Part shown: piece after piece, positions 1-64,000 of the stretch
How the letters are laid out: every line of letters begins with the position of its first letter
Position numbering within the stretch: the stretch's first letter is position 1
Assembly: GCF_000949475.1 (NCBI RefSeq)
Contig: NZ_JRHC01000003.1
Location: forward strand, 1-64,000
DNA: 64,000 bases
From: Draconibacterium sediminis
Lineage (GTDB): Bacteria; Bacteroidota; Bacteroidia; Bacteroidales; Prolixibacteraceae
Direction of reading: 5' to 3'
Program-made: the position numbers and the translations under genes
The notes under the pieces: model-generated
Database searches by the model: none
Told to the model about the DNA's origin: nothing
The model's input: only the letters and a program-made list of their open reading frames with translations

Positions 1-72
1 CAAAAAATTGCGCTTATCAGCAATTATTAGTAATTCTGTGCCGTTTAATAAATCGAATTGCAACCTGGCTAA

Positions 73-1680
73 ATGAGTCTGAAAAATAACACTGCTGAAT
101 TACGCGAAAAAAGTTTTTACTATAGCCTGCTGCTATTTGTAATCGTTCTGCCTTTTTCCGAAGCCTTGGTTAGTATTGCAGCAGCTTTTCTATTTCTGCA
201 ATCACTATTATTTCAACCTGTAAGTGATTTAAAAAAGTCGTTAATCAGGCATAAATCAATATTCTATATTCTTGCAATATTTGGCGTGTATCTGTTGGGG
301 ATGCTTCATACACGAGATTTTGCGTTGTCATTGTATGAACTGAAAAAAGTGGCTTTCTGGGTGGTAATTCCACTCGGAATAGTACTATCTCCGCGGTTGT
401 CAGAAAAACGCTTCTATAAAGTAATAACAGTATTCTGCATAGCTGTTACTGTAGTAGCTGTAATTGCTGCTATACGCTTCATATTTAAATCAGCATTCAA
501 TATCTCCGACTTCAGAGATATCTCGCTCATTTCACATATCAGGTACTCCTATCAGGTGGCATTAGCCATATTCTGTTGCATTTTCCTTGTTATACGGAGT
601 TCGAAGGAAAGTGGAGGATTTAAATACAGATCAGCAATTATAACCATGGCAGTTTGGCTGGTGTTATTTCTTTTTCTATTGAAATCAATAATCGGAATTA
701 TTGCTTTTTGGGGTACGGTGTGTTTTTTGGGGCTTTATTATCTATATACAGTAAAACGTAAATTCAACTATTTGCTTGTAGTTATACTTGCAATTTTGGT
801 TGCATTACCGATTATTTATACAAAATCAGTTTGGAACGATTTTTATAACGTCGAAAAGCTGGATCCGCAAACCGTAGACAAATATACAGCATCAGGAAAC
901 CCGTATACTTTTAATTTTGACTCGCAGGAAAAAGAAAATGGACATTGGGTACAAAGTTATATTTGTGCTGATGAGCTGCGTACGGAATGGAACAAACGGA
1001 GTGAATGTAAATACGACTCGCTAAACATCCATGGCTTCAGTAATCGGTCCACTTTGGTTCGTTACCTTACAAGCAGGGGATTAAGAAAAGACAGTGCCGG
1101 AGTGAGCCAATTAACTGAGGCCGATATTAAAAATATAGAACAGGGAATTGCTAACTACATTTATGCCGAAAAACGTTTCTCGTTATATCCTCGGATTTAC
1201 GAGACCATTTGGGAATACGACAGGTACAAAGCAACCGGAAATCCTAATGATCAATCGCTATCTCAACGTATTGAGTTTGTAAAAGCATCACTCGAAATCA
1301 TAAAAACGAATATTTGGTTTGGGATTGGGACAGGAAACTGGAAGGCTGAATATGCGAAAGCATACGATGAGCTAAACTCGCAACTAAAACAGGAAAATCA
1401 GCGGTCATCGCATAATCAGTACTTAAACTACATAGTAAAGTTCGGTCTGATAGGTTTCGCGGTCATAATGAGTATGATTTTAATACCCGTTTTTAAAGAA
1501 AACCAGGAGAAAAACCTATTGTTATGGTTATTATTCGTTTTTATTGGAATTGCCAATTGGGGCGATGCCAATCTTGAAACGCATATGGGACTTTCATTCT
1601 TTTGTTTGTTTTACAGCCTGTTTCTATGGCATTCGCCGGAACAGATTAAAAATTTTACCTTTCAAGAAAAGCACAAATGA
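73..1680 (+). CDS. O-antigen ligase / Wzy-type polymerase family membrane protein
   Basis: A 535-residue polytopic inner-membrane protein. Hydrophobic segments fill about residues 15-255 and 455-520, separated by a large hydrophilic, presumably periplasmic, loop (about 255-450). The loop ends in the Wzy_C/O-antigen-ligase-like signature: a glycine-rich FGIGTGNWK segment followed by HNQYLNYIVKFGLIG. Members of this family join or polymerise undecaprenyl-linked glycans, or ligate O-antigen to lipid A core, on the periplasmic face. The acceptor here cannot be read from sequence. The stop codon overlaps the next start (ATGA), so it is translationally coupled to the DUF2520 gene and probably heads the operon with the KdsC-like and Maf genes. 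The family is clear, the exact enzyme is not. Confidence 0.8.
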   Translation: MSLKNNTAELREKSFYYSLLLFVIVLPFSEALVSIAAAFLFLQSLLFQPVSDLKKSLIRHKSIFYILAIFGVYLLGMLHTRDFALSLYELKKVAFWVVIPLGIVLSPRLSEKRFYKVITVFCIAVTVVAVIAAIRFIFKSAFNISDFRDISLISHIRYSYQVALAIFCCIFLVIRSSKESGGFKYRSAIITMAVWLVLFLFLLKSIIGIIAFWGTVCFLGLYYLYTVKRKFNYLLVVILAILVALPIIYTKSVWNDFYNVEKLDPQTVDKYTASGNPYTFNFDSQEKENGHWVQSYICADELRTEWNKRSECKYDSLNIHGFSNRSTLVRYLTSRGLRKDSAGVSQLTEADIKNIEQGIANYIYAEKRFSLYPRIYETIWEYDRYKATGNPNDQSLSQRIEFVKASLEIIKTNIWFGIGTGNWKAEYAKAYDELNSQLKQENQRSSHNQYLNYIVKFGLIGFAVIMSMILIPVFKENQEKNLLLWLLFVFIGIANWGDANLETHMGLSFFCLFYSLFLWHSPEQIKNFTFQEKHK

Positions 1681-2459
1681 AAAAATATAAAATAGCTTTT
1701 ATCGGCGCAGGAAATGTGGCAACTCATCTCTCGAATGAATTGAAAAAATGCGGACACGAAATGGTACAGGTCTACAGTCGTACCGAGGAGTCAGCAAAAC
1801 AGTTGGCTGATAGTTTACATACGACCTTCACTACTTCAACTGAAACGATCACAAAAGAAGCTGATATCTACATTGTGGCCTTAAAAGATTCGGCAGTGGA
1901 TCAGGTATTGAGCAAGATCGGGTTTGGCGATAAATTGCTCGTTCATTGTTCGGGAAGTTTACCCATGAGCGTTTTAAGTCAATACGCTAAAAACTATGGT
2001 GTTTTTTATCCTTTGCAAACTTTTTCAAAAAACAGAAAAGTGGATTTTAAGCAGATTCCCATTTTTGTTGAAGCAAGTTCATCCGAGAATTTAAACATTT
2101 TAGAAGAACTCGCTAATGAGCTTTCGGAATCAGTCACAATACTCAATTCTGAAAAACGAAAAAGCTTACACATTGCCGCCGTGTTTGCCTGTAATTTTGC
2201 CAATCATTGTTATGCAATGGCTGCCAAATATCTGGAGACTAAAGATCTGCAGTTTGAAATCCTGCGGCCACTCATTATGGAAACAGCTCAAAAAGTTCAG
2301 GAATTGCATCCGAAAGATGCACAAACAGGCCCGGCCATCCGTTTCGATGAAAACATTATAAAATCGCACCTGAGTGAATTAAAAGAAATGTCCGATCTAC
2401 AGGAATTGTACAATTCAAATTCAAAGAGTATTTTTGAGCATCATCAGGAAAAACAATAA
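1677..2459 (+). CDS. Rossmann-fold DUF2520 oxidoreductase-like protein
   Basis: A 260-residue soluble protein. The N-terminus carries a dinucleotide-binding glycine motif (IAFIGAGNVATHLS, residues 6-19) and the C-terminal half is helical and matches the DUF2520 architecture, which resembles 6-phosphogluconate-dehydrogenase or ProC-type reductases. The substrate is unknown for the family. It starts within the stop codon of the O-antigen ligase-like gene (4-bp ATGA overlap) and ends two bases before the KdsC-like phosphatase, so the genes are co-transcribed. Possible roles (imine or ketone reduction in envelope precursor metabolism) are guesses from neighbours only. Confidence 0.85.
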   Translation: MKKYKIAFIGAGNVATHLSNELKKCGHEMVQVYSRTEESAKQLADSLHTTFTTSTETITKEADIYIVALKDSAVDQVLSKIGFGDKLLVHCSGSLPMSVLSQYAKNYGVFYPLQTFSKNRKVDFKQIPIFVEASSSENLNILEELANELSESVTILNSEKRKSLHIAAVFACNFANHCYAMAAKYLETKDLQFEILRPLIMETAQKVQELHPKDAQTGPAIRFDENIIKSHLSELKEMSDLQELYNSNSKSIFEHHQEKQ

Positions 2460-2461
2460 GA

Positions 2462-2992
2462 ATGTCGTTTTTTAAAGAAGAACTTATCCGCGTAAAAGCT
2501 TTTGTATTCGATGTCGACGGCGTATTGTCGCAAGACGTTTCGCCGCTTAACGAAGAGGGCGACCCTATACGAACAGCTAACGTTAAAGATGGTTTTGCCA
2601 TCAGAAGTGCCATAAAAGCCGGTTATCCGATTGCGATTATCACCGGAGGTTATATTGAACGTGTTCGCTTACGCTACGAAAAACTTGGAGTGGAGCATTT
2701 TTACGATAAAGCCCGTGATAAAGTAGCCTGTTTAAACGATTTCCTGGAAAAGGTGAACATATCTCCCGAAGATGTGCTTTTTATGGGCGACGACCTGGTG
2801 GATTACCGGGTGATGCAGGCTGTTGGTTTACCAACCTGCCCAAAAGATGCTGTAAGTGATATTAAAAATATCTCGAAATACATTTCGGATAAAAACGGTG
2901 GCGAAGGTTGTGTGCGCGATGTAATTGAACAGGCGTTAAAAGCACAACACAAATGGTTTACTCCCGAAATGCTAAATTCAAGAGCATTCTGA
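2462..2992 (+). CDS. kdsC: KdsC-like HAD phosphatase (Kdo-8-phosphate phosphatase family)
   Basis: A 176-residue C0-type HAD phosphatase without a cap domain, the usual size for KdsC. Motif I FDVDGVLSQD (near residue 16) holds the nucleophile and acid/base Asp pair, ITGG is motif II, and FMGDDLVDYRVM is motif IV. In LPS synthesis KdsC removes phosphate from Kdo-8-phosphate; related enzymes act on other nonulosonate phosphates. The gene sits between DUF2520 and Maf with almost no spacing, an envelope-type operon that fits this role. Substrate assignment is by family. Confidence 0.87.
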   Translation: MSFFKEELIRVKAFVFDVDGVLSQDVSPLNEEGDPIRTANVKDGFAIRSAIKAGYPIAIITGGYIERVRLRYEKLGVEHFYDKARDKVACLNDFLEKVNISPEDVLFMGDDLVDYRVMQAVGLPTCPKDAVSDIKNISKYISDKNGGEGCVRDVIEQALKAQHKWFTPEMLNSRAF

Positions 2993-2993
2993 A

Positions 2994-3569
2994 ATGAATT
3001 GGATACCCGAATATAACTTCATTCTTGCATCAAAATCGCCACGGCGGCAAGAGCTTTTAAAATCGTTGGGGATTGTTTTTCAGATGAAAACCAAAGATGT
3101 AGATGAAAATTACCCGCCGGAGCTTTCTCCTGATCAGATTCCGGGCTACCTGGCAGAAAAAAAGGCAAAGGCTTTTGCCAATGAACTAAACAATAACGAT
3201 TTGCTGATAACAGCCGATACCATTGTTGTTTTAAACAGAAAAGTGCTGGAAAAACCGGACGATTACGATCACGCCTACAAAATGTTATCGGCTTTAAGCG
3301 GAAAAATGCACGAGGTAATAACTGGTGTTTGTCTTAGTTCAACCAAAAAATCGGTGGTATTTTCTTCCTTAACCAACGTGCAATTTAAAAAGCTAAGCGA
3401 AGTTGAAATAGACTACTATATTCGCAATTATAAACCTTTCGATAAGGCCGGTGCATACGGCATTCAGGAGTGGATTGGAACAATCGGGATTTCACACATC
3501 GAAGGATCGTTTTACAATGTTATGGGGCTTCCTCTTCAAAAATTATACGAGGAGATTCAAAAGTTTTAA
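2994..3569 (+). CDS. maf: Maf-family nucleoside triphosphate pyrophosphatase
   Basis: A 191-residue Maf/Ham1-superfamily protein. The N-terminal signature ILASKSPRRQELLKSLG and the internal ADTIVVL metal-site motif are diagnostic. Family members hydrolyse dTTP, UTP or modified pyrimidine NTPs to monophosphates plus pyrophosphate, which keeps non-canonical nucleotides out of DNA and RNA and may regulate septation. It begins one base after the KdsC-like stop codon and is the last gene of the operon. Length and motifs are complete. Confidence 0.93.
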   Translation: MNWIPEYNFILASKSPRRQELLKSLGIVFQMKTKDVDENYPPELSPDQIPGYLAEKKAKAFANELNNNDLLITADTIVVLNRKVLEKPDDYDHAYKMLSALSGKMHEVITGVCLSSTKKSVVFSSLTNVQFKKLSEVEIDYYIRNYKPFDKAGAYGIQEWIGTIGISHIEGSFYNVMGLPLQKLYEEIQKF

Positions 3570-3692
3570 AATCCCCTTCAAAAGGTTTCATTATTTCTAA
3601 TGTTATAAAACAAGCAACTAAAACAATTTTAAGGGTTAACCTATCATCTTATAATTCGTAAATTGAATAGAAACTTAATTAAATTCAATAAT

Positions 3693-4697
3693 ATGAATTA
3701 CAGGATAACATTACTCATCTTAGTTTTTCTTTCCGGACTTTGCTTTACTGCTTGCGATACCAAAGACGAGCCTGTTGAAGTAGGATTTTTAATCCATGCA
3801 TTTGATAAAGAACGGTGGGAAAACGACCGGGACTATCTTGTAGAAGATGTTCAGGAACTTGGAGGAACCGTAAAAGTTATGAATGCCGAAAATGATGCTG
3901 ATAAACAATTGGCTCAGGCAAAAGAACTGCTCGCCAACGGTGTTGACGTGTTAGTGGTAGTACCTGTAGATCAGTTTGCTGCCGCTGCTATTGTTGAAGC
4001 TGCACATGCGAAGAATGTAAAAGTTATTTCGTACGACCGTTTGATTAAAAATTGCAAACTTGATTATTATGTCTCGACCGACAACGTAGAAATTGGTTCG
4101 TTGCAGGCCAGTTATTTAACCACCATACAACCCGAAGGAAAATATGCTTTAATCGGGGGAGCAATGAGCGACAACAACAGCCAGTTGCTTTACCTTGGCC
4201 AGCGAAATGTGCTGCAACCTCTGGTTGAACGGGGCGACATTGAAATTGTTTATAACGAATTTACCAACGCATGGGAAGAAAACGAAGGCTATGAACATTG
4301 CAAAAAACTATTAGATGCTCATCCTGATGTAAATGCAATTATAGCCGGAAACGACGAGTTAGCCATGGGAGTGATAAGGGCTATAAAAGAAGCAGGTATG
4401 GAGGATCAGATATTGATAGCTGGAATGGATGCCGATTTGCGAAACTTACGCGAAATTGTTGCCGGTCATCAAACCTGCACCGTTTATAAACCTTACGAAA
4501 AACTTGCTGCCACTACTGCCGATTTGGCAATAAAACTTGCACGCGATGAGAATGGCGAAAAAACATATCAGACAGTGAGTAACGGGGAAATGTTAGTACC
4601 TACGGTTTTCCATACCGGAATGATCGTTAACAGGGAGAACCTTCAGTTGACCGTTATTTCAGAGGGATACCAAAGAGAGGAAGAGGTATACAATTAG
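3693..4697 (+). CDS. XylF/RbsB-like periplasmic sugar-binding lipoprotein
   Basis: About 334 residues from the ATG at 3693. This start is preferred over the upstream TTG at 3663 because it places a clean SPII signal directly at the N-terminus, with the lipobox ending FTAC just before DTKDEP. The mature part is a type I periplasmic binding fold: EVGFLIHAFDKERWENDRD, then VDVLVVVPVDQ, VISYDRLI, INAIIAGNDELAMG-like and ILIAGMDAD segments, closest in pattern to D-xylose-binding XylF. No permease or ATPase gene lies next to it, so it either serves an ABC transporter encoded elsewhere or acts as a ligand sensor. A weak terminator follows. Confidence 0.87.
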   Translation: MNYRITLLILVFLSGLCFTACDTKDEPVEVGFLIHAFDKERWENDRDYLVEDVQELGGTVKVMNAENDADKQLAQAKELLANGVDVLVVVPVDQFAAAAIVEAAHAKNVKVISYDRLIKNCKLDYYVSTDNVEIGSLQASYLTTIQPEGKYALIGGAMSDNNSQLLYLGQRNVLQPLVERGDIEIVYNEFTNAWEENEGYEHCKKLLDAHPDVNAIIAGNDELAMGVIRAIKEAGMEDQILIAGMDADLRNLREIVAGHQTCTVYKPYEKLAATTADLAIKLARDENGEKTYQTVSNGEMLVPTVFHTGMIVNRENLQLTVISEGYQREEEVYN

Positions 4698-4719
4698 TGT
4701 GAAGGAGGATTATTTGTTG

Positions 4720-4749
4720 AGGGATTCTGTTAGCAGGGTCCCTTTTTTT
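4720..4749 (+). terminator. Weak rho-independent terminator after the sugar-binding protein
   Basis: A 5-bp stem AGGGA/TCCCT with a 14-nt loop is followed directly by seven T. The stem is short, so efficiency is uncertain. Confidence 0.5.
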
Positions 4750-4813
4750 GTGGCGCTTTTTTATCAATGATTAATGTAAACCGCTAAAACCTTGAAGATT
4801 TGCCAATTATTTA

Positions 4814-4821
4814 TACTTTTG
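4814..4821 (+). promoter_or_regulatory. Bacteroidota -7 promoter box (TACTTTTG) for the reductase gene
   Basis: Matches the Bacteroidota sigma-ABfr -7 consensus TAnnTTTG, 31 bases before the TTG start. A TTG element about 20 bases upstream may act as the -33 box. Confidence 0.5.
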
Positions 4822-4851
4822 CACCGATTTATTTAGAACAGGTCTTAATAA

Positions 4852-5496
4852 TTGAAAAAGCATAAAGTAACACAGGTCAGGCATTTAACCGATTCTACCT
4901 TTGTAATTCGGTTCGAACGAAATGGTATGGAGTTCCAAACCGGGCAGTTTGTATTGCTCGGTACTAAAGGAGCCGTTGATCGTCGCGAATATTCTATTTA
5001 CAGTGGAGAGAACGACGATTACCTGGAAGTTTTGGTACGCGAAGTGGACGGCGGAAAAGTATCGTCGAAATTAAAAAAGCTGAAAGCCGGTGATTTGGTT
5101 GATGTAGATGGCCCGTTTGGATTTTTTAAGTTCGATCCCCAAAGTTTTCAGGTGCAGCAATTTTTGTTCATCGCCACCGGAACAGGCATCAGCCCGTTTC
5201 ATGGTTTTGTAAAAACGCATCCGCAGCTGAATTACAAAATGATACATGGGGTGCGTAAAGTAGAAGAAGCCTACGATCATGACGATTTTAATAAAGAAAG
5301 GGTAACTTTGTGCACTTCAGGAGAAAAGGGAGGCGACTTCGACGGAAGGGTAACCGAATTTTTAAAGACAGAGACAATAGATGAAAATACAAACTGTTTT
5401 CTTTGTGGAAACAGTGAAATGATATACGAAGTGTTCGATATTTTGTCGGAAAAAGGAATCCCGACATCGAACATTTATACCGAAGTGTACTTTTAA
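4852..5496 (+). CDS. Ferredoxin-NADP reductase-like FAD oxidoreductase
   Basis: A 214-residue FNR-superfamily protein. It has an N-terminal FAD-binding beta-barrel (RREYSIYSGENDD gives the RxYS flavin motif; GGKVSSKL binds the FAD diphosphate) and an NAD(P)-binding domain (FIATGTGISPFHGF, then CGNSEMIYEV near the end). It presumably shuttles electrons between NAD(P)H and ferredoxin or flavodoxin. No Fe-S or globin domain is fused. The chosen start is a TTG (4852) because the next in-frame ATG would delete the first barrel strand. A -7 promoter box lies just upstream, so it is probably monocistronic. Confidence 0.85.
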   Translation: MKKHKVTQVRHLTDSTFVIRFERNGMEFQTGQFVLLGTKGAVDRREYSIYSGENDDYLEVLVREVDGGKVSSKLKKLKAGDLVDVDGPFGFFKFDPQSFQVQQFLFIATGTGISPFHGFVKTHPQLNYKMIHGVRKVEEAYDHDDFNKERVTLCTSGEKGGDFDGRVTEFLKTETIDENTNCFLCGNSEMIYEVFDILSEKGIPTSNIYTEVYF

Positions 5497-5528
5497 TAAA
5501 TAAAGAAAAGTTAGACTGCAACCAGAAT

Positions 5529-5556
5529 CTTCGGACTTCCGGCTTCAGTCTTCAAG
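5529..5556. repeat. Heptameric tandem repeat (CTTCNNN x4)
   Basis: Four consecutive 7-mers CTTCGGA, CTTCCGG, CTTCAGT and CTTCAAG sit immediately upstream of miaB. They resemble the degenerate short tandem repeats found between genes in many Bacteroidota. Confidence 0.6.
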
Positions 5557-5566
5557 CTATAATAAA

Positions 5567-6907
5567 ATGAAATATCACGTAGTAACCTTAGGGTGTCAGA
5601 TGAATATGTCGGATAGCGAGCGGGTGATCTCGGTACTTGAAGAAGCCGGATACCAGTGGACCGACAATGAGGAGGAGGCAGGAGTGATTGGTATTTTGGC
5701 GTGCTCGGTACGTCAGAAAGCCATCGATAAAGTGTATTCACGCATTCATAAGTGGAATAAGTGGAAAAACAATAAAAACCTGGTTACTTTTATTTCGGGT
5801 TGTATTTTGCCCGACGATCATGAAAAATTCCTGAAACTTTTTGATATCACTTTCCAGATGAAAGACCTGCCCGAGCTGCCCAAAATGATCAGCAGCTACG
5901 GTATTACAACACCTACGCATTTGAATGTGGGCATCGATCCGCATAACGAGAATATCGAAGATTTCTGGAACGTGCAGCCCCATTACCAGTCGAATTTCGA
6001 GGCGTTTATTCCAATCCAGAACGGTTGCGATAAATTCTGTACTTATTGTGCTGTGCCTTATACGCGTGGACGTGAGGTGTCGCGCCCATCAAAAGATATT
6101 ATTGCCGAAGTGGCATTGTTGGTAGCACAGGGTTATAAATCAATTACCTTGTTGGGACAGAACGTAAACTCCTACGGACTGGACAAAAAAGGCGAGGAGC
6201 TGACGTTTCCACAATTGTTACGCGAGATTGGAGAATTGGGGAAACGCATGAAAAAAGAATTCTGGCTGTACTTTACTTCGCCGCACCCGCGCGACATGAC
6301 TGATGAAGTAATTGAGGTGATTGCCGAATATCCCGTTTTGGGAAAACAGATTCACCTACCCATGCAAAGTGGCGACGATAAAGTGTTGATGCGCATGAAC
6401 CGCAAACACAACATGGAAAAGTATCGTCATATTGTGGAGACTATCCGTCGTATTATTCCGCAGGCAACTTTGTTTACCGATGTGATTGTTGGATTTACAG
6501 GCGAAACAGAGGAGCAGTTTGAAAATACCCGCAAGGCTTTCGACGAGTTTAAATTCAACATGTCGTACACAGCAATTTATTCGCCTCGTCCGGGAGCTAC
6601 CAGTCACCGCTGGGTGGATGATGTACCGTTGGAAGAGAAAAAACGACGTCTGCATCAGCTTACCGAAGATCTACGAAAACACAACCTGCCATACAATGAA
6701 AGTTTGGTAGGCCAAACCGTACGTATACTAGTCCGTGGCGAAGACCGCAAAGAAGGTTTCCTTACATCGTATACCGAAGGTAAATTAACCATTCGTTTTG
6801 CCTGTACCGATAAATCAATGATCGGGCAATTTGCCGATGTTAAGATTACCTCAGCATCCGATTTCTCGCTGGAAGGCGAGTTGGTGGAAGTTGCTGCCAG
6901 TTGTTAG
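5567..6907 (+). CDS. miaB: tRNA-2-methylthio-N6-isopentenyladenosine methylthiotransferase MiaB
   Basis: A 446-residue radical-SAM methylthiotransferase that converts i6A37 to ms2i6A37 in tRNAs reading UNN codons. The N-terminal UPF0004 domain begins HVVTLGCQMNMSDSE and supplies the first Fe-S cysteines (Cys9, then the cysteines of LACSVRQKA and FISGCILPD). The radical-SAM cluster motif CDKFCTYC is Cys154, Cys158 and Cys161. A TRAM domain closes the protein (about residues 375-440). The ACS form replaces the more usual NTCS of bacterial MiaB, so this could be a paralogous MiaB/RimO-like branch. A strong terminator follows. Confidence 0.88.
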   Translation: MKYHVVTLGCQMNMSDSERVISVLEEAGYQWTDNEEEAGVIGILACSVRQKAIDKVYSRIHKWNKWKNNKNLVTFISGCILPDDHEKFLKLFDITFQMKDLPELPKMISSYGITTPTHLNVGIDPHNENIEDFWNVQPHYQSNFEAFIPIQNGCDKFCTYCAVPYTRGREVSRPSKDIIAEVALLVAQGYKSITLLGQNVNSYGLDKKGEELTFPQLLREIGELGKRMKKEFWLYFTSPHPRDMTDEVIEVIAEYPVLGKQIHLPMQSGDDKVLMRMNRKHNMEKYRHIVETIRRIIPQATLFTDVIVGFTGETEEQFENTRKAFDEFKFNMSYTAIYSPRPGATSHRWVDDVPLEEKKRRLHQLTEDLRKHNLPYNESLVGQTVRILVRGEDRKEGFLTSYTEGKLTIRFACTDKSMIGQFADVKITSASDFSLEGELVEVAASC

Positions 6908-6935
6908 AAAAAGACTTTAGAATATATATTATAAA

Positions 6936-6971
6936 GATTCCATCTTTTTGAGAGATGGAATCTTTTTTTTT
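6936..6971 (+). terminator. Strong rho-independent terminator after miaB
   Basis: A perfect 10-bp stem GATTCCATCT/AGATGGAATC with a 7-nt loop is followed by nine T. Confidence 0.93.
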
Positions 6972-7016
6972 GATAGATCAAGCAACGTGATTCGCGCGGT
7001 AGCGGCTTTGGAATGG

Positions 7017-7136
7017 GCATTTTGCGCAGAAAATATGAATCTGAACCGTCAGGATTGATAATTTGCACAGAAAATATGAATCTCAACTGTCAGGATTGGC
7101 ATTTTGCACGCAAAATATGAATCTGAATCGTTTTGG
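7017..7136. repeat. 41-bp imperfect tandem repeat, about three units
   Basis: Units lie at 7017-7057, 7058-7098 and 7099-7136 (last one truncated and diverged). Shared core: TTTGC, then CAGAAAATATGAATCT, then GTCAGGATTG. There are no spacers and no convincing ORF through it. The rest of the 6908-7213 gap holds only the miaB terminator. Confidence 0.85.
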
Positions 7137-7213
7137 AGTCTGTAAAATATCTTTTAATGAAGTTTCAATAAGGATCCGGGACTTCCGTCTGCTGCTTTGT
7201 TCTCCAGGCTTTC

Positions 7214-8446
7214 TTACATCGCTGCATTTTTCAGTTCCAGAAACCAAAGTATCGATGCCACTCCTGATGGAAGAACACCTCCCTGATGATCGAGCCCATC
7301 AAGATGAATTTTCTGAACCAGGTTGGTGGATGCACCAGCTTCAATAAATTCTTCATACTTCTCTTCGCTCACAATAGGTGGCACATAAGTGTCGGCTGTT
7401 CCGTAAAATAAGGTAGTTGGTACGGTGGGAACAAAAGCAGGAACACTGTTGGCGTGCAACATATCAATAACAGGGGCATAATTTGCATCTGAATCCCATC
7501 CGGCAAGGTATTCAGATGTAAATAAGTCGGAAACGGTAGTAGTTAGCTCAGCGTTTAAATCGGCTCCTGAAGTCTGACCGTCAAACATCGTTTCAATTTT
7601 ATCGGCATACGGTGCCTGAAAAACGGTATTTACAGGTGTTTCAAGACCGAGTTTCAGGTAGCTGTTAAAAATATACGCCAGAAAATAGGGTTGTGGGTAA
7701 TCTTCCAAACCAACCACATATTCGTTAAGCGTTACCAGGTTGTATGGCCCCGCACTGCAGGCACTTGCTTTTAAATTGTAGGTAAAACCGGCATCGGCCT
7801 CAATGGCCTGCTGAACCTGCATGGTAGCCCATCCTCCTTGCGAGTAACCGGCAAGGTACAAGTCGTCGTTTAGCGAAATACCATCTTTGTCGTCGATAAA
7901 TTCGCGCACTGCTTCCAGCATGTCGGTAACAGTTTGTACAGTCGACTCTTGGTGCAGATACGGGTGAAACATATCGTCCGATTCGCCAAAACCCAGGTAG
8001 TCGGGTAACGAAATAATAAAACCGGTGGATCCCATCATTTTCAGCATTTTGAAAAGCTGGTTTTCCGAATCAACACTGGGTGTTTTACTGTGTTCCGTGT
8101 TGGTACCGTTTTGGTAGCTTAAAACCGGGTAATCACCATCAACATCGGGGATGGCAACTACACCCGATGCCAAAACCGGATTATCGTTAAACGTAGTTTT
8201 GTAGGTAATTTTATAAACGTCAACTCCCGAATAAATGTGGTCGCTAACCGCTGATAATTCCGGGTATTGCGCACTTGCAGCGGCAATCGTTAAATCAATT
8301 ACAGTTTTCGAGATCCGAAATTGCAATTCTGCATCAACAAGATAATCATTTGCCGGAGTTACCGGCTCAACATCGTCCATGTGGTCGCACGATATAAAAG
8401 CAACTACAATTAACGAGAAGTATAATAGAAATAGTTTTTTGTTCAT
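7214..8446 (-). CDS. Secreted lipase/esterase-like alpha/beta hydrolase lipoprotein
   Basis: A 410-residue SPII lipoprotein (lipobox ISC after a short hydrophobic stretch, Cys20). The alpha/beta-hydrolase fold resembles the secretory lipase/LIP family: the nucleophile elbow is GYSQGG, the acid is probably the Asp in GTADTYVPP, and the His is in LDGLDHQGG. It probably cleaves esters of lipids or decorated glycans (acetyl, feruloyl) at the cell surface or periplasm; the substrate cannot be read. It is transcribed alone, facing away from the ThuA-domain gene. Confidence 0.83.
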   Translation of the reverse strand: MNKKLFLLYFSLIVVAFISCDHMDDVEPVTPANDYLVDAELQFRISKTVIDLTIAAASAQYPELSAVSDHIYSGVDVYKITYKTTFNDNPVLASGVVAIPDVDGDYPVLSYQNGTNTEHSKTPSVDSENQLFKMLKMMGSTGFIISLPDYLGFGESDDMFHPYLHQESTVQTVTDMLEAVREFIDDKDGISLNDDLYLAGYSQGGWATMQVQQAIEADAGFTYNLKASACSAGPYNLVTLNEYVVGLEDYPQPYFLAYIFNSYLKLGLETPVNTVFQAPYADKIETMFDGQTSGADLNAELTTTVSDLFTSEYLAGWDSDANYAPVIDMLHANSVPAFVPTVPTTLFYGTADTYVPPIVSEEKYEEFIEAGASTNLVQKIHLDGLDHQGGVLPSGVASILWFLELKNAAM

Positions 8447-8630
8447 GGAAATGTGTTTTCTGAATTAATTTAACCAAAAATAGGGTAATTTTTATTCCTG
8501 TAAAACTTTAATTCAGCGATTTATGAATTTCGGGTGTTAACAACAATACTTTTTCGTATTAATATCATACAGATGTTTTTTTTATTTTCGCGATACACAG
8601 AGACCGTCCATTTGGGTTTCAAACAAAAAA

Positions 8631-9347
8631 ATGATGAAGAAAATTATACTTTTTGTTGTTGTAAGCATGTTTGCAAGTGTCGTTATGGCTCAACCAATAA
8701 AAGTAATGTTGGTTACCGGAGGACATAGTTTCGATACGCTCCAGTTTTTTCAACTGTTCGATCGGATGCCGGAAATAGAGTATGAACATTTTGCTCAACC
8801 CAATGCCAACAAAGCAATTGCAAATGGTGTTGCCGACGATTTTGATGTACTTGTTTTTTACGATATGTGGAACAAAATAACCCGGGATGAGAAAGCTGCT
8901 TATATACGACTGACTAAAGGGGGAAAACCATTTTTATTTCTACATCATTCGCTCGTTTCGTATCAAAACTGGCCGGCGTTCGAGGAAATTGTAGGAGGTC
9001 GTTATGTCGAGCAAAACAAAAAAATTCCGGAAGAGGAATGGTCGGAATACGAACATGATATGTGGGTGTATTGCTCGATTGAAAATTATACGCCTGTTAC
9101 TGCCGGGTTTCGCGAATTACGTTTTTTCGACGAGGTATATAATAATATTCGAATCTCCGACAATGTGAGACCATTGTTGAGAACCCGTCATCCTAAAAGC
9201 GCTGAATATGTCGCGTGGGAGAACCGGTATAACGCATCAGCGATTGTTTATATACAGCCTGGCCACGATAAACGTACATACGAAACAGAAGAGTACCGAA
9301 AGCTTCTTTTTCAAGCCATACAATACCTGAATACTTTCAATAAATAA
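8631..9347 (+). CDS. Secreted ThuA-domain protein
   Basis: A 238-residue protein with a cleavable signal peptide (MMKKIILFVVVSMFASVVMA, cleavage near AQP). The mature part is a ThuA-like flavodoxin-fold domain: VMLVTGGHSFDTLQFF at the start, FDVLVFYDMW, and FLFLHHSLVSYQNWPAFEEIVGG split by a short linker. ThuA-like proteins are class I glutamine-amidotransferase relatives linked to sugar catabolism in Bacteroidota and Planctomycetes; activity is mostly unknown. It lies just before a GH3 glucosidase, with a separate promoter between them, which fits a carbohydrate context. Confidence 0.85.
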   Translation: MMKKIILFVVVSMFASVVMAQPIKVMLVTGGHSFDTLQFFQLFDRMPEIEYEHFAQPNANKAIANGVADDFDVLVFYDMWNKITRDEKAAYIRLTKGGKPFLFLHHSLVSYQNWPAFEEIVGGRYVEQNKKIPEEEWSEYEHDMWVYCSIENYTPVTAGFRELRFFDEVYNNIRISDNVRPLLRTRHPKSAEYVAWENRYNASAIVYIQPGHDKRTYETEEYRKLLFQAIQYLNTFNK

Positions 9348-9507
9348 GGTAATTACAAAAAAAATACATTAAAAGTATACTATCATTTTGCCCGATCTGT
9401 TTTTATAAATTTTCGGTTGGGACTTGTTGTTATTTTGAAGCAGTAAAAATCAGCTTCATATTTTTATTATTTGAGCTAAGGCTTAGGTTTTCAGAACGTT
9501 TTTATAT

Positions 9508-9515
9508 TATATTTG
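9508..9515 (+). promoter_or_regulatory. -7 promoter box (TATATTTG) for the GH3 gene
   Basis: Exact TAnnTTTG match 48 bases before the start codon, in a strongly AT-rich leader that also contains an ATAAT-repeat run. Confidence 0.55.
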
Positions 9516-9562
9516 CTTCAAACTGTTAAATATACAATAAGCAATATAATATAATATAATCA

Positions 9563-11854
9563 ATGAAAAAACAATTTCTATCACTACTTCTATTGGGATT
9601 AATTGCAGTGGCTTGCCAAAAGCCTGGTACTAATACTACCTCCCAAAATGATTCAGGTATTAATACAAAAGTTGAGGCTTTACTGTCGAAAATGACGCTG
9701 ATTGAAAAGATCGGTCAGTTAAACCAATATTCTTCGCGTTGGGAATTAACAGGGCCCGCACCTGAAGGCGTTGATTCAATGTCGCTTTACAACATGGTTA
9801 AAGAAGGAAAAGTTGGCTCAATGTTGAATGTTACCGGAGCAAATGCCACCCGAAAAATTCAAGCCTGGGCAGTTGACAGCAGCCGTTTGGGAATTCCGCT
9901 AATACTGGCTTACGATGTAATTCATGGTTACGAAACTATGTTTCCGATACCATTGGCCGAGGCTGCCAGTTGGGAACCTGAACTGGCAAAAAAATCGTCG
10001 AGGGTTGCTGCAACTGAAGCATCTGCAGTTGGTTTACACTGGACTTTTGCGCCTATGGTTGACATTGCCCGCGATGCCCGCTGGGGACGTTTTATGGAAG
10101 GATCTGGCGAAGATCCGTATCTGGGAGCTAAAATGGCTTATGCGCGCGTAAAAGGTTTTCAGGGCGACGACCTGTCGGATGAAACAACCATGGCTGCGTG
10201 TGCCAAACACTTTGCTGCTTATGGATTTATTGAGTCGGGACGCGATTACAATACAGTACAAATTGGCGATCCAACTTTGCACAATATTGTTTTCCCTCCA
10301 TTTAAAGCTTGTGTTGATGCAGGTGTGGCAACGTTTATGAATGCGTTTAACACCGTTAATGAAACACCGGCAACAGCCAGCTCTTACCTGCAACGCGATA
10401 TTTTGAAAGGTGAGTGGGGGTTTGAAGGATTTGTGGTTTCAGACTGGAACTCGATTGGCGAAATGGTGCCGCACGGAGTAGCTGTCGATAAAAAGGAAGC
10501 TGCCTATAAAGCTATTACCGCCGGTTCGGATATGGACATGGAAGGTAATGCTTACATAAATAACCTGGAAGAACTGGTAAACGAAGGAAAAGTTGATGAA
10601 GCTTTGATTGACGATGCCGTACGCCGCATATTAACTATCAAATTTAAACTGGGATTGTTTGATGATCCTTACAAATATTGCAATCCTGAGCGTGAAAAGG
10701 TACTGCGTTGCGACGAACACCTTGCAGCAGCCAAAGAAGCCGCAAAAAGAAGTATTGTTTTGCTGAAAAACGAAAACGATCTTCTTCCGTTGAAAAAGGA
10801 TGGACTAAAAATTGCCGTTATTGGCGAACTGGCCGGAAGCAAGGATGTACCACTTGGAAGCTGGAGAGCTAAAGCAATTACAAATTCAGCAGTGTCGTTG
10901 CTGGAGGGAATAAAAAATGTAGGCGGAAGTTCCAGCATTCGCTTTGCCCAGGGGCCTGCTTACACAGAAGGTTTACGCTCGTTTACTACCGAACTAAACA
11001 TTAACACTACCGACCGCAGTGGAATGTCGGAAGCACGTTTGTTGGCCTCAAAATCTGATGTGGTAGTTATTGCATTAGGTGAAGATTGCTGGCAGTCGGG
11101 CGAAGGCCGCAGCCAAACCGATATTTCGATGAAAGGTTTTCAGCAGGAGTTGTTGGAAGAGGTTTACAAAGTAAATAAAAACGTTGTGGTTGTGCTGATG
11201 AATGGACGTCCGATAGAAATTAACTGGATGGCCGAAAATGTTCCTGCAATTGTAGAATGCTGGCACCTGGGATCGGAAGCTGGCAACGGAATAGCCGAAG
11301 TATTGTTTGGCGATTACAATCCTGCCGGTAAATTACCGGTGTCGTTTCCACGAGCTGTTGGGCAGCAGCCATTATATTACAATCATTTACATACCGGCCG
11401 TGCGACAAATGGCGAGGGAAATGTATTCTGGTCGCACTATACCGACCAGAGTAAAGAACCGCTTTATCCATTTGGCTACGGTTTAAGTTACACAACTTTT
11501 GATTATTCAAATCTGAAACTGTCGACAAATGAATTAACCGAAGGCGGAAAAATTGTAGTTGAAGCGACAATTACCAATACCGGTAATGTTGCCGGAGAAG
11601 AGATCGTTCAACTGTATATTCGCGACCTGGTTGGAAGTATTTCGCGCCCGGTGAAAGAACTGAAAGGTTTTGAGAAAATTAAGTTGGAGCCAAAAGAGTC
11701 GAAAGTGGTATCGTTTGAGATAACTACAAAAGATCTTGAATTTTACGGAGCCTCGAAAGAGTGGAAAGCCGAACCGGGAGATTTTAACCTTTGGGTTGGT
11801 CCAAACTCTGCTGAAGGAATGGCTGCTTCGTTCACACTGAAAAAGATGAATTAA
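9563..11854 (+). CDS. bglX: GH3 beta-glucosidase, BglX type, lipoprotein
   Basis: A 763-residue glycoside hydrolase family 3 enzyme. It has an SPII signal (lipobox VAC, Cys18), the GH3 N-terminal (beta/alpha)8 domain with FAPMVDIARDARWGR and the KHFAAYG substrate-binding motif, and the catalytic nucleophile Asp294 in GFVVSDWNS. The GH3 C-terminal alpha/beta domain and a fibronectin-III-like domain (about residues 660-755, LYIRDLVGSISRPVKEL) follow. It removes terminal beta-glucosyl residues, and possibly xylose, from oligosaccharides in the periplasm or at the surface. Length and domain order match E. coli BglX. Own promoter and a strong terminator make it monocistronic. Confidence 0.93.
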   Translation: MKKQFLSLLLLGLIAVACQKPGTNTTSQNDSGINTKVEALLSKMTLIEKIGQLNQYSSRWELTGPAPEGVDSMSLYNMVKEGKVGSMLNVTGANATRKIQAWAVDSSRLGIPLILAYDVIHGYETMFPIPLAEAASWEPELAKKSSRVAATEASAVGLHWTFAPMVDIARDARWGRFMEGSGEDPYLGAKMAYARVKGFQGDDLSDETTMAACAKHFAAYGFIESGRDYNTVQIGDPTLHNIVFPPFKACVDAGVATFMNAFNTVNETPATASSYLQRDILKGEWGFEGFVVSDWNSIGEMVPHGVAVDKKEAAYKAITAGSDMDMEGNAYINNLEELVNEGKVDEALIDDAVRRILTIKFKLGLFDDPYKYCNPEREKVLRCDEHLAAAKEAAKRSIVLLKNENDLLPLKKDGLKIAVIGELAGSKDVPLGSWRAKAITNSAVSLLEGIKNVGGSSSIRFAQGPAYTEGLRSFTTELNINTTDRSGMSEARLLASKSDVVVIALGEDCWQSGEGRSQTDISMKGFQQELLEEVYKVNKNVVVVLMNGRPIEINWMAENVPAIVECWHLGSEAGNGIAEVLFGDYNPAGKLPVSFPRAVGQQPLYYNHLHTGRATNGEGNVFWSHYTDQSKEPLYPFGYGLSYTTFDYSNLKLSTNELTEGGKIVVEATITNTGNVAGEEIVQLYIRDLVGSISRPVKELKGFEKIKLEPKESKVVSFEITTKDLEFYGASKEWKAEPGDFNLWVGPNSAEGMAASFTLKKMN

Positions 11855-11875
11855 ACACTCTTTTAGTGCCGGTAT

Positions 11876-11918
11876 AAAACAGGCGGTTTCAGAATAAAAC
11901 TGAAATCGCCTGTTTTTT
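11876..11918 (+). terminator. Strong terminator after the GH3 gene
   Basis: A stem AACAGGCGGTTTCAG with its near-perfect complement CTGAAATCGCCTGTT (one mismatch) encloses a 7-nt loop and ends in a T-run. Confidence 0.92.
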
Positions 11919-12054
11919 GTTTGAGCAAAGTGTGAAAGCTGGTGATTTAATATTGAATATAACATCTTTTAACATTTAGATAAAAAACAGATGCTTTAAG
12001 GGCTATAAATTTCATTAACTTAGCAAGCGATAAAACCACTTTAACTTGCGAATT

Positions 12055-12468
12055 ATGAAATCATTAAGCAGGTTAATCCACAAATCCAGTATGACATTTT
12101 TACCAACCCACTACCCGGTGCACTTTTACGGGCTGCCCGATGGGAAAGTGTATCTGTGTTTTGCCCGCTTTTATAAAGCAGGTTTTAACCATACCGATCT
12201 GGAATTTGTTTTTGCCCGCCACAACGATTTTATCTACAATTACAATGAGGAGGTTATAGTTCCTATGGCCGAATTCAGAGCACCGGTGTATAACGAAATG
12301 GTAGATAATCCCGATCCGGATATTACCATTTTAGAGGTAAAACGCGATATACGGTCGTACACCGAAGCGGTGCAATACATCGATAGCCTTAACCTTACCG
12401 ATTTGGTGTTAAATTCAGGAATTGAAAGTGCTGAACGAATGGCCGAAGAAATACAGATTGGAGCATAG
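12055..12468 (+). CDS. Hypothetical protein
   Basis: About 138 residues from the ATG at 12055, preferred over the TTG at 12046. It is soluble with no signal peptide, mixed alpha/beta, and rich in aromatics in the first half (PVHFYGLPDGKVYLCFARFY). I do not recognise the family. It stands alone between a terminator and an AraC-type gene on the same strand. Codon use is like its neighbours, so it is likely a real gene. Confidence 0.7.
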   Translation: MKSLSRLIHKSSMTFLPTHYPVHFYGLPDGKVYLCFARFYKAGFNHTDLEFVFARHNDFIYNYNEEVIVPMAEFRAPVYNEMVDNPDPDITILEVKRDIRSYTEAVQYIDSLNLTDLVLNSGIESAERMAEEIQIGA

Positions 12469-12654
12469 TTCTACTGTTTATTCAGGTATTTAATTCACCA
12501 TTTTGTTTTATCAACTTCCCATTTCATATCCTTTCCTAACCAACATTACAATTGTTGCTTAAATCTTTTTTTGCAAAATTTCGTATGCTAATACGATTTA
12601 ATTCCATCCTGTTCCAAATGCAGGGAAAGATGATTACTATTAACCAAAAATTAC

Positions 12655-13161
12655 GTGTTCCGTCAACATGAAAATAATTATGCTTCGCCACATTCTGAGT
12701 TTTTATCTGAACTACGTAGGATCGTGTTACAAAAATTGTCGGAAGATGATTTTGGGGTAAATGTTTTGGCAAAAGAAGTCCGGTTAAGCCGATCGCAGTT
12801 ACACCGGAAATTAAAAAGTCTCACCGGCAAATCAGCCAGTTGTTTTATTCGCGAAACACGTTTGCTTCATGCAAGCGAGTTGCTAAAAGAAAATAATAAT
12901 ACTGTTTCAGAAATAGCCTACAAGGTTGGTTTTAGTAGCGCCAGCTATTTTAACAAGTGTTTTCACGATTATTTTGGTCATTCGCCGGGTGCCCATAAAC
13001 ACTTCCCTAATTGGCAGAATAAACCTGAAACAGAATTCAAATCTGGCAGAAGAATAAAACCCTGTCCCAATTTATACCACCGGCTAAACCGTCATATTTG
13101 GGTCATTATTGTCGTTATATTGCTCGTTATTTTGCTACTTTTTCTTTGGTTCTGGATTTAA
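12655..13161 (+). CDS. AraC-type HTH protein with a C-terminal membrane anchor
   Basis: A 168-residue protein starting at GTG 12655; an in-frame stop lies just upstream and there is no alternative ATG. Residues about 12-125 form a complete double-HTH AraC DNA-binding domain (LAKEVRLSRSQLHRKLKSLT; VSEIAYKVGFSSASYFNKCF), the form normally found as the output module of Bacteroidota hybrid two-component systems. No receiver or sensor domain is present. The last 25 residues (about 143-168) are one strongly hydrophobic helix, so the protein looks tail-anchored with its DNA-binding domain in the cytoplasm. Targets are unknown. Confidence 0.85.
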   Translation: MFRQHENNYASPHSEFLSELRRIVLQKLSEDDFGVNVLAKEVRLSRSQLHRKLKSLTGKSASCFIRETRLLHASELLKENNNTVSEIAYKVGFSSASYFNKCFHDYFGHSPGAHKHFPNWQNKPETEFKSGRRIKPCPNLYHRLNRHIWVIIVVILLVILLLFLWFWI

Positions 13162-13484
13162 GCAGCAGACGAAAATTGCAACACCGGATATTCTGGGTTG
13201 AACAATAAAAGTATTTTTATTAAGCTCCATCAGGAAGGGAAACAACTGGTGAATACACAACTTACAGAATTCATTCAAAATCAATTGTTGGTTTCATTAA
13301 TACGACATAGTTTCAATTCGCGCTCATAGTTTAAAGAATTTGGAAACTGGTGTAATGAATGCAACATATTTTCAAGAGTTTATTCTTCATTTCGGCGTAA
13401 CTTGAATACTAAAAGTTTCTGTTTAGGAAAGGAGGAAAAGTATTCAGAAACCTACTTATTAATGTTAATTAAATACCGAAAGCC
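13162..13484. other. Gene-free intergenic stretch
   Basis: AT-rich 323 bases with no ORF, strong hairpin or recognised promoter box. A GGAAAGGAGG purine run near 13426-13436 is about 50 bases from the next start, too far for a ribosome-binding site. Confidence 0.6.
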
Positions 13485-14231
13485 ATGAAAAAAGTACTAT
13501 TTATTATGCTGGCAATATTTATTTGTTTGCTGGCAGTTGGTCAAAATGATACCCCAAAAGTTTCTTTTGATGAAGTAGCGATCTCTCCACCAGCTTTTAC
13601 CGGAATTGAAAACTATGTTGATTTTTCGAATATTGATGCCAATTATTTGCAACGTTATCTTTCGGAGAAAGTTCAATATCCGGATAATGCGGAACGTTGC
13701 GGTAAGGAAGGAACAGAAGTAATTAAGTTCAACGTAAGTGCTCACGGGATAGTAAGCAATATCGACATCGTAAATGGTGTTTGCCCTGAAATAGATGATG
13801 AACTGGTACGTGTGCTGAAATCGACAAATGGAATGTGGAAACCAGGTATTAGAGATGGTATTCCCGTTGCAATGGAGCAGGAAGTTTCTATTGTATTCTC
13901 ATTGTCGGGAAATGCTGAAGAAACGAATAAAAAATTTCTTAAAGTAGCTACCAGCTGTTTCACACAGGGAGCAGAATGTTTTTTTGAAAAAGGAAAATCG
14001 AAAAAGGCTGAACGACTATTTACAAAAGGAATCACCTACATGCCTTACGATCAGAGTCTTCTTGTTATGCGTGGACTTTGCCGTTATGAAAGAGGAAACG
14101 TTGCAGGAGCACGGGAAGACTGGAGCCGTTTATTGGAACTGGGTACTCTTGATCTGAATGCAGAATATCTTGCCCAGACAAAAAACTTAGAAGCATACGA
14201 AGCTTTAATGGCCTTGCTGGAAGAAAGGTAG
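13485..14231 (+). CDS. Periplasmic TonB C-terminal-domain protein with TPR-like tail
   Basis: A 248-residue protein with a signal peptide (MKKVLFIMLAIFICLLAVGQ). Residues about 45-145 form a TonB C-terminal-like domain (YLSEKVQYPDNAERCGKEGTE, split around YPDNAERCG, then VNGVCPEIDDELVRVLKS and WKPGIRDGIPV). The C-terminal 90 residues look like tetratricopeptide helices (KKAERLFTKGITYMP; LLVMRGLCRYERGN). Unlike true TonB it lacks the membrane anchor and proline-rich linker, so it probably is not an energy transducer itself; such secreted TonB-domain proteins are common in Bacteroidota with unclear roles. Confidence 0.8.
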   Translation: MKKVLFIMLAIFICLLAVGQNDTPKVSFDEVAISPPAFTGIENYVDFSNIDANYLQRYLSEKVQYPDNAERCGKEGTEVIKFNVSAHGIVSNIDIVNGVCPEIDDELVRVLKSTNGMWKPGIRDGIPVAMEQEVSIVFSLSGNAEETNKKFLKVATSCFTQGAECFFEKGKSKKAERLFTKGITYMPYDQSLLVMRGLCRYERGNVAGAREDWSRLLELGTLDLNAEYLAQTKNLEAYEALMALLEER

Positions 14232-14270
14232 GCTATTAGTAACGAATCTTCGATGTAAGAAAACTGTAAG

Positions 14271-14297
14271 CCCGGAATCTGATTCCGGGCCTTTTTT
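14271..14297 (+). terminator. Terminator after the TonB-domain gene
   Basis: Stem GCCCGGAATC with its complement ATTCCGGGC, a very short loop, then a T-run. Located 40 bases after the stop codon. Confidence 0.9.
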
Positions 14298-14435
14298 ATA
14301 AATACAATGAAATGAACATGACAGATAATCAAGGGGTTAAAAATGCTGAGAGCACAATAGGTGATTTGCCTAAATTTTACGGATTTGGATATATTTATTT
14401 GTGTAAATTAAAAAGAATTATTTTCTTTGTTGGTG

Positions 14436-14454
14436 ATAGGTCGTTCCGACCTAT
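14436..14454. repeat. Perfect 8-bp palindromic hairpin (ATAGGTCG/CGACCTAT)
   Basis: A 3-nt loop TTC. The core GTCGTTnCGAC recurs at 49272-49282, suggesting a dispersed palindrome. Confidence 0.65.
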
Positions 14455-14480
14455 TGTGTGTTTGGGGGTTAACATTAATA

Positions 14481-14513
14481 AGGGCAGTTGTTGAACTGCC
14501 CTTTCTTTTTTTT
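14481..14513 (+). terminator. Terminator without an upstream gene
   Basis: Stem AGGGCAGTT/AACTGCCCT with a short GTTG-type loop, followed by a T-rich tail. It lies about 250 bases beyond the previous terminator and no gene ends near it, so a short non-coding transcript is the simplest source. Confidence 0.75.
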
Positions 14514-14812
14514 GCCAAATCCCAAACATGTTTTTAGCTCCAACGTACTTTTACAAAAAAGATAAAATCAAGGAAGAAGTTGGCTTATCCCGGGTGTTCA
14601 AAATACCTATCAGATTTTAGGTAGTTTGCTGAAATAGGCTGAAATGACAGGCAGTTCCGAGGTTTTCTGTATTTGAATTTGTAATTTTGAAATAACAATA
14701 ATCGCACAGATAATTTGTTAGGGAAGAAAAAAAATTGGTTAGGGCTTTATTCAATTACCCTTTTCAATTTCACTTTTGCGATTCAATTAAAATTAGGCAC
14801 AATTCTTTTACA

Positions 14813-14869
14813 TCTTACGAGGACGTAAGAAATATAAAAAGGCAACTGTTGAGTTGCCTTTTGTTTTTT
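14813..14869 (+). terminator. Hairpin plus terminator without an upstream gene
   Basis: A 7-bp hairpin TCTTACG-agga-CGTAAGA (14813-14830) is followed by the terminator stem AAAAGGCAACT-gttg-AGTTGCCTTTT (14837-14862) and a T-run. The same layout (small hairpin, then a GTTG-loop terminator) occurs 330 bases upstream. Confidence 0.75.
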
Positions 14870-15173
14870 ATGGCTTCCCATATTTTAATGTGGTACTTTA
14901 AAATTAAGTAGGGGTGAGTGCGGCTTATTGCTCCTTCGCTTATTTATTTTAATCGCATCATTTCATTTTATGCATCTGGATGGTGAATTACTGACGCAAT
15001 ATTGACAAACAGCAGCGGTGAGGCTGTCCGTTTTATGTTCTATATTGAGAAAATTGTCCCAAAATGAAAACGTAAATAAAAAGTTTGGCACATCTAAGTG
15101 TCAGAAAATCAATAAGTAAGGATTTTTGGAACACCGATTGCTATTAATAGGACAAATTAGGAAAATAAAAATA

Positions 15174-15300
15174 TAGGGTTTGTATAACAGGGTAGAACGA
15201 CTTCTAATTTGATTGGTTCTGTATAAAGGGGTTTGTAAATTATCAATCATCACTAAAAAGCGTCCTTAAGTTCTACCCTTTCTTTTTGCTTCTTTTTTAA
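15174..15300 (+). ncRNA. Candidate structured small RNA
   Basis: A 10-bp closing stem AGGGTAGAAC (15189-15198) with GTTCTACCCT (15270-15279) encloses an inner stem TGATTG/CAATCA (15210-15215 and 15244-15249). A T-rich tail follows the closing stem. A near -7 box (TAGGGTTTG, one base longer than consensus) at 15174-15182 would start a transcript close to the first base of the stem. No family recognised. Confidence 0.4.
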
Positions 15301-15364
15301 CGTTATGTTAATAAGATTTCATAGGGGCAGTAAAAACAAAAGATAATTAAAGGCTGGCCACCAT

Positions 15365-15395
15365 AAAAAAACCGTTCATCAACATGAACGGTTTT
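15365..15395 (-). terminator. Terminator, reading from the minus strand
   Basis: Perfect 12-bp stem AAAACCGTTCAT/ATGAACGGTTTT with a 4-nt loop. On the minus strand the T-run is longest, so it probably ends the GH110-like transcript, about 200 bases past its stop codon. Confidence 0.85.
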
Positions 15396-15592
15396 GTATT
15401 TACAAACCACTTCAAAAAGTGTACTGAAAAAGTAGAACCATCCTTAAATGGATCACCACAGTATTTTAATATGCTAAGATTATTGCGTCCGTTGGTAAAA
15501 GTAAAACATTAAAAGAGAAAGTTACAACGGCAACACCCGATTCCGTCTATTTTACGTCGGTAATCAGTTTTTATGAAGTTGTTACTCAGTAA

Positions 15593-17446
15593 TCAGTACT
15601 TTTCAAATGTGAAGATGGATTCCATATCCGTTTTTAATTCATTTTCAGGGGTCCTTTTCAAATAAATATTTCGCCCCAGTACATCATCCGAAATGTTGTT
15701 GCCGATAATTTCTATTAGTTTACAATACTCAAGACTAAAAGTATAAAGCCGGTTATGAAACGGCGAAAAATCGTAATTTCTGGTTATGGTATTTCCCTTA
15801 AAAGACAGTGCCTCAGCAGAAAGTGCATAAAGTAAAGGATAATCAAAAGGATCGAACTGATTATGCTGAATGCTTATATTTCGGTGATAACCTGGATTAT
15901 TATCATTTAAAGCAGGAATGACTGGATTGATGGAAATAACTGCTTCATTGTACCTGTAAGTACTTGAATTACATAAGGAGGTAAATATATTCCCCGATAT
16001 GGATACATCGCTTACACCGCCTGTTTTAAGCGAAGTATTTGCATCGCCTGCAATTAGTATGGCGCTTCCGCTGGATTCGAACGTATTGTTTTCAATTAAT
16101 ACTTTTCCGGGAGTAGCCAGTACAATGCCACTGGCTCTGCTACTTTTAAAATTGCTGTTCCTTATTGTCAGGTCCTGTGTCCAGCTCAGGTTTTCAATAC
16201 AAGCTCCGGCTTGCAGGTTTGTTGGTATTGGTTGATCCAGAAGTAACGAAAATTGCATGTCATCGATGGGTGTTATCGTTTTAACCGTGCTCGTAATGTC
16301 AGCTCCAACAAAATTTACCTGATCTCCCGGACGAGCCCAGTTCTGAATTTCACTTTGTTTATCCAGGTGGCTGCATTTCACCTCGTTTCCCGATATAACT
16401 TCGTCAACACGAACGCTGATGCCATAAACATAAACAGGCTCATTAACAAGGCCCTCAAAGGTGCAATTGTTAACCCAAACCTTGCCCTGACAATTTACTA
16501 TCCGCAATCCGTCAAAGCCTCCTCCAAAGTAACGTATTTTAGAACGGTTAGGGACTGCCTGGTACCGGTCGAACTCCAGATTTTTGCTGTATTGCGACAA
16601 AATACCCGAACCCGCAGCATGATACAATCTTGTATTTTCAATGGCAATGTTTTCCGATTCGGAAATAAAAATACCTGCGTGTGTTGGCGTGGCATGTTGC
16701 ATTACCAGGAAATTCCCAATTTGGGGCTTGCGTTTAAAGTTAAAATGAAGGCGAACAATTCCGGGCATTGTAGCCTCGGCAGTATAAGCCTCCCAGTCTT
16801 CGCCCAAACAAGGGTTGTCGCCGGTATGAGGAACAATGAATCTGCCGTTTCGGTCGAACTCCAAGGTTTTTTCCCATTCGTTGGTCCGGCCATTTCCCAC
16901 ATCAAAATAAATCTTCCCTTCCTCTAAATGATAGGGTGTTTCTCTGGGATTCAAGGCAATGTCAATATAAAGGTCGGTCGCCCGTAAAACTTCAGCCTGG
17001 GCAATAAAAGGTTGTTCCCAGTCAATCGTAACATTCTTAAGGGTAATGTTTTCACAATTGTCGAAGGTAAAGGGCTGCATTTCCTGATGAAAGATCAGGT
17101 GGCTGCCGCGCCCGTCGATTACCAGGTTTTTAATATTCTCAAAATGAAATGCACAAACTTTCGGACCTGCATTTAAGGTGTTTGCCTGGTAATAAACTTT
17201 GGTTTTGCAATCATCGGGATAAAAATGGTAAGTGCCGGTGGAGAATACCAGTACTTTTGGTTGATCGGTTTTCAGATCTTCCAGTGCTTTATAAAAGTGT
17301 TTAATGGCATTGTTTTTCCGGGTTTTGTATAAACCGTAATCTTTTAGAAAAATGTATGTGGTGTCGTTTGGAATTTCGGAAGCTGAAGCTTGCACAGTGA
17401 AGGAAAACAGCCACGAAAACAGTATTATTAGAAATCCGGGTCTCAT
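15593..17446 (-). CDS. GH110-like right-handed beta-helix protein
   Basis: A 617-residue secreted protein (signal peptide of about 22 residues). Its sequence follows glycoside hydrolase family 110 alpha-1,3-galactosidases closely: STGTYHFYPDD, LVIDGRGSHLIFHQEMQPF, AAGSGILSQYSKNL and TPGKVLIENNTFESSGSAIL. Such enzymes remove terminal alpha-1,3-galactose. However, where GH110 enzymes as I recall carry a paired catalytic Asp (DD before the xNxHG segment), this protein has Asn335-Glu336 in GLVNEPVYVYG. It may therefore have another specificity or be inactive. It lies downstream of a VOC protein and a sulfatase on the same strand. Confidence 0.82.
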   Translation of the reverse strand: MRPGFLIILFSWLFSFTVQASASEIPNDTTYIFLKDYGLYKTRKNNAIKHFYKALEDLKTDQPKVLVFSTGTYHFYPDDCKTKVYYQANTLNAGPKVCAFHFENIKNLVIDGRGSHLIFHQEMQPFTFDNCENITLKNVTIDWEQPFIAQAEVLRATDLYIDIALNPRETPYHLEEGKIYFDVGNGRTNEWEKTLEFDRNGRFIVPHTGDNPCLGEDWEAYTAEATMPGIVRLHFNFKRKPQIGNFLVMQHATPTHAGIFISESENIAIENTRLYHAAGSGILSQYSKNLEFDRYQAVPNRSKIRYFGGGFDGLRIVNCQGKVWVNNCTFEGLVNEPVYVYGISVRVDEVISGNEVKCSHLDKQSEIQNWARPGDQVNFVGADITSTVKTITPIDDMQFSLLLDQPIPTNLQAGACIENLSWTQDLTIRNSNFKSSRASGIVLATPGKVLIENNTFESSGSAILIAGDANTSLKTGGVSDVSISGNIFTSLCNSSTYRYNEAVISINPVIPALNDNNPGYHRNISIQHNQFDPFDYPLLYALSAEALSFKGNTITRNYDFSPFHNRLYTFSLEYCKLIEIIGNNISDDVLGRNIYLKRTPENELKTDMESIFTFEKY

Positions 17447-17472
17447 AGTAATTGTTATTTTTTTGCAAGATA

Positions 17473-17889
17473 CTATTTTGTGGTTTTTCCTTCGTACATC
17501 GACTGGAAAACTTCATCAACCGGTTCCCAAAGTTCTATTTTGTTGTTTTCAGGATCGAGGATGTGAACAAACTTTCCATACTCATATGATTCAATTTCAT
17601 CGCAAATTGTTACCCCTGCTTCTTGCAAATCAGTCACCAACTTTTCAATATTTTCAACCCTGTAGTTGATCATAAATTCTTTCTCCGAAGGTTGAAAATA
17701 GTTGGTATCATCTTTAAACGGACTCCAAACCGAGTAGGCTTTTTCATCCGGCGAATCCGATTTCCGGAATTCAAAAACCGAACCGTATTCGTTTGTTACC
17801 AGACCCAGGTTTTCACTATACCAATTTTTCATCTTTTCCGGATCTTTTGTTTTGAAAAAGATTCCGCCGATGCCTGTTACTTTTTTCAT
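17473..17889 (-). CDS. VOC (glyoxalase/bleomycin-resistance) family protein
   Basis: A 138-residue two-module VOC protein, no signal peptide. Typical elements are GGIFFKTKDPEKMKNWYSEN at the start, the central FMINYRVENIEKLV strand-helix and the C-terminal FVHILDPENNKIELWEP with the metal-ligand Glu. The family covers glyoxalases, dioxygenases and resistance proteins; function here is open. Spaced 26 bases from the GH110-like gene and about 50 from the sulfatase, so co-transcription is plausible. Confidence 0.88.
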   Translation of the reverse strand: MKKVTGIGGIFFKTKDPEKMKNWYSENLGLVTNEYGSVFEFRKSDSPDEKAYSVWSPFKDDTNYFQPSEKEFMINYRVENIEKLVTDLQEAGVTICDEIESYEYGKFVHILDPENNKIELWEPVDEVFQSMYEGKTTK

Positions 17890-17941
17890 AAATTTTCTTT
17901 TATCAATAAAAAGATAACGCTATCAAATGGTTCAAGCGAAA

Positions 17942-19693
17942 TTAAATTTTCCGAAGAAGAACTAATCGAAAATCCATTGCCTCGCTGCCGGGAATAAAGG
18001 TTGCCTGCATGGTTAATAATCCCTTTCCTTTTTCAAGGTAGATGTTTCCGACTTTTTTCCTCTTAAATTGTTTTACATATCCCTCTGCTCGGGGATATAT
18101 ATCCATATTATCCAATAACGGGGAGTTAAATGCTTCGTCGATTTTGAATTCGAGAACTGCTTCATTAAAGCTAAGTTTTATAGTTGAGCCGATTTGTTCT
18201 TCAGGGCAGGTATAAAATAATTCAACTTCATAATTTCCTGAATTTAAGACTTCTGCATCAAAAGTTATTTTGTCTTCAGTACTTGTCCAGTTAAGCAGAA
18301 ATGAACTGTTTGGCCACCTGTTTGACCTTTTTATATTACCGGTAGCAATTGCATCACGCGCCGGAAGTTGGGTTTGAAATACACTTGGATGACCTATCGG
18401 AAAGGGACGATCTGCATTTATATCCAATTCGCTTGCTACATTTTTTTGCCAGTTTGTTTTTGCTATCAGTAGTTCCTGATATTCATTTGGATATTTTTCA
18501 GATACATCAAAATATTGTTCCGGATCATTTTCCATATCAAAAAGTTTGTTTTCATGATCGAGTCTGAATTTCTGAGATCTTAAACTTAATCTGCCACCCC
18601 AATAATTATAAATTATCCTATCCTTCCATTCTGTGGCATCGTCCATTAGTAAAGGTTTTAAGCTTATACCGTCAAGCGGGTTTTTTATGTCCATATTAAT
18701 TCCGGCCAATTCTGCCAGCGTGGGGAGCAAATCTATTCCGCTGGCAATTTCACTGATTTCTTTTCCGGGACTAAAATTTCCTTTCCATTTCATAATAAGT
18801 GGAGAACGCACTCCACCTTCATCAGTAGATCCTTTTTTGCCTTTCATGTTACCATTCCAGCGAACACTATTTGGGCCGTTATCTGAGAGATATAGAATGA
18901 TCGTATTCTCAGTCAGTTCCAGTTCTTCAAGTTTTTGAGCTATGCGACCGACATTCCAATCGATGTTTTCGCACATGGCCAAAGCAGCTTTTGTAAACAG
19001 GGTGTCTTCCTTCTCCTTATTTCGGTTAAACATTTCAAGGTTTTTGTTTTTATATTTTTCCCAGAATCTATCGGGTACCTGCATTGGCGAATGGGGTGTA
19101 TTAAATGGCAAATACAACAAAAATGGTTGATCCTTATTTTCCTCTATAAAATTCAGGCCTTTCTGTGTGAAGTCATCGATGATAAAACCATTACCTGTTA
19201 CAATTTCGCCATTGTGTTCTAACATTGGGCTGAAATAGTTTCCCCAATGACCGGAGCAGAAGCCATAAAAGTCATCAAAACCCCTGGAGTTTGGGTGGTA
19301 GGGGGCCTGCATGCCATTGTGCCATTTCCCATAAGCAGCGGTGGTATATCCGGCATTTTTAAATACCTCGGCCAGCGTTGTTTCATCAAGATCCATTCTT
19401 TCTCCACCGGCTCCGGTTGACCAAACACCACTGCGCACATGATACCGTCCTGTTAACAGTTCAGCCCGGGTAGGCGAGCAAACGGCACAAACGTAAAAAC
19501 GGTCGAAAGTAACACCGGTTTCAGCCAGCTTATCAATGTTTGGAGTTTTTATGTTTGTATTTCCGTTACAGCTTAAGTCTCCCCAACCTTGATCGTCGGT
19601 TAATATGATTATGATGTTGGGTTTTGTTTCGTATGGTTTGTGTGAACACGATAATAATAAAAATAGAAAAAGAAGAAGTAGCAGGTTTTTCAT
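17942..19693 (-). CDS. S1-family sulfatase lipoprotein
   Basis: A 583-residue SPII lipoprotein (lipobox LSC, Cys16). The formylglycine motif CSPTRAELLTGR places the modified cysteine at Cys72; metal-binding Asp33-Asp34 lie in ILTDDQGWGD. The catalytic alpha/beta domain runs to about residue 450, then a beta-sandwich-like C-terminal domain of about 120 residues resembles carbohydrate-binding modules. It hydrolyses sulfate esters, probably on a sulfated glycan, after maturation by an anaerobic or aerobic formylglycine generator encoded elsewhere. Genes nearby for glycan hydrolysis fit the role. Sulfatase subfamily not assigned. Confidence 0.92.
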   Translation of the reverse strand: MKNLLLLLFLFLLLSCSHKPYETKPNIIIILTDDQGWGDLSCNGNTNIKTPNIDKLAETGVTFDRFYVCAVCSPTRAELLTGRYHVRSGVWSTGAGGERMDLDETTLAEVFKNAGYTTAAYGKWHNGMQAPYHPNSRGFDDFYGFCSGHWGNYFSPMLEHNGEIVTGNGFIIDDFTQKGLNFIEENKDQPFLLYLPFNTPHSPMQVPDRFWEKYKNKNLEMFNRNKEKEDTLFTKAALAMCENIDWNVGRIAQKLEELELTENTIILYLSDNGPNSVRWNGNMKGKKGSTDEGGVRSPLIMKWKGNFSPGKEISEIASGIDLLPTLAELAGINMDIKNPLDGISLKPLLMDDATEWKDRIIYNYWGGRLSLRSQKFRLDHENKLFDMENDPEQYFDVSEKYPNEYQELLIAKTNWQKNVASELDINADRPFPIGHPSVFQTQLPARDAIATGNIKRSNRWPNSSFLLNWTSTEDKITFDAEVLNSGNYEVELFYTCPEEQIGSTIKLSFNEAVLEFKIDEAFNSPLLDNMDIYPRAEGYVKQFKRKKVGNIYLEKGKGLLTMQATFIPGSEAMDFRLVLLRKI

Positions 19694-19784
19694 TATTGTT
19701 GGTTTAGTTTATGGCTAAAATAACTAATATTTGGCACTAAACCGACATGCGATGAGTCTGAAGGATTATCGTTTGTTGATGCAA

Positions 19785-20477
19785 CTATAGCAGCGTTTTT
19801 ATTTCAGCCAAGTTTGATCGTTTTATCCAGTTCGGGTGCTCTTCCATTTCTTCCGCTTTTTCGTGAATCCAGGTAATATGAAAAGGAATATGAATGCCAA
19901 AACCACCGAGTTGCAGTACCGGTTCAATATCTGATTTATACGAATTTCCGATCATTAGAAAATCCTCTGGAGAAATTTCCAGGTGATTGATGAGTTTCTG
20001 GTAATCGGCAGGTTTTTTGTTGCTCATCACTTCCACATGATGAAAATATTTTTCGAGTTTTGATTTTTGCAATTTTCGTTCCTGGTCGAGCAAATCGCCT
20101 TTGGTAGCAACAATTAATTTATAGCCTTTTTGCTGCAGATATTCCAGTGTATCAACAACCCCGTCGAGTAATTCTACCGGCTGATTGATTTGTGTTTTAC
20201 CCAATTCAATAATCTGCTCCAAAGTTTGCTGAGGTACTTTGTTGCCAGTGATTTTCAGTGCGGTTTCTATCATCGATAAAACAAAACCTTTGGTGCCGTA
20301 ACCGTATTCTTCCAGGTTTTGTATTTCGGTGGTGTAAAGCACTTCCATGATTTCGTCCGAAGTGCTGAAATCCGATAACAAGGCACAAAACTTTTCCTCG
20401 GTTTCGCGAAAGAATGTTTCGTTTACCCAAAGGGTATCGTCGGCATCAAATGCTATTACTTTGAAGTTGCTTTTCAT
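19785..20477 (-). CDS. HAD-superfamily hydrolase
   Basis: A 230-residue HAD phosphatase with a helical C1 cap. Motif I is AFDADDTLWVNE, motif II VATKGD, the Lys is in SNKKPADYQKL, and motif IV reads MIGNSYKSDIEPVL. The substrate is unknown; phosphoglycolate- or nucleotide-phosphatase-like activity is typical of this cap class. It lies 60 bases after mutS2 on the same strand, separated by an intergenic repeat, and may be co-transcribed with it. Confidence 0.9.
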   Translation of the reverse strand: MKSNFKVIAFDADDTLWVNETFFRETEEKFCALLSDFSTSDEIMEVLYTTEIQNLEEYGYGTKGFVLSMIETALKITGNKVPQQTLEQIIELGKTQINQPVELLDGVVDTLEYLQQKGYKLIVATKGDLLDQERKLQKSKLEKYFHHVEVMSNKKPADYQKLINHLEISPEDFLMIGNSYKSDIEPVLQLGGFGIHIPFHITWIHEKAEEMEEHPNWIKRSNLAEIKTLL

Positions 20478-20484
20478 GATGATG

Positions 20485-20517
20485 TTTCTCGCAGATTTCG
20501 CTGAAAACGCAAATTTG
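20485..20517. repeat. Intergenic repeat, family B (TTTCTCGCAGATTTCGCTG type)
   Basis: Begins TTTCTCGCAGATTTCGCTG and continues with AAAACGCAAATTTG. A related element lies at 56071-56120 in the opposite orientation. Confidence 0.5.
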
Positions 20518-20537
20518 CTTTTATCTATAAGCTTGGT

Positions 20538-23030
20538 TTATAACGCTAAATTCACCACGGTAATTCCGGCGCCGCCAAAGTCAACATGCTCATCTTTATA
20601 GCTGCGAACCATGGGTTCCGAACGCAAATAATCGCGGATACTTTGTTTTAAAATCCCGTGTCCTTTACCGTGAAGAATGCGTAACTGGCCAGCCTCAAAC
20701 ATAATTGCCTCGTCGATAAATTCGGTGATTTTGGAAATAGCTTCTTCCACGCGTTGCCCCCTTATATCAATTTCGGGTTTAAAACTCAGGCGGCGTTCCG
20801 AGAAACCTTCAGTAAGAACAGATGCCCGACCACCACGGTTTTTATCCAGCTTTTTCGCCTCGTTTTTGCTAATTCGTTCCAGGTTTTTACTTGGCATTGT
20901 TGTCATTAACTGGCCAAAAGCAACCACCGCATTTTTTTCGTTAATTTCAATTAGGTCGCCAACGGTATCCTGACCTTTTAAACGCACTTTATCGCCGGGG
21001 CGCATTTCTGCACTTTGCTCCAGCTTTTCTTTGCTTACCGGCTTTTTCGACTCGTCGGGGCGGTGTTTGTTCCGGTTGTCTTCCCTCTGGCGCAGTTGCT
21101 CCATCTTTTTAGAGATCTGCGAATCGTTCCCCGTTGTTTTACGGTCGATATCCTTTTTCAGATCGCCCAGTTTGGCGCGTGCCTCTTTTGTTTTTTCTTT
21201 GTCGGCCTGGGCCTTTTTTATTTCCTGAATGGTATTCTCAATTCGTTTATTTACACCTTTCAGCAAAGCATCGGCTTCTTCTTTGGCTTTTTTCAGAATC
21301 TCTTTTCGCTGCTTTTGTATCTCCTGCAATTCGGCCTCGTAGGTTTCCGCCGTGTCGTCGATAATCTTTTCCACCTTACGAATCTTCATTCGCTTCGTTT
21401 CCCAGTAGCGTTTGTCGCGGTTAATTTTGCGCAGGTTACGGTCGAAATCAATATGGTCTTTTCCCACTTTTTCGGTGGCATGCTCCAAAATATCTTCAGG
21501 CAATCCGATTTTTCGTGCAATCTCAAAAGCAAACGAACTGCCCGGTTTGCCAATATCCAGCTTAAACAACGGATTCATATTTTGCGAATCGTAAAGCATG
21601 GCTCCGTTTATAATCCCCTCGGCCGACGATGCAAAGTGTTTGAGGTTGGTGTAGTGCGTGGTAATTACGCCAAAAGTACCCAGTTCTGTTAGTTTCTCCA
21701 GAATCGATTCGGCAATTGCACCACCCAGCATGGGTTCGGTTCCTGTACCAAATTCATCAATCAGGATCAGCGTTTTTTCGTTACAGTTGCGCACAAAATG
21801 TTTCATGTTCATCAGGTGCGAACTGTAGGTACTCAGGTCGTTTTCCATCGATTGCTCATCGCCGATATCAATAAAAAGTTGTTCAAAAACCCCTGTTTTA
21901 CTGGCTTCGTTAACCGGAATAAGCAAGCCACATTGCAACATGTATTGCAGCAAGCCGGTAGTTTTCAGGCAAACCGATTTTCCACCGGCATTTGGTCCGG
22001 AAATCAACAGGATATGTTTATCGTCGGTAAGTTTTATATCGAGCGGAACAATTTTGCGGTTTTCCTTTTGTAATGTTTTTAAAAGCAAGGGGTGAATGGC
22101 ATTGTACCATTCAATTATCGGCTCCTCTTTAAATTCGGGGCGGATGGCATCAAATTCAACGGCCAGCAAAGCTTTTGCCCGAATAAAATCCATTTCGCCA
22201 AGGAAGTCGTACGAGTAAGACAGTTCTTCCAGATATGGACGAATATCGTTGGCAAAATTGGTAAGTATTTTAATGATCTCGCGGCGTTCGGCGTATTCCA
22301 GTTCGCGAATCTCATTGTTCATTTCCACGATTTCGTTGGGCTCAACATACGATGTTTTTCCGGTAGCCGATTCGTCGTAAACAATACCTTTAAGTTTGCG
22401 TTTGTTGGCTGCAGCAACAGGTATTACGGCACGTCCGTCGCGGATTGATACCGAGGCATCATCTTCCACCCAGCCATCTTTTTGAGCCTGTTTTAAAATG
22501 GCATGCAAACGTTTCGACATGTTCGACTGCATGTTCATAATACTGCGGCGGGTTTGTGCCAGCTCGGGCGATGCGTTGTCGCGGATCTTTCCAAATTTAT
22601 TGATGATCACATCGATACGGTCGTAGATGTACGGAAACACCTGCACCCGCGATGTTTTTTGCTTTAGGATAGGGAAGGCTTCTTCTTCCTGTTTCGAAAA
22701 GAAGTTTACGATGGCACGTACCGATTCGAGCGAACGTTTCAGGTCAAACAATTCTTCCGGTTCGAGGAAACGGCCTTCCAACCGGATTTTTTTCAAAGCC
22801 TCGCGCAGATCGTAAAAATGTGTGGCCGGGAAACTATCGAATTCGCGAATGATTCTGCAAAACTCATTTACCTCATTCAGTTGTTGCAAAATGGTGTCGT
22901 ATGACGTTTGAAAGTGCATTTCCTGCACCCATTCGTCTCCCATGGTGCTGATGCACTTGTTGGTAAGCATTTCACGAATGCGGTCGAAACCAATTTTTGC
23001 CTCGAAATTATTTGGATAAATGTTTTGCAT
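20538..23030 (-). CDS. mutS2: Endonuclease MutS2
   Basis: An 830-residue MutS2: core and clamp helices, then the MutS ATPase with Walker A GPNAGGKSVCLKT and Walker B LILIDEFGTGTEP, a long coiled coil (about residues 520-690), a small KOW-like domain (GDKVRLKGQDTVGDLIEI) and a C-terminal Smr nuclease domain with the DIRGQR and LHGKGHGIL motifs. MutS2 binds branched DNA, suppresses recombination, and in Firmicutes also splits collided ribosomes. Length is normal (about 780-830). No MutS1-type mismatch-binding domain I is present. Confidence 0.95.
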   Translation of the reverse strand: MQNIYPNNFEAKIGFDRIREMLTNKCISTMGDEWVQEMHFQTSYDTILQQLNEVNEFCRIIREFDSFPATHFYDLREALKKIRLEGRFLEPEELFDLKRSLESVRAIVNFFSKQEEEAFPILKQKTSRVQVFPYIYDRIDVIINKFGKIRDNASPELAQTRRSIMNMQSNMSKRLHAILKQAQKDGWVEDDASVSIRDGRAVIPVAAANKRKLKGIVYDESATGKTSYVEPNEIVEMNNEIRELEYAERREIIKILTNFANDIRPYLEELSYSYDFLGEMDFIRAKALLAVEFDAIRPEFKEEPIIEWYNAIHPLLLKTLQKENRKIVPLDIKLTDDKHILLISGPNAGGKSVCLKTTGLLQYMLQCGLLIPVNEASKTGVFEQLFIDIGDEQSMENDLSTYSSHLMNMKHFVRNCNEKTLILIDEFGTGTEPMLGGAIAESILEKLTELGTFGVITTHYTNLKHFASSAEGIINGAMLYDSQNMNPLFKLDIGKPGSSFAFEIARKIGLPEDILEHATEKVGKDHIDFDRNLRKINRDKRYWETKRMKIRKVEKIIDDTAETYEAELQEIQKQRKEILKKAKEEADALLKGVNKRIENTIQEIKKAQADKEKTKEARAKLGDLKKDIDRKTTGNDSQISKKMEQLRQREDNRNKHRPDESKKPVSKEKLEQSAEMRPGDKVRLKGQDTVGDLIEINEKNAVVAFGQLMTTMPSKNLERISKNEAKKLDKNRGGRASVLTEGFSERRLSFKPEIDIRGQRVEEAISKITEFIDEAIMFEAGQLRILHGKGHGILKQSIRDYLRSEPMVRSYKDEHVDFGGAGITVVNLAL

Positions 23031-23074
23031 AGCCTTTTCTTAATCAGCTGCAAAAATACAGTTTTCAAATTTCT

Positions 23075-23099
23075 CTCGCAAAGGCGCAATGACGCTAAG
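23075..23099. repeat. Intergenic repeat, family A, solo copy
   Basis: Starts with CTCGCAAAGGCGCA and continues with ATGACGCTAAG. The same 25-bp element brackets the GxxExxY gene at 33012-33036 and (inverted) 33436-33460. Confidence 0.7.
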
Positions 23100-23208
23100 T
23101 TTCGAAACACATTAAACACATAGGACACAATAGGAGAATACAATTTGACGATTGAACAATTTGTCAGTTCAATAATTCATGTCAATCTTCCAGAACCTTA
23201 CTTTTGGG

Positions 23209-24243
23209 CTATGATTCGCGCAAAACAACATGTTTAATTTGCCTGCGGTTGTAGGTGTACGAAATGTGAATTAATCCATCAGTTGTTTGAATAATACAAG
23301 GATAACTGAATTCTCCTTCCTGTTCATTTTCCAGATGCATGATTGTTTTCCACAATTTCCCATCGGTGGAATAATAAAGATCGAGTTTGTTTCTTCCCGC
23401 TTCCCACGAATCGCCACCTGGCAGAGGATTGTTGACCATCAATTTTGCTCCCGATTGCAGGGTAATAGCATCGATTCCCGAATTGGGATGCGGGATGGTT
23501 GTAGGCAGAACTGCTGACCATGTTTTTCCTTCGTCGTGCGACCAGCTTTCCATTACAACATTTTGGTTGCTGCGTAAAAGTGCCTGGATTTGTTGATCGG
23601 GGTAAACGAGCAAGGTTGGTTGAATAACTTTTACCGAATCGGGCGAAGGAATGGCAATTTTTGTCCAGGTTTGGCCGCCATCTTGCGATCGTTCAATGTG
23701 TGCTTTCCAAAGCACATGGCTTTCTTCGGTGCTCGACGGGCTAAGAATTACACCGGAAGACAGTTGAATCGGTTTATTCCGGATCGGGCCAAGAATTCCG
23801 TCCGGCAGTTTTTCGGGTGCCGACCAGGTTTTTCCTTCGTTAGACGAATGCATTACCATTCCCCACCAATCGTTTGGGCTGGGGCCAACTTTGTAGAAAA
23901 GATCAATTTGATTGTTTGCACTTCTGAATAAAACCGGATTCCACGTTGGGAACGACGTTGTATCAGCTTTGCCGTCGGCTACTTTTTGTGGTTTTTGCCA
24001 TTGTCCGTTTTCAAAAGCAGCTGTGTAAATACTAACCTCGGGATGTCGCTCGTGCGGCCCTCCAAAAAACGATACCAAAAGTCCAGTTTTTGTTTCAATT
24101 ATCGATGAAGCGTGACATTGCGCATATTGCAAAGTGTCGGAAATGTAGCTTTCGGAAACAAGTGTAAAGTTTATGCTTTTCTTTTGGTGGCAACCAGTAA
24201 TTATTAGAAAAAGAAAGCTTAGCAACAGGATTAATTTTTTCAT
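23209..24243 (-). CDS. BNR-repeat sialidase-like lipoprotein
   Basis: A 344-residue SPII lipoprotein (lipobox ITGC, Cys18) built of repeated propeller blades: several Asp-box-like motifs (SNEGKTWSAPEK, SQDGGQTWTKI, SHDEGKTWSAV, STDGKLWKTI). It belongs to the exo-alpha-sialidase/BNR-4-like superfamily (GGPHERHPEVSIY near the start). True sialidases use an Arg triad I cannot place with certainty, so another glycan substrate is possible. It stands alone between mutS2 and the symporter. Confidence 0.82.
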   Translation of the reverse strand: MKKLILLLSFLFLIITGCHQKKSINFTLVSESYISDTLQYAQCHASSIIETKTGLLVSFFGGPHERHPEVSIYTAAFENGQWQKPQKVADGKADTTSFPTWNPVLFRSANNQIDLFYKVGPSPNDWWGMVMHSSNEGKTWSAPEKLPDGILGPIRNKPIQLSSGVILSPSSTEESHVLWKAHIERSQDGGQTWTKIAIPSPDSVKVIQPTLLVYPDQQIQALLRSNQNVVMESWSHDEGKTWSAVLPTTIPHPNSGIDAITLQSGAKLMVNNPLPGGDSWEAGRNKLDLYYSTDGKLWKTIMHLENEQEGEFSYPCIIQTTDGLIHISYTYNRRQIKHVVLRES

Positions 24244-24273
24244 AAATCAAATGTCGTAATTTTCTTTTTATTG

Positions 24274-24314
24274 AAAAAAGGATGTCATCTCTTTGAATAG
24301 ATAACATCCTTTTC
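24274..24314 (-). terminator. Terminator for the AGCS symporter (minus strand)
   Basis: Stem AAAAGGATGT/ACATCCTTTT with an inner ATCT/AGAT extension; T-run on the minus strand. Confidence 0.85.
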
Positions 24315-24347
24315 TGTTAGTAAAATTGAGGTCGTTTTTTCTAAACA

Positions 24348-26078
24348 CTATCCTTTCGGTACTTTCTCGTCCGGGAAGCGTTTGCCATATTCCACCCAGA
24401 ATAGTTTTACCTCGCTTTTCATTTCTTTTGAAAGCGAAAGGATACCGATAAGGTTAGGAATGGTCATTAAGGCGATGGTAATTCCCGATAAGGTCCAGAT
24501 GATTGTGGTGTCGGTAAACGAAGCCAAAAAGAAGCCGATTACATAAACCACACGGTACCAAACTTCGGCTTTAACACCAAACAAATAGGTAACTGCACGT
24601 CCCCCGTAATACGACCAACTGATGGCGGTAGAGAAAGCAAACATCAACAGGCCGATTGAAACAATGTATTTCCCGTAATCGCCAAACCAACTTTTGGTAA
24701 AGGCAATGGTGGTAAGTGGTGCACTGTGCATTAACGATTTTCCTTCCAGTGCCAAATCTTTTGGATTGGGGCTTTCGGGGCTTCTGTCAATTTTTCCGTC
24801 GGTAACTTTTATTTGGCCCGAATAAGGCTGGTTACCCAATAAAACACGAATTTCTTCGGCTACTGAACGGGCATGCAAAATTGTTGGCTGGTCGATAATT
24901 TCACCGTTTTGTACCTCGAGAACATTGTTGAACATGGTCAAATCTGCTTTTCCAACCAGGTAGTTGTGTAACTGGTCAACATCGTTCTGATCAGCTTCCG
25001 AATACGTTCCGTCGAGCACCACAATATCGGTTTCCTGAAAAAGGTTCTGGTGTTTTTCGGTCCAAACTCCCGACGATAACAATACAAGCCCGGTTAGAGT
25101 ACAAATAATAATGGTATCGATAAATGGCTCGAGTAATGCAACCAAACCTTCAGAAACCGGCTCGTGGGCACGGGCAGCGGCGTGGGCAATTGGCGCCGAT
25201 CCTTGTCCTGCCTCGTTCGAGAACAATCCACGGTTTACTCCACGGTTAAAAGCAAAAGCAATGCTTCCACCCAAAAATCCGCCAACAGCAGCCGAACCAC
25301 TAAAAACATCGCCAAAAATAGCCGCAATCGATGGTATAATATTGTCGTAATTATAAGTGATAACGGCCAGTGCACCTATAAAATAAACAATGGCCATAAG
25401 CGGTACCAGTTTCGAGGTAACATTGGCAATACGTTTAATTCCACCAACAATCACCAGCCCGAGCAATACGGCCAAAATACCGCCACTTACCATGTGGTTG
25501 ATACCAAATGTTTCGAACAGCGAGTTGGAGATACTGTTAATTTGCGGCAGGTTTCCGGTACCAAACGATGAAAGAATGGTTGCAACTGCAAAAAGTCCTC
25601 CGAGCAAAGTACCCGTTTTTAAAATTTTATTGTTTTTTAAGGGAATGTTCAGTCGTTTTTTCATGAAATACATCGGACCTCCGGCAATTGTTCCGTCGGC
25701 AGCTTTTTCGCGGTATTTATGCGAAAGGGTAACTTCCACAAACTTGGTGGTCATACCCAGTGCTGCTGTTACCAACATCCAGAAAAGTGCTGCCGGCCCA
25801 CCCAGGTGAATGGCCAGCGCCACTCCCGCAATGTTTCCGGTTCCCACTGTTCCCGACAAGGCTGTTGTTAAGGCCTGAAAGTGCGAAGTGTCGCCTACGT
25901 CGCCTTCTTTGTCGAATTTCCCTCTTACAATTCGCAGCGAATGTTTCAGGTAACGAAACTGTGGAAATTTCAGATAAATGGTAAAAAAGATACCCGTTCC
26001 GAGTAATAGAAATACAAACCATTCCGAGCCTCCAATATGGCCGTCGATGGTAGAAAGAATCTCATTGAGTTTGTTCAT
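24348..26078 (-). CDS. Sodium:alanine/glycine symporter (AGCS family) with large insert
   Basis: 576 residues from the ATG at 26078 (an upstream in-frame start at 26147 adds 23 unconserved residues). Eleven or so membrane helices with AGCS signatures: [22 protein letters not shown], split here as [11 protein letters not shown] and GGPAALFWM, then [15 protein letters not shown]. It imports alanine or glycine with Na+. Compared with the usual 450 residues, about 110 hydrophilic residues are inserted between SGVWTEKHQ and the helix starting [10 protein letters not shown], probably an extracytoplasmic domain. Confidence 0.93.
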
Positions 26079-26414
26079 TATTTGCAGTTTTTTTATACGT
26101 TGAATTGTTAATTCAAAAAGGTAACTTTTGAAACCCGCATAGCCCAATTCTTTTCGTCGGATTGAAGGTATTGTCGTATGCTCGTTTCAAAAATCGAGCT
26201 AAAAATAGTAATCCTGTTCAATTTGCTAAAAAATGAGGGTTTTTATTTTTAAAATGTTATTAAATCCTGAGAAAGGTCATCTTTTGTGGTGGCTTGTTTG
26301 GCGGAGTACGCCAGATCATGTTTTTAAGCCTGCTTTTCAAATTCTTTTAAACATTATCGAAACCCATTGGATTTTGTCGTAATTTCGCGTAAACAACATA
26401 AAAAACAATTAATC
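26079..26414. other. Divergent intergenic region
   Basis: 336 AT-rich bases between the symporter and the acidic small protein. No ORF; a near -7 box (TAATTTCG) around 26379 may serve the downstream gene. Confidence 0.4.
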
Positions 26415-26669
26415 ATGTTACCAAAGTTTTTATTAGCCGACAATTCGCAGGAGACTCCTGATACTATTTTTGTGGTTCACACCGAAACACCGCGTTTTAT
26501 TATTGAAGCAGATATTGATGATTTCTGGAACAACCAGGAAATTCACTGGATTGACGGAGAGCCCGGAGATGAAAAATTTATTACAGAATTGGTTGAGGCA
26601 GCCGAAGAATTTTTGGAAAAAGAATTTGAAAACGAAGAACTTCTGGCAGAAGACGAAGACGAGGAGTAG
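26415..26669 (+). CDS. Small acidic conserved protein
   Basis: 84 residues from the ATG at 26415 (upstream TTG at 26367 adds a basic stretch that looks non-coding). Strongly acidic, with the C-terminus almost all Glu/Asp. Central segment FVVHTETPRFIIEADIDDFW is followed by an amphipathic helix. No signal peptide or known domain recognised. It precedes a PspC-domain gene by about 45 bases on the same strand. Confidence 0.72.
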   Translation: MLPKFLLADNSQETPDTIFVVHTETPRFIIEADIDDFWNNQEIHWIDGEPGDEKFITELVEAAEEFLEKEFENEELLAEDEDEE

Positions 26670-26715
26670 TTGTTAACGCGCTGATTTTATTCAGCAAAAG
26701 ATACACGGAATAGCA

Positions 26716-26937
26716 ATGGCAGCAGATCGTTTATATCGTTCGCGTAACCGGGTACTTGGAGGTGTTTTGGCAGGTTTTGCCGAATACTTTTCGGTGGATG
26801 TGGTTTTAATACGAGTAATTTATGTGCTGCTATCGCTTTTCTCTGCCGGATTTCCCGGCTTGCTGGTGTATATTATTTTCTGGGTTGTAACACCTGAAAA
26901 ACCTTTCCATCCGTATAATTCCGACACTAATTCGTAA
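26716..26937 (+). CDS. PspC-domain membrane protein
   Basis: A 73-residue PspC-domain protein: LYRSRNRVLGGVLAGFAEYF, then one hydrophobic segment ending IIFWVVTPE. In E. coli PspC works with PspB to sense envelope stress, but free-standing PspC domains in Bacteroidota have unknown roles. Its 3' end overlaps the convergent dipeptidase gene by 11 bases. Confidence 0.9.
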   Translation: MAADRLYRSRNRVLGGVLAGFAEYFSVDVVLIRVIYVLLSLFSAGFPGLLVYIIFWVVTPEKPFHPYNSDTNS

Positions 26938-27634
26938 GCTCTTCAAACGAAAGATCCATTAAAGGAAAATCTTCCCAGCCCTTAAAATCAAAATGCCACC
27001 ATTCAGAACTAATCACTGAAAATCCAAAATGAGACATAACACCAATTAAAATGGTGCGGTTTTGCAGGGCTGCTTCCGGAAGATCGGTATAATCTGAGTG
27101 GGCTTTTTCCGAGAAATCATCAAAGGCAGTAGGCATTTCAAGTTCTTGCTTTGTAGTTAAATTCACCAACGAAACATCAACAGCACAACCCCGGTTATGA
27201 CGGGAGCCGGTTTTTGGGCTGGCAACAAAATCAGGATCGGGATACACCTCATAAAACTTAAGCGTTGCGGCATACGGACGATAAGCATCGTAAATTTTTA
27301 AGCCAAGATTAAGGAATGCCAGCGAATCCTGCACCAATTTTAAAGCCGCCGCCACCGGTTTTCGGGCATAGGCTTTTGGCGATTGGTAAATTACTTCTTT
27401 CGTAAAATTATTGTTGGTGGCGTAACGAATATCGAGAACCACATTATTTAGCTCCTTTTCCAGGTCAACCAATTCCAAGTGCGGGTTTTCTGCAACCTGA
27501 GATTTGTATTTTTCCACTGAATTTACAATTGGCAGATTATGCGGATTCCGTTTCTCTGAAGTGCTTTTTGTTACACACGAAAACAGAAAGGCACTCAAGA
27601 AAAGGAGCGTAAATATTTTGGTTGTTCTCATCAT
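26927..27634 (-). CDS. D-alanyl-D-alanine dipeptidase, VanX type (M15D)
   Basis: A 235-residue SPII lipoprotein (lipobox FSC, Cys20) with the zinc-site motifs of M15D dipeptidases: SRHNRGCAVDVSLV (His and Asp ligands) and SSEWWHFDF (Glu base and His ligand). It cleaves D-Ala-D-Ala or recycles peptidoglycan peptides in the periplasm; VanX-type vancomycin resistance is unlikely without VanA/VanH. The start codon directly abuts the tex stop codon, so the two are co-transcribed. Confidence 0.92.
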   Translation of the reverse strand: MMRTTKIFTLLFLSAFLFSCVTKSTSEKRNPHNLPIVNSVEKYKSQVAENPHLELVDLEKELNNVVLDIRYATNNNFTKEVIYQSPKAYARKPVAAALKLVQDSLAFLNLGLKIYDAYRPYAATLKFYEVYPDPDFVASPKTGSRHNRGCAVDVSLVNLTTKQELEMPTAFDDFSEKAHSDYTDLPEAALQNRTILIGVMSHFGFSVISSEWWHFDFKGWEDFPLMDLSFEELTN

Positions 27635-29770
27635 TTATTCCTGTTCAACTCCTTTTAATGACAATTGAATGCGTTTGCGTGGGATGTCCAATTCTTTCAC
27701 CCGCACTTTTATGTGTTGGTGCAATTTTACAATTTCGTTGGGATCGGAAATAAAACGATCGGCCATTTCCGAAACATGTATCAGTCCCGACTCTTTAATA
27801 CCCACATCAACAAAAGCTCCAAACTTGGTAATGTTGTTTACAATTCCGGGCAACACCATACCAACCTGCAAATCGGTGATGTTGAAAATACCATCGGCAA
27901 ATTCAAAAACCTTGATTGGTTTTCGCGGGTCGCGGCCCGGTTTCAGCAACTCGTTTTTTATGTCGGTCAGGGTAGGGAGGCCTACTTCAGCAGTCACATA
28001 ATTTTTGAAATCAATTTTCGAGATCAGCTCTTCATTTCTGATCAGGTCTTTTACTTCGCATTTCAGGTCCTTGGCAATTTTCGATACGATTTTGTACGAT
28101 TCCGGATGCACACCTGAATTATCCAACGGATTTTTGGCATCGGGAATTCGCAGGAATCCGGCAGCCTGTTCAAAGGCTTTTGGCCCCATACGTGGCACTT
28201 TCTTTAGTGCGTCGCGCGATTCGAACATGCCGTTCTCTTTTCGATACGTGGTAATGTTTTCAGCCAACTGCGGACCAAGACCCGAAATGTAGGTTAGCAG
28301 GTGTTTGCTGGCGGTATTTAAATTTACGCCAACAGAATTTACACTCACTTCAACAACCGAATCCAGGCTGCTCTTCAGATTTTTCTGATCAACATCGTGC
28401 TGGTATTGCCCAACGCCAATACTTTTCGGGTCGATTTTTACCAGCTCGGCCAGCGGATCCATCAAGCGGCGGCCAATGGAGATGGCCCCACGCACGGTAA
28501 CATCATATTGCGGAAATTCCTGTCGGGCCACCGATGAGGCCGAATAAACCGAAGCGCCATCTTCGCTCACCACGTAAACACGCACCTCGCGGTTGTAACG
28601 TAACTTTTTTATAAAAGCTTCAGTTTCGCGGCTGGCCGTTCCGTTTCCAATGGCAATGGCATCAATCTGGTAAATTTCTACCATCGAGGAAATTTTTTTG
28701 GCCGCCATCTTTTTTTCTTCCTGTGGTTTGTGCGGGTAAATATTTTCGTTGTGCAGCAGGTTTCCCTGTTCATCCAAACAAACTACCTTACAACCAGTAC
28801 GGTAACCCGGATCGATGGCCAGTGTTCGTTTTTGGCCCAGCGGAGGTGCCAGCAGCAACTGTTTCAGGTTTTCGGTAAAAACGTTTATGGCTTCAGTATC
28901 AGCTTTTTCTTTCGATAATTTGGCAAATTCCGTTTCAATCGATGGCTGGATGAGGCGTTTCAAACTATCTTTTACGGCAAGTGCTACCTGTTCCGCACTG
29001 TCGTTGTTTCCTTTTACAAAAAATCGTTCGAGGTTTTCCAGCACCCGCTCTTCATTTGGCGAAATGGAAACACGCAGGAATCCTTCGTTTTCCCCCCTGC
29101 GCATGGCCAGTAACCGGTGCGATGGACATTTTTTCAGCGGTTCGCTCCAATCAAAATAGTCGCGGTATTTGGCGGCCTCTTCTTCTTTTCCTTTAATTAT
29201 TTTTGAGGTGATGTAAGCGCCCAGATCAAAACCTTTACGCACGATATTCCGGGCACGTTCGTTTTCGCTTACCCATTCGGCAATTATATCGCGGGCACCC
29301 GAAAGAGCGTCTTCTACTGATGGTACTTCGTCGTTTAAAAACTGGTTGGCCCGGTATTCAGGATCGCGTTCCAGCTGTTTCATTATAATTTTGGCCAGTG
29401 GTTCCAATCCTTTTTCGCGTGCGATGGTAGCTTTTGTGCGGCGTTTCGGTTTATAGGGCAGGTAAATGTCCTCCAGTTCAACCGAATCAAAACAATCTTC
29501 AATTCGCGATTTCAAATCGGGCGTTAGCTGCCCCTGTTCATCAATGGTTTTCAGAATGGTTTCCTTGCGTTTGGCAAGTTCTGCATACTTATCGTTTTGC
29601 TCTTTAATTTGAAGCACCTGCACTTCGTCGAGACTGCCGGTACGTTCTTTTCGGTAGCGCGAAATAAACGGAACGGTGGCGCCTTCATTCAGTAAATTTA
29701 TGGTGTTTAAAACCTGGGTGGTGTTCAGCCCCAGATTGCGGGCAATAAGATCTATGGTTTTGTTTTGCAT
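27635..29770 (-). CDS. tex: Tex-family transcription accessory protein
   Basis: A 711-residue Tex protein: N-terminal helical HtH region, central YqgF/RNase-H-like fold (TLAIDPGYRTGCKVVCLD), HhH motifs (ISGLGPQLAENI; LKKVPRMGPKAFEQA) and a C-terminal S1 RNA-binding domain (VGMVLPGIVNNITKFGAFVD). It binds nucleic acids and influences transcription. Length and order are complete. First gene of the tex-dipeptidase pair. Confidence 0.95.
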   Translation of the reverse strand: MQNKTIDLIARNLGLNTTQVLNTINLLNEGATVPFISRYRKERTGSLDEVQVLQIKEQNDKYAELAKRKETILKTIDEQGQLTPDLKSRIEDCFDSVELEDIYLPYKPKRRTKATIAREKGLEPLAKIIMKQLERDPEYRANQFLNDEVPSVEDALSGARDIIAEWVSENERARNIVRKGFDLGAYITSKIIKGKEEEAAKYRDYFDWSEPLKKCPSHRLLAMRRGENEGFLRVSISPNEERVLENLERFFVKGNNDSAEQVALAVKDSLKRLIQPSIETEFAKLSKEKADTEAINVFTENLKQLLLAPPLGQKRTLAIDPGYRTGCKVVCLDEQGNLLHNENIYPHKPQEEKKMAAKKISSMVEIYQIDAIAIGNGTASRETEAFIKKLRYNREVRVYVVSEDGASVYSASSVARQEFPQYDVTVRGAISIGRRLMDPLAELVKIDPKSIGVGQYQHDVDQKNLKSSLDSVVEVSVNSVGVNLNTASKHLLTYISGLGPQLAENITTYRKENGMFESRDALKKVPRMGPKAFEQAAGFLRIPDAKNPLDNSGVHPESYKIVSKIAKDLKCEVKDLIRNEELISKIDFKNYVTAEVGLPTLTDIKNELLKPGRDPRKPIKVFEFADGIFNITDLQVGMVLPGIVNNITKFGAFVDVGIKESGLIHVSEMADRFISDPNEIVKLHQHIKVRVKELDIPRKRIQLSLKGVEQE

Positions 29771-29830
29771 ATTTCGTTTTCTTGAATCGCAAAGGTAGAC
29801 AAGGAACTTTTCATTTCAAAAGAAGATGAC

Positions 29831-29867
29831 AAAACAAAAAAACCACCCGGGGCTTTCCGAGTGGTTT
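29831..29867 (-). terminator. Terminator for the secreted hypothetical (minus strand)
   Basis: Stem AAACCACCCGG pairing with CCGAGTGGTTT, with T-run on the minus strand; 24 bases past the stop codon. Confidence 0.85.
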
Positions 29868-29890
29868 GCAGTTAACTACGAAAATTTACG

Positions 29891-30481
29891 CTATTTCCGT
29901 AAAGTAAAAATATGGTCTTTAAAATCGTCGGTAACTACAACGCGGTATTCGCCGCTCGTTAAGTTCGATATGTCGTAGCTTTTATGAATCGTTAATTTTT
30001 TACCCAGGTTATACCCATAAACATGTTCTCCGTTTTTATAAATGTTCAGGAAAACACCTTTTTGTGCCGTATTTAGAAAGGAAACATTCAGTTGACCGTT
30101 ATCCAGTTTCATATACGGTTCATATAAATGTTGTACATTTTCGGTGGTAATTTTACTGTCCGAAACCATTATTTTGTTATTCAGACTTTGGTTGCCGTAA
30201 TTGATACAAATGCAGTAGGTGCCGTTACCCAATGCTGAAAAATCAAGATTTTCGTTGTAACTGGCCAGTTTTTTTGTGGTTTTGTGAAAGAAGACCACTG
30301 CGTTGTTTTCATTCGTGACTGTAATCTCGAAAGTTTTGGGAACGTTGGAGTTGAATGCCAGTAAGGCAGCTTCATTTCCGTTTTGCGAAATCTCCATTTT
30401 CGGAAGGTCGGTGGCGCCTGCATATAACGCTGCTACAGAGAATAATACAAACATTTTTAAGAATAAGAACCTTGTTTTCAT
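29891..30481 (-). CDS. Secreted hypothetical protein
   Basis: A 196-residue protein with a signal peptide ending near ALYAGA. The mature part is predicted beta-rich and looks like two small beta-sandwich or T9SS-type sorting-like modules (SYDISNLTSGEYRVVVTDD resembles Por/Secre-tail style wording, with FTLRK at the C-terminus). No enzyme motif. Monocistronic, with its own terminator. Confidence 0.72.
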   Translation of the reverse strand: MKTRFLFLKMFVLFSVAALYAGATDLPKMEISQNGNEAALLAFNSNVPKTFEITVTNENNAVVFFHKTTKKLASYNENLDFSALGNGTYCICINYGNQSLNNKIMVSDSKITTENVQHLYEPYMKLDNGQLNVSFLNTAQKGVFLNIYKNGEHVYGYNLGKKLTIHKSYDISNLTSGEYRVVVTDDFKDHIFTLRK

Positions 30482-30675
30482 GTTGCGTTTTTTGGATTAT
30501 TGATTGCAAAAATAAATAAAGACCTAAGAGTCTTTAATGCAATTTACGACGATTATGTCTTAAATACAATGGTTGGCGAAATATTATTTAGGTGAAAACC
30601 AGATTGTTAGGGTGGAATAAGGGCTGGTTTTAAGATGTTGCCGACACAAATGTTTAAAAAGCAGGAAAGCGATGA

Positions 30676-30715
30676 AAATAAAAAACCGCTCTGCACAGGA
30701 TATACAGAGCGGTTT
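30676..30715 (-). terminator. Terminator for the beta-barrel gene (minus strand)
   Basis: Perfect 11-bp stem AAACCGCTCTG/CAGAGCGGTTT, loop of 11 nt, T-run on the minus strand. Confidence 0.9.
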
Positions 30716-30739
30716 CATGTTAAATTACTGGTTACTAAT

Positions 30740-31429
30740 CTAGAAACTCAAACCAACGGTAAAATTGGTACACGGAAGCTTCGATTTTTTTTCGGATCCA
30801 AGGTTATCCGAAAACTCCGCATCTACGAATTGTTGCAGATATACCCCCGGATAATCATCGCTTTCCAGTTCTGAGCTGATGGTGTTAAATTCCACACCAA
30901 GCATCAATTTTCCGTAACGAATGTTTAAACCGGTTGAAAATCCAAAATCAACTGTACCCAGAAAAAAGTCCTCGGCATCGTCAATCATATCTGAATAATA
31001 GATTACCGCTCCTGTTGCCCATGCACAATCAAGTTTTGTATAAACATCAAATTCCAGTTTATCCACCGGACTGTAAGTAAAAGACGGCCCAATTTTCGAC
31101 CCGGCACGAAGAACACCGAGGCTACCGCCATTCACATCATCTTCATTTTCGAAATTATGGAAAACGGTATATAGGTAGTCTACATTAATACCTAGCGCCA
31201 TATCGTTGCGATTTATAACGCGTTTAAGCAAAAATATCGATCCCAACTCAAAATTGGCTCCTGCCTTTGATGTAATACCCAGGTCGTTCCAGTCCTGTTC
31301 CTCCAATCCGAATTGTTTCCACGAAGGACTCGAATACCCGAAACGGAAATAGAATTGATTGTCGAGGTTTTGCCCGAAGCTTATAATGGACACAAGAATA
31401 AATAATACAGTGAAAGTTGCTTTTTTCAT
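30740..31429 (-). CDS. Outer-membrane beta-barrel-like protein
   Basis: A 229-residue protein with a signal peptide (cleavage after FGQ). Alternating short beta-strands and a C-terminal strand ending FTVGLSF are typical of small outer-membrane barrels or outer-membrane channel-like proteins. No specific family recognised. Own promoter region shared with divergent ffh, own terminator. Confidence 0.75.
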   Translation of the reverse strand: MKKATFTVLFILVSIISFGQNLDNQFYFRFGYSSPSWKQFGLEEQDWNDLGITSKAGANFELGSIFLLKRVINRNDMALGINVDYLYTVFHNFENEDDVNGGSLGVLRAGSKIGPSFTYSPVDKLEFDVYTKLDCAWATGAVIYYSDMIDDAEDFFLGTVDFGFSTGLNIRYGKLMLGVEFNTISSELESDDYPGVYLQQFVDAEFSDNLGSEKKSKLPCTNFTVGLSF

Positions 31430-31627
31430 GTTCGTTGTAAATTTTAATATATGGTTAAACTTAAAAGCGTATTTGTTCTGAAATAATAGTTTGCGTTTAC
31501 AAGTTATGATAATCTGAGTTAATATGAAAATAGAAATTTGCCCCGCAGTTTTGTGCCCGTTTTTTAGAAATCAAAAATGCTTTTTCTTTTTGCTTCTATT
31601 TCCTTTCATCTTTTGTGTTGTTTTTGC

Positions 31628-31635
31628 TATTTTTG
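31628..31635 (+). promoter_or_regulatory. -7 promoter box (TATTTTTG) for ffh
   Basis: Exact TAnnTTTG match 29 bases before the ffh ATG. Confidence 0.55.
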
Positions 31636-31663
31636 CACCTCATTTTCAAAAAGAAGTAAAAGC

Positions 31664-33004
31664 ATGTTTGATAATTTAAGCGACAGGCTGGAGAAGTCCT
31701 TCAAACTACTGAAAGGGCAGGGGAAAATTACCGAGATCAATGTGGCGGAAACGCTAAAAGATATTCGTCGTGCCTTATTGGATGCCGACGTTAACTTTAA
31801 AATTGCCAAAAAATTTACCGACGACGTAAAAGTCAAAGCTTTGGGGCAGGATGTTTTGTCTGCCGTAAAACCAGGGCAGATGATGGTGAAGATCGTAAAA
31901 GACGAGCTGGCAGAATTGATGGGAGGTACTTTTGCCGATATCAAGCTTGAGAATAAACCGGCAGTAATTCTGATGTCGGGTTTACAAGGTTCGGGAAAAA
32001 CAACTTTCTCCGGAAAGCTGGCAAATATGCTGAAAAGCAAAAAAGGCCGTCATCCGCTGCTGGTGGCATGCGACGTTTATCGTCCGGCTGCAATCGATCA
32101 GTTGAAAGTTTTGGGCGAGCAGATAAAGGTTCCGGTTTATACCGAAGAAGGAAACTTGGATCCGGTGAAAATTGCCAAAGCAGCAATTCAACATGCAAAA
32201 GCAAATGGCAACGACGTGGTGATTGTAGATACCGCCGGTCGTTTGGCAGTAGACGAGCAGATGATGAACGAGATTTCTGCAGTGAAGAAAGCAATCAATC
32301 CGGATGAAATTCTGTTTGTTGTTGACTCGATGACTGGTCAGGATGCCGTAAACACAGCAAAAGAGTTTAACGACCGTCTCGATTTCGACGGTGTTGTTCT
32401 TACCAAACTCGATGGTGATACCCGCGGTGGTGCGGCGTTATCAATTCGTGCGGTGGTTGAGAAGCCAATTAAGTTTGTGGGTACCGGCGAAAAAGTTGAT
32501 GCACTCGACGTTTTCCACCCCGATCGTATGGCTGACCGTATTTTGGGAATGGGTGATATTGTTTCGCTGGTTGAAAAAGCCCAGGAACAATTTGATGAAG
32601 AAGAAGCAAAACGCCTGCAGAAAAAACTGCAGAAAAATACATTTGATTTTAACGATTTCCTGAAACAGATTAGCCAGATTAAAAAGATGGGTAACCTGAA
32701 AGATGTGATGGGAATGATTCCGGGCATGGGAAAAGCGTTAAAAGGGATGGATATTGACGATGATGCATTTAAGCACATCGAAGCAATTATTTACTCGATG
32801 ACACCGGCTGAGCGGGAAAATCCATCGCTGATTAACGGAGGCCGCAGAAAACGTATTGCCAACGGTTCGGGAACCGATATCCAGGAAGTAAACCGTTTGT
32901 TGAAACAGTTTAGCGAAACACGTAAAATGATGCGTATGGTGTCGCAGGGGAAAAACGTTCAGCGTATGATGAGCGGCATGCAGGGACAGGGACGGAAGTT
33001 CTAG
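31664..33004 (+). CDS. ffh: Signal recognition particle protein Ffh
   Basis: 446 residues from the ATG at 31664, which gives the standard N-terminus [14 protein letters not shown]; the upstream in-frame ATG at 31577 lies before the promoter box. N domain, then G domain with [20 protein letters not shown] and TKLDGD, then a Met-rich M domain ([30 protein letters not shown]) that binds 4.5S RNA and signal peptides. Targets inner-membrane proteins co-translationally with FtsY. Complete and essential. Confidence 0.97.
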
Positions 33005-33011
33005 AAAACCC

Positions 33012-33036
33012 CTCGCAAAGGCGCAGAGTCGCAAAG
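33012..33036. repeat. Family A repeat, left copy flanking the GxxExxY gene
   Basis: Begins CTCGCAAAGGCGC. Together with 33436-33460 it forms an inverted pair (13 bp perfect core, about 21 of 25 positions matching) around one gene. Confidence 0.8.
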
Positions 33037-33053
33037 AAAAACAAGAACAAGGG

Positions 33054-33434
33054 ATGACAGAAAATGAAATTTCAAAGATAATTGTCAACACTTGTTATGA
33101 GATACATGTTGAACTTGGACCAGGATTACTTGAGTCGGTTTATGAAGAGATTTTATACCTTGAGCTAAAAAGCCAGGGATTAAAAGTCGAAAGACAAAAA
33201 CCAGTGCAAGTTGTCTGGAAGGACCAAATTGTTGGAGAAGGTTTTCGATCAGATTTGATTGTTGAGAATAGGGTTATTGTCGAATTGAAATCGGTCGAAG
33301 CTGTTGCTCCTGTTCATAAGAAACAGTTACTGACCTATCTCAAGCTAACTGATCTAAAACTTGGTCTCTTAATTAACTTTAATGAGACGCTGATAAAAAA
33401 CGGAATAACACGAATTGTAAACAAACTTTTATAA
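33054..33434 (+). CDS. GxxExxY protein (PD-(D/E)XK-like)
   Basis: A 126-residue protein with the family signature: [17 protein letters not shown] gives GxxExxY, followed by [19 protein letters not shown], which supplies a D-(x)n-ExK nuclease-like active site, and [19 protein letters not shown]. The biological role of this small nuclease-fold family is unknown. It is bracketed by inverted 25-bp repeats and inserted between ffh and folD. Base composition is slightly more AT-rich than the flanks, consistent with acquisition as a small mobile unit. Confidence 0.9.
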
Positions 33435-33435
33435 A

Positions 33436-33460
33436 CTTGGCGTTTTTGCGCCTTTGCGAG
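33436..33460. repeat. Family A repeat, right copy (inverted)
   Basis: Ends GCGCCTTTGCGAG, the exact complement of the left copy's first 13 bases. Lies between the GxxExxY stop codon and folD. Confidence 0.8.
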
Positions 33461-33472
33461 AAATTAAACAAC

Positions 33473-34348
33473 ATGAATTTGATCGACGGAAATAAAGTTG
33501 CTGCTGAAATCAAGCAGGAAATAGCAGAAGAGGTTAAACAAATAATCGACAACGGAGGAAAACAACCTCATTTGGCAGCTATTTTGGTTGGTCATGATGG
33601 TGGTAGCGAAACCTATGTTGCTTACAAAATTAAAGACTGTGAGGCGGTAGGTTTTAAGTCTTCGCTGATTCGTTATGAAGACGATGTTACCGAAGAAGAA
33701 TTGCTTGCCAAGGTTGAGGAATTGAATAATGACGACGATTTGGACGGTTTTATTGTTCAGTTGCCACTGCCAAAACATATTTCGGAGCAAAAAGTAATTG
33801 AAGCAATCGATCCGAGAAAAGATGTTGACGGATTTCACCCGATAAACGTTGGACGTATGGTAATTGGTCTGCCGTCGTTTGTATCAGCAACTCCATACGG
33901 AATTGTTGAATTGCTGAAACGTTACAACATCGAAACCAGCGGTAAAAACTGTGTGGTTTTAGGCCGTAGTAATATTGTTGGCCGACCGATGAGCGTGTTG
34001 ATGTCGCAGAAAGCGATTAACGCCACAGTAACAGTTGCACACAGCCGCACTGCCAACCTTAAAGAGGTTTGTGCCAATGCCGACATTTTAATCGTAGCAA
34101 TGGGAGTTCCTGAGTTTGTAACCGCTGATATGGTTAAAGAAGGAGCTGTTGTTATCGACGTGGGAACTACACGTGTAAAATCAGATAAAACAAAATCGGG
34201 ATGGAAACTGAAAGGCGATGTTTTGTATGATGAGGTAGCTCCAAAATGTTCGTACATCACTCCGGTTCCGGGTGGAGTAGGACCGATGACACGTACCTCG
34301 TTGTTGTTAAATACCTTGCTGTCGGCAAAAAAAGAGATCTATAAATAA
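33473..34348 (+). CDS. folD: Bifunctional methylenetetrahydrofolate dehydrogenase/cyclohydrolase FolD
   Basis: 291 residues from the ATG at 33473, which restores the normal N-terminus ([16 protein letters not shown]); the longer frame from 33437 runs through the repeat. Signatures: [14 protein letters not shown] with the catalytic Lys, [23 protein letters not shown], and the NADP site [14 protein letters not shown]. It interconverts 5,10-methylene-, methenyl- and 10-formyl-THF. A strong terminator follows. Confidence 0.97.
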
Positions 34349-34366
34349 AACGATATACTTCTATTG

Positions 34367-34397
34367 AAAGGGGACATTGATGTGTCCCCTTTTTTTA
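34367..34397 (+). terminator. Strong terminator after folD
   Basis: Perfect stem AAAGGGGACA/TGTCCCCTTT, 6-nt loop, T-run. Confidence 0.93.
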
Positions 34398-34516
34398 TGC
34401 TGTTTACCAAACGGTTAGATTTGGAAATTTGTTTGTAGAACCAATATAAATAGCATTTTTTGCCATCGAATAAAACTGCTACGTGACAGTTTCTGAATAT
34501 TTGTCAAATATTTTTC

Positions 34517-34524
34517 TATTTTTG
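34517..34524 (+). promoter_or_regulatory. -7 promoter box (TATTTTTG) for the PUR-family gene
   Basis: Exact TAnnTTTG; a TTTG at 34500-34503 could be the upstream element. Start codon at 34561. Confidence 0.55.
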
Positions 34525-34560
34525 AAACCTGACTAAGTCCAAAAACCAAAAAATTGAAGA

Positions 34561-34953
34561 ATGGAAAGTGGTGATACTAACGAGGGAGCTAAGTTTAAAG
34601 ACAGCAAATTCAAGCAAGAGATTCATTCGAAAGTTATTCGTGCAGGAAAAAGAACTTATTTTTTCGATGTAAAAAGCACTCGAAATGATGAGTACTACTT
34701 AACCATTACCGAAAGCAAAAAGCGCTTTGGCGAAAACGGTAAATATTCGTACGAGAAACACAAAATCTTTTTATACAGGGAAGACTTCACCAAGTTCATC
34801 GAAAGTCTGCAGGAAGTAGTTGATTTTATTCATGGCAAACAACCTGAAGAGATAAGAGAGGACGTTGAAGCACAAGCCGATACAGAGGAAGTTGCTGAAG
34901 AGGAAGAAGTTTCGGTTAAAGACTACACCAACGTAGAGTTTGAAGACATTTAA
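34561..34953 (+). CDS. DUF3276 / PUR-alpha-like nucleic-acid-binding protein
   Basis: A 130-residue protein. Residues about 20-95 form a single PUR repeat (IHSKVIRAGKRTYFFDVKS, YYLTITESKKRF, IFLYREDFTKFIESL), the DUF3276 domain typical of Bacteroidota. PUR proteins bind single-stranded purine-rich DNA or RNA. The tail (95-130) is acidic and probably disordered. Own promoter, convergent with the ABC-F gene. Confidence 0.92.
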   Translation: MESGDTNEGAKFKDSKFKQEIHSKVIRAGKRTYFFDVKSTRNDEYYLTITESKKRFGENGKYSYEKHKIFLYREDFTKFIESLQEVVDFIHGKQPEEIREDVEAQADTEEVAEEEEVSVKDYTNVEFEDI

Positions 34954-34964
34954 GCCGTAATTTT

Positions 34965-36851
34965 TTACCCCAATTCACTTAATTCCAGCCAACGTAATTC
35001 TTTTTCGTCAAGCTGCGATTTCATGTCGTCTAATTGCAACGATTTTTCGTATAATTCGTCGTGGTTCAAGGTGCCTGAATTGAGCAAATCTTCCAACTCA
35101 CCAATCTGCTCTTCCAGTTCAGGAATTTCATTTTCCAGCTGCTCAAACTCACGTTTTTCTTTAAACGATAATTTCTTTTTTGTTTGCGTTTGAGCAGGTT
35201 TAGCAGCAGTTTCCAATTTTGCTTTGGCTTCAGCTTTCTTTTTTGCCTCTTGTTTGGCCTTTATTTGTTCCTCTTCTTCTACTTTGTTGCGGTATACGGT
35301 ATAATTCCCCGGGAAGTCAGTAATCGCCCCTTCGCCCTCAAAGACAAAAAGGTGATCCACAATTTTATCCATAAAAAAGCGGTCGTGCGAAACCACTACC
35401 ACACAACCTGCAAACGACTGCAAATAATCTTCGAGCACGTTCAGCGTCATAATATCCAGGTCGTTGGTTGGTTCATCAAGAATCAGGAAATTCGGATTTT
35501 GCATGAGCACTGTGCACAGGTATAAACGGCGCTGCTCGCCACCACTCAGCTTTTCAATATAATTGTATTGCGTTTCCGGCGGGAATAGAAAATGCGTCAA
35601 CATTTGTGTGGCGCTCATTTTCGTTCCATCCTCAAAATGAATGAACTCGGCAATTTTTTGAACCGCTTCAATTACTTTTTCCTGCGGATCGAAAGCAATT
35701 CCTTCCTGGCGGTAGTAGCCAAATTTTATCGTTTGGCCAATTTCTATGGCACCCGAATCGGGCGTTAATGTTTGCGTTAAAAGGTTCAGGAAAGTCGATT
35801 TACCGGTACCGTTTTTACCCACAATTCCAACTTTTTCGAAACGTTGAAATTTATACGAAAAATCTTCGATCAGTTTAACTCCGGGGAACGATTTTGAAAC
35901 ATGTTCCAGCTCAACAATCTTTTTACCCAAGCGCGCCGATTTCACGCTCATTTCCACCTTATCATCGCGAATATTCTGCGAGGCTTTGTCTTTCAGTTCC
36001 TGAAACGCATCAACACGATATTTTGCTTTATGGCTCCGAGCTTTAGGCATGCGGCGCATCCATTCAATTTCGGTACGCATCAGGTTTTTGGCTTTGGAAA
36101 TGCTGGCCTGTTGCATGGCAATTCGTTCTTCGCGTTTCTCCAAAAAATACGAGTAATTGCCCTGGTAACGGTAAATTTGGTTGTCCTCCATTTCGATGAT
36201 CTCGTTACAAACGCGATCAAGAAAATAGCGGTCGTGCGTTACCATTAACAAAGTAGATCTTGTTTTTTCAAGGTAAGCTTCCAGCCATTCAATCATTTCC
36301 AGATCAAGGTGGTTGGTTGGCTCGTCAAGAATCACCAAATCGGGTTGGTTGATCAGCACTTTAGCCAGTGCCAGTCGTTTCTGCTGCCCCCCCGAAAGTT
36401 CTGAAACTTTCTGCTCCAGGAAATTGATCTTTAGCTCAGTCAGGATTTGCTTAATTTCCACTTCGATAGCCCAGGCATTTAGCTCGTCCATTTTTGCCGA
36501 AATAGCAGTAATCTCATCCTGTTTGTTGTGGGCCACAGCCAGCTCGAAAGCTTTTACGGTTTTTATCTTTTCGTTGTCGCTTTCAAAAACCTCCTCAATT
36601 ACGGTGTTGTTTGGGTTCAAGTCAGGAATCTGCTCAAAATAGCCCATTTTAACATCGTTGGTGAGGGTGATCACACCTTCATCGGGCGATTCTTTTCCGG
36701 CCAGAAGATCGAGCAGGGAAGATTTTCCTGTTCCGTTTTTTGCAATAAGCGCAACTTTTGCTCCTTCAAAAACAGTAAAGGAAATATTCTCAAAAAGCAT
36801 TAACTCTCCCCAACGTTTCGAGAGGTTTTCAGCTTGTATAAATGGTTTCAT
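34965..36851 (-). CDS. ABC-F family ATPase (Uup-like)
   Basis: A 628-residue soluble protein with two ABC domains and no membrane segments: Walker A KNGTGKSSLLDLL and VGKNGTGKSTFLNLL, signature LSGGQQKRLALAKVL and LSGGEQRRLYLCTVL, Walker B LVILDEPTNHLD and FLILDEPTNDLD. The inter-domain linker and a C-terminal Lys/Glu-rich coiled coil (about 535-628) match Uup-type ABC-F proteins, which act on ribosomes or branched DNA. Its start is three bases after the stop of the beta-lactamase-like gene upstream. Confidence 0.93.
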   Translation of the reverse strand: MKPFIQAENLSKRWGELMLFENISFTVFEGAKVALIAKNGTGKSSLLDLLAGKESPDEGVITLTNDVKMGYFEQIPDLNPNNTVIEEVFESDNEKIKTVKAFELAVAHNKQDEITAISAKMDELNAWAIEVEIKQILTELKINFLEQKVSELSGGQQKRLALAKVLINQPDLVILDEPTNHLDLEMIEWLEAYLEKTRSTLLMVTHDRYFLDRVCNEIIEMEDNQIYRYQGNYSYFLEKREERIAMQQASISKAKNLMRTEIEWMRRMPKARSHKAKYRVDAFQELKDKASQNIRDDKVEMSVKSARLGKKIVELEHVSKSFPGVKLIEDFSYKFQRFEKVGIVGKNGTGKSTFLNLLTQTLTPDSGAIEIGQTIKFGYYRQEGIAFDPQEKVIEAVQKIAEFIHFEDGTKMSATQMLTHFLFPPETQYNYIEKLSGGEQRRLYLCTVLMQNPNFLILDEPTNDLDIMTLNVLEDYLQSFAGCVVVVSHDRFFMDKIVDHLFVFEGEGAITDFPGNYTVYRNKVEEEEQIKAKQEAKKKAEAKAKLETAAKPAQTQTKKKLSFKEKREFEQLENEIPELEEQIGELEDLLNSGTLNHDELYEKSLQLDDMKSQLDEKELRWLELSELG

Positions 36852-36854
36852 GAT

Positions 36855-38120
36855 TTACGATTTGTTTTGCGAAGAATCCTCTTTTTGTTCTTCTTGTAGA
36901 ACCACGCTGTCTTTGTAATCAAACAACATATTCAGGAAAGTAGGTATATTTTTAGCTGTGGCACTGTTTGGCGAGTTGCTCAAAATTGCAATACCAATGT
37001 CTTCCTGGTCGCAAACGGCAATTTCGGCTTTATACCCCAAAACATATCCTCCGTGATAGGCAATTTCACGTCCTTTGTAATCTACAATTCTCCAGCCGAT
37101 GCCATAACGTTTTGATTTTACATCGTGGCCCCAGCTTCTGAAATAAGAGCGGTTTAAGGGCGAATTTACCTGTGGAGTAAAAACAGTTTGACGTGCTTTT
37201 GTATCGAAAATCTCCGATTCGTCGTCGGTTAAAGTGCACAAAAATTGACCAAGATCGGAAATACTGGCGTTAACACCGGCTGCCGGAGCAGTGGAGTAAT
37301 AGCGGTCGTTAAGGCGCATTGGGCTGTAACGGTTGTGCCCGCGATTGTAATGCGGATATGCTTTGTTATTGTTGTTTTTAAAGTCTTCAAAATTCACTGA
37401 AGCATCGGCCATGCCAAACGGCTGAAACAGTTTTTCTTTAATCACCGACTCAAAAGTTTTCTGAGTTTTGGCACAGGTAATCGGATCGTAAATGCTGTAA
37501 ACCACATTTTGGTAACCGTAGTTTTGCCCGGGAGCAGCGGTAAGATCAACCTGATCCAATCGCTCAATAATTTGTTCCAGCGGCACTTTGTCTTCAACCA
37601 TTAGGTCGTAAGCGTGAGGAATTAATCCGGAGGTGTGACTCAGTAAATGGCGAACAGTCAGTTGGTTGGTGTATTCCGGATTTTTTAGTTTAAAATCGGG
37701 AAGGTAGTCAACAATACGGTCGTCAAGTTTTACAATATTTTCTTCATCAAGAATTCCTGCTAAAACTCCAGTTAGCGATTTTGAAACCGAAGCCAGGCGA
37801 AAAACAGTATTTTCGTTCACCGGATTTTTCTCACCGGCTTTTCGAACGCCAAAACATTTCACCAGCGCAATTTTTCCCTTATAGGTAATCACCGCTGCGG
37901 CACCAACAGTTCCAGATTCTTTTAAATTTTGTTCCAGTAAACTATCGAAAAGTGTAACTGTATTCTCAATTTCAACAACAGGATTATACTCGGGCTCCAC
38001 AATGGCAACCTCCTGCGTGGCTTGTCTTTCTGCCTTTTCTGTTCCTACAAACGATTGTAATTTGAAAGCCAGAATTGCCAACCCTACTATCACCACAACT
38101 ACGTAAATTCTTCTCTTCAA
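36855..38120 (-). CDS. Serine hydrolase, class C beta-lactamase family
   Basis: A 421-residue protein with an N-terminal membrane anchor (residues about 4-22). The active-site SxxK is SVSKSLTG, YxN is probably in YGYQNVVYS, and the third motif HGG near YHGGYVLGY replaces KTG, as in esterase/DD-peptidase-like members. It likely works on peptidoglycan or esters rather than antibiotics. Start codon is TTG at 38120, fixed by a perfect AAGGAGG ribosome-binding site 7 bases upstream (38128-38134), unusual for this phylum. Operon with the downstream ABC-F gene. Confidence 0.87.
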   Translation of the reverse strand: MKRRIYVVVVIVGLAILAFKLQSFVGTEKAERQATQEVAIVEPEYNPVVEIENTVTLFDSLLEQNLKESGTVGAAAVITYKGKIALVKCFGVRKAGEKNPVNENTVFRLASVSKSLTGVLAGILDEENIVKLDDRIVDYLPDFKLKNPEYTNQLTVRHLLSHTSGLIPHAYDLMVEDKVPLEQIIERLDQVDLTAAPGQNYGYQNVVYSIYDPITCAKTQKTFESVIKEKLFQPFGMADASVNFEDFKNNNNKAYPHYNRGHNRYSPMRLNDRYYSTAPAAGVNASISDLGQFLCTLTDDESEIFDTKARQTVFTPQVNSPLNRSYFRSWGHDVKSKRYGIGWRIVDYKGREIAYHGGYVLGYKAEIAVCDQEDIGIAILSNSPNSATAKNIPTFLNMLFDYKDSVVLQEEQKEDSSQNKS

Positions 38121-38127
38121 AACGATT

Positions 38128-38134
38128 CCTCCTT
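38128..38134 (-). promoter_or_regulatory. Perfect Shine-Dalgarno (AAGGAGG) deciding a TTG start
   Basis: On the minus strand, 7 bases before TTG 38120. Strong SD sites are rare in Bacteroidota. Confidence 0.75.
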
Positions 38135-38238
38135 CACAATTTCAACAAAAATAGAATTTATCTGCTTGATTTTTAGGTGAAGCGGAATTTTCTGGACATT
38201 TTTTATTCACGAGTTGATATTAATAACCTGCGAAAAAG

Positions 38239-38268
38239 AAAAAAGCCGGCATGAACCGGCTTTTTATT
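38239..38268. terminator. Bidirectional-looking terminator in a divergent gap
   Basis: Stem AAAAAGCCGG/CCGGCTTTTT with a 6-nt loop and T-runs on both strands. It lies upstream of genes on both sides, so it does not end either; a short transcript from the right (minus strand) is the likely client. Confidence 0.85.
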
Positions 38269-38286
38269 TTGCTGTTTAAATATTAC

Positions 38287-38341
38287 TTAAAACCATTTCA
38301 AGTAAGGAGGAGAAACGATGCTTAAGCAATTCATTAAATAG
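38287..38341. other. Candidate tiny gene(s): SD-preceded 7-codon ORF and overlapping minus-strand 15-codon ORF
   Basis: Plus: AAGGAGG (38304-38310), 7 bases, then ATG at 38318 encoding MLKQFIK and a TAG stop (38339-38341). Minus: ATG at 38334 encoding MNCLSIVSPPYLKWF, stop at 38287, followed about 20 bases later by the 38239-38268 terminator. Either may be a leader peptide or small gene; neither is proven. Confidence 0.35.
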
Positions 38342-38370
38342 GACTGCACACTTTTGTTTTTGTTACACGT

Positions 38371-38397
38371 TTTGAGAAAAAATTTCATTTATTTTTG
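38371..38397 (+). promoter_or_regulatory. Promoter for nth (TTTG and TATTTTTG)
   Basis: TTTG at 38371-38374 and TAnnTTTG at 38390-38397, start-to-start 19 bases; the ATG lies 15 bases after the -7 box. Confidence 0.6.
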
Positions 38398-38411
38398 AGA
38401 AAAATTAGAAA

Positions 38412-39056
38412 ATGAGAAAGAAAGAACTCTTTGAATACATCATAGATTATTTTGAAAAATCAATGCCAATTGCTGAAACAGAGCTCGATTACGGGAATCC
38501 GTTTGAGCTGATTGTTGCAGTGATTTTATCAGCTCAATGCACCGATAAGCGGGTGAATCAAATTACGCCGGAATTGCTGAAACGTTTTCCGACACCCTAC
38601 AAAATGGCAGAGGTGGAACCGGCAGAAGTTTTTGATTACATCAGAAGTTGCTCGTATCCGAATAATAAAGCCAAACACCTGGTTGGAATGGCACAAAAGC
38701 TTATCGAATTGTTTGATGGAGAAGTTCCGAGCGATGTTGATGACCTGCAAAAGTTACCTGGCGTTGGACGAAAAACAGCAAACGTTATTGCTTCAGTTGT
38801 TTATAATAAACCGGCGTTGGCTGTTGATACCCATGTTTTTAGAGTGGCAGCTCGCATTGGATTAAGCACAAACGCAAAAACTCCTTTGGCAACCGAACTG
38901 CAGTTAATGAAATACATACCAGAAGAATTAGTGCCCAAGGCGCACCACTGGTTGATTTTGCACGGACGTTACACCTGTTTGGCCCGCAAACCTAAATGCG
39001 AAAAATGCGGACTAACCGAGGTTTGTAAATTTTATAAAAAGGAAGTGCAGAAGTAA
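38412..39056 (+). CDS. nth: Endonuclease III
   Basis: A 214-residue base-excision-repair glycosylase/AP lyase for oxidised pyrimidines. Helix-hairpin-helix LPGVGRKTANVIASVV holds the catalytic Lys; the Asp is in AVDTHVFRVAARIGL; four Cys ligands of the [4Fe-4S] cluster are Cys189, Cys196, Cys199 and Cys205 (C-x6-C-x2-C-x5-C). Length matches E. coli Nth (211). Own promoter. Complete. Confidence 0.97.
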   Translation: MRKKELFEYIIDYFEKSMPIAETELDYGNPFELIVAVILSAQCTDKRVNQITPELLKRFPTPYKMAEVEPAEVFDYIRSCSYPNNKAKHLVGMAQKLIELFDGEVPSDVDDLQKLPGVGRKTANVIASVVYNKPALAVDTHVFRVAARIGLSTNAKTPLATELQLMKYIPEELVPKAHHWLILHGRYTCLARKPKCEKCGLTEVCKFYKKEVQK

Positions 39057-39082
39057 TTTATGCAAATGATGTGATGTAAGTT

Positions 39083-40525
39083 TTACCTGTTAGATTCCAA
39101 TTCTCTTGCAGTATCCTGAATTATTTTCCAGGCATTTTTTACATGTTTTTCTTCAATGTGTGTTTGCCCGATATTCATACGAAGCACAACTTGCCCGTTT
39201 AATTTTGTATGGGTAAAAAAGATTTTTCCGGCTTCGTTGATGGTGTTCATCAGTTTTAGATTGAACGCATCATCGGATTTATGACGGAAGCAAACCATGT
39301 TCATTGTTGTGGGGACAACCACTTCAAATTCTTCTGAATCTTTTACCCAGTTTTCAAATTCGTTGGCCAGTCGGACATGCTCGCGAATAAGGAACTGAAG
39401 TCCTTTAACTCCGTAGTGGCGAATTACAAACCAAAGTTTTAGCGCCCGGAAACGTCGGCCGAGTTGAATGTGCCAGTCGCGGTAATCGAACACCTCGCCC
39501 GATTCTGTGGCTTTGTTGCGCAAATATTCCGGCAGAATGGAAAAAGTGTTGATTAGTTCTTTTCGGTTGGCCACCCAAAAAACGTTACAATCGAAATTCG
39601 TGAACATCCACTTATGCGGATTAAAACTGTAGCTGTCGGCCAATTCAACGCCGTTTGCTAAATGTCGGAATTCCGGACAAAGCATAGCTGTTCCGAGCGA
39701 TGCAGCATCAATATGAAACCAGCATTTCTCCTGTTTACAGATCTTACCGATTTCGGGCAGTGGATCGATTGCAGTTGATGAGGTTGTTCCAATAGTTCCG
39801 CAAACAAAAAATGGAATTAATCCATTGGCGCGGTCTTGTTGTATCTGTTGTTCAAGCAGGTCGGTACGCATTGAGCAGTTTTCATCAACGTCGATCAGTC
39901 TCAAATTTGCCCGCCCGATTCCTGCGATTTTAATTCCTTTTTCTACCGATGAGTGTGTTTGTGAAGAAGCATAAGCCACCAGTTTTTTATCCAGCCCGTC
40001 TTCGTTTGTTTTAAATTTTGTAACTCTTTCGCGTGCTGCGATAATTGCCGTTAAAGCTGCTGTTGATGCGGTATCCTGGATAACCCCGCCACCTGAAGAA
40101 GTTGAGTGGAACTGTTCGGGCATGTTCATCATATCTGCCAGCCAGTCGAGTACCCGCGTTTCCACTTCGGTTGCTGCCGGACTGGTAGCCCACAACATTC
40201 CCTGAACGCCAAGTCCCGAGGATACCAGGTCGCCTAAAATTGAGGGAAAAGAAGTGTTGGCATTAAAATAAGCGAAAAAGTTGGGCGACTGCCAGTGCGT
40301 AATTCCCGGCATAATTTTCTCGTCCAGGTCTTTAATCATATCATCAATACTTTCACCTTGCAGTGGTGCTGCATCTGGTAATGAGTTGATGATATCGCCG
40401 GGTTTTACTTGCGAAAGTACCGGATAATCTTCTATCTGTTCGTAATAATCAGCAATCCAGTCGATAATTTTTTTGCCTTCTTCCCGAAACTGCTCCGGGC
40501 TCATATGGTAGTTAAGTTTTTCCAA
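39083..40525 (-). CDS. PLP-dependent group II amino-acid decarboxylase
   Basis: A 480-residue fold-type-I PLP enzyme of the aromatic-L-amino-acid/tryptophan decarboxylase group. The Schiff-base Lys is Lys305 in FNPHKWMFTNFD; WFHIDAASLG supplies the PLP-pyridine Asp. The N-terminus MSPEQFREEGKKIIDWIADY and the motif FFAYFNANTSFPSILGD are typical of DDC-like enzymes. The substrate (Trp, Tyr, Phe or DOPA) is not decided by sequence. Apparently monocistronic. Confidence 0.92.
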   Translation of the reverse strand: MEKLNYHMSPEQFREEGKKIIDWIADYYEQIEDYPVLSQVKPGDIINSLPDAAPLQGESIDDMIKDLDEKIMPGITHWQSPNFFAYFNANTSFPSILGDLVSSGLGVQGMLWATSPAATEVETRVLDWLADMMNMPEQFHSTSSGGGVIQDTASTAALTAIIAARERVTKFKTNEDGLDKKLVAYASSQTHSSVEKGIKIAGIGRANLRLIDVDENCSMRTDLLEQQIQQDRANGLIPFFVCGTIGTTSSTAIDPLPEIGKICKQEKCWFHIDAASLGTAMLCPEFRHLANGVELADSYSFNPHKWMFTNFDCNVFWVANRKELINTFSILPEYLRNKATESGEVFDYRDWHIQLGRRFRALKLWFVIRHYGVKGLQFLIREHVRLANEFENWVKDSEEFEVVVPTTMNMVCFRHKSDDAFNLKLMNTINEAGKIFFTHTKLNGQVVLRMNIGQTHIEEKHVKNAWKIIQDTARELESNR

Positions 40526-40575
40526 TTTTGTGTGGTTTAGTTTTTCAGTTTGAGCTTTGTAAATACGCAGAAATA

Positions 40576-40848
40576 TTAATACCTGACTTCAAAGTCGGTA
40601 TACGTTTCAATAGCCTGAAGTTCGGCATGGTGAACACTTTTTACAAGGGAAAGGGGAGGACCAACCCATAGGTAATCAAGCAATGTTTTAACAGCCGGTT
40701 CCGAACCTTGAGCCACAACCATCACGCCTCCATCAACCGTATTGCGCACCCAGCCCGTAACATTTAGTAATTTGGCTTGTTGCTGCACATAGTAGCGAAA
40801 ACCTACTCTCTGAACTCTTCCTGTTACTCTTATTTCGTATTGAATCAT
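40576..40848 (-). CDS. acyP: Acylphosphatase
   Basis: A 90-residue acylphosphatase. The phosphate loop VTGRVQRVGFRYYVQ contains the catalytic Arg, and GWVRNTVDGGVMVVAQG contains the catalytic Asn. It hydrolyses carboxyl-phosphate bonds such as acetyl phosphate or 1,3-bisphosphoglycerate in the cytoplasm. Full length. Confidence 0.95.
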   Translation of the reverse strand: MIQYEIRVTGRVQRVGFRYYVQQQAKLLNVTGWVRNTVDGGVMVVAQGSEPAVKTLLDYLWVGPPLSLVKSVHHAELQAIETYTDFEVRY

Positions 40849-40891
40849 ATTTTTACATTCATGCGAACGTAAAAGTAATAAAATTGATTAT

Positions 40892-41809
40892 TTAAGCTTG
40901 TACCAAATAGTCGGTCAATTCTTTTTTGGTGGCTTTATATTTATTGCTTAATGAGGAATCGGCAGCTTTAAGTTGATGCACAATTTGTGAAACCTGGTTC
41001 AATACATCCACGCATCCATCATACGAACGGTTTATTTTGCTCTGTACAACCCAGTCCATAATAAGGTTATCAAAGAAGTAATCGGCAAAAGTTGTCAGTC
41101 CGTCCAATTGCAGATCCATGGTGCCTATCTGGTTTACCTGAACATCTTTAAGTTCGCGGTTAAATTTGCGCAACCAGTATTGTACGTCATGGATAAGGGA
41201 TTTTGCTTCGTCCATTTTCGAGTGTTTCACCGCCGTTGCCAGTAGTCCTCCGCCAACCATATCAAATGTACCCCAGTTTTGTGCTTTACGTAAAGATTCC
41301 AGTGCCAGCTTTAATCCTTTAATGGCCATTTCGCCGGCATGTATTGCCTCGTTAACTTCTTTCTTTTGTGAATAGTAGTGGCCGAGTTGTTCTTCATATT
41401 TCTGAAGCGTACCATCGTTTGCGGCTTTTAACTGCTGTTCTTTTGCGGTTAATTGGACTTTGTAATCTTTTTCGGGATTTCCGCATTGTTGGAGTTTGCT
41501 GCTCAGTCTTTCAACCTCTTGTTTTAGGTTGTCGATCTGTTTTTGGCAATTCTCATATTTAAGTTTGGCTGCCAGGTATTCCTGCCGTTCTTTGTCAAGC
41601 TTCTTTTCTTTCGTTCCTAAAATCTCATGAAAAAGGCTGGATAATCCTCCTTCTTCCAATCGTTTAACATCTTCGAACTCCTTTTGCAGTTGTTTTGCAA
41701 GTTGCACTGATTTGTTTTGTTCTTGTGTAAGTTCGTTTTGAGTGCGGATTAGAAGTTTTTCAAGGCGATTTTTTTCTTCCGCACTTTCTTTAAGCTGAAT
41801 GAGGTTCAT
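40892..41809 (-). CDS. Coiled-coil hypothetical protein
   Basis: A 305-residue soluble protein, no signal peptide. Residues about 1-165 are a heptad-rich coiled coil (Leu/Glu/Lys/Gln), and the C-terminal half is helical with a conserved-looking NWGTFDMVGGGLLATAVKH glycine segment and a second helical bundle. I do not recognise the family. Transcribed in line with acylphosphatase but with a 40-base gap. Confidence 0.78.
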   Translation of the reverse strand: MNLIQLKESAEEKNRLEKLLIRTQNELTQEQNKSVQLAKQLQKEFEDVKRLEEGGLSSLFHEILGTKEKKLDKERQEYLAAKLKYENCQKQIDNLKQEVERLSSKLQQCGNPEKDYKVQLTAKEQQLKAANDGTLQKYEEQLGHYYSQKKEVNEAIHAGEMAIKGLKLALESLRKAQNWGTFDMVGGGLLATAVKHSKMDEAKSLIHDVQYWLRKFNRELKDVQVNQIGTMDLQLDGLTTFADYFFDNLIMDWVVQSKINRSYDGCVDVLNQVSQIVHQLKAADSSLSNKYKATKKELTDYLVQA

Positions 41810-41857
41810 GTTTAAAATGTTGTTTTTTGTAAAAATAAAGAAAGATTTTTTCCTGGC

Positions 41858-42214
41858 TTAATTTTTAAAAGCTTCTACATTTTCGGGTTGTACGAGTGCC
41901 CAAATTGAATAAACACCGATACCTGTTCCGATAGGGAAACTAAACAGATTCAGCACTGAAATAATGAGGGTAAGAATTCGTGCCCATTCTTTGCGTTTGA
42001 ATAAACCTATTCCGGCGAGAATCCCCGGCAGGCTTACTATAAAAGCAATAATCATGATTACGTTGGCGACAATCGAAAGTACAAATTCGGCTTCGTGATC
42101 ATCGGCAAAATCACCAATAACGTGAAAAAGGATAAAAATAGTTGTAGCGATTATTAATCCCAAAATGCTGTAGATAATTTGTAGAGTAGCAACTACATTA
42201 ATGTGTTTTTCCAT
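41858..42214 (-). CDS. Small four-helix membrane protein
   Basis: A 118-residue protein with four hydrophobic helices (about 7-32, 43-68, 72-88, 95-112) and short polar loops. Resembles small DUF-type inner-membrane proteins of Bacteroidota with no known role. Just upstream of the coiled-coil gene on the same strand. Confidence 0.75.
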   Translation of the reverse strand: MEKHINVVATLQIIYSILGLIIATTIFILFHVIGDFADDHEAEFVLSIVANVIMIIAFIVSLPGILAGIGLFKRKEWARILTLIISVLNLFSFPIGTGIGVYSIWALVQPENVEAFKN

Positions 42215-42375
42215 GATTTGTTGTTTTTTGTTTGCCTGAATTTACAGATTTCACTGGTGTACCGTTGAATCTTTTAGATGAACAGCAACAATTTGCCGTT
42301 AAATTAGTTATTTAGATAGGGTTAGTTAATTGGAAAACTTTAATTTTGCATCGAAAAGTTTCAAAGGGATAGGAT

Positions 42376-42624
42376 ATGGAAATTTTAAAAGTAGTTTTAT
42401 TGGCGGTTGCCTTATTGGGCGTCGGAATGTTGGGAATGGCGATGAGGATTGTTTTTCTGAAAGGAGGAAAATTTCCTAATACGCACGTTGGAGCAAACGC
42501 TCATTTAAAGAAAAACGGTGTTTATTGTGCTACTACGCAAGATAAACTGGCACAGCGCGAGGCCCGAAAAGAACTGCAATTCAAAAAGTTGAATTTAGCA
42601 ACAGATACAGAAGCCGGTAAATAA
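42376..42624 (+). CDS. Small membrane-anchored protein
   Basis: An 82-residue protein: one N-terminal hydrophobic helix (about 4-24), then a basic cytoplasmic or periplasmic tail (FPNTHVGANAHLKKNGVYCA, then charged helix). Probably a conserved Bacteroidota family found near ApbE genes; the convergent neighbour here is an ApbE. A terminator overlaps its stop codon. Confidence 0.78.
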   Translation: MEILKVVLLAVALLGVGMLGMAMRIVFLKGGKFPNTHVGANAHLKKNGVYCATTQDKLAQREARKELQFKKLNLATDTEAGK

Positions 42625-42637
42625 CCGGCTTTTTTTA
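42612..42637 (+). terminator. Terminator overlapping the stop codon
   Basis: Stem AGCCGGT/ACCGGCT with a short loop, then seven T. The stem starts 10 bases inside the coding region. Confidence 0.88.
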
Positions 42638-42651
42638 TTCAGTGAGACCCA

Positions 42652-42719
42652 AATTACAGGAGAGAAACGAACTGTAATTTGATGGTCGAACTAATCCCGA
42701 TAGCGGAGCGTATCGGGAT
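42652..42719. repeat. Two intergenic hairpins
   Basis: AATTACAG/CTGTAATT (42652-42659, 42672-42679) and ATCCCGATA/TATCGGGAT (42694-42702, 42711-42719). Both perfect; neither has a T-run. Confidence 0.7.
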
Positions 42720-42795
42720 AAATGAGTTAATGCTCCGATTCTTATTTTTTAGCAAAACTTTATATTAATACGTTGTTAGTTTGCAACGAGATCGC

Positions 42796-43791
42796 TCATT
42801 TTCTGAGCATCGCTCCAAAACCTTCCGACATGTAAACCTGGTTCTCACCATTTTCGTCTGCATAAATAAAGTAGATTTCCATTCCCGGCACCAGTCGCGC
42901 AATTTCAATGCCTGCATCTTTTCCCAACACCATAAAAGCGGTGGCAAAAGCATCAGCGGTCATACAATCGTTGGCAACTACCGTGGCACTTAACAGACTG
43001 TGTTGGACCGGGTACCCTGAAATCGGGTCGATAGTATGCGCATATTTTTTACCATCTTCTTCATAAAAATTCAGGTAATTGCCTGATGTTGCCATGGCGC
43101 GGTTATTCAGCATTAAAGCTGCACTTAGCTCATTCGCAAAAGGATTTTCAATGGGCTTGCGAATTCCTATTGTCCAAACTTTGCTTTTGTCGTTTACGCC
43201 TTTTGCCACAACTTCGCCGCCAATATCAACCATATAGTTCAGACATCCTTTTTTTTGCAGAAACTCACCGATCAAATCGCAGGTGTATCCTTTGGCAATG
43301 GCACTCATATTTATCGTCATTTGCGGATTTTCCTTTATGATCTGGCCATTTTCGAGACGAATCTTTTCATAGCCACAAATTTGCTTTAAGGAATCCACCT
43401 TGTCAGCTGTCATTTTTTGGCGGTCTTCAGGGCCAAATCCCCACGCGCTAATCAGCGGACCGGCGGTAATATCAAAAGCACCATTGGTAATTTTTGAAAT
43501 TTCCTCAGCTTTTAAAAAGCAGGTTACAAATTCAGGTTCAAGCTCAACGGGAGTGTTGTTATTTACTTTTGAGATGGTTGCCTCCTTGTCGTAATGCGAA
43601 AAAATGCGCGACAAACGTTGCAGTTCCTCATCAATTTCCGTTTGCAGGTCTTCGCCGTTTGGACTTTCATATTTAATGCTGTAGTACGTGCCGTATATGG
43701 TTCCGTTATTGGCCATGTATTTCGAGGTGCCGGTGTTACAAGCTTGAAAAATAAAGATCAATCCAATGAGGAGAAGTATTCGCTGATTCAT
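42796..43791 (-). CDS. apbE: FAD:protein FMN transferase (ApbE), lipoprotein
   Basis: A 331-residue SPII lipoprotein (lipobox FQAC, Cys18). ApbE attaches FMN covalently to Thr/Ser of target proteins in the periplasm using FAD. Motifs: AIAKGYTCDLIGEFL, VDIGGEVVAKGV, HTIDPISGYPVQH and the metal-site MTADAFATAFMVLG. Complete. The flavinylated partner (Rnf or Nqr subunits, or others) is not in this window. A second, truncated ApbE is at 63527-64000. Confidence 0.95.
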   Translation of the reverse strand: MNQRILLLIGLIFIFQACNTGTSKYMANNGTIYGTYYSIKYESPNGEDLQTEIDEELQRLSRIFSHYDKEATISKVNNNTPVELEPEFVTCFLKAEEISKITNGAFDITAGPLISAWGFGPEDRQKMTADKVDSLKQICGYEKIRLENGQIIKENPQMTINMSAIAKGYTCDLIGEFLQKKGCLNYMVDIGGEVVAKGVNDKSKVWTIGIRKPIENPFANELSAALMLNNRAMATSGNYLNFYEEDGKKYAHTIDPISGYPVQHSLLSATVVANDCMTADAFATAFMVLGKDAGIEIARLVPGMEIYFIYADENGENQVYMSEGFGAMLRK

Positions 43792-43890
43792 TTTTACGTA
43801 GTTGAATTTGTTGCGAATTTAGGAAATTTATGCGCAAGGGGCAGTACTGCATAACTGAAATACCAGAGAAGTTTTAATGAAAGCTCTCAA

Positions 43891-44334
43891 TTATCTTTCA
43901 GTCATTAAATCAATCAGGCGGTTAAGTTTTTCGCGGAGGTCGATCAGTTCATCCACCGAAATTTTATCGGTATCAAGTTGGGCAACCAGCTTTTCCGGTA
44001 TTTCGGCTGCCAGAGTGCGCAACTGTAACCCTTTGTCTGTTAGACTAACGGTTACTTTTCGTTCGTCTTCATCCGATCGGGTGCGTTTTACAATTCCCTG
44101 CACTTCCATTCTTTTTAAAAGCGGAGTAACGGTGTTGGTGTTCAGGATCAGTTTTTTGGCAATTGTATTTACCGGCATGGAATCCTGCTCCCAAAGCACC
44201 ATTAAAACCATGTATTGCGGGTAAGTAATTCCCAGCTCGTCGAGCATTGGCTGATACGTGCGTGTTATCAGGCGCGATGCTGCATAAATGGGGAAACAAA
44301 GCTGATTACTGAGTTTTAGCTGTTCGAATTCCAT
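43891..44334 (-). CDS. ohrR: OhrR-type MarR regulator
   Basis: A 147-residue MarR-fold repressor. The N-terminal LSNQLCFPIYAASR matches the redox-sensing Cys helix of OhrR (Cys13 here), so it likely senses organic hydroperoxides. Winged-helix segment: NTNTVTPLLKRMEVQG, then the wing DEDERKVTVSLT. It lies downstream of the glutathione-peroxidase gene (95-base gap) and probably represses it from the two palindromes at 44950-44999. Confidence 0.92.
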   Translation of the reverse strand: MEFEQLKLSNQLCFPIYAASRLITRTYQPMLDELGITYPQYMVLMVLWEQDSMPVNTIAKKLILNTNTVTPLLKRMEVQGIVKRTRSDEDERKVTVSLTDKGLQLRTLAAEIPEKLVAQLDTDKISVDELIDLREKLNRLIDLMTER

Positions 44335-44429
44335 GTTATTTATTTTTTATGCAAAGATAAAAAATGAAGTCGCTGAAGTGTGTTAACAACGGCTTCATTT
44401 ACTGTTATTAATCTTCGTTTATTTTTTAT

Positions 44430-44915
44430 TTAAATCTGTAAAAGTTTTGCAATGTGGCCTTCCAGTTTTTCGGGTTTTGTAGTTGGTGCAAATCGTTTTA
44501 CCGGGTTACCTTCAGCATCGATCAGAAACTTTGTAAAATTCCATTTGATCTTACTTCCCAAAATTCCGCCCAGTTCTTTTTTCAGGTATTTGTAAATGGG
44601 GTGGGCGTTATCACCGTTTACATCTATTTTCGAGAACATTGGGAATGTTACTCCGTAGTTAAGCAGGCAACCTTCGGCAATTGATTTTTCGTCGCCGGGT
44701 TCCTGGTTGGCAAACTGGTTACACGGAAATCCCAGAATCACCAAGCCTTTGTCTTTGTACTGTTTGTACAATTTTTCCAGTCCTTCAAACTGTGGTGTTA
44801 AGCCACATTTACTGGCGGTGTTCACTACTAAAACCGTTTTCCCTTTGTAGCTGTCCATAGCAACTTCTTTGCCCTGTAAACTTGTTGCTTTAAATTGATA
44901 AAAATTGTTTTCCAT
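44430..44915 (-). CDS. Glutathione peroxidase-family protein
   Basis: A 161-residue thioredoxin-fold peroxidase with the three GPX signatures: [16 protein letters not shown] (peroxidatic Cys37), [15 protein letters not shown], and [11 protein letters not shown]. Bacterial GPX of this type usually take electrons from thioredoxin and reduce organic hydroperoxides. No signal peptide. First gene of the gpx-ohrR unit. Confidence 0.95.
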
Positions 44916-44949
44916 TGTTTAATTGTTTTCTATTTGTCTTTCATGAAAA

Positions 44950-44999
44950 TATCGTACGCGATACAAATATAGAAACAATATTTAATGTCGTAAGCGATA
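44950..44999 (-). promoter_or_regulatory. Promoter -7 box with two palindromic operators for gpx-ohrR
   Basis: Operators TATCGTACGCGATA (44950-44963) and TGTCGTAAGCGATA (44986-44999) share TCG-n4-CGATA halves. A minus-strand -7 box TATATTTG (44964-44971) abuts the first operator; the second covers the -33 region. Binding of the adjacent OhrR-type protein would block transcription. Confidence 0.7.
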
Positions 45000-45049
45000 T
45001 AAAATAAATAGTAATAAAAAGGAAGGATTAATTCATATTTCGAAAAACA

Positions 45050-45067
45050 GTTCGTAATTTTGCGAAC
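45050..45067 (+). promoter_or_regulatory. ArsR operator 1 enclosing a -7 box
   Basis: GTTCGTAATTTTGCGAAC, an 18-bp imperfect inverted repeat. The exact -7 box TAATTTTG (45055-45062) lies inside it, so operator occupancy blocks RNA polymerase directly. Start codon of arsR is 100 bases downstream. Confidence 0.75.
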
Positions 45068-45084
45068 AACGAACAATGCACCCA

Positions 45085-45132
45085 ATCTTCGTCCATCTGA
45101 TTGTCCCCTTAAAGGGGAATCGCAACGAAGAT
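45085..45132. repeat. Nested palindrome (family C) in the arsR leader
   Basis: Outer arms ATCTTCG/CGAAGAT; inner TCCCCTTAAAGGGGA (45104-45118). Lies between the arsR promoter and start codon, so it is transcribed in the leader. Confidence 0.6.
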
Positions 45133-45167
45133 AGGTCTGTATGTGAATAAATAGATAGCAAAAATAG

Positions 45168-45467
45168 ATGGAAGTGAAAATTAATTCAGATCAGCAACAA
45201 AAAATAGCTCGTTATGCCAAGGCGCTCGGACACCCGGTGCGTGTGTATGTATTGCAATTACTTGGCAAGCAGAGTTGTTGTTACAGTGGCGATTTAAGCG
45301 ATGAGCTGCCAATTGCAAAGTCAACCTTATCGCAACATTTAAAAGAATTAAAAGATGCAGGATTGATTCAGGGCGAAATTGAAGCCCCTCGTATTAAATA
45401 TTGCGTGAACAAAGAAAACTGGGCAGAAGCACAGGAGTTATTCAAAAATTTTCTGAAAATAGATTAG
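45168..45467 (+). CDS. arsR: ArsR-family repressor (first cluster)
   Basis: A 99-residue winged-helix ArsR/SmtB protein: [15 protein letters not shown], the recognition-helix region [19 protein letters not shown], wing [11 protein letters not shown]. Cys37-Cys38 in [10 protein letters not shown] sit at the end of the first long helix region, a location used for As(III) thiol ligands in several ArsR types. Preceded by an operator that contains the promoter (autoregulation). Followed by a second copy of the operator before the thioredoxin-like gene. Confidence 0.92.
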
Positions 45468-45483
45468 AAATTTTTAGCAAATC

Positions 45484-45501
45484 GTTCGTATTTCAGCGAA
45501 C
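45484..45501 (+). promoter_or_regulatory. ArsR operator 2
   Basis: GTTCGTATTTCAGCGAAC, 18 bp, differing from operator 1 mainly in the centre. Sits 26 bases before the thioredoxin-like start codon. Confidence 0.7.
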
Positions 45502-45527
45502 AATAAATCAAAAAAACCAAAGAGAAG

Positions 45528-45758
45528 ATGGAGATAAAAGTTTTAGGAACCGGCTGTGCCAAATGCAAAAAGCTGGAAGAAAAGACAAGAAACGCCGTAA
45601 GTGAACTGGGCATTGAAGCATCGATTGAAAAAGTGGAAGACATTTATAAAATCATGCAATTTGGGGTGATGAATACGCCGGCGCTGGTCGTTGACGGAAA
45701 GGTAGTAATGAGCGGACGACTGCCAGGAAATAAAGAACTGAAAGAATTATTATCGTAA
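45528..45758 (+). CDS. Small thioredoxin-fold protein, ArsE-like
   Basis: A 76-residue thioredoxin-family protein of the TM0996/MTH895 type: MEIKVLGTGCAKCKKLEEKT has the CxxC active site (Cys10, Cys13), and MQFGVMNTPALVVDGKVV has the cis-Pro. Its place directly before an ArsF-like and ArsG-like gene is what I recall for the small thioredoxin-like ArsE of arsEFG operons; that equation is inference. It could supply electrons to the ArsF-like protein. Confidence 0.88.
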   Translation: MEIKVLGTGCAKCKKLEEKTRNAVSELGIEASIEKVEDIYKIMQFGVMNTPALVVDGKVVMSGRLPGNKELKELLS

Positions 45759-45813
45759 TAACGAATAACAAAACCGATTTGAAATTATAACATCAACAAC
45801 CTTTAACAGAAAT

Positions 45814-46254
45814 ATGATGAAGAAACTAATCAGTATTTTAAGTATTATGCTGTTTGTTGGAGCTATTTCAGCAAATGCACAATGTTGTTCAGGAGCGGCA
45901 AAAAGTGGTCCAAATGCAGCGGGTGATGGTTGTGCCGTAACTCCGCAATCAAGTGAGGTAAAAGCCTACTATTTTCATGCAACAAAACGTTGTGTTACCT
46001 GCGAGGCAGTTGAAAAAGTAGCAAAGCAAACAATTGAAGAAAATTACAAAGGAAAAGTAACTTTCGAGTCTATTAATCGCGAAGAGGATAAGGACAATCC
46101 TTTGGTGAAAAAGTATAAAATCAGCGGACAAACGCTGTTGCTGGTAAAAGGGGACGAAATGGTTGACCTTACCAGTTCTGCATTTATGAATGCACGCACC
46201 AAACCTGAAAAATTTGAAAAGCGCTTAAAGTCTGAAATCGACGAGCTGCTCTAA
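45814..46254 (+). CDS. ArsF-family nitroreductase-subunit-like protein
   Basis: A 146-residue secreted thioredoxin-fold protein (signal peptide through NAQ). Mature part: AYYFHATKRCVTCEAVEKVAKQ, split around TKRCVTCEAVE, carries CxxC; NREEDKDNPLVKKYKISGQT follows. This matches the family named for ArsF, reported to help reduce nitro-substituted aromatic arsenicals together with ArsE. The gene starts 55 bases after the ArsE-like gene and ends 5 bases before the ArsG-like gene, so they form one transcript. Confidence 0.85.
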   Translation: MMKKLISILSIMLFVGAISANAQCCSGAAKSGPNAAGDGCAVTPQSSEVKAYYFHATKRCVTCEAVEKVAKQTIEENYKGKVTFESINREEDKDNPLVKKYKISGQTLLLVKGDEMVDLTSSAFMNARTKPEKFEKRLKSEIDELL

Positions 46255-46259
46255 GCAAG

Positions 46260-46973
46260 ATGGAGGTATTACAAACAATTTTTGAGAATTCAGAAATTCC
46301 GATATTGTCGGCGTTTATGCTGGGGCTAATGACCGCCATTAGCCCTTGTCCGCTGGCAACCAACATAACGGCAATCGGCTACATCAGTAAAGATATTACC
46401 AGTCAGAAAAAGGTATTTTTTAATGGCTTGGTTTACACTTTAGGACGTGCATTTTCATATACTGCAATCGGTTTGCTGTTCTTTTTTGGAGCCAGTCAGT
46501 TCGAGTTCTCATCTTTTTTTCAAACCTGGGGCGAAAAAATATTAGGTCCCTTACTTATAGTAATTGGCCTTTTTATGTTGGGTGTACTGAAGCTGTCAGT
46601 TCCCGGTGTTGGTTCGCTGACTGAAAAAATGCAAAACAGATCGAATAAGGGATTTTGGGGCGTGTTGTTGCTGGGAATTGTTTTTGCGCTGGCCTTCTGT
46701 CCGTATAGCGGCGTTCTTTATTTTGGAATATTAATTCCGATGACCATAAGCAGTGCCAGCGGGTTATACCTGCCAATTGTTTTTGCAGTGGCAACCGGAA
46801 TTCCGGTAATCATTTTTGCCTGGCTAATAGCTTTTAGTGTAGGTTCAATAGGTAACCTGTACAACAAAATGAAAACCTTTGAGATTTGGTTTCGCCGCGT
46901 AATTGCGGTTCTGTTTATTGGCGTGGGGCTTTATTATGTTTTAATACTATTTGTTTTGCCATGGATAAGATAA
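46260..46973 (+). CDS. ArsG-family transporter (CcdA-like membrane protein)
   Basis: A 237-residue protein with six hydrophobic helices of the CcdA/DsbD transmembrane type: MTAISPCPLATNITAIGYI and LGIVFALAFCPYSGVLYFG hold the paired helix-1 and helix-4 cysteines, which can form a redox pair across the membrane. The ArsG family is described as an efflux permease for trivalent aromatic arsenicals; electron transfer to periplasmic ArsF is an equally attractive reading from the motif. Overlaps the next gene by 13 bases. Confidence 0.87.
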   Translation: MEVLQTIFENSEIPILSAFMLGLMTAISPCPLATNITAIGYISKDITSQKKVFFNGLVYTLGRAFSYTAIGLLFFFGASQFEFSSFFQTWGEKILGPLLIVIGLFMLGVLKLSVPGVGSLTEKMQNRSNKGFWGVLLLGIVFALAFCPYSGVLYFGILIPMTISSASGLYLPIVFAVATGIPVIIFAWLIAFSVGSIGNLYNKMKTFEIWFRRVIAVLFIGVGLYYVLILFVLPWIR

Positions 46974-47185
46974 TCTGTTATTGCAAAAATATTAGCGAAG
47001 CAGAAATTCGGTCTGCGATGGATAAAGGCGCAAAAAGCCTGCAGAATATAAAAGCAACAACCGGCGCATGTACCGGTTCGGATTGTAAAACGCTAAATCC
47101 TTCAGGAAAATGTTGCGCCGATGATATTCGCCAAATATTGGGAGAACAAAAGTCTGAAAAGCCAAAATGTAGCTGTTGTGGATGA
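46961..47185 (+). CDS. BFD-like [2Fe-2S] protein
   Basis: 74 residues from ATG 46961, inside the 3' end of the ArsG-like gene (13-bp overlap, different frame). BFD-type cluster motif: IICYCKNISEAEI gives CxC, GACTGSDCKTLNP gives the CxxxxC pair. The C-terminus adds KCCADD and CSCCG, an extra Cys cluster that could bind As(III) or another metal. Presence in this operon suggests a redox role in organoarsenical handling (inference). Confidence 0.87.
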   Translation: MDKIICYCKNISEAEIRSAMDKGAKSLQNIKATTGACTGSDCKTLNPSGKCCADDIRQILGEQKSEKPKCSCCG

Positions 47186-47246
47186 TGGACATAGCTTTGA
47201 GTAGGGTGTTGCAGCAGTTGATGAAATAAAAAATTTTAAAAAAATA

Positions 47247-47264
47247 GTTCGTAAAAATACGAAT
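47247..47264 (+). promoter_or_regulatory. ArsR operator 3
   Basis: GTTCGTAAAAATACGAAT, 18 bp, with perfect TTCGTA/TACGAA halves. Ends 9 bases before the permease start codon. Confidence 0.7.
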
Positions 47265-47273
47265 GGTAAGAAA

Positions 47274-48317
47274 ATGATTGAGAAAGTGATAACCTTAAAC
47301 AGAAAAACAAACGGTTGGTTACTTCCGTTATTTATGTTGCCCGTGTGGCTACTGTTATACCTGAACCTGCAAAACATAGCCGATGTAATTGTCGACAATG
47401 TGGCCGGGATGACAGCCGGAAAACATTTAACCGAAACCCTTCGCTTTTTTATTTACGAAGTACCAAAAGTAATGCTCCTGCTGGTGCTCATTATTTTTGG
47501 AGTGGGTATTATCCGTAGCTATTTTTCAACTGAAAAGACCCGGAAAATGCTTCAGGGAAAATCGCTGTTCACCGGAAATATTATGGCGGCATTATTGGGC
47601 ATTGTAACTCCTTTTTGTTCTTGTTCGGCCATTCCCTTATTTCTGGGGTTTGTTGAGGCCGGTATTCCCATTGGCGTTACCTTTTCGTTTTTAATTGCGG
47701 CACCAATGGTAAACGAGGTTGCACTTGTTTTGCTGGTTGGATTATTCGGTTGGAAAGTGGCACTTATTTATGTGGGCACCGGTTTAACGATTGCCATTCT
47801 TTCCGGCTGGTTGATCGGGAAACTTAAAATGGAAAAATATGTCGCCGAGTGGGTTTACAGCGTAAAAGCAAATGCCGAAGGTTTTGAAGAAAATAAACTT
47901 TCGTTTAGCGATCGTATTCAGAAAGGATTCGATTCCGTTCGCGAAATTGTTGGCAAAATCTGGATTTACATCATCATCGGTATTGCCGTTGGGGCAGGGG
48001 CACACGGTTATGTTCCCGAAGACTTTTTAGGCTCCTTGCTTGGTAAAGAAAACTGGTATGGTGTTCCGCTGGCTATCCTAATGGGCATTCCCATGTATTC
48101 CAACGCAGCCGGAATCATCCCAATTGTAAGTGTACTAATCGAAAAAGGAGTGTCGCTGGGCACGGCACTGGCATTTATGATGTCGGTAATTGCTTTGTCG
48201 CTCCCCGAAATAATCATCCTGAAAAAGGTATTAAAGTGGCAATTGATAGCTGCGTTTGTGGGTATTGTTGCTGCCGGAATTGTAATTGTAGGTTTCATTT
48301 TTAACTACGTGATGTAA
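47274..48317 (+). CDS. Permease of the ArsP / SO_0444 (DUF318) family
   Basis: A 347-residue membrane protein with about eight helices. The motif TPFCSCSAIPLFLGFVEAGI holds the Cys pair of ArsP-like permeases, followed by LIAAPMVNEVALVLL. Members export trivalent organoarsenicals (ArsP) or Cu/Zn (SO_0444 type). Control by the third ArsR operator and the ArsF/G-like neighbours favour organoarsenical export. Confidence 0.88.
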   Translation: MIEKVITLNRKTNGWLLPLFMLPVWLLLYLNLQNIADVIVDNVAGMTAGKHLTETLRFFIYEVPKVMLLLVLIIFGVGIIRSYFSTEKTRKMLQGKSLFTGNIMAALLGIVTPFCSCSAIPLFLGFVEAGIPIGVTFSFLIAAPMVNEVALVLLVGLFGWKVALIYVGTGLTIAILSGWLIGKLKMEKYVAEWVYSVKANAEGFEENKLSFSDRIQKGFDSVREIVGKIWIYIIIGIAVGAGAHGYVPEDFLGSLLGKENWYGVPLAILMGIPMYSNAAGIIPIVSVLIEKGVSLGTALAFMMSVIALSLPEIIILKKVLKWQLIAAFVGIVAAGIVIVGFIFNYVM

Positions 48318-48467
48318 TTGTTTCAACTAACGATAAAACTCAAAAAAATGAAACGAATATAAATTTTCTTCATTCTAAATTCGTTAATATGAATGATTAA
48401 AATTTATGTGAGTTCCTGAATGTATTCAAATTTTTTGAACATTCAGAAATCAAAAAATTTTAAACAG

Positions 48468-49241
48468 ATGAAAACAAAAACCATTGGATTTATTGGTGGC
48501 GGAAGGATCACTAAGATCTTTTTGCAGGCGTTTAAAAACAAAAAAGTTGTTTTTGAGAACGTTAAGGTATTCGACCCAAACAGCGAAACGCTGAGTGCAC
48601 TACAAAATTTATTCCCGGATATTGAAGTTGCCGATTCAGCACAAGCTGCTGCCAAACAACAATTGGTGGTTTTGGCTGTTCATCCGCCGGTAATGGCCGA
48701 AACACTTACAGCTATTAAAGATGTTGTAACAGAAGATACGCAGGTGCTTTCGCTGGCGCCAAAAGTTACTATCGAGAAAATTGCCGGAGCTTTGGGAACT
48801 TCAAAAGTTGTACGTATGATTCCTAATGCTACATCATTTATTAACAAAGGTTATAATCCGGTGGCTTTTCATCCTGAAACCGATAAAAAAGCCCAAAAAA
48901 GCTTTATGAAACTGGTGAAAGCTTTGGGTAAAAACTTTGAGGTGGAAGAAAATAAGCTGGAAGGATACGCTATTGTTTCAGCCATGTTGCCAACCTATTT
49001 CTGGTTTCAGTGGGAAGAGATGATAAGAGTTGCCGTTGCAACCGGTTTGGACGAGAAAGAAGCCAAGAAAGCAGTGGAAGCTACATTGAAAAAATCACAT
49101 GCCATTTTCTTTAAATCAGGAATGTCGGCCGATGAGGTAAAAGATCTGATTCCGGTAAAACCTATTGGCGATGCCGAAGAGCAGATTAAGGAAATTTACG
49201 AGACTAAACTGTTGGGCTTATACGAGAAAATTAAAGCTTAA
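48468..49241 (+). CDS. Pyrroline-5-carboxylate reductase-family protein
   Basis: 258 residues from the ATG at 48468 (an in-frame ATG at 48420 adds an unlikely leader). N-terminal NAD(P) motif IGFIGGGRITKIFLQAF; VVLAVHPPVM; C-terminal dimerisation helices GYAIVSAMLPTYFWFQWEEM. ProC makes proline from P5C, but the C-terminal region lacks the most conserved ProC GSGPAY-type segment, so a non-ProC reductase is possible. Located between the two arsenic clusters. Confidence 0.82.
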   Translation: MKTKTIGFIGGGRITKIFLQAFKNKKVVFENVKVFDPNSETLSALQNLFPDIEVADSAQAAAKQQLVVLAVHPPVMAETLTAIKDVVTEDTQVLSLAPKVTIEKIAGALGTSKVVRMIPNATSFINKGYNPVAFHPETDKKAQKSFMKLVKALGKNFEVEENKLEGYAIVSAMLPTYFWFQWEEMIRVAVATGLDEKEAKKAVEATLKKSHAIFFKSGMSADEVKDLIPVKPIGDAEEQIKEIYETKLLGLYEKIKA

Positions 49242-49263
49242 AAGACAAACCATAAAAAACGAT

Positions 49264-49296
49264 AGAGGGTAGTCGTTACGACTTACCCCCTTTCTA
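49264..49296. terminator. Probable terminator between convergent genes
   Basis: Stem GGGTAGTCGT pairing with ACGACT(T)ACCC (one bulged T), T-rich on both sides. The GTCGTTnCGAC core also occurs in the palindrome at 14436-14454. Confidence 0.55.
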
Positions 49297-49333
49297 TGAA
49301 CTCATTATGGTTACAAAAACAAAAACTCCGGTT

Positions 49334-49726
49334 TTAGTCAGCCATTCCTAAAACAATTTTCAGGTAAATGGCTTCAGGAAGTAAGGCCGATTTTATCATG
49401 TAAAAATCATCGCCCGGTAACAAAAAAGAGATATGATGAAATCGCACATAGCTATGGTAAAAAAAGCTGGCCCAGGCAAACTCCGGCGCACGGTCGGGGT
49501 AATCGGCCCGAACAAATTCTTCCAGTGTTAATGTCAGCCGGTCTCCCGCAATTTTTATGTTTCGTGGCGAACGAATGAACAGTGGCGATTGAAGCAAAAG
49601 TTCCAGGTTACTTTCAGGAGTATAGTTCACTTCTGCTATTTCTACCTGGTTTGAACTATCATTAATTTTTTCAAGGTGAATTGCCTGATTTTGTGCGTAT
49701 TCATTAATATTTAGTATTGTTCTCAT
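49334..49726 (-). CDS. Hypothetical protein
   Basis: A 130-residue soluble protein, no signal peptide. Mixed alpha/beta, with the aromatic segment FAWASFFYHSYVRFHHISFL. I do not recognise it. About 100 bases after another small hypothetical on the same strand; possible two-gene unit. Confidence 0.65.
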   Translation of the reverse strand: MRTILNINEYAQNQAIHLEKINDSSNQVEIAEVNYTPESNLELLLQSPLFIRSPRNIKIAGDRLTLTLEEFVRADYPDRAPEFAWASFFYHSYVRFHHISFLLPGDDFYMIKSALLPEAIYLKIVLGMAD

Positions 49727-49827
49727 GATCGTATTTTTTTAGTGTGAATATTTGTTTTTCATGAACGGAATATGAGTATAAACCTGCCAAACTATTTAGG
49801 GTTGGCACAGTGATACTCGGTTTTGCA

Positions 49828-50151
49828 TCACACTAAAGAAGGCGGTGGAAGGTCAATCAACCAGGCCGATAAAAGAAAGCAATATCCGGCCGGAAAAGAA
49901 GCATTAACATCTTTTCCCTTCTCAGAGAAATAAGCAAATAGCTCGTTCGATAATACTATTCCCGATCCCGGAGCAAAATATTCGGTATCCAAATCTTCCG
50001 AAATAAATTGATCGGGAGAGATGATAATCGTTTGATTGATCTGTTTTGCGCGGAAGCTTTCGCACGAAGTTGTCTGAGACGGAAGTACATCTTCTCTTAC
50101 GGAATTGATTCCGAGCAGCAAAAAACATACTATGTAAAAAATCCATCTCAT
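49828..50151 (-). CDS. Short secreted hypothetical protein
   Basis: A 107-residue protein with a probable signal peptide (RWIFYIVCFLLLGINS). Two or three cysteines follow (SCESFR, GYCFLL). No family recognised. Upstream of the 49334 gene. Confidence 0.6.
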   Translation of the reverse strand: MRWIFYIVCFLLLGINSVREDVLPSQTTSCESFRAKQINQTIIISPDQFISEDLDTEYFAPGSGIVLSNELFAYFSEKGKDVNASFPAGYCFLLSAWLIDLPPPSLV

Positions 50152-50328
50152 ACGGTTTCTTTTGTTTCCGGGATTAAAATTAGTGCTTTAAATATATTGT
50201 AGAACAGAATTAAAGTTAATTAGAGTTAACATTTCTTATTGAGTTGTTAATGATTCCGTTTGGGGTAGGCATTAAGAGTTCATTAACATATTTTTTAGAA
50301 CAATAGCCGGGTTTTGGCCGTTTAAAAT

Positions 50329-50336
50329 TACCTTTG
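50329..50336 (+). promoter_or_regulatory. -7 promoter box (TACCTTTG) for corA
   Basis: Exact TAnnTTTG; TTTG at 50313-50316 may be the upstream element. A transcript would begin near 50342, about 25 bases before the leader ORF. Confidence 0.6.
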
Positions 50337-50366
50337 CAAGCGAATTCAAAAAAAACAAAAATTAAT

Positions 50367-50417
50367 ATGGACGAAGGCCCGTATCATAGAGAATTAAAAA
50401 ATAACTCTTACCACTAG
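50367..50417 (+). CDS. Leader peptide upstream of corA (MDEGPYHRELKNNSYH)
   Basis: A 16-codon ORF, ATG 50367 to TAG 50415-50417, lying between the corA promoter and the corA ribosome-binding site. It opens with acidic residues and a proline (MDEGP), the composition reported to destabilise translating ribosomes at low Mg in E. coli MgtL (MDPEP). The last two sense codons and stop fall inside one arm of the antisequester hairpin, the geometry expected of a translated attenuator. No other function visible. Confidence 0.6.
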   Translation: MDEGPYHRELKNNSYH

Positions 50418-50456
50418 GAGCCACATAGCCTCCTGCTGGTAGAAAAACAGAGGAGG
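50409..50456 (+). promoter_or_regulatory. Mutually exclusive hairpins controlling the corA ribosome-binding site
   Basis: Hairpin A: 50409-50420 pairs with 50430-50441 (TACCA/TGGTA and GGAG/CTCC, one mismatch). Hairpin B: CCTCCT (50429-50434) pairs with AGGAGG (50451-50456), the perfect Shine-Dalgarno 7 bases before the corA ATG. A and B share 50430-50434 and cannot coexist. A ribosome on the leader stop codon would cover the 5' arm of A, freeing B to close the SD; early drop-off would let A form and open it. Confidence 0.65.
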
Positions 50457-50463
50457 TAATACC

Positions 50464-51396
50464 ATGTTGAAAATTTTCAAATCATTTGGCGGTTATATTG
50501 AAATTGATAAGCCGGAAAAAGGCTGCTGGATTAATGTAACAAAACCTACCGCCAACGAAATAGAATTACTTACTAAAGACTTTAATGTACCGCAGGATGT
50601 TGTACGCGATATTCTCGATGCCGACGAACGCTCGAGGATTGAGCACGACGATGACTGGTCGCTGATCATTATTCGTATTCCGGTGCCCGACAAGAATAAC
50701 GGCGTGCCGTATATTACGGTTCCGCTTGGCATTTTTATGACCGAAAGTTTTACCATAACACTTTGCCAGGTGGAAAACGAGGTGCTGCCCTACGATAGTC
50801 CGTCGCTGTACCGCGATAGTAAACGACAGGTTAAAGACGTGCTGAACTTTGCATTGAAACTGTTTCTGCGCACCGCCAATACTTACCTGAGTTACCTAAA
50901 ATACATTAACCAGCAAACGGCTATTATCGAGCAGGATCTGGAAAAATCGATCAGAAACAAGGAATTGAACCGACTGCTTAAAATGGAAAAGTGCCTGGTG
51001 TTTTTTATTACCTCGATAAAAGCCAATGAATTGGTTTTGGCCAAACTGAAAAATGGAAACCGGAAATCGATTAGCGAAATCAACGAAGATCTGCTTGAAG
51101 ATGCCATAATCGAAAACAAACAGGCGCTCGACATGGCACAGATCTACTCCGATATTCAAAGTGGAATGATGGATGCTTTTGCTTCGGTAATTTCGAATAA
51201 CCTGAATGTGGTGATGAAACAGTTGGCTTCCATCTCCATTATTTTAATGATTCCAACACTTGTGGCCAGTTTTTATGGCATGAATATTCCGAATAACCTG
51301 GAAACCAGTCGATGGGCATTTTTTCTTATCCTCGGTATTTCAATAATTCTGGCGCTAATCGGTATTCTTATTTTCCGAAAACGCGAATGGTTTTAA
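50464..51396 (+). CDS. corA: CorA-family magnesium/divalent-metal transporter
   Basis: A 310-residue CorA: acidic N-terminal cytoplasmic domain, long stalk helix (about 140-250), two C-terminal transmembrane helices with the filter motif YGMN in VASFYGMNIPNN, and basic C-terminus FRKREWF. It forms pentameric Mg2+ (or Co2+/Ni2+) channels. Start is fixed by a perfect AGGAGG ribosome-binding site. The leader suggests Mg-dependent translational control, unusual for a CorA gene. Confidence 0.95.
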   Translation: MLKIFKSFGGYIEIDKPEKGCWINVTKPTANEIELLTKDFNVPQDVVRDILDADERSRIEHDDDWSLIIIRIPVPDKNNGVPYITVPLGIFMTESFTITLCQVENEVLPYDSPSLYRDSKRQVKDVLNFALKLFLRTANTYLSYLKYINQQTAIIEQDLEKSIRNKELNRLLKMEKCLVFFITSIKANELVLAKLKNGNRKSISEINEDLLEDAIIENKQALDMAQIYSDIQSGMMDAFASVISNNLNVVMKQLASISIILMIPTLVASFYGMNIPNNLETSRWAFFLILGISIILALIGILIFRKREWF

Positions 51397-51420
51397 AACC
51401 AATATGCCTTTAGTAAATAA

Positions 51421-51566
51421 TTCTACTTTAACAGATTATCATTTCAATACAATTTTTTGGACTTTTACCCCGACCCTAAAGGGTGAAACCCAAAAAATCA
51501 ATCTGGTTCCCTTTAGGGTTTAGGGTAAAACAGATTGAATTTTTCAATGAATCTGTTAAAGTAGAA
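51421..51566. repeat. 146-nt nested inverted repeat after corA (family C / MITE-like)
   Basis: Perfect 17-bp terminal arms TTCTACTTTAACAGATT (51421-51437 and complement 51550-51566). Inside, TTTTACCC (51463-51470)/GGGTAAAA (51523-51530) and ACCCTAAAGGG (51473-51483)/CCCTTTAGGGT (51509-51519). It contains no ORF. No target-site duplication is evident. It could also end the corA transcript. Confidence 0.8.
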
Positions 51567-51607
51567 ATGATCAGTTTACCTTAATTTAACGATTTGTTTA
51601 GATGTAT

Positions 51608-51640
51608 ATATACGTCGGAAATCAATTTGACGTATATTTG
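51608..51640 (+). promoter_or_regulatory. Operator and -7 box for the second arsR
   Basis: Inverted repeat ATATACGTC (51608-51616)/GACGTATAT (51629-51637); the -7 box TATATTTG (51633-51640) overlaps the right half. Different sequence from the first arsR operators. Confidence 0.7.
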
Positions 51641-51657
51641 CGTCCAAATAAAAAACA

Positions 51658-51990
51658 ATGGTACAATCAAAAACAGATTTATTCGATGAGGAGCTAAAAA
51701 CGCAGGCCGCCTGGTTTAAGGTGTTGGCGCATCCGGCTCGTTTAAAAATTTTGCAATACCTGTCGGAAGCGAACAGTTGTATTACCGGCGATCTTTCGGA
51801 AGAATTACCATTGGGAAGAACCACCGTAAATCAGCACATTAAAGAGTTAAAGGAAGCAGGTTTAATTCAGGGGCACATTGAAGGTGTTCGAACAAAATAT
51901 TGTCTGAATCCGGAGAAAATTACTGAGGTAAAATCCATAATCGAACAATTTTTAAGTGGCCTGAATGTGGGCGATTATGAATGTAAATAA
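51658..51990 (+). CDS. arsR: ArsR-family repressor (second cluster)
   Basis: A 110-residue winged-helix ArsR protein similar to the first: KVLAHPARLKILQYLSE, recognition helix LPLGRTTVNQHIKELKEAG, wing IEGVRTKYCLN. Only one Cys (Cys41, in NSCITGDLSEELP) sits where the first repressor has a Cys pair; a further Cys lies at the C-terminus (ECK), so the metalloid site differs. Autoregulated from the upstream inverted repeat. First gene of the arsC-acr3 cluster. Confidence 0.92.
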   Translation: MVQSKTDLFDEELKTQAAWFKVLAHPARLKILQYLSEANSCITGDLSEELPLGRTTVNQHIKELKEAGLIQGHIEGVRTKYCLNPEKITEVKSIIEQFLSGLNVGDYECK

Positions 51991-52042
51991 GAGTGATATG
52001 TATAGCTTTATTTTACGAAAAATGAATAAACATCCTAAATCT

Positions 52043-52128
52043 CAATTCGTTTACCCTTATCCGCCAGCTGGCGGAAGCGAATTGATTGTCACTGCTCCCT
52101 TTAGGGAAGGGCTATTCAGTGATAATCA
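52043..52128. repeat. Two adjacent palindromic hairpins (family C) between arsR and arsC
   Basis: CAATTCG/CGAATTG (52043-52049, 52078-52084) enclose the perfect 16-bp palindrome TCCGCCAGCTGGCGGA (52060-52075). Next, TGATTGTCACTG/CAGTGATAATCA (52083-52094, 52117-52128) enclose TCCCTTTAGGGA (52096-52107). Similar pairing of a TCCG..CGGA palindrome with a CCCC..GGGG palindrome occurs at 61872-61907. Confidence 0.7.
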
Positions 52129-52188
52129 ATTTGCAGAATAGGAATTAGTTGAAATTCAATCATAGCAATAAAATAAATAATTTATAAA

Positions 52189-52614
52189 ATGAAAGTATTA
52201 ATTCTTTGTACAGGTAACAGTTGCCGCAGCCAAATGGCACACGGTTTTTTACAATCGTTTGACGAACGTATTCAGGTAGAATCAGGTGGTACCGAAGCAT
52301 CGGGTAAACTCAACCAAAAAGCCGTTAAAGCAATGGCCGAAATTGGTATCGATATCAGTGGGCATTCTTCTGATTCGGTTCAGAAATTTTTGAACGACCA
52401 ATGGGATTACGTAATTACCGTTTGTGGTGGTGCCAACGAAAATTGCCCCGCTTTTTTCGGTGAAGTGAAACACCGCCTGCACATTGGTTTCGACGATCCG
52501 TCGCACGCTACCGGCACCGATGAGTTTATCTGGAGCGAGTTTATCAGGGTACGCAACGAAATTAAAGAACGTTTTTACAAACTATACGAGGAAGAGATTA
52601 AACCTCAACTATAG
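52189..52614 (+). CDS. arsC: Arsenate reductase ArsC, LMW-phosphatase type
   Basis: A 141-residue low-molecular-weight-phosphatase-fold arsenate reductase. The P-loop is CTGNSCRS (nucleophile Cys7, Cys12, Arg13); CGGANENCPAFFG carries the downstream Cys residues of thioredoxin-coupled ArsC and HIGFDDPS the catalytic Asp. It reduces As(V) to As(III) for export by Acr3, 34 bases downstream. Confidence 0.93.
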   Translation: MKVLILCTGNSCRSQMAHGFLQSFDERIQVESGGTEASGKLNQKAVKAMAEIGIDISGHSSDSVQKFLNDQWDYVITVCGGANENCPAFFGEVKHRLHIGFDDPSHATGTDEFIWSEFIRVRNEIKERFYKLYEEEIKPQL

Positions 52615-52648
52615 GTTGACTTTTAAATAACGGTTATTGGAACAAAAA

Positions 52649-53680
52649 ATGGGCAACAACAAAAAGCAAATCGGTTTTTTTGAAAAATATCTGAGTCTGT
52701 GGGTGGCAATTTGTATTGCTGTGGGAATTGGCATCGGGCACTTTGCCGGAGACAGCATCCAGGTATTGAGCAACATGGAGATTTACAAGGTGAACATTCC
52801 GGTTGCTATTTTAATCTGGATGATGATTTATCCCATGATGCTTCAGGTTGATTTTTCGAGCATAAAAAACGTTGGGAAGCGCCCCAAAGGTTTAATTCTC
52901 ACCCTAGTTGTAAACTGGCTAATTAAACCTTTTACCATGGCATTTTTTGCCTGGATCTTTTTCTCAAAACTTTATTCGGCTTTTATTTCGCCTGAGCAGG
53001 CCGGAGAGTACATTGCCGGAGCAATTCTGTTGGGAGCCGCACCGTGTACAGCAATGGTATTTGTGTGGAGCTATTTAACCAACGGAGACCCGAACTACAC
53101 GCTGGTGCAGGTTTCGGTTAACGACCTGATTATTTTGGTGGCTTTTATCCCGATTGTGGGATTCCTTTTGGGAATAACAAATATCACCATTCCTTACGAC
53201 ACGCTGGTTGCCAGTATCGTTGTTTTTGTGGTAGTACCGCTTTTGGCGGGTTACATAACCCACAAACTGCTGGTGAAACAAAAAGGCGAAGATTGGTTTA
53301 AAAACGTTTTCCTTCCGAAGTTTAAACCGGTGTCGATAATTGCCTTATTGCTTACGCTGGTTTTGTTGTTCGCATTCCAAGGGGATATTATCGTTAAAAA
53401 TCCACTGATTATTGTGCTGGTTGCCATTCCGCTGGTTATTCAAACCTACTTTATCTTTTTTATTGCCTGGTTTGGCGGCCGGAAATTAAAATTGCCACAC
53501 GCCGTTTGTTCTCCGGCAGCGATGATCGGCGCCAGCAACTTTTTCGAGCTGGCAGTGGCCGTAGCAATTGCGTTGTTCGGCTTACAATCGCCGGCAGCAA
53601 TGGTTACTGTGGTAGGTGTTTTGGTCGAAGTGCCGGTAATGTTATCGCTGGTGCGACTGGCCAATAAATGGAAATACTAA
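52649..53680 (+). CDS. acr3: Arsenite efflux transporter Acr3
   Basis: 343 residues from ATG 52649 (a TTG 12 bases upstream is the alternative). Ten hydrophobic helices; Acr3 signatures are [13 protein letters not shown] (the conserved Cys in helix 4) and [17 protein letters not shown]. It extrudes As(OH)3 using the proton gradient. Follows arsC by 35 bases; terminator after. Confidence 0.95.
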
Positions 53681-53707
53681 TTCCTCTAAAATCGTTTTAA
53701 GATGAAG

Positions 53708-53755
53708 AACAGGTAACAGGTAGCTACAGCGCTAAATGTTACCTGTTTTTTGTTT
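53708..53755 (+). terminator. Terminator after acr3
   Basis: Perfect 11-bp stem AACAGGTAACA/TGTTACCTGTT with an 18-nt loop, then a T-run. Separates the nitroreductase from the arsenic transcript. Confidence 0.85.
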
Positions 53756-53801
53756 TAGGCCTTTCGCGAAAACGTATAAAGTGTGTTCTCAGGGCAACTG
53801 C

Positions 53802-53809
53802 TATCTTTG
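53802..53809 (+). promoter_or_regulatory. -7 promoter box (TATCTTTG) for the nitroreductase
   Basis: Exact TAnnTTTG, 24 bases before the ATG. Confidence 0.55.
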
Positions 53810-53832
53810 TACCACCAAAAAGAAAAACCAAA

Positions 53833-54663
53833 ATGATCGATTTTAAAATAGATAGGCAGAAATGCACCCAATGCGGTTTGTGTGCCGCCGATTGCCCAAC
53901 ACTGGTCATCAACCCAAAAAGCGAATACCCGGAAATTAAAGAAGGTAAAGAAGCACAGTGTATAAAATGTCAGCACTGTTTGGCTATCTGTCCAACGGCA
54001 GCGCTTTCAATCTGGGGGAAGAAGCCGGAAGACAGCATTTCGGTTAAAAAGAATGTTGTAGAACCGGATAAACTGGCGCAGTTAATCAAAACTCGTCGTT
54101 CAATTCGCAAGTTTAAAACTGAAGCGATAGCGCCGGAACTCATTCACGAATTGCTGGCAACGGCAGCTTATGCTCCAACAGGGCATAATAAAAATGAAGT
54201 GTTGTTTTCGGTAACCGAAACAAAAAGTGAGTTAAGCAAATTGCGCAATGCAGTTTATAACGCAATTAAAGAAGCCAATGCCGCAGGAAAAATTCCTGAA
54301 CGAATGGCGTTTTTAAACGATCTGCAGCGCTTGTGGGAAAGCAAACAAATCGACGTTCTTTTTCGCGATGCACCACATGTGCTAATTACTTCGGCTCCCA
54401 AAAATGTTGCGTCGCCCGATGCTGATTGTCATATTGCACTTAGCTATTTCGAGTTGCTTGCCAACAGCTATGAAATAGGAACTTTATGGAATGGTTTTAT
54501 AAAAATGGTAATGAAAGTTCTTGCTCCGGAATTGGGAAGCCAGATTGGTATTCCGGAAGACCATGAACTGGGCTATGTGTTGCTTTTCGGAAAACCGGCC
54601 GTAAAATATGCCCGCTCTGTTCAAAGCGAAGGACTGCATTTGAACCGCATTAAACTGGATTAA
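53833..54663 (+). CDS. Ferredoxin-nitroreductase fusion
   Basis: A 276-residue protein. Residues about 8-65 carry two [4Fe-4S] motifs (CTQCGLCAADCP; CIKCQHCLAICP), and the rest is a nitroreductase flavin fold (IKTRRSIRKFKTEAI; AAYAPTGHNKNEVLF). The cluster domain would feed electrons to the FMN to reduce nitro or related compounds. Separate promoter, but the location beside an ArsEFG-type region makes nitro-aromatic arsenicals a possible substrate (inference). Confidence 0.92.
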   Translation: MIDFKIDRQKCTQCGLCAADCPTLVINPKSEYPEIKEGKEAQCIKCQHCLAICPTAALSIWGKKPEDSISVKKNVVEPDKLAQLIKTRRSIRKFKTEAIAPELIHELLATAAYAPTGHNKNEVLFSVTETKSELSKLRNAVYNAIKEANAAGKIPERMAFLNDLQRLWESKQIDVLFRDAPHVLITSAPKNVASPDADCHIALSYFELLANSYEIGTLWNGFIKMVMKVLAPELGSQIGIPEDHELGYVLLFGKPAVKYARSVQSEGLHLNRIKLD

Positions 54664-54710
54664 AACCAGAAATTGCCGGAGGTATAAAGTTCATCTTTTA
54701 AATAAGTGCT

Positions 54711-54718
54711 TATATTTG
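54711..54718 (+). promoter_or_regulatory. -7 promoter box (TATATTTG) for fabF
   Basis: Exact TAnnTTTG, about 97 bases before the ATG at 54815, giving a moderately long leader. Confidence 0.5.
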
Positions 54719-54814
54719 CTTGAGAATCATAACAGCTGATAGTGTTGTTGTGAATAAATCGAAAACTAAATCATAACCAGCTTGGCATATCCCGAACAGG
54801 GGTGCCGTTTTATT

Positions 54815-56065
54815 ATGGAAAAACGACGAGTTGTAATCACCGGGCTTGGAGCACTTACGCCTATCGGAAATAATATAAACGAATTTTGGGAGAATGCGGT
54901 GGCCGGAACCAGCGGTGCAGTGCCTATTTCCAAATTCGATACATCCAATTTTAAAACCAAATTTGCCTGCGAAATTAAAGGCTTCAATGTAAACGAGAAC
55001 CTCGAACGATCGGATATAAAATGTACCGACCTGTTTTCGCAATATGCATTGGTAACTACCGGCGAAGCTTTGCTGGATAGTGGTTTGGATCTGGCAAGCA
55101 TCGATCCGTACGACATTGGCGTGATTTGGGGATCGGGCCAGGGCGGCATGGATTATTACGAAAAAGAAGTAAAAGTTTATGCCAAAACCGGCGTGCCTCG
55201 TTTTAGCCCGATGTTGGGGCCCAAAATGCTTATAAATATGGGAGCAGGAATGATCTCATTAAAGTATGGTTTGAAAGGAATGAGCTACACCACATCGTCG
55301 GCTTGTGCCACTTCGAATACGGCCATTATGGATGCCTACACCTACATTAAACTCGGAAAGGCAAAAGTTTTTGTTACCGGTGGATCGGAAGCCGGAATTA
55401 TCGAAATGGGAATCGGTGGTTTTAACGCCATGCGTGCCCTGTCTGTAAACAACGAGCACCCGGAACAGGCATCACGGCCTTTTGATGTAAACCGCGATGG
55501 TTTTGTGATGGGAGAGGGCGCCGGAACATTGATTCTGGAAGACTACGAACATGCCAAAAAACGTGGCGCTAAAATATATGCCGAAATTGTAGGCGCTGCC
55601 ATGACATCGGATGCCTACCATGTGGCAGCATCGCACCCCGATGGCGAAGGCGCATCAAAAGCCATGGAGTTTGCCTTAAAAGAAGCCGGAGTAAAACCCG
55701 AAGAGGTGGATTACCTGAATGCCCATGCTACTTCAACACCCATTGGCGATATCAGCGAAATAAATGCCGTACGACGCTTGTTTGGCGAAAATCCGCAGAA
55801 CCTAAAAATCGGTTCATCAAAATCGATGACGGGGCATTTGCTGGGGGCTGCCGGAGCAGTGGAATCTATCCTATGCATTAAAGCTATCGAAAAGGGGATA
55901 ATCACTCCTACAATAAACACCACAGAGATTGATCCGGTAATTCCGAAAACGATAAATATAATTACCGGAGAAAGTGTACAAGCCAACGTTGACATTGCTA
56001 TTACCAACAGCTTTGGTTTTGGTGGGCACAACGCTACTTTGGTTTTTAAGAAGTGGGTGGAGTAG
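54815..56065 (+). CDS. fabF: 3-oxoacyl-ACP synthase II (FabF-type KAS)
   Basis: 416 residues from ATG 54815; an upstream TTG at 54782 adds 11 residues not typical of FabF. Starts RRVVITGLGALTPIG. Active-site Cys in TTSSACATSNTAI, His residues in NAHATSTPIGD and SMTGHLLGAAGAVE. Elongates acyl-ACP with malonyl-ACP in fatty-acid synthesis. A second, pathway-specific KAS cannot be excluded as no other fab genes are adjacent. Confidence 0.93.
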   Translation: MEKRRVVITGLGALTPIGNNINEFWENAVAGTSGAVPISKFDTSNFKTKFACEIKGFNVNENLERSDIKCTDLFSQYALVTTGEALLDSGLDLASIDPYDIGVIWGSGQGGMDYYEKEVKVYAKTGVPRFSPMLGPKMLINMGAGMISLKYGLKGMSYTTSSACATSNTAIMDAYTYIKLGKAKVFVTGGSEAGIIEMGIGGFNAMRALSVNNEHPEQASRPFDVNRDGFVMGEGAGTLILEDYEHAKKRGAKIYAEIVGAAMTSDAYHVAASHPDGEGASKAMEFALKEAGVKPEEVDYLNAHATSTPIGDISEINAVRRLFGENPQNLKIGSSKSMTGHLLGAAGAVESILCIKAIEKGIITPTINTTEIDPVIPKTINIITGESVQANVDIAITNSFGFGGHNATLVFKKWVE

Positions 56066-56070
56066 GTTGC

Positions 56071-56120
56071 ACGCAGATTTCGCAGATAAATAAAAAATAA
56101 TCGGCGTTATCAGCGAGAAA
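56071..56120. repeat. Intergenic repeat, family B
   Basis: Begins ACGCAGATTTCGCAGATAAA and ends ATCAGCGAGAAA; on the other strand it reads TTTCTCGCTGATAACGC, related to 20485-20517. Fills the gap between the convergent fabF and FemAB-type genes. Confidence 0.5.
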
Positions 56121-57224
56121 CTATTTCTGCGCCTCCTGTAAACGAAAAATATCATACTGTTTCTGGTCGTATGGATAATCCCAGCATCCCATTCGGTGGT
56201 AGAGATCGCCGCCAAAGCCTTTTTTGTAAATATGCACGCCGTGCAAAGGGTGACTGCTGTCTAAGTTAGGTGCCGAGCCAAACATATCGTATTCGGTGCA
56301 TCCCCATTCTTTCGAGATTCGTATCGACTCCCACTGTAGCGCATAACTGGCCATTAAATTGTCTTTATCCGACGAAGAGGCGCCATACAGATAGGTTCCG
56401 CGTTTTCGCGATAGAACCAAAAACATCGACGACAGAAAACGCCCGTCAATATCGGCCATAAGCATTTTTACGGTTACGCCGTTTTTGCTGTTGTCCTGGT
56501 TTCTCAGAATAGACGAAAAGTAGTCCTGGCTTTGCAAAGCCATATTATGACGCATGGCTGTATCGAAGTATAATTTATACCATTCGCCAATTTGCTCCAG
56601 CCCGTATTCGCGCACCCGTATTCCTTTTTTGGTGGCTTTGCGTACGTTGTAGCGGGTATTGTAGCGCATGTTGTACATCAATTCCTGCTCGTTTAAGGTA
56701 AGGTCGAGAAAGAAGGTATTTTTTGGCAGGTTATCCTCGATACTCTTTTTTACATTCCCGGTGACGGTATTAAAATTTACGCGGTATTCCTGCGTATGGG
56801 CGGGTGGCGGCCCAATCCAGTTCCCCTGCTCATCAAAATAATCATCTTCGGCGGCCCACTGGTTTTCCCAGGTCAGATCGTAACGAATAAAAATACAGTT
56901 GGCAGGCAGGTGCGGTCGTATCGATTCGGATAACTGCTCTAAAAGCAGCCCCTGGTTTTCGAAAGTGGGCTCCATTTTCGGGCCGTACGGAACATAGGCA
57001 AAACAAGCGTTAGGATTTACATACTTGATCAGTACCAGTAAATCTTCCCCTTTTTTCTCGAGCGAATTGGCGCTTGTAACCAGTAAATCGCGCGAAATGG
57101 TAAGTTCAAAACCTTTCGGAATAAAACCCTGGTTGCGTTTTATACGGCCCCAAAAAGTGGTTTGCGGTAATACGTTTGTGGTCTGTAGTTCTTCGATGTC
57201 TTTTTTCGCCAGTTCGCAAATCAT
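56121..57224 (-). CDS. FemA/FemB-family peptidyltransferase
   Basis: A 367-residue GNAT-fold protein of the FemABX type: tandem acetyltransferase-like domains with YNTRYNVRKATKKGIRV, LYFDTAMRHNMALQSQDYF and the C-terminal SYALQWESIRISKEWGCTEYD (in parts). Fem enzymes add amino acids from aminoacyl-tRNA to lipid II; in Bacteroidota the role (peptidoglycan or lipoprotein modification) is unproven. Alone on the minus strand. Confidence 0.87.
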   Translation of the reverse strand: MICELAKKDIEELQTTNVLPQTTFWGRIKRNQGFIPKGFELTISRDLLVTSANSLEKKGEDLLVLIKYVNPNACFAYVPYGPKMEPTFENQGLLLEQLSESIRPHLPANCIFIRYDLTWENQWAAEDDYFDEQGNWIGPPPAHTQEYRVNFNTVTGNVKKSIEDNLPKNTFFLDLTLNEQELMYNMRYNTRYNVRKATKKGIRVREYGLEQIGEWYKLYFDTAMRHNMALQSQDYFSSILRNQDNSKNGVTVKMLMADIDGRFLSSMFLVLSRKRGTYLYGASSSDKDNLMASYALQWESIRISKEWGCTEYDMFGSAPNLDSSHPLHGVHIYKKGFGGDLYHRMGCWDYPYDQKQYDIFRLQEAQK

Positions 57225-57435
57225 ACTTCGCTAATTATAATTTCTGTTTGGGGCGCGAAACTATACAAATCATTAGCGAATGAAAATTGTGGAGGGGTGA
57301 TTTTAAAGAAGTTAAACTTGAGATAACATGCGGGTTAGGGGAATAAGTGCTCGATAATTTCAAAATTAATCTTATTGTTTTTTAGTTTTTACGCTATCCT
57401 TTTCGTTTTGTATGTGCATTGTTGATGGTTCTTGT

Positions 57436-58038
57436 TTATATGCAGGCATTCTCCATCTTAGTTAAAACCGATTGCTCTAATACTACTATATTTCCCTCAA
57501 TATCAATTTTAATCAGGAATTTATCGATCTGAAGAGGGGTACAGGCACTTGTTAACTTACAAGCATAGATTAAAAATCCATCACCATCTTCTTTTATTCC
57601 AAATTCGATATCGTTATATTCAAAATAATATCCATTTAAATGAGCTATAAAAAGCGCATCTCCTTTACAATCAACCTCCCCTAAGAATTCAATAATCTCC
57701 GAATAAGATGTAAGAAAGTAAGATTCTTCCCCGTTCTTAATGAATATGTTATTGTATGCGCACAAATCACCTTGAGAATAGTATACTCCCTCATTTGTCG
57801 GTGCAAATACTGAATCAGTGTAAGGTTTTGTCCCTTCCGAATATACTATATCATAGCTGTTATTATCAAAACAGACATTATTTCGAATTTCATAATAGTC
57901 ATAATCTGCATGTACCTGGAGAGAGTCATAAATACTTTCCTCAAAAATCGGGACAAATCCTTCATAACTAATATCTCGATCTTTCTCGCAGGCAATAAGA
58001 AATGTTAGAGTTGCTATAAAAATCAATATATTTCTCAT
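57436..58038 (-). CDS. Hypothetical lipoprotein (AT-rich island gene 1)
   Basis: A 200-residue SPII lipoprotein (lipobox LIAC, Cys17). Acidic, with several Cys (CFDNNS, DLCAYN, CKGDAL, ACKLTSACTP) that may form disulphides. No family recognised. Base composition is clearly more AT-rich than the surroundings and codons are skewed to A/T, suggesting acquisition. Confidence 0.68.
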   Translation of the reverse strand: MRNILIFIATLTFLIACEKDRDISYEGFVPIFEESIYDSLQVHADYDYYEIRNNVCFDNNSYDIVYSEGTKPYTDSVFAPTNEGVYYSQGDLCAYNNIFIKNGEESYFLTSYSEIIEFLGEVDCKGDALFIAHLNGYYFEYNDIEFGIKEDGDGFLIYACKLTSACTPLQIDKFLIKIDIEGNIVVLEQSVLTKMENACI

Positions 58039-58143
58039 AGTTTATCTTTTCTTTATGATGTTAATTTAATACAATAGGTTGCGTTTGCATAACCGCCAAT
58101 GTATATGAATGTAACCGTGTGCTATTTTTCTTATTCCAATTTG

Positions 58144-58716
58144 TCAGACTCTGTATTTTTCTAATGTATAATTTAGTAATGCTTTTACATTCCGGGGGCC
58201 TAAGAAATTGAAATACTCAATTTCGAATAGCTCGTTCTTATAGCTAATTCTTCTAATCTCTGATAAACTGCTCAAAAATTCCCAAAAACCTGAATTAAAT
58301 AGCATTCTTTCATTCACTCTTGATTTTGAAATTATTGAGTAACTGTTATCAAAATAGAATGGTGCACAGTGATTATTTAGTTTCAAAAACATTTCAAGTA
58401 ATGTGCTATGCTTTCTTATTCTCCAGTATTGTTCTTTTAGCTTAAGCGGTTCAATTTTTATAATTGTATTCTTTGTTATTACATAGTTATAATGCGGACC
58501 AGCTTTGTTGTTTGAATGTTGGCGTATCGCCTTTATTGTTACCTGTTTCTCCTGAAAACAAAAGACAGTTGTGAATTCTAAAATGGATCCATTGACAATA
58601 CCATCGATTTTCGCTGAATATTGCGTAGCAAATTCTTCCCACGATTTTGCAAGTCTTTCATTATGCTTGTAAAATCTACTATAATGGTCTTTTTCTGTAA
58701 TTGCTCTTTCTATCAT
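58144..58716 (-). CDS. Hypothetical protein (AT-rich island gene 2)
   Basis: About 190 residues from ATG 58716. A longer start at 58776 adds 20 residues that read through sequence resembling the spacers of this array (GTTAACACGTACTTG), so the shorter is preferred. Helical, basic, no signal peptide (ERAITEKDHYSRFYKHNERL). Not recognised. Same strand as all island genes. Confidence 0.6.
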   Translation of the reverse strand: MIERAITEKDHYSRFYKHNERLAKSWEEFATQYSAKIDGIVNGSILEFTTVFCFQEKQVTIKAIRQHSNNKAGPHYNYVITKNTIIKIEPLKLKEQYWRIRKHSTLLEMFLKLNNHCAPFYFDNSYSIISKSRVNERMLFNSGFWEFLSSLSEIRRISYKNELFEIEYFNFLGPRNVKALLNYTLEKYRV

Positions 58717-58806
58717 TTCTGTTTGGTTATTGAGATGGCAGTTAACACGTACTTGAATGTGGCGGATGATAGCCAACCGGATTATACATCCTAATTTTAC
58801 ATTTTC

Positions 58807-59241
58807 TTATCTTTTACTAATACTTGTTTTCTCCTTTAGAATTGCTATTAAACTTGATAATTCTCTTGTGGTAAACCATATAAGTTTCCGAATATTTTTT
58901 CCATTTTTTCTTTTCAGTTCAACCAAATAGAATCTTGACACTACACGGTTTATTTTATAATCATCGATATTATGGAATGCGATTCCATATACATTGTTAA
59001 AGGTTGGGTGCGCTGCCCACTCATAAAAAACTATCATGTCATAATCAATGCGAAGCTTTAAAATTTTGGTAGGTGAAAGAAGAAGAATCACAACTGTAAT
59101 CAAAAGTAATATTGATAAATTATTCTTGATCAAATTCGAATAAAATAAAATGAATAAAGTTCCTATGACCACGATTGTCCAATAAAAAATAGTGAGAATA
59201 TTGCGTAACCGGTTTTTATATTTAATTTGAGGTTCTTCCAT
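58807..59241 (-). CDS. Small two-helix membrane protein (AT-rich island gene 3)
   Basis: A 144-residue protein with two adjacent hydrophobic helices (about 13-34 and 38-58) and a basic C-terminal domain ending FTTRELSSLIAILKEK, like small DUF-type PH-like bacterial membrane proteins. Not assigned. Followed on its 3' side by the gene-2 spacer and preceded by an attC-like site. Confidence 0.65.
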   Translation of the reverse strand: MEEPQIKYKNRLRNILTIFYWTIVVIGTLFILFYSNLIKNNLSILLLITVVILLLSPTKILKLRIDYDMIVFYEWAAHPTFNNVYGIAFHNIDDYKINRVVSRFYLVELKRKNGKNIRKLIWFTTRELSSLIAILKEKTSISKR

Positions 59242-59277
59242 TCTTCTGTAATACTTAATCTCTTTTTAGCTTGTGAC

Positions 59278-59364
59278 TAACGGTCACTTGCAAGTTGTCG
59301 TTGTGGATTCTCGGGACGCAGTTGGCGTACCACCGAATCCCGCCCTGCAATATGTACTGTGTTA
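59278..59364 (-). other. attC-like folded recombination site 1
   Basis: Outer TAAC/GTTA ends, TTGCA/TGCAA arm, and a strong inner hairpin: GGATTC (59305-59310)/GAATCC (59335-59340) around ACGC/GCGT, with unpaired bases between stem blocks. The size and bulged design resemble integron attC sites. It sits between island genes 3 and 4. Confidence 0.45.
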
Positions 59365-59402
59365 ACAGCTGGTTTTTAATATTTTTATATCTCTGTACCG
59401 AC

Positions 59403-60002
59403 TCAACGAATCCAGATTTTATTTGCTTCCTCAATATTTTCTTTGGTTTTAGTAACAAGTCGAATCACGTTTATATTTAGTTTTTCTTTCTCATTTTTAA
59501 TTACTTGAGTCTCAATTTTAAGTATATAGTTTTCATCTATGAGGAACTCATTGTATTCACTTTTTACTACATCGTTGTCAATTATGAAAATTGTAGGTTT
59601 GTGACTTGGTTTTAAATATTTTGATTTTAAATCAGTCAATGAAACTATTTTAGGTTCATATTCTCCTTTCATTTTTATATGAATCTGACCGTAAAAAGTC
59701 TTGTCCTCAACAGTAATTGCCTCTTTTATAACAGTCATGCTGTCAATAAATTGAAGATTTAATGTTTTTAGTATTGATTCGTTAAAGTGTTTGCCGTCAA
59801 TAAAATATGCTGGCTGCCTGTCAGGCTTGTCCGTGTCTAAATTGACTACTTTAAGAGGAGAGTTGATGTCTACTTTCTCACGAGTAGCGGGTTTAATTTT
59901 ACTGTTAATCGACACTTTAGCATTTTTGCTCTTTAGTTCTTTTTCTTGTCCATTTACAGATAAAGTCAAGATACAGATAGTAAAAGTTAAAATTAGTCTC
60001 AT
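59403..60002 (-). CDS. Secreted hypothetical with plug-like segment (AT-rich island gene 4)
   Basis: A 199-residue protein with a signal peptide (RLILTFTICILTLSVNG). Residues about 65-115 (PAYFIDGKHFNESILKTLN and GQIHIKMKG) resemble a TonB-dependent-receptor plug strand pattern but there is no barrel. Role unknown. AT-rich. Its start codon lies about 30 bases from the next attC-like site. Confidence 0.65.
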   Translation of the reverse strand: MRLILTFTICILTLSVNGQEKELKSKNAKVSINSKIKPATREKVDINSPLKVVNLDTDKPDRQPAYFIDGKHFNESILKTLNLQFIDSMTVIKEAITVEDKTFYGQIHIKMKGEYEPKIVSLTDLKSKYLKPSHKPTIFIIDNDVVKSEYNEFLIDENYILKIETQVIKNEKEKLNINVIRLVTKTKENIEEANKIWIR

Positions 60003-60035
60003 TGTCAGTTTATTGTTTGGTTTTCAAACTTGCCA

Positions 60036-60161
60036 TAACGGTAAATTGTATGAGTAGTGGCAGATTGCATGGCACTTTCATGTCAAACCGCTACGCAGTT
60101 TGAGCGGGCTACAAACCTTGATATTCGCTACTTTGCCTGCCATTACTTATACAAAATGTTA
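60036..60161 (-). other. attC-like folded recombination site 2
   Basis: Outer TAAC (60036-60039)/GTTA (60158-60161), then arms TTGTATGAGTAGTGGCAG (60046-60063) and CTGCCATTACTTATACAA (60137-60154), 16 of 18 paired. An inner CCGCT/AGCGG hairpin lies in the loop. It follows the stop codon of island gene 5 by 12 bases, the position expected of an attC in a gene cassette. Confidence 0.5.
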
Positions 60162-60173
60162 GCATGTCGTTTT

Positions 60174-60629
60174 TTAGTTTAAATTCCAAGTTTCATTATC
60201 TTTTTCCAGTCCAATCGTTACCGTTTTGCGTTTATTACCCAAGTCCAGATAATAAATCAAATCTATTTTATCTTTATTTTCATTTACAGAAAATGACACA
60301 CTGTCAATACGAAAGGCTTCAATTTTATCAAAGTCAATCTTTTTCTCAAAATCTGATTTATTTATTTCTATTTCAATATCCTTGTCCATCCCCCAGAATA
60401 CAACTTTGTTCTTTAGATGAAAATTTTTATTGCGTTGAAAAGTGATAGTTGTGTCACACTTAACATGGTTTTTAAAAAGATATTCGACACCATTTATTTT
60501 TTTGAAGTCTGCAAATAATGCTACATCCTCCCCGTACGTCACTTTTGTTGTTGTTTGTGTTGGCGAAAAATTACATGAAGCAATAATTAGACAGATAAGT
60601 GAAATTAGGAATAGGTTTTTTGTGTTCAT
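60174..60629 (-). CDS. Hypothetical lipoprotein (AT-rich island gene 5)
   Basis: A 151-residue SPII lipoprotein (lipobox ASC, Cys19). Beta-rich and lysine-rich, with sequence YLFKNHVKCDTTITFQR. Unknown family. AT-rich codon use as in its island neighbours. Confidence 0.65.
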   Translation of the reverse strand: MNTKNLFLISLICLIIASCNFSPTQTTTKVTYGEDVALFADFKKINGVEYLFKNHVKCDTTITFQRNKNFHLKNKVVFWGMDKDIEIEINKSDFEKKIDFDKIEAFRIDSVSFSVNENKDKIDLIYYLDLGNKRKTVTIGLEKDNETWNLN

Positions 60630-61167
60630 TTGTGTTGATATTTTTTATGTTGATTTTTTTTAGATATCCAGCATTTTATCTTTTTTTTGACGCTATGTAA
60701 TTTGCAATTTTTTCAAATTGCACGCTAACGTACGTGCATATTGCATTGCAACATATATCTTATTAGTTTGCACTGCTGTAATTCTTTAATAATGTTCGTA
60801 TTATCGTCGAAATGCGGGCCGATTTTGGTTTGTCTATTTGCAAGAGTCGGGTTCAATGTATTCGGTAATTTTGGTTTTTTATTGCATTAAATATAATGTT
60901 TTTTATTTGGGTTTGAAAACACCTTGCTCTAATTCCAGAGGTAGTGAAGAGGCGGTAACCGAATAACAATATTGAATTCCGGTGAGTGCATTCGCCGATG
61001 GCTTTGGCTCGGGGTAAGCGAACAGAACAATAAAAAAGTACTTAACGGAATCGGATTCCTCGTCAGCTCTGCTGCGAGGAGTTTCAATTTTCAACAAGCA
61101 GACGTTAGGGTGCTGCCAGTTGTTGACAAAAGAGGCGAGGGGGAGAGCAATAAAACAAAACAGGTAG
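60630..61167. other. 538-base gap with hairpins
   Basis: Contains GCAATTT/AAATTGC (60704-60721) and a strong hairpin TCCTCG-t-CAGC-tct-GCTG-CGAGGA (61058-61080). A 98-codon minus frame at 60903-61199 overlaps the cobalamin gene and looks non-coding. GC content rises after about 60940, marking the island edge. Confidence 0.5.
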
Positions 61168-61683
61168 TTAAAACTCAATACCCTTGCGCGCCGGCACATC
61201 TTTTTTGTAGTAATGTTTTACTTCTTTCATTTCGGTAACCAGGTCGGCCAGTTCAATTATTTCGTCGGGGGCATAACGGCCTGTAAGCACCAGTTCCAGG
61301 TTGGCGGGTTTGGTGGTAATCAACTGCCTTACCGCTTCAACAGAAATGAGTTTGTAGTGCAGCGCAATAAAAATTTCATCCAGAATAATTAAATCGTAAC
61401 GTTCCGATTTTACCATCTCGTTAATCTCATACAAACCTTGTAGTGCCGTTTCAATATCGGAATCGTTGGGCTTCTTTTTAATAAAATATCCGTTGCCGTA
61501 TTGTTTTACTTCGGTTTGCGGCAGGTAGTTTTGTACTGCCTTTATTTCGGAGTAGGTTTTTCCTTTTATAAACTGGGCGATAAACACTTTTTTATCTGCT
61601 CCTGAGGCCCGCAAAGCCAGTCCAAAAGCTGCTGTTGTTTTTCCTTTGCCGTTTCCGGTGTATATGTGTACGTAGCCTTTCAT
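61168..61683 (-). CDS. cobO: Cob(I)alamin adenosyltransferase, CobA/BtuR type
   Basis: 171 residues from ATG 61683 (an upstream start at 61815 adds an unlikely 44-residue leader). Begins with the P-loop VHIYTGNGKGKTTAAFG; RYDLIILDEIFIAL gives the Walker B-like segment and VLTGRYAPDEIIELADLVTE the C-terminal signature, quoted in part. Transfers the adenosyl group of ATP to cobalamin or cobyrinate precursors. No other cobalamin genes are adjacent. Confidence 0.92.
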   Translation of the reverse strand: MKGYVHIYTGNGKGKTTAAFGLALRASGADKKVFIAQFIKGKTYSEIKAVQNYLPQTEVKQYGNGYFIKKKPNDSDIETALQGLYEINEMVKSERYDLIILDEIFIALHYKLISVEAVRQLITTKPANLELVLTGRYAPDEIIELADLVTEMKEVKHYYKKDVPARKGIEF

Positions 61684-61871
61684 GCTGAAATTTGGTTTTT
61701 GCAAAAGTAGTTTCTTTCGTAAGCTTTTAAAAATAATTGTGGTTGCTGTGCATAAATTAGAGTTGCTAAATGGGGAAAAGAACAGAATTAGCTTTACCCT
61801 TTTGTCTGTCAACATTTTCTCTTAAAAAAGAAAAAAGCCATGATGTAAAGTTTGAATGTAGCTTGTAACCG

Positions 61872-61907
61872 GCTCCCCTTTTGAGGGGAGCTTCCGTCGA
61901 TTGACGG
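61872..61907. repeat. Family C palindrome pair
   Basis: GCTCCCCT/AGGGGAGC (61872-61891) and CCGTC/GACGG (61894-61907), the same two-palindrome layout as at 52060-52107. Confidence 0.7.
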
Positions 61908-61943
61908 ATGAGGGTAAAGCTTTAAACAGCTAACTTTCTATTT

Positions 61944-61991
61944 CAAAAAAAAGCCCGGGGCCGTACGTTAAAATGCATACAGCTCCGGGCT
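61944..61991 (-). terminator. Terminator for the DUF3570 cluster (minus strand)
   Basis: Stem AGCCCGGGGC/GCTCCGGGCT (one mismatch) with a 20-nt loop; T-run on the minus strand, 25 bases past the stop. Confidence 0.85.
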
Positions 61992-62014
61992 CGAATAGTG
62001 CAGTTGCCAATTTT

Positions 62015-63295
62015 TTAATCAACCACGAACTTCACTCCAAACGAAAACATCGATGCGGTGAATGCCGAGTCGCGGTCGTATTTGTGGTATTTTAAATCGA
62101 TACTTTTTAAGCCCAATTTCCAGATGTGCCCTTTCGTAAACACATCGGTGTAGCTTATACCAAAGCCGTAGTTGTTGGCCGAAAATTCCGACAGGTCGTA
62201 GTCCGAGGTGTAAAATTCTTCGGTAGATAAATGCTCGTTGTACGGCGCAAAATAGTCGGCTGCCGTTTGGTTGTAAAACCGGTACGACGGGTATAGCGTA
62301 AACTTATCGGTAATTTTTACCGGGATTTCAATGCTTGCCGTGTGCGAAGTAATTCCCCAGTCGTCGGTGTAATACCGGTAAAAGGTTCGCAAGGTTACCC
62401 GGTGGTTTACAAAATAGTTGAGGCGGGCCCCCAGCGCAATTTTAAAGCGCGAGTCGGGCAGCTGCTCAATATCGTCGGCCAAATGGAAATTCTCGAAAAA
62501 GTAATCTTCCTTATCGGCAAAATAAATGCGGTGAAACGGTGTCGACAGCAACCCATCCTGCAATATAAAATCGGCCGAAACATAACCTGTCATCCGGCTC
62601 GACAGGATTTGCGAAAGACCGATACCCGCCGAGTAAGAGTTCCGTGCTTTGCTGCTATGTTCGTTAAACGACGGGTCGTAGCCGGGAACTACCTGTTGGA
62701 ATGAACTTCCCTCATCCGGCCTTAGTTCGATAGGGTAGATGAGGCTCCAGGTATCGAGGTACACGTTGCCATTCAGCGATAACTCGGTGTTCTTTTCGTT
62801 GAACAACCAGGTGCGTCCTCCGCCGAATCCAATCGAAATATAATCGAATTCGGCAGAACCCGATAGGTTGGCATTCCACAGCCGGTTTCTGTCGTCGGAG
62901 CTGTGGCTGTAACTTCCAACCACATTTCCCCATACATCCGATTTTGATGCGCCGCTACTGGCCACAAAAGGGTCGGCCGGCTGTTTGCCATCGAAAGGGT
63001 TTACGTTACTTGATGATGCCGAAGTGTAGGCCGAAATGTTCGCGTTTATAGTCAGCACGTCGTCGTCGTTCAACGGAACAGCCACGATTATAGTTGGCGA
63101 AAAATCGGTAAGTTCCTCGGTTCCCCGGCCACCTGTGACAGCGGCATTTTCTCCATCCTGCTCGTAATAGTTCAGCAGAATATCTATCTCTGTATGTTCC
63201 AGTACGCGTTTTTTGTATTCGCCCGCAGCATTGTCGTCCTGGGCGCTAACAGCAAGCACTGAAGCAATCAATAATAAACTCAATAAATACTTCAT
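62015..63295 (-). CDS. DUF3570 outer-membrane beta-barrel protein
   Basis: A 426-residue protein with a signal peptide (MKYLLSLLLIASVLAVSAQ). Repeated amphipathic beta-strands with aromatic girdles and a C-terminal strand FSFGVKFVVD indicate a large outer-membrane barrel. DUF3570 genes sit with DUF4266 and ApbE in many Gram-negatives, as here, suggesting a flavin-linked extracytoplasmic redox or export system; role is inference. Last gene of the cluster. Confidence 0.88.
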   Translation of the reverse strand: MKYLLSLLLIASVLAVSAQDDNAAGEYKKRVLEHTEIDILLNYYEQDGENAAVTGGRGTEELTDFSPTIIVAVPLNDDDVLTINANISAYTSASSSNVNPFDGKQPADPFVASSGASKSDVWGNVVGSYSHSSDDRNRLWNANLSGSAEFDYISIGFGGGRTWLFNEKNTELSLNGNVYLDTWSLIYPIELRPDEGSSFQQVVPGYDPSFNEHSSKARNSYSAGIGLSQILSSRMTGYVSADFILQDGLLSTPFHRIYFADKEDYFFENFHLADDIEQLPDSRFKIALGARLNYFVNHRVTLRTFYRYYTDDWGITSHTASIEIPVKITDKFTLYPSYRFYNQTAADYFAPYNEHLSTEEFYTSDYDLSEFSANNYGFGISYTDVFTKGHIWKLGLKSIDLKYHKYDRDSAFTASMFSFGVKFVVD

Positions 63296-63308
63296 GTTTT
63301 AACTGGAT

Positions 63309-63530
63309 TTAATTGCAGCCGCATCCGCCACCGGTTTTACCTCCGTTTGCTCCCGAAGCAGCCTCTCTGTACGATTGAAAAGTAGTTTGAAATTTGTCGA
63401 TCTTGCGGTCGGCCAAGGCCATATCCGGATCGTTTATATTTACCTTTTCGTACTCTTTAAGTACTGTGCACGAACTGAAAAGCATGATGCCCAGTCCGGC
63501 CATTAAAACAAATTTTTTCTTCATCCTCAT
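63309..63530 (-). CDS. DUF4266 small lipoprotein
   Basis: A 73-residue SPII lipoprotein (lipobox FSSC, near Cys21). Short KEYEKVNINDPDMA segment, then a Gly/Cys tail TGGGCGCN. Partner of DUF3570 and ApbE by gene order. Its start codon overlaps the ApbE stop (ATGA). The GGGCGC tail could bind a metal or be a modification site (inference). Confidence 0.87.
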   Translation of the reverse strand: MRMKKKFVLMAGLGIMLFSSCTVLKEYEKVNINDPDMALADRKIDKFQTTFQSYREAASGANGGKTGGGCGCN

Positions 63531-64000
63531 TTTGTTTCGATTTTAATATTTTCTGATTGATGAATATTTCCTTTATCGTCAACGATTATACATTCTATTT
63601 GAGGCAACTGGTTAATGCGGTCGAGACCCACATCAATTCCCATTACAAAAACTGATGTTGCCAGTGCATCAGCCAGTTCGGCCTTAGGCGCAAATACAGT
63701 AGCACTGATAATGCCATGTGCCGGATAACCGGTTCGCGGATCGATGATGTGTGTGTAGCGTATTCCGTTGAATTGTACATATTTTTCGTAGTCGCCCGAA
63801 GTTACCACCGCACCATTTTTAATGGGTAGCAGTGCAAAGGCCTTGTCTTTGTTCATGGGGTTGGTAATGGCCACTCTCCAGTACGAGCCATCGGGTTGTT
63901 TGCCCCAGGTATTCATATCGCCCGATGCGTTAATGATACCCGCACTCACACCTTTGCTCATCAGCAATGCTTTGGCTTTGTCGGCAGCATAACCTTTGCC
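63527..64000 (-). CDS. ApbE-family FAD:protein FMN transferase, cut by window edge
   Basis: The C-terminal 157 residues of a second ApbE; the frame is open to base 64000 (GKGYAADKAKALLMSKG is the typical ApbE helix). The Met at 63967 is internal, not the start. Motifs: INASGDMNTWGKQPDGS, THIIDPRTGYPAHG, LADALATSVFVMG. Coupled to DUF4266 by the ATGA overlap. It would flavinylate an unseen periplasmic target. Confidence 0.93.
   Translation of the reverse strand, partial: GKGYAADKAKALLMSKGVSAGIINASGDMNTWGKQPDGSYWRVAITNPMNKDKAFALLPIKNGAVVTSGDYEKYVQFNGIRYTHIIDPRTGYPAHGIISATVFAPKAELADALATSVFVMGIDVGLDRINQLPQIECIIVDDKGNIHQSENIKIETK

Follow-up and report, generated by a model that had tools for sequence, protein, structure and literature searches.

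The short region upstream of corA in Draconibacterium sediminis raises the question whether it is merely an intergenic spacer or a regulatory leader and, if the latter, to which signal it responds. In the window, as we call the complete stretch of 64,000 nucleotides that was analysed (contig NZ_JRHC01000003.1), the first-pass annotation had proposed that a promoter box, a very short ORF, and two competing hairpins precede corA, and had guessed from this one locus that they respond to Mg2+. The comparative data turn this single-locus guess into a putative regulatory family. The region is likely to control Mg2+ uptake as a translational attenuator with a leader peptide, belonging to a Bacteroidota family that precedes CorA, MgtE, NRMT, and MgtA genes.

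The corA leader and its conservation

The promoter box at 50329, the ORF of 16 codons, and its stop at 50415 could be confirmed by direct reading, and the two hairpins sharing 50430-50434 by folds. The parts are as follows:

50329-50336, forward strand: -7 promoter box TACCTTTG, read from the sequence
50367-50417, forward strand: leader ORF of 16 codons, MDEGPYHRELKNNSYH, with ATG at 50367, stop codon TAG at 50415-50417, and a start without Shine-Dalgarno (SD) sequence
50409-50420, forward strand: arm 1, the 5' arm of hairpin A, which extends over the final codons of the leader and the stop (fold and covariation)
50428-50441, forward strand: arm 2, shared, pairing either with arm 1 (through 50430-50441) or with arm 3 (through 50428-50438; folds)
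50448-50457, forward strand: arm 3, the 3' arm of hairpin B, holding the SD sequence AGGAGG at 50451-50456 (fold)
50464-51396, forward strand: corA, 310 amino acids, CorA-like Mg2+ transporter (PF01544, E 2.3e-51)

Arms 1 and 2 form hairpin A (hairpin 1:2), and arms 2 and 3 form hairpin B (hairpin 2:3). Because the shared bases can only be used once, the two hairpins are mutually exclusive. Hairpin B buries a perfect SD sequence 7 nucleotides upstream of the corA ATG, exactly as had been described. The box TACCTTTG is presumably a -7 box of the TAnnTTTG type; in the window sequence, a -33 TTTG was not seen at the usual spacing from it. The leader peptide contains only one proline. In addition to the PF01544 domain, the corA product matches TIGR00383 with 1e-36, which is under the curated cut-off of that model, and the CorA proteins of the named relatives are 94% identical to it.

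The surroundings of corA are of a different kind. Arsenic-type genes flank it (47274-54663), with an ArsP_1 permease upstream (47274-48317) and an ArsR-type regulator downstream (51658), beyond which arsenate-reductase-like and Acr3-like proteins were recognised by reading only. Just 3' of corA, at 51421-51566, there is a perfect inverted repeat of 17 bp (TTCTACTTTAACAGATT) with arms 112 bases apart, inside which a second, CCCTAAAGGG-type repeat is visible by eye. This small unit looks like a mobile element or a terminator. Two close relatives match only one arm of the TTCTACTTTAACAGATT repeat exactly, at the same place.

Relatives of the window locus were collected through the similarity of their CorA proteins, without regard to the leader sequence, from 61 related genomes and a named genome collection. 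This resulted in 109 CorA loci, some of which represent the same genome from both sources. A truncated locus (L109) and the second CorA-like gene of the window genome (L002), which by eye has no such leader, had been left out beforehand. As the attenuator proposal had predicted, the ORF is conserved: the leader is present at 103 of the 108 assessable loci (duplicates included), corresponding to 91 distinct leaders. The six loci without it are L015, L030, L044, L076, L110, and L106, the last of which could not be assessed because it lies at a contig end with too little upstream sequence. At L015 (genome G023), about 60-100 bases upstream of corA, the DEGP codons have apparently been lost and the ORF now reads MIRIIIISVI before its stop, with the three arms kept. 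This locus is a natural variant and as such a test case for the function of the leader.

The conserved part of the peptide is its very beginning. Among the 91 distinct CorA leaders, position 2 is occupied by Asp (84) or Glu (7), position 3 mostly by Glu (74) or Asp (13), and position 5 by Pro in 85, with all four codons (CCG, CCT, CCC, CCA) in use. Tyr6 and His7 are found in 64 and 66 leaders, respectively, and the residues from position 8 onward are variable. The leaders comprise 16 (44), 12 (37), 15 (7), 8 (2), or 14 codons (1), and in most of the 12- and 16-codon forms a shift by one base selects either a stop just before arm 1 or a stop inside arm 1. The TAnnTTTG box is located 19-33 nucleotides upstream of the leader ATG in 85 of 90 CorA leaders compared to 2.4% of base-shuffled windows, and lies at most 60 nucleotides away in 35 of 41 further leaders. 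A loose motif, defined as an ORF of 7-25 codons with a start codon, two acidic residues among positions 2-4, and Pro within positions 4-6, precedes 97 of the 109 CorA loci but none of 49 MgtE loci sampled across the class.

Taking all sets together, at least two acidic residues are present at positions 2-4 in 136 of 137 distinct leaders and Pro at positions 4-6 in 132; a few leaders have no Pro (e.g. MDDYH, MDEGS). This set skips five of the 46 new matches, whose gene starts could not be placed (L230, L237, L242, L243, L245), and the gene starts of L222, L224, and L240 are possibly misplaced. Because the covariance model used for the scans described below itself rewards the bases encoding acidic residues and Pro, the unbiased statement about the ORF is the count based on CorA homology (103/108).

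The first codons are constrained in their bases as well. Asp2 is encoded by GAC in 121 of 123 leaders, compared to 39% GAC among the Asp codons of the corA bodies, and Glu3 by GAA in 100 of 102 leaders, compared to 73% GAA among the respective Glu codons. The usage of codons 2 and 3 is a nucleotide-level constraint beyond the reach of the peptide model, and a non-exhaustive look for a pairing partner that would explain it found none.

Genes preceded by the leader

The covariance model was trained on 77 CorA leaders only, and in the large scans the best ten candidates per genome were scored, so that all counts are lower bounds. At E ≤ 0.05, the scan of 393 genomes of the order gave at least 50 matches including the window. 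All 49 others precede Mg2+-transport genes, which belong to four unrelated families as classified by similarity to reference proteins. Among the matches listed, the targets are 19 CorA genes, 19 MgtE genes, ten genes of a PRC/MgtE_N/CBS protein, and one MgtA gene. The latter (L241) encodes a P-type Mg2+ ATPase whose best match in the PDB is MgtA (3.6e-145). One PRC/MgtE_N/CBS assignment (L237) is based on only 16 residues at a contig end, where the leader is identical to that of L238. The 19 CorA matches include training sequences or their close kin, whereas the other 30 do not. The link to Mg2+, which had been guessed from a single locus, is thus supported by the occurrence of the same element before four unrelated families of Mg2+ transporters.

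The class-wide scan of 395 genomes (E ≤ 0.01) resulted in at least five matches, the window and four others, and these four are all located upstream of genes for MgtE or the PRC/MgtE_N/CBS protein. Among the matches listed for the phylum-wide scan of 395 genomes there are, besides the window, one genome with two corA leaders (G780) and three weak matches (L252, L253, L254; E 0.014-0.039) with nothing Mg-related downstream, which we regard as noise. A search of the 395 phylum genomes with the exact pattern ATGGACGAAGGCCC gave eight matches, not more than the reversed control, and corA leaders are among them only in the window and in G780. A match from a smaller scan (L185, E 0.054) was rejected as false, since it sits in apparent coding sequence. 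Scans of 39-40 genomes revealed further MgtE, PRC/MgtE_N, and CorA leader loci. These and the other searches include a second group of CorA genes with the leader (L183, L186, L187), whose peptides begin with MDDSIP or MDDSNP, and a third one (L028, L029, L031) with MDDYH or MDDYPP. MgtE loci in general do not have the leader, which is absent from 30 top loci and 19 loci of the class sample including one of the two MgtE genes of the window genome. Thus, the leader is not found on every Mg2+ gene.

The PRC/MgtE_N/CBS gene has a characteristic neighbour. The gene following it is Nramp-like in all five loci inspected, two of which were confirmed with PF01566, and the one that was compared with the PDB has 7QIA as its best match (5.9e-112). 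7QIA is the Mg2+-transporting EleNRMT (PMC8806188). At L188, L189, L190, L191, and L199, the gene encoding PRC-barrel, MgtE_N, and CBS domains lies directly upstream of the NRMT-type Nramp gene. This arrangement suggests that the two proteins may act together as a Mg2+ importer, in which the first one, similar to the part of MgtE in the cytosol, would be the regulatory subunit.

Two competing hairpins and a buried Shine-Dalgarno sequence

Covariation of the arms in related leaders had been predicted as well, and it was found, less strongly for hairpin B. The alignment comprises 77 CorA leaders, a subset of the 91 distinct ones from which near-identical rows and three MDDY leaders were left out. 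In hairpin 1:2, double changes occur at all ten pairs, and 90.2% of the cells are paired compared to at most 53.7% when the arms are slid against each other. In hairpin 2:3, 83.6% of the cells are paired (again at most 53.7% slid), and its covariation score is reached by none of 500 shuffles. However, double changes occur at only six of its ten pairs, a count that 209 of 500 shuffles reach. Both hairpins covary, and the evidence for 2:3 is the weaker. For the 77 leaders, RNAalifold predicts hairpin 1:2 and, apart from it, just two pairs within the ORF. A second model, built from a mixed alignment, showed no consensus pairing and was set aside.

The same conclusion can be reached independently of alignment columns by comparing the pairing of each leader's own arms with that of arms from other species. 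Across 106 leaders, own arms pair better in both hairpins (0 of 2000 permutations, which ignore relatedness), and this is likewise the case (0 of 2000, relatedness again ignored) for a larger set of 132 leaders, from which two more had been left out because of a short middle segment. Within the 23 MgtE leaders, 0 (1:2) and 11 (2:3) of 2000 permutations reach the observed pairing, and within the 11 NRMT leaders 0 and 8, respectively, also ignoring relatedness. Arm 1 is positioned where a terminating ribosome could cover it: in 121 of 134 leaders, half or more of its paired bases do not extend past stop+12 (85/93 of the first and largest CorA group, CorA-1, 19/23 MgtE, 10/11 NRMT, 7/7 others), a result favoured by the search window for arm 1, which begins at stop-9. 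L209, L222, and L240 have no SD core and were left out of this set.

The leader of the window (138 nucleotides) folds with a minimum free energy of -31.3 kcal/mol compared to -17.8 ± 3.1 kcal/mol for shuffled sequences (z -4.35; 0 of 200 as good). This single-sequence structure contains hairpin B but not hairpin A, and in it the leader ORF also pairs to the start of corA and to nucleotides past its own stop. By eye, GGCCC of the leader could pair with GGGC after arm 1. The mean energies of the two hairpins in CorA-1 are nearly balanced (-12.5 kcal/mol for 1:2 and -13.6 kcal/mol for 2:3), but 1:2 is the more stable one in only 29 of 88 leaders, which counts against the attenuator reading. At equilibrium, hairpin A usually does not win against hairpin B, which softens the claim that A prevents B.

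What does a ribosome at the leader stop change? With a ribosome placed there, the predicted mean probability that the SD sequence is unpaired is 0.04 in the 88 CorA-1 leaders, compared to 0.45 in shuffles. Without it the probability is 0.22, so that the SD sequence is still mostly buried at equilibrium, and the switch probably needs co-transcriptional folding. In 29 of 88 CorA-1 leaders, compared to 29 of 352 shuffles, SD exposure rises by over 0.2 once the ribosome is removed, and in none of the 88 does it fall by that much. In the other groups, such a gain is seen in 3 of 17 leaders (CorA-3 1/3, MgtE 1/6, NRMT 1/5, CorA-2 0/3). L179 was left out here as it has no recognised SD sequence. That A prevents B would thus probably hold kinetically, with 1:2 forming first.

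The SD sequence itself is exceptionally strong. With an anti-SD tail that we assume to be the correct one (a search for the 16S 3' end with one pattern had no match), its pairing energy in front of corA is -13.6 kcal/mol, the top value of 54 ORFs in the window, whose median is -1.55 kcal/mol. An SD sequence at -7 kcal/mol or below precedes 77 of 88 CorA-1 genes, but none of 90 leader starts. In Bacteroidia, the anti-SD is reported to be hidden in the ribosome and SD sequences not to be recognised, strong SDs are favoured by bS21-free ribosomes, and rpsU is an exception with SDs below -13, an energy that was computed differently from that of corA (PMC9976891). This study does not mention corA. 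The conserved SD arm points to control at the level of translation rather than through a Rho-type termination, and the leader-bearing genes would be a testable set in which the SD is expected to count, even though the ribosomes of this class are reported to be SD-blind.

Mechanism, alternatives, and known Mg2+ leaders

The element consists of the promoter box, an SD-less mini-ORF of 8-20 codons beginning with M-[D/E]-[D/E]-x-P, whose stop coincides with arm 1, and further of arm 2 and the SD-carrying arm 3. If Mg2+ is sufficient, the ribosome translating the leader would get to the stop and cover arm 1, so that 2:3 would form, the SD sequence would be buried, and the transporter would be off. 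At low Mg2+, the N-terminus with its acidic residues and Pro would destabilise ribosomes (intrinsic ribosome destabilisation), and the stop would not be reached. Arm 1 would then be free, 1:2 would be the first hairpin to form during transcription, and the open SD sequence would allow the transporter to be made. We infer Mg2+ as the signal, ribosome drop-off as the event, and the sign of the regulation. A more far-reaching version, which we put forward only tentatively and think rather doubtful, is an independently evolved and widely used Mg2+ sensor of the Bacteroidota that relies on ribosomes becoming unstable on an M-D-[D/E]-x-P leader and acts as a gate for two kinds of ribosomes. SD-blind ribosomes would read the leader, and the transporter would be opened only via the exposed, exceptionally strong SD sequence, perhaps by bS21-free ribosomes. 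If such a gate existed, it would be among the few systems in Bacteroidota with SD pairing as the regulated step.

The same anatomy could also be read by an early stalling ribosome, an arrest peptide, instead of one that drops off, maybe in response to a different effector, for example polyamines or some other divalent metal; with arm 1 free again, 1:2 would form, and the SD sequence would be open. Tyr6-His7, which are kept in many CorA leaders, go beyond what drop-off alone should require. CorA also carries other divalent ions. NRMT carries Mn2+ too (PMC8806188). However, Mg2+ is the common substrate of the four target families, Tyr6-His7 are absent from many MgtE and NRMT leaders (e.g. MDDVPSC, MDEGPDL), and a combination of acidic residues and Pro at the very N-terminus is what has been described as destabilising (PMC11282234). 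Arrest is therefore unlikely in our view. A point against the attenuator with drop-off is that the window leader contains just one Pro, and that in MgtQ the only Pro codon was dispensable (PMC8092293).

Another alternative is that the leader does not sense Mg2+ but the overall capacity for translation or the supply of SD-competent ribosomes, for example those lacking bS21, with the transporter switched on when translation of the leader ceases or SD-blind ribosomes are lost. The SD-less leaders in front of genes with strong SDs would fit well to this, as would the hidden anti-SD and the preference of bS21-free ribosomes for strong SDs (PMC9976891), but it would need neither the conserved acidic residues and Pro nor the restriction of the 49 order-wide matches to Mg2+-transport genes, and is accordingly quite improbable. 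Even less probable is an RNA switch that binds Mg2+ directly and has an ORF only by accident. The logic of a riboswitch is suggested by two alternative hairpins that are balanced and precede Mg2+ transporters, and the nucleotide-level constraint at ATGGACGAA could be part of it. Against this, the start codon, the amino acids, and the stop position are all conserved, and RNAalifold recovers little beyond hairpin 1:2. Furthermore, Rfam has no match at the gathering threshold in the window and none up to E 1 for four leader-bearing loci, and its covariance models for Mg2+ riboswitches do not recognise the leader. Finally, AT-rich spacers often hold mini-ORFs and hairpins, but a functionless chance sequence is already refuted by the conservation, the covariation, and the association with particular genes, and its probability is practically negligible.

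We thus favour the leader-peptide attenuator, whose closest known counterparts are the Mg2+ leaders of enterobacteria. Like MgtL, CorL, and MgtQ, the window leader is a short ORF that precedes a gene for a Mg2+ transporter, and it has early acidic residues. The MgtL leader of mgtA in Escherichia coli and Salmonella has acidic residues and Pro right after the Met of a short ORF. Its destabilising motif is EPDP, and the start MDPEP that the first-pass annotation had quoted is wrong; ribosomes dropping off at low Mg2+ switch the transporter on, and completion of the leader switches it off (PMC11282234). MgtL differs in acting through Rho-dependent transcription termination, whereas the apparent target here is a buried SD sequence, and in its motif, compared to DEGP or DDVP here, in a different phylum and in front of four transporter families. 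The CorL leader is, like here, a short ORF upstream of corA in Salmonella and E. coli, whose translation is inverse to corA expression and which responds to intracellular Mg2+ (PMC11552253). As far as described in this source, it is Rho-dependent, starts with UUG in E. coli, and has no SD-sequestering switch of three arms. The sign predicted here (leader finished, off; aborted or unread, on) is that known for MgtL and CorL. The acidic residues of the tiny MgtQ ORF between mgtC and mgtB of Salmonella also destabilise ribosomes, and alternative stem-loops free the ribosome binding site of a Mg2+ transporter (PMC8092293). MgtQ is intergenic, however, and has four arms compared to the three of the leader upstream of the gene here, and it needs to be translated, as a start-codon mutant lowers mgtB (PMC8092293), whereas the anatomy here predicts the opposite effect of such a mutant.

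A literature search, mostly without subscription journals, found no title reporting a leader-peptide Mg2+ switch from Bacteroidota, and the present one may be the first. The leader suggests that ribosome fragility as a gauge for Mg2+ arose more than once. In erm-type attenuators and in tetQ of Bacteroides, the position of the leader ribosome determines whether 1:2 or 2:3 forms and whether the SD sequence is open or shut. The logic is the same as here, with antibiotics as signal and with other genes and peptides. The M-box (ykoK) riboswitch controls several families of Mg2+ transporter genes in Firmicutes, but as an RNA that binds the ion directly and without leader peptide. A single regulatory element for CorA, MgtE, NRMT, and MgtA in Bacteroidota would be comparable to it in scope.
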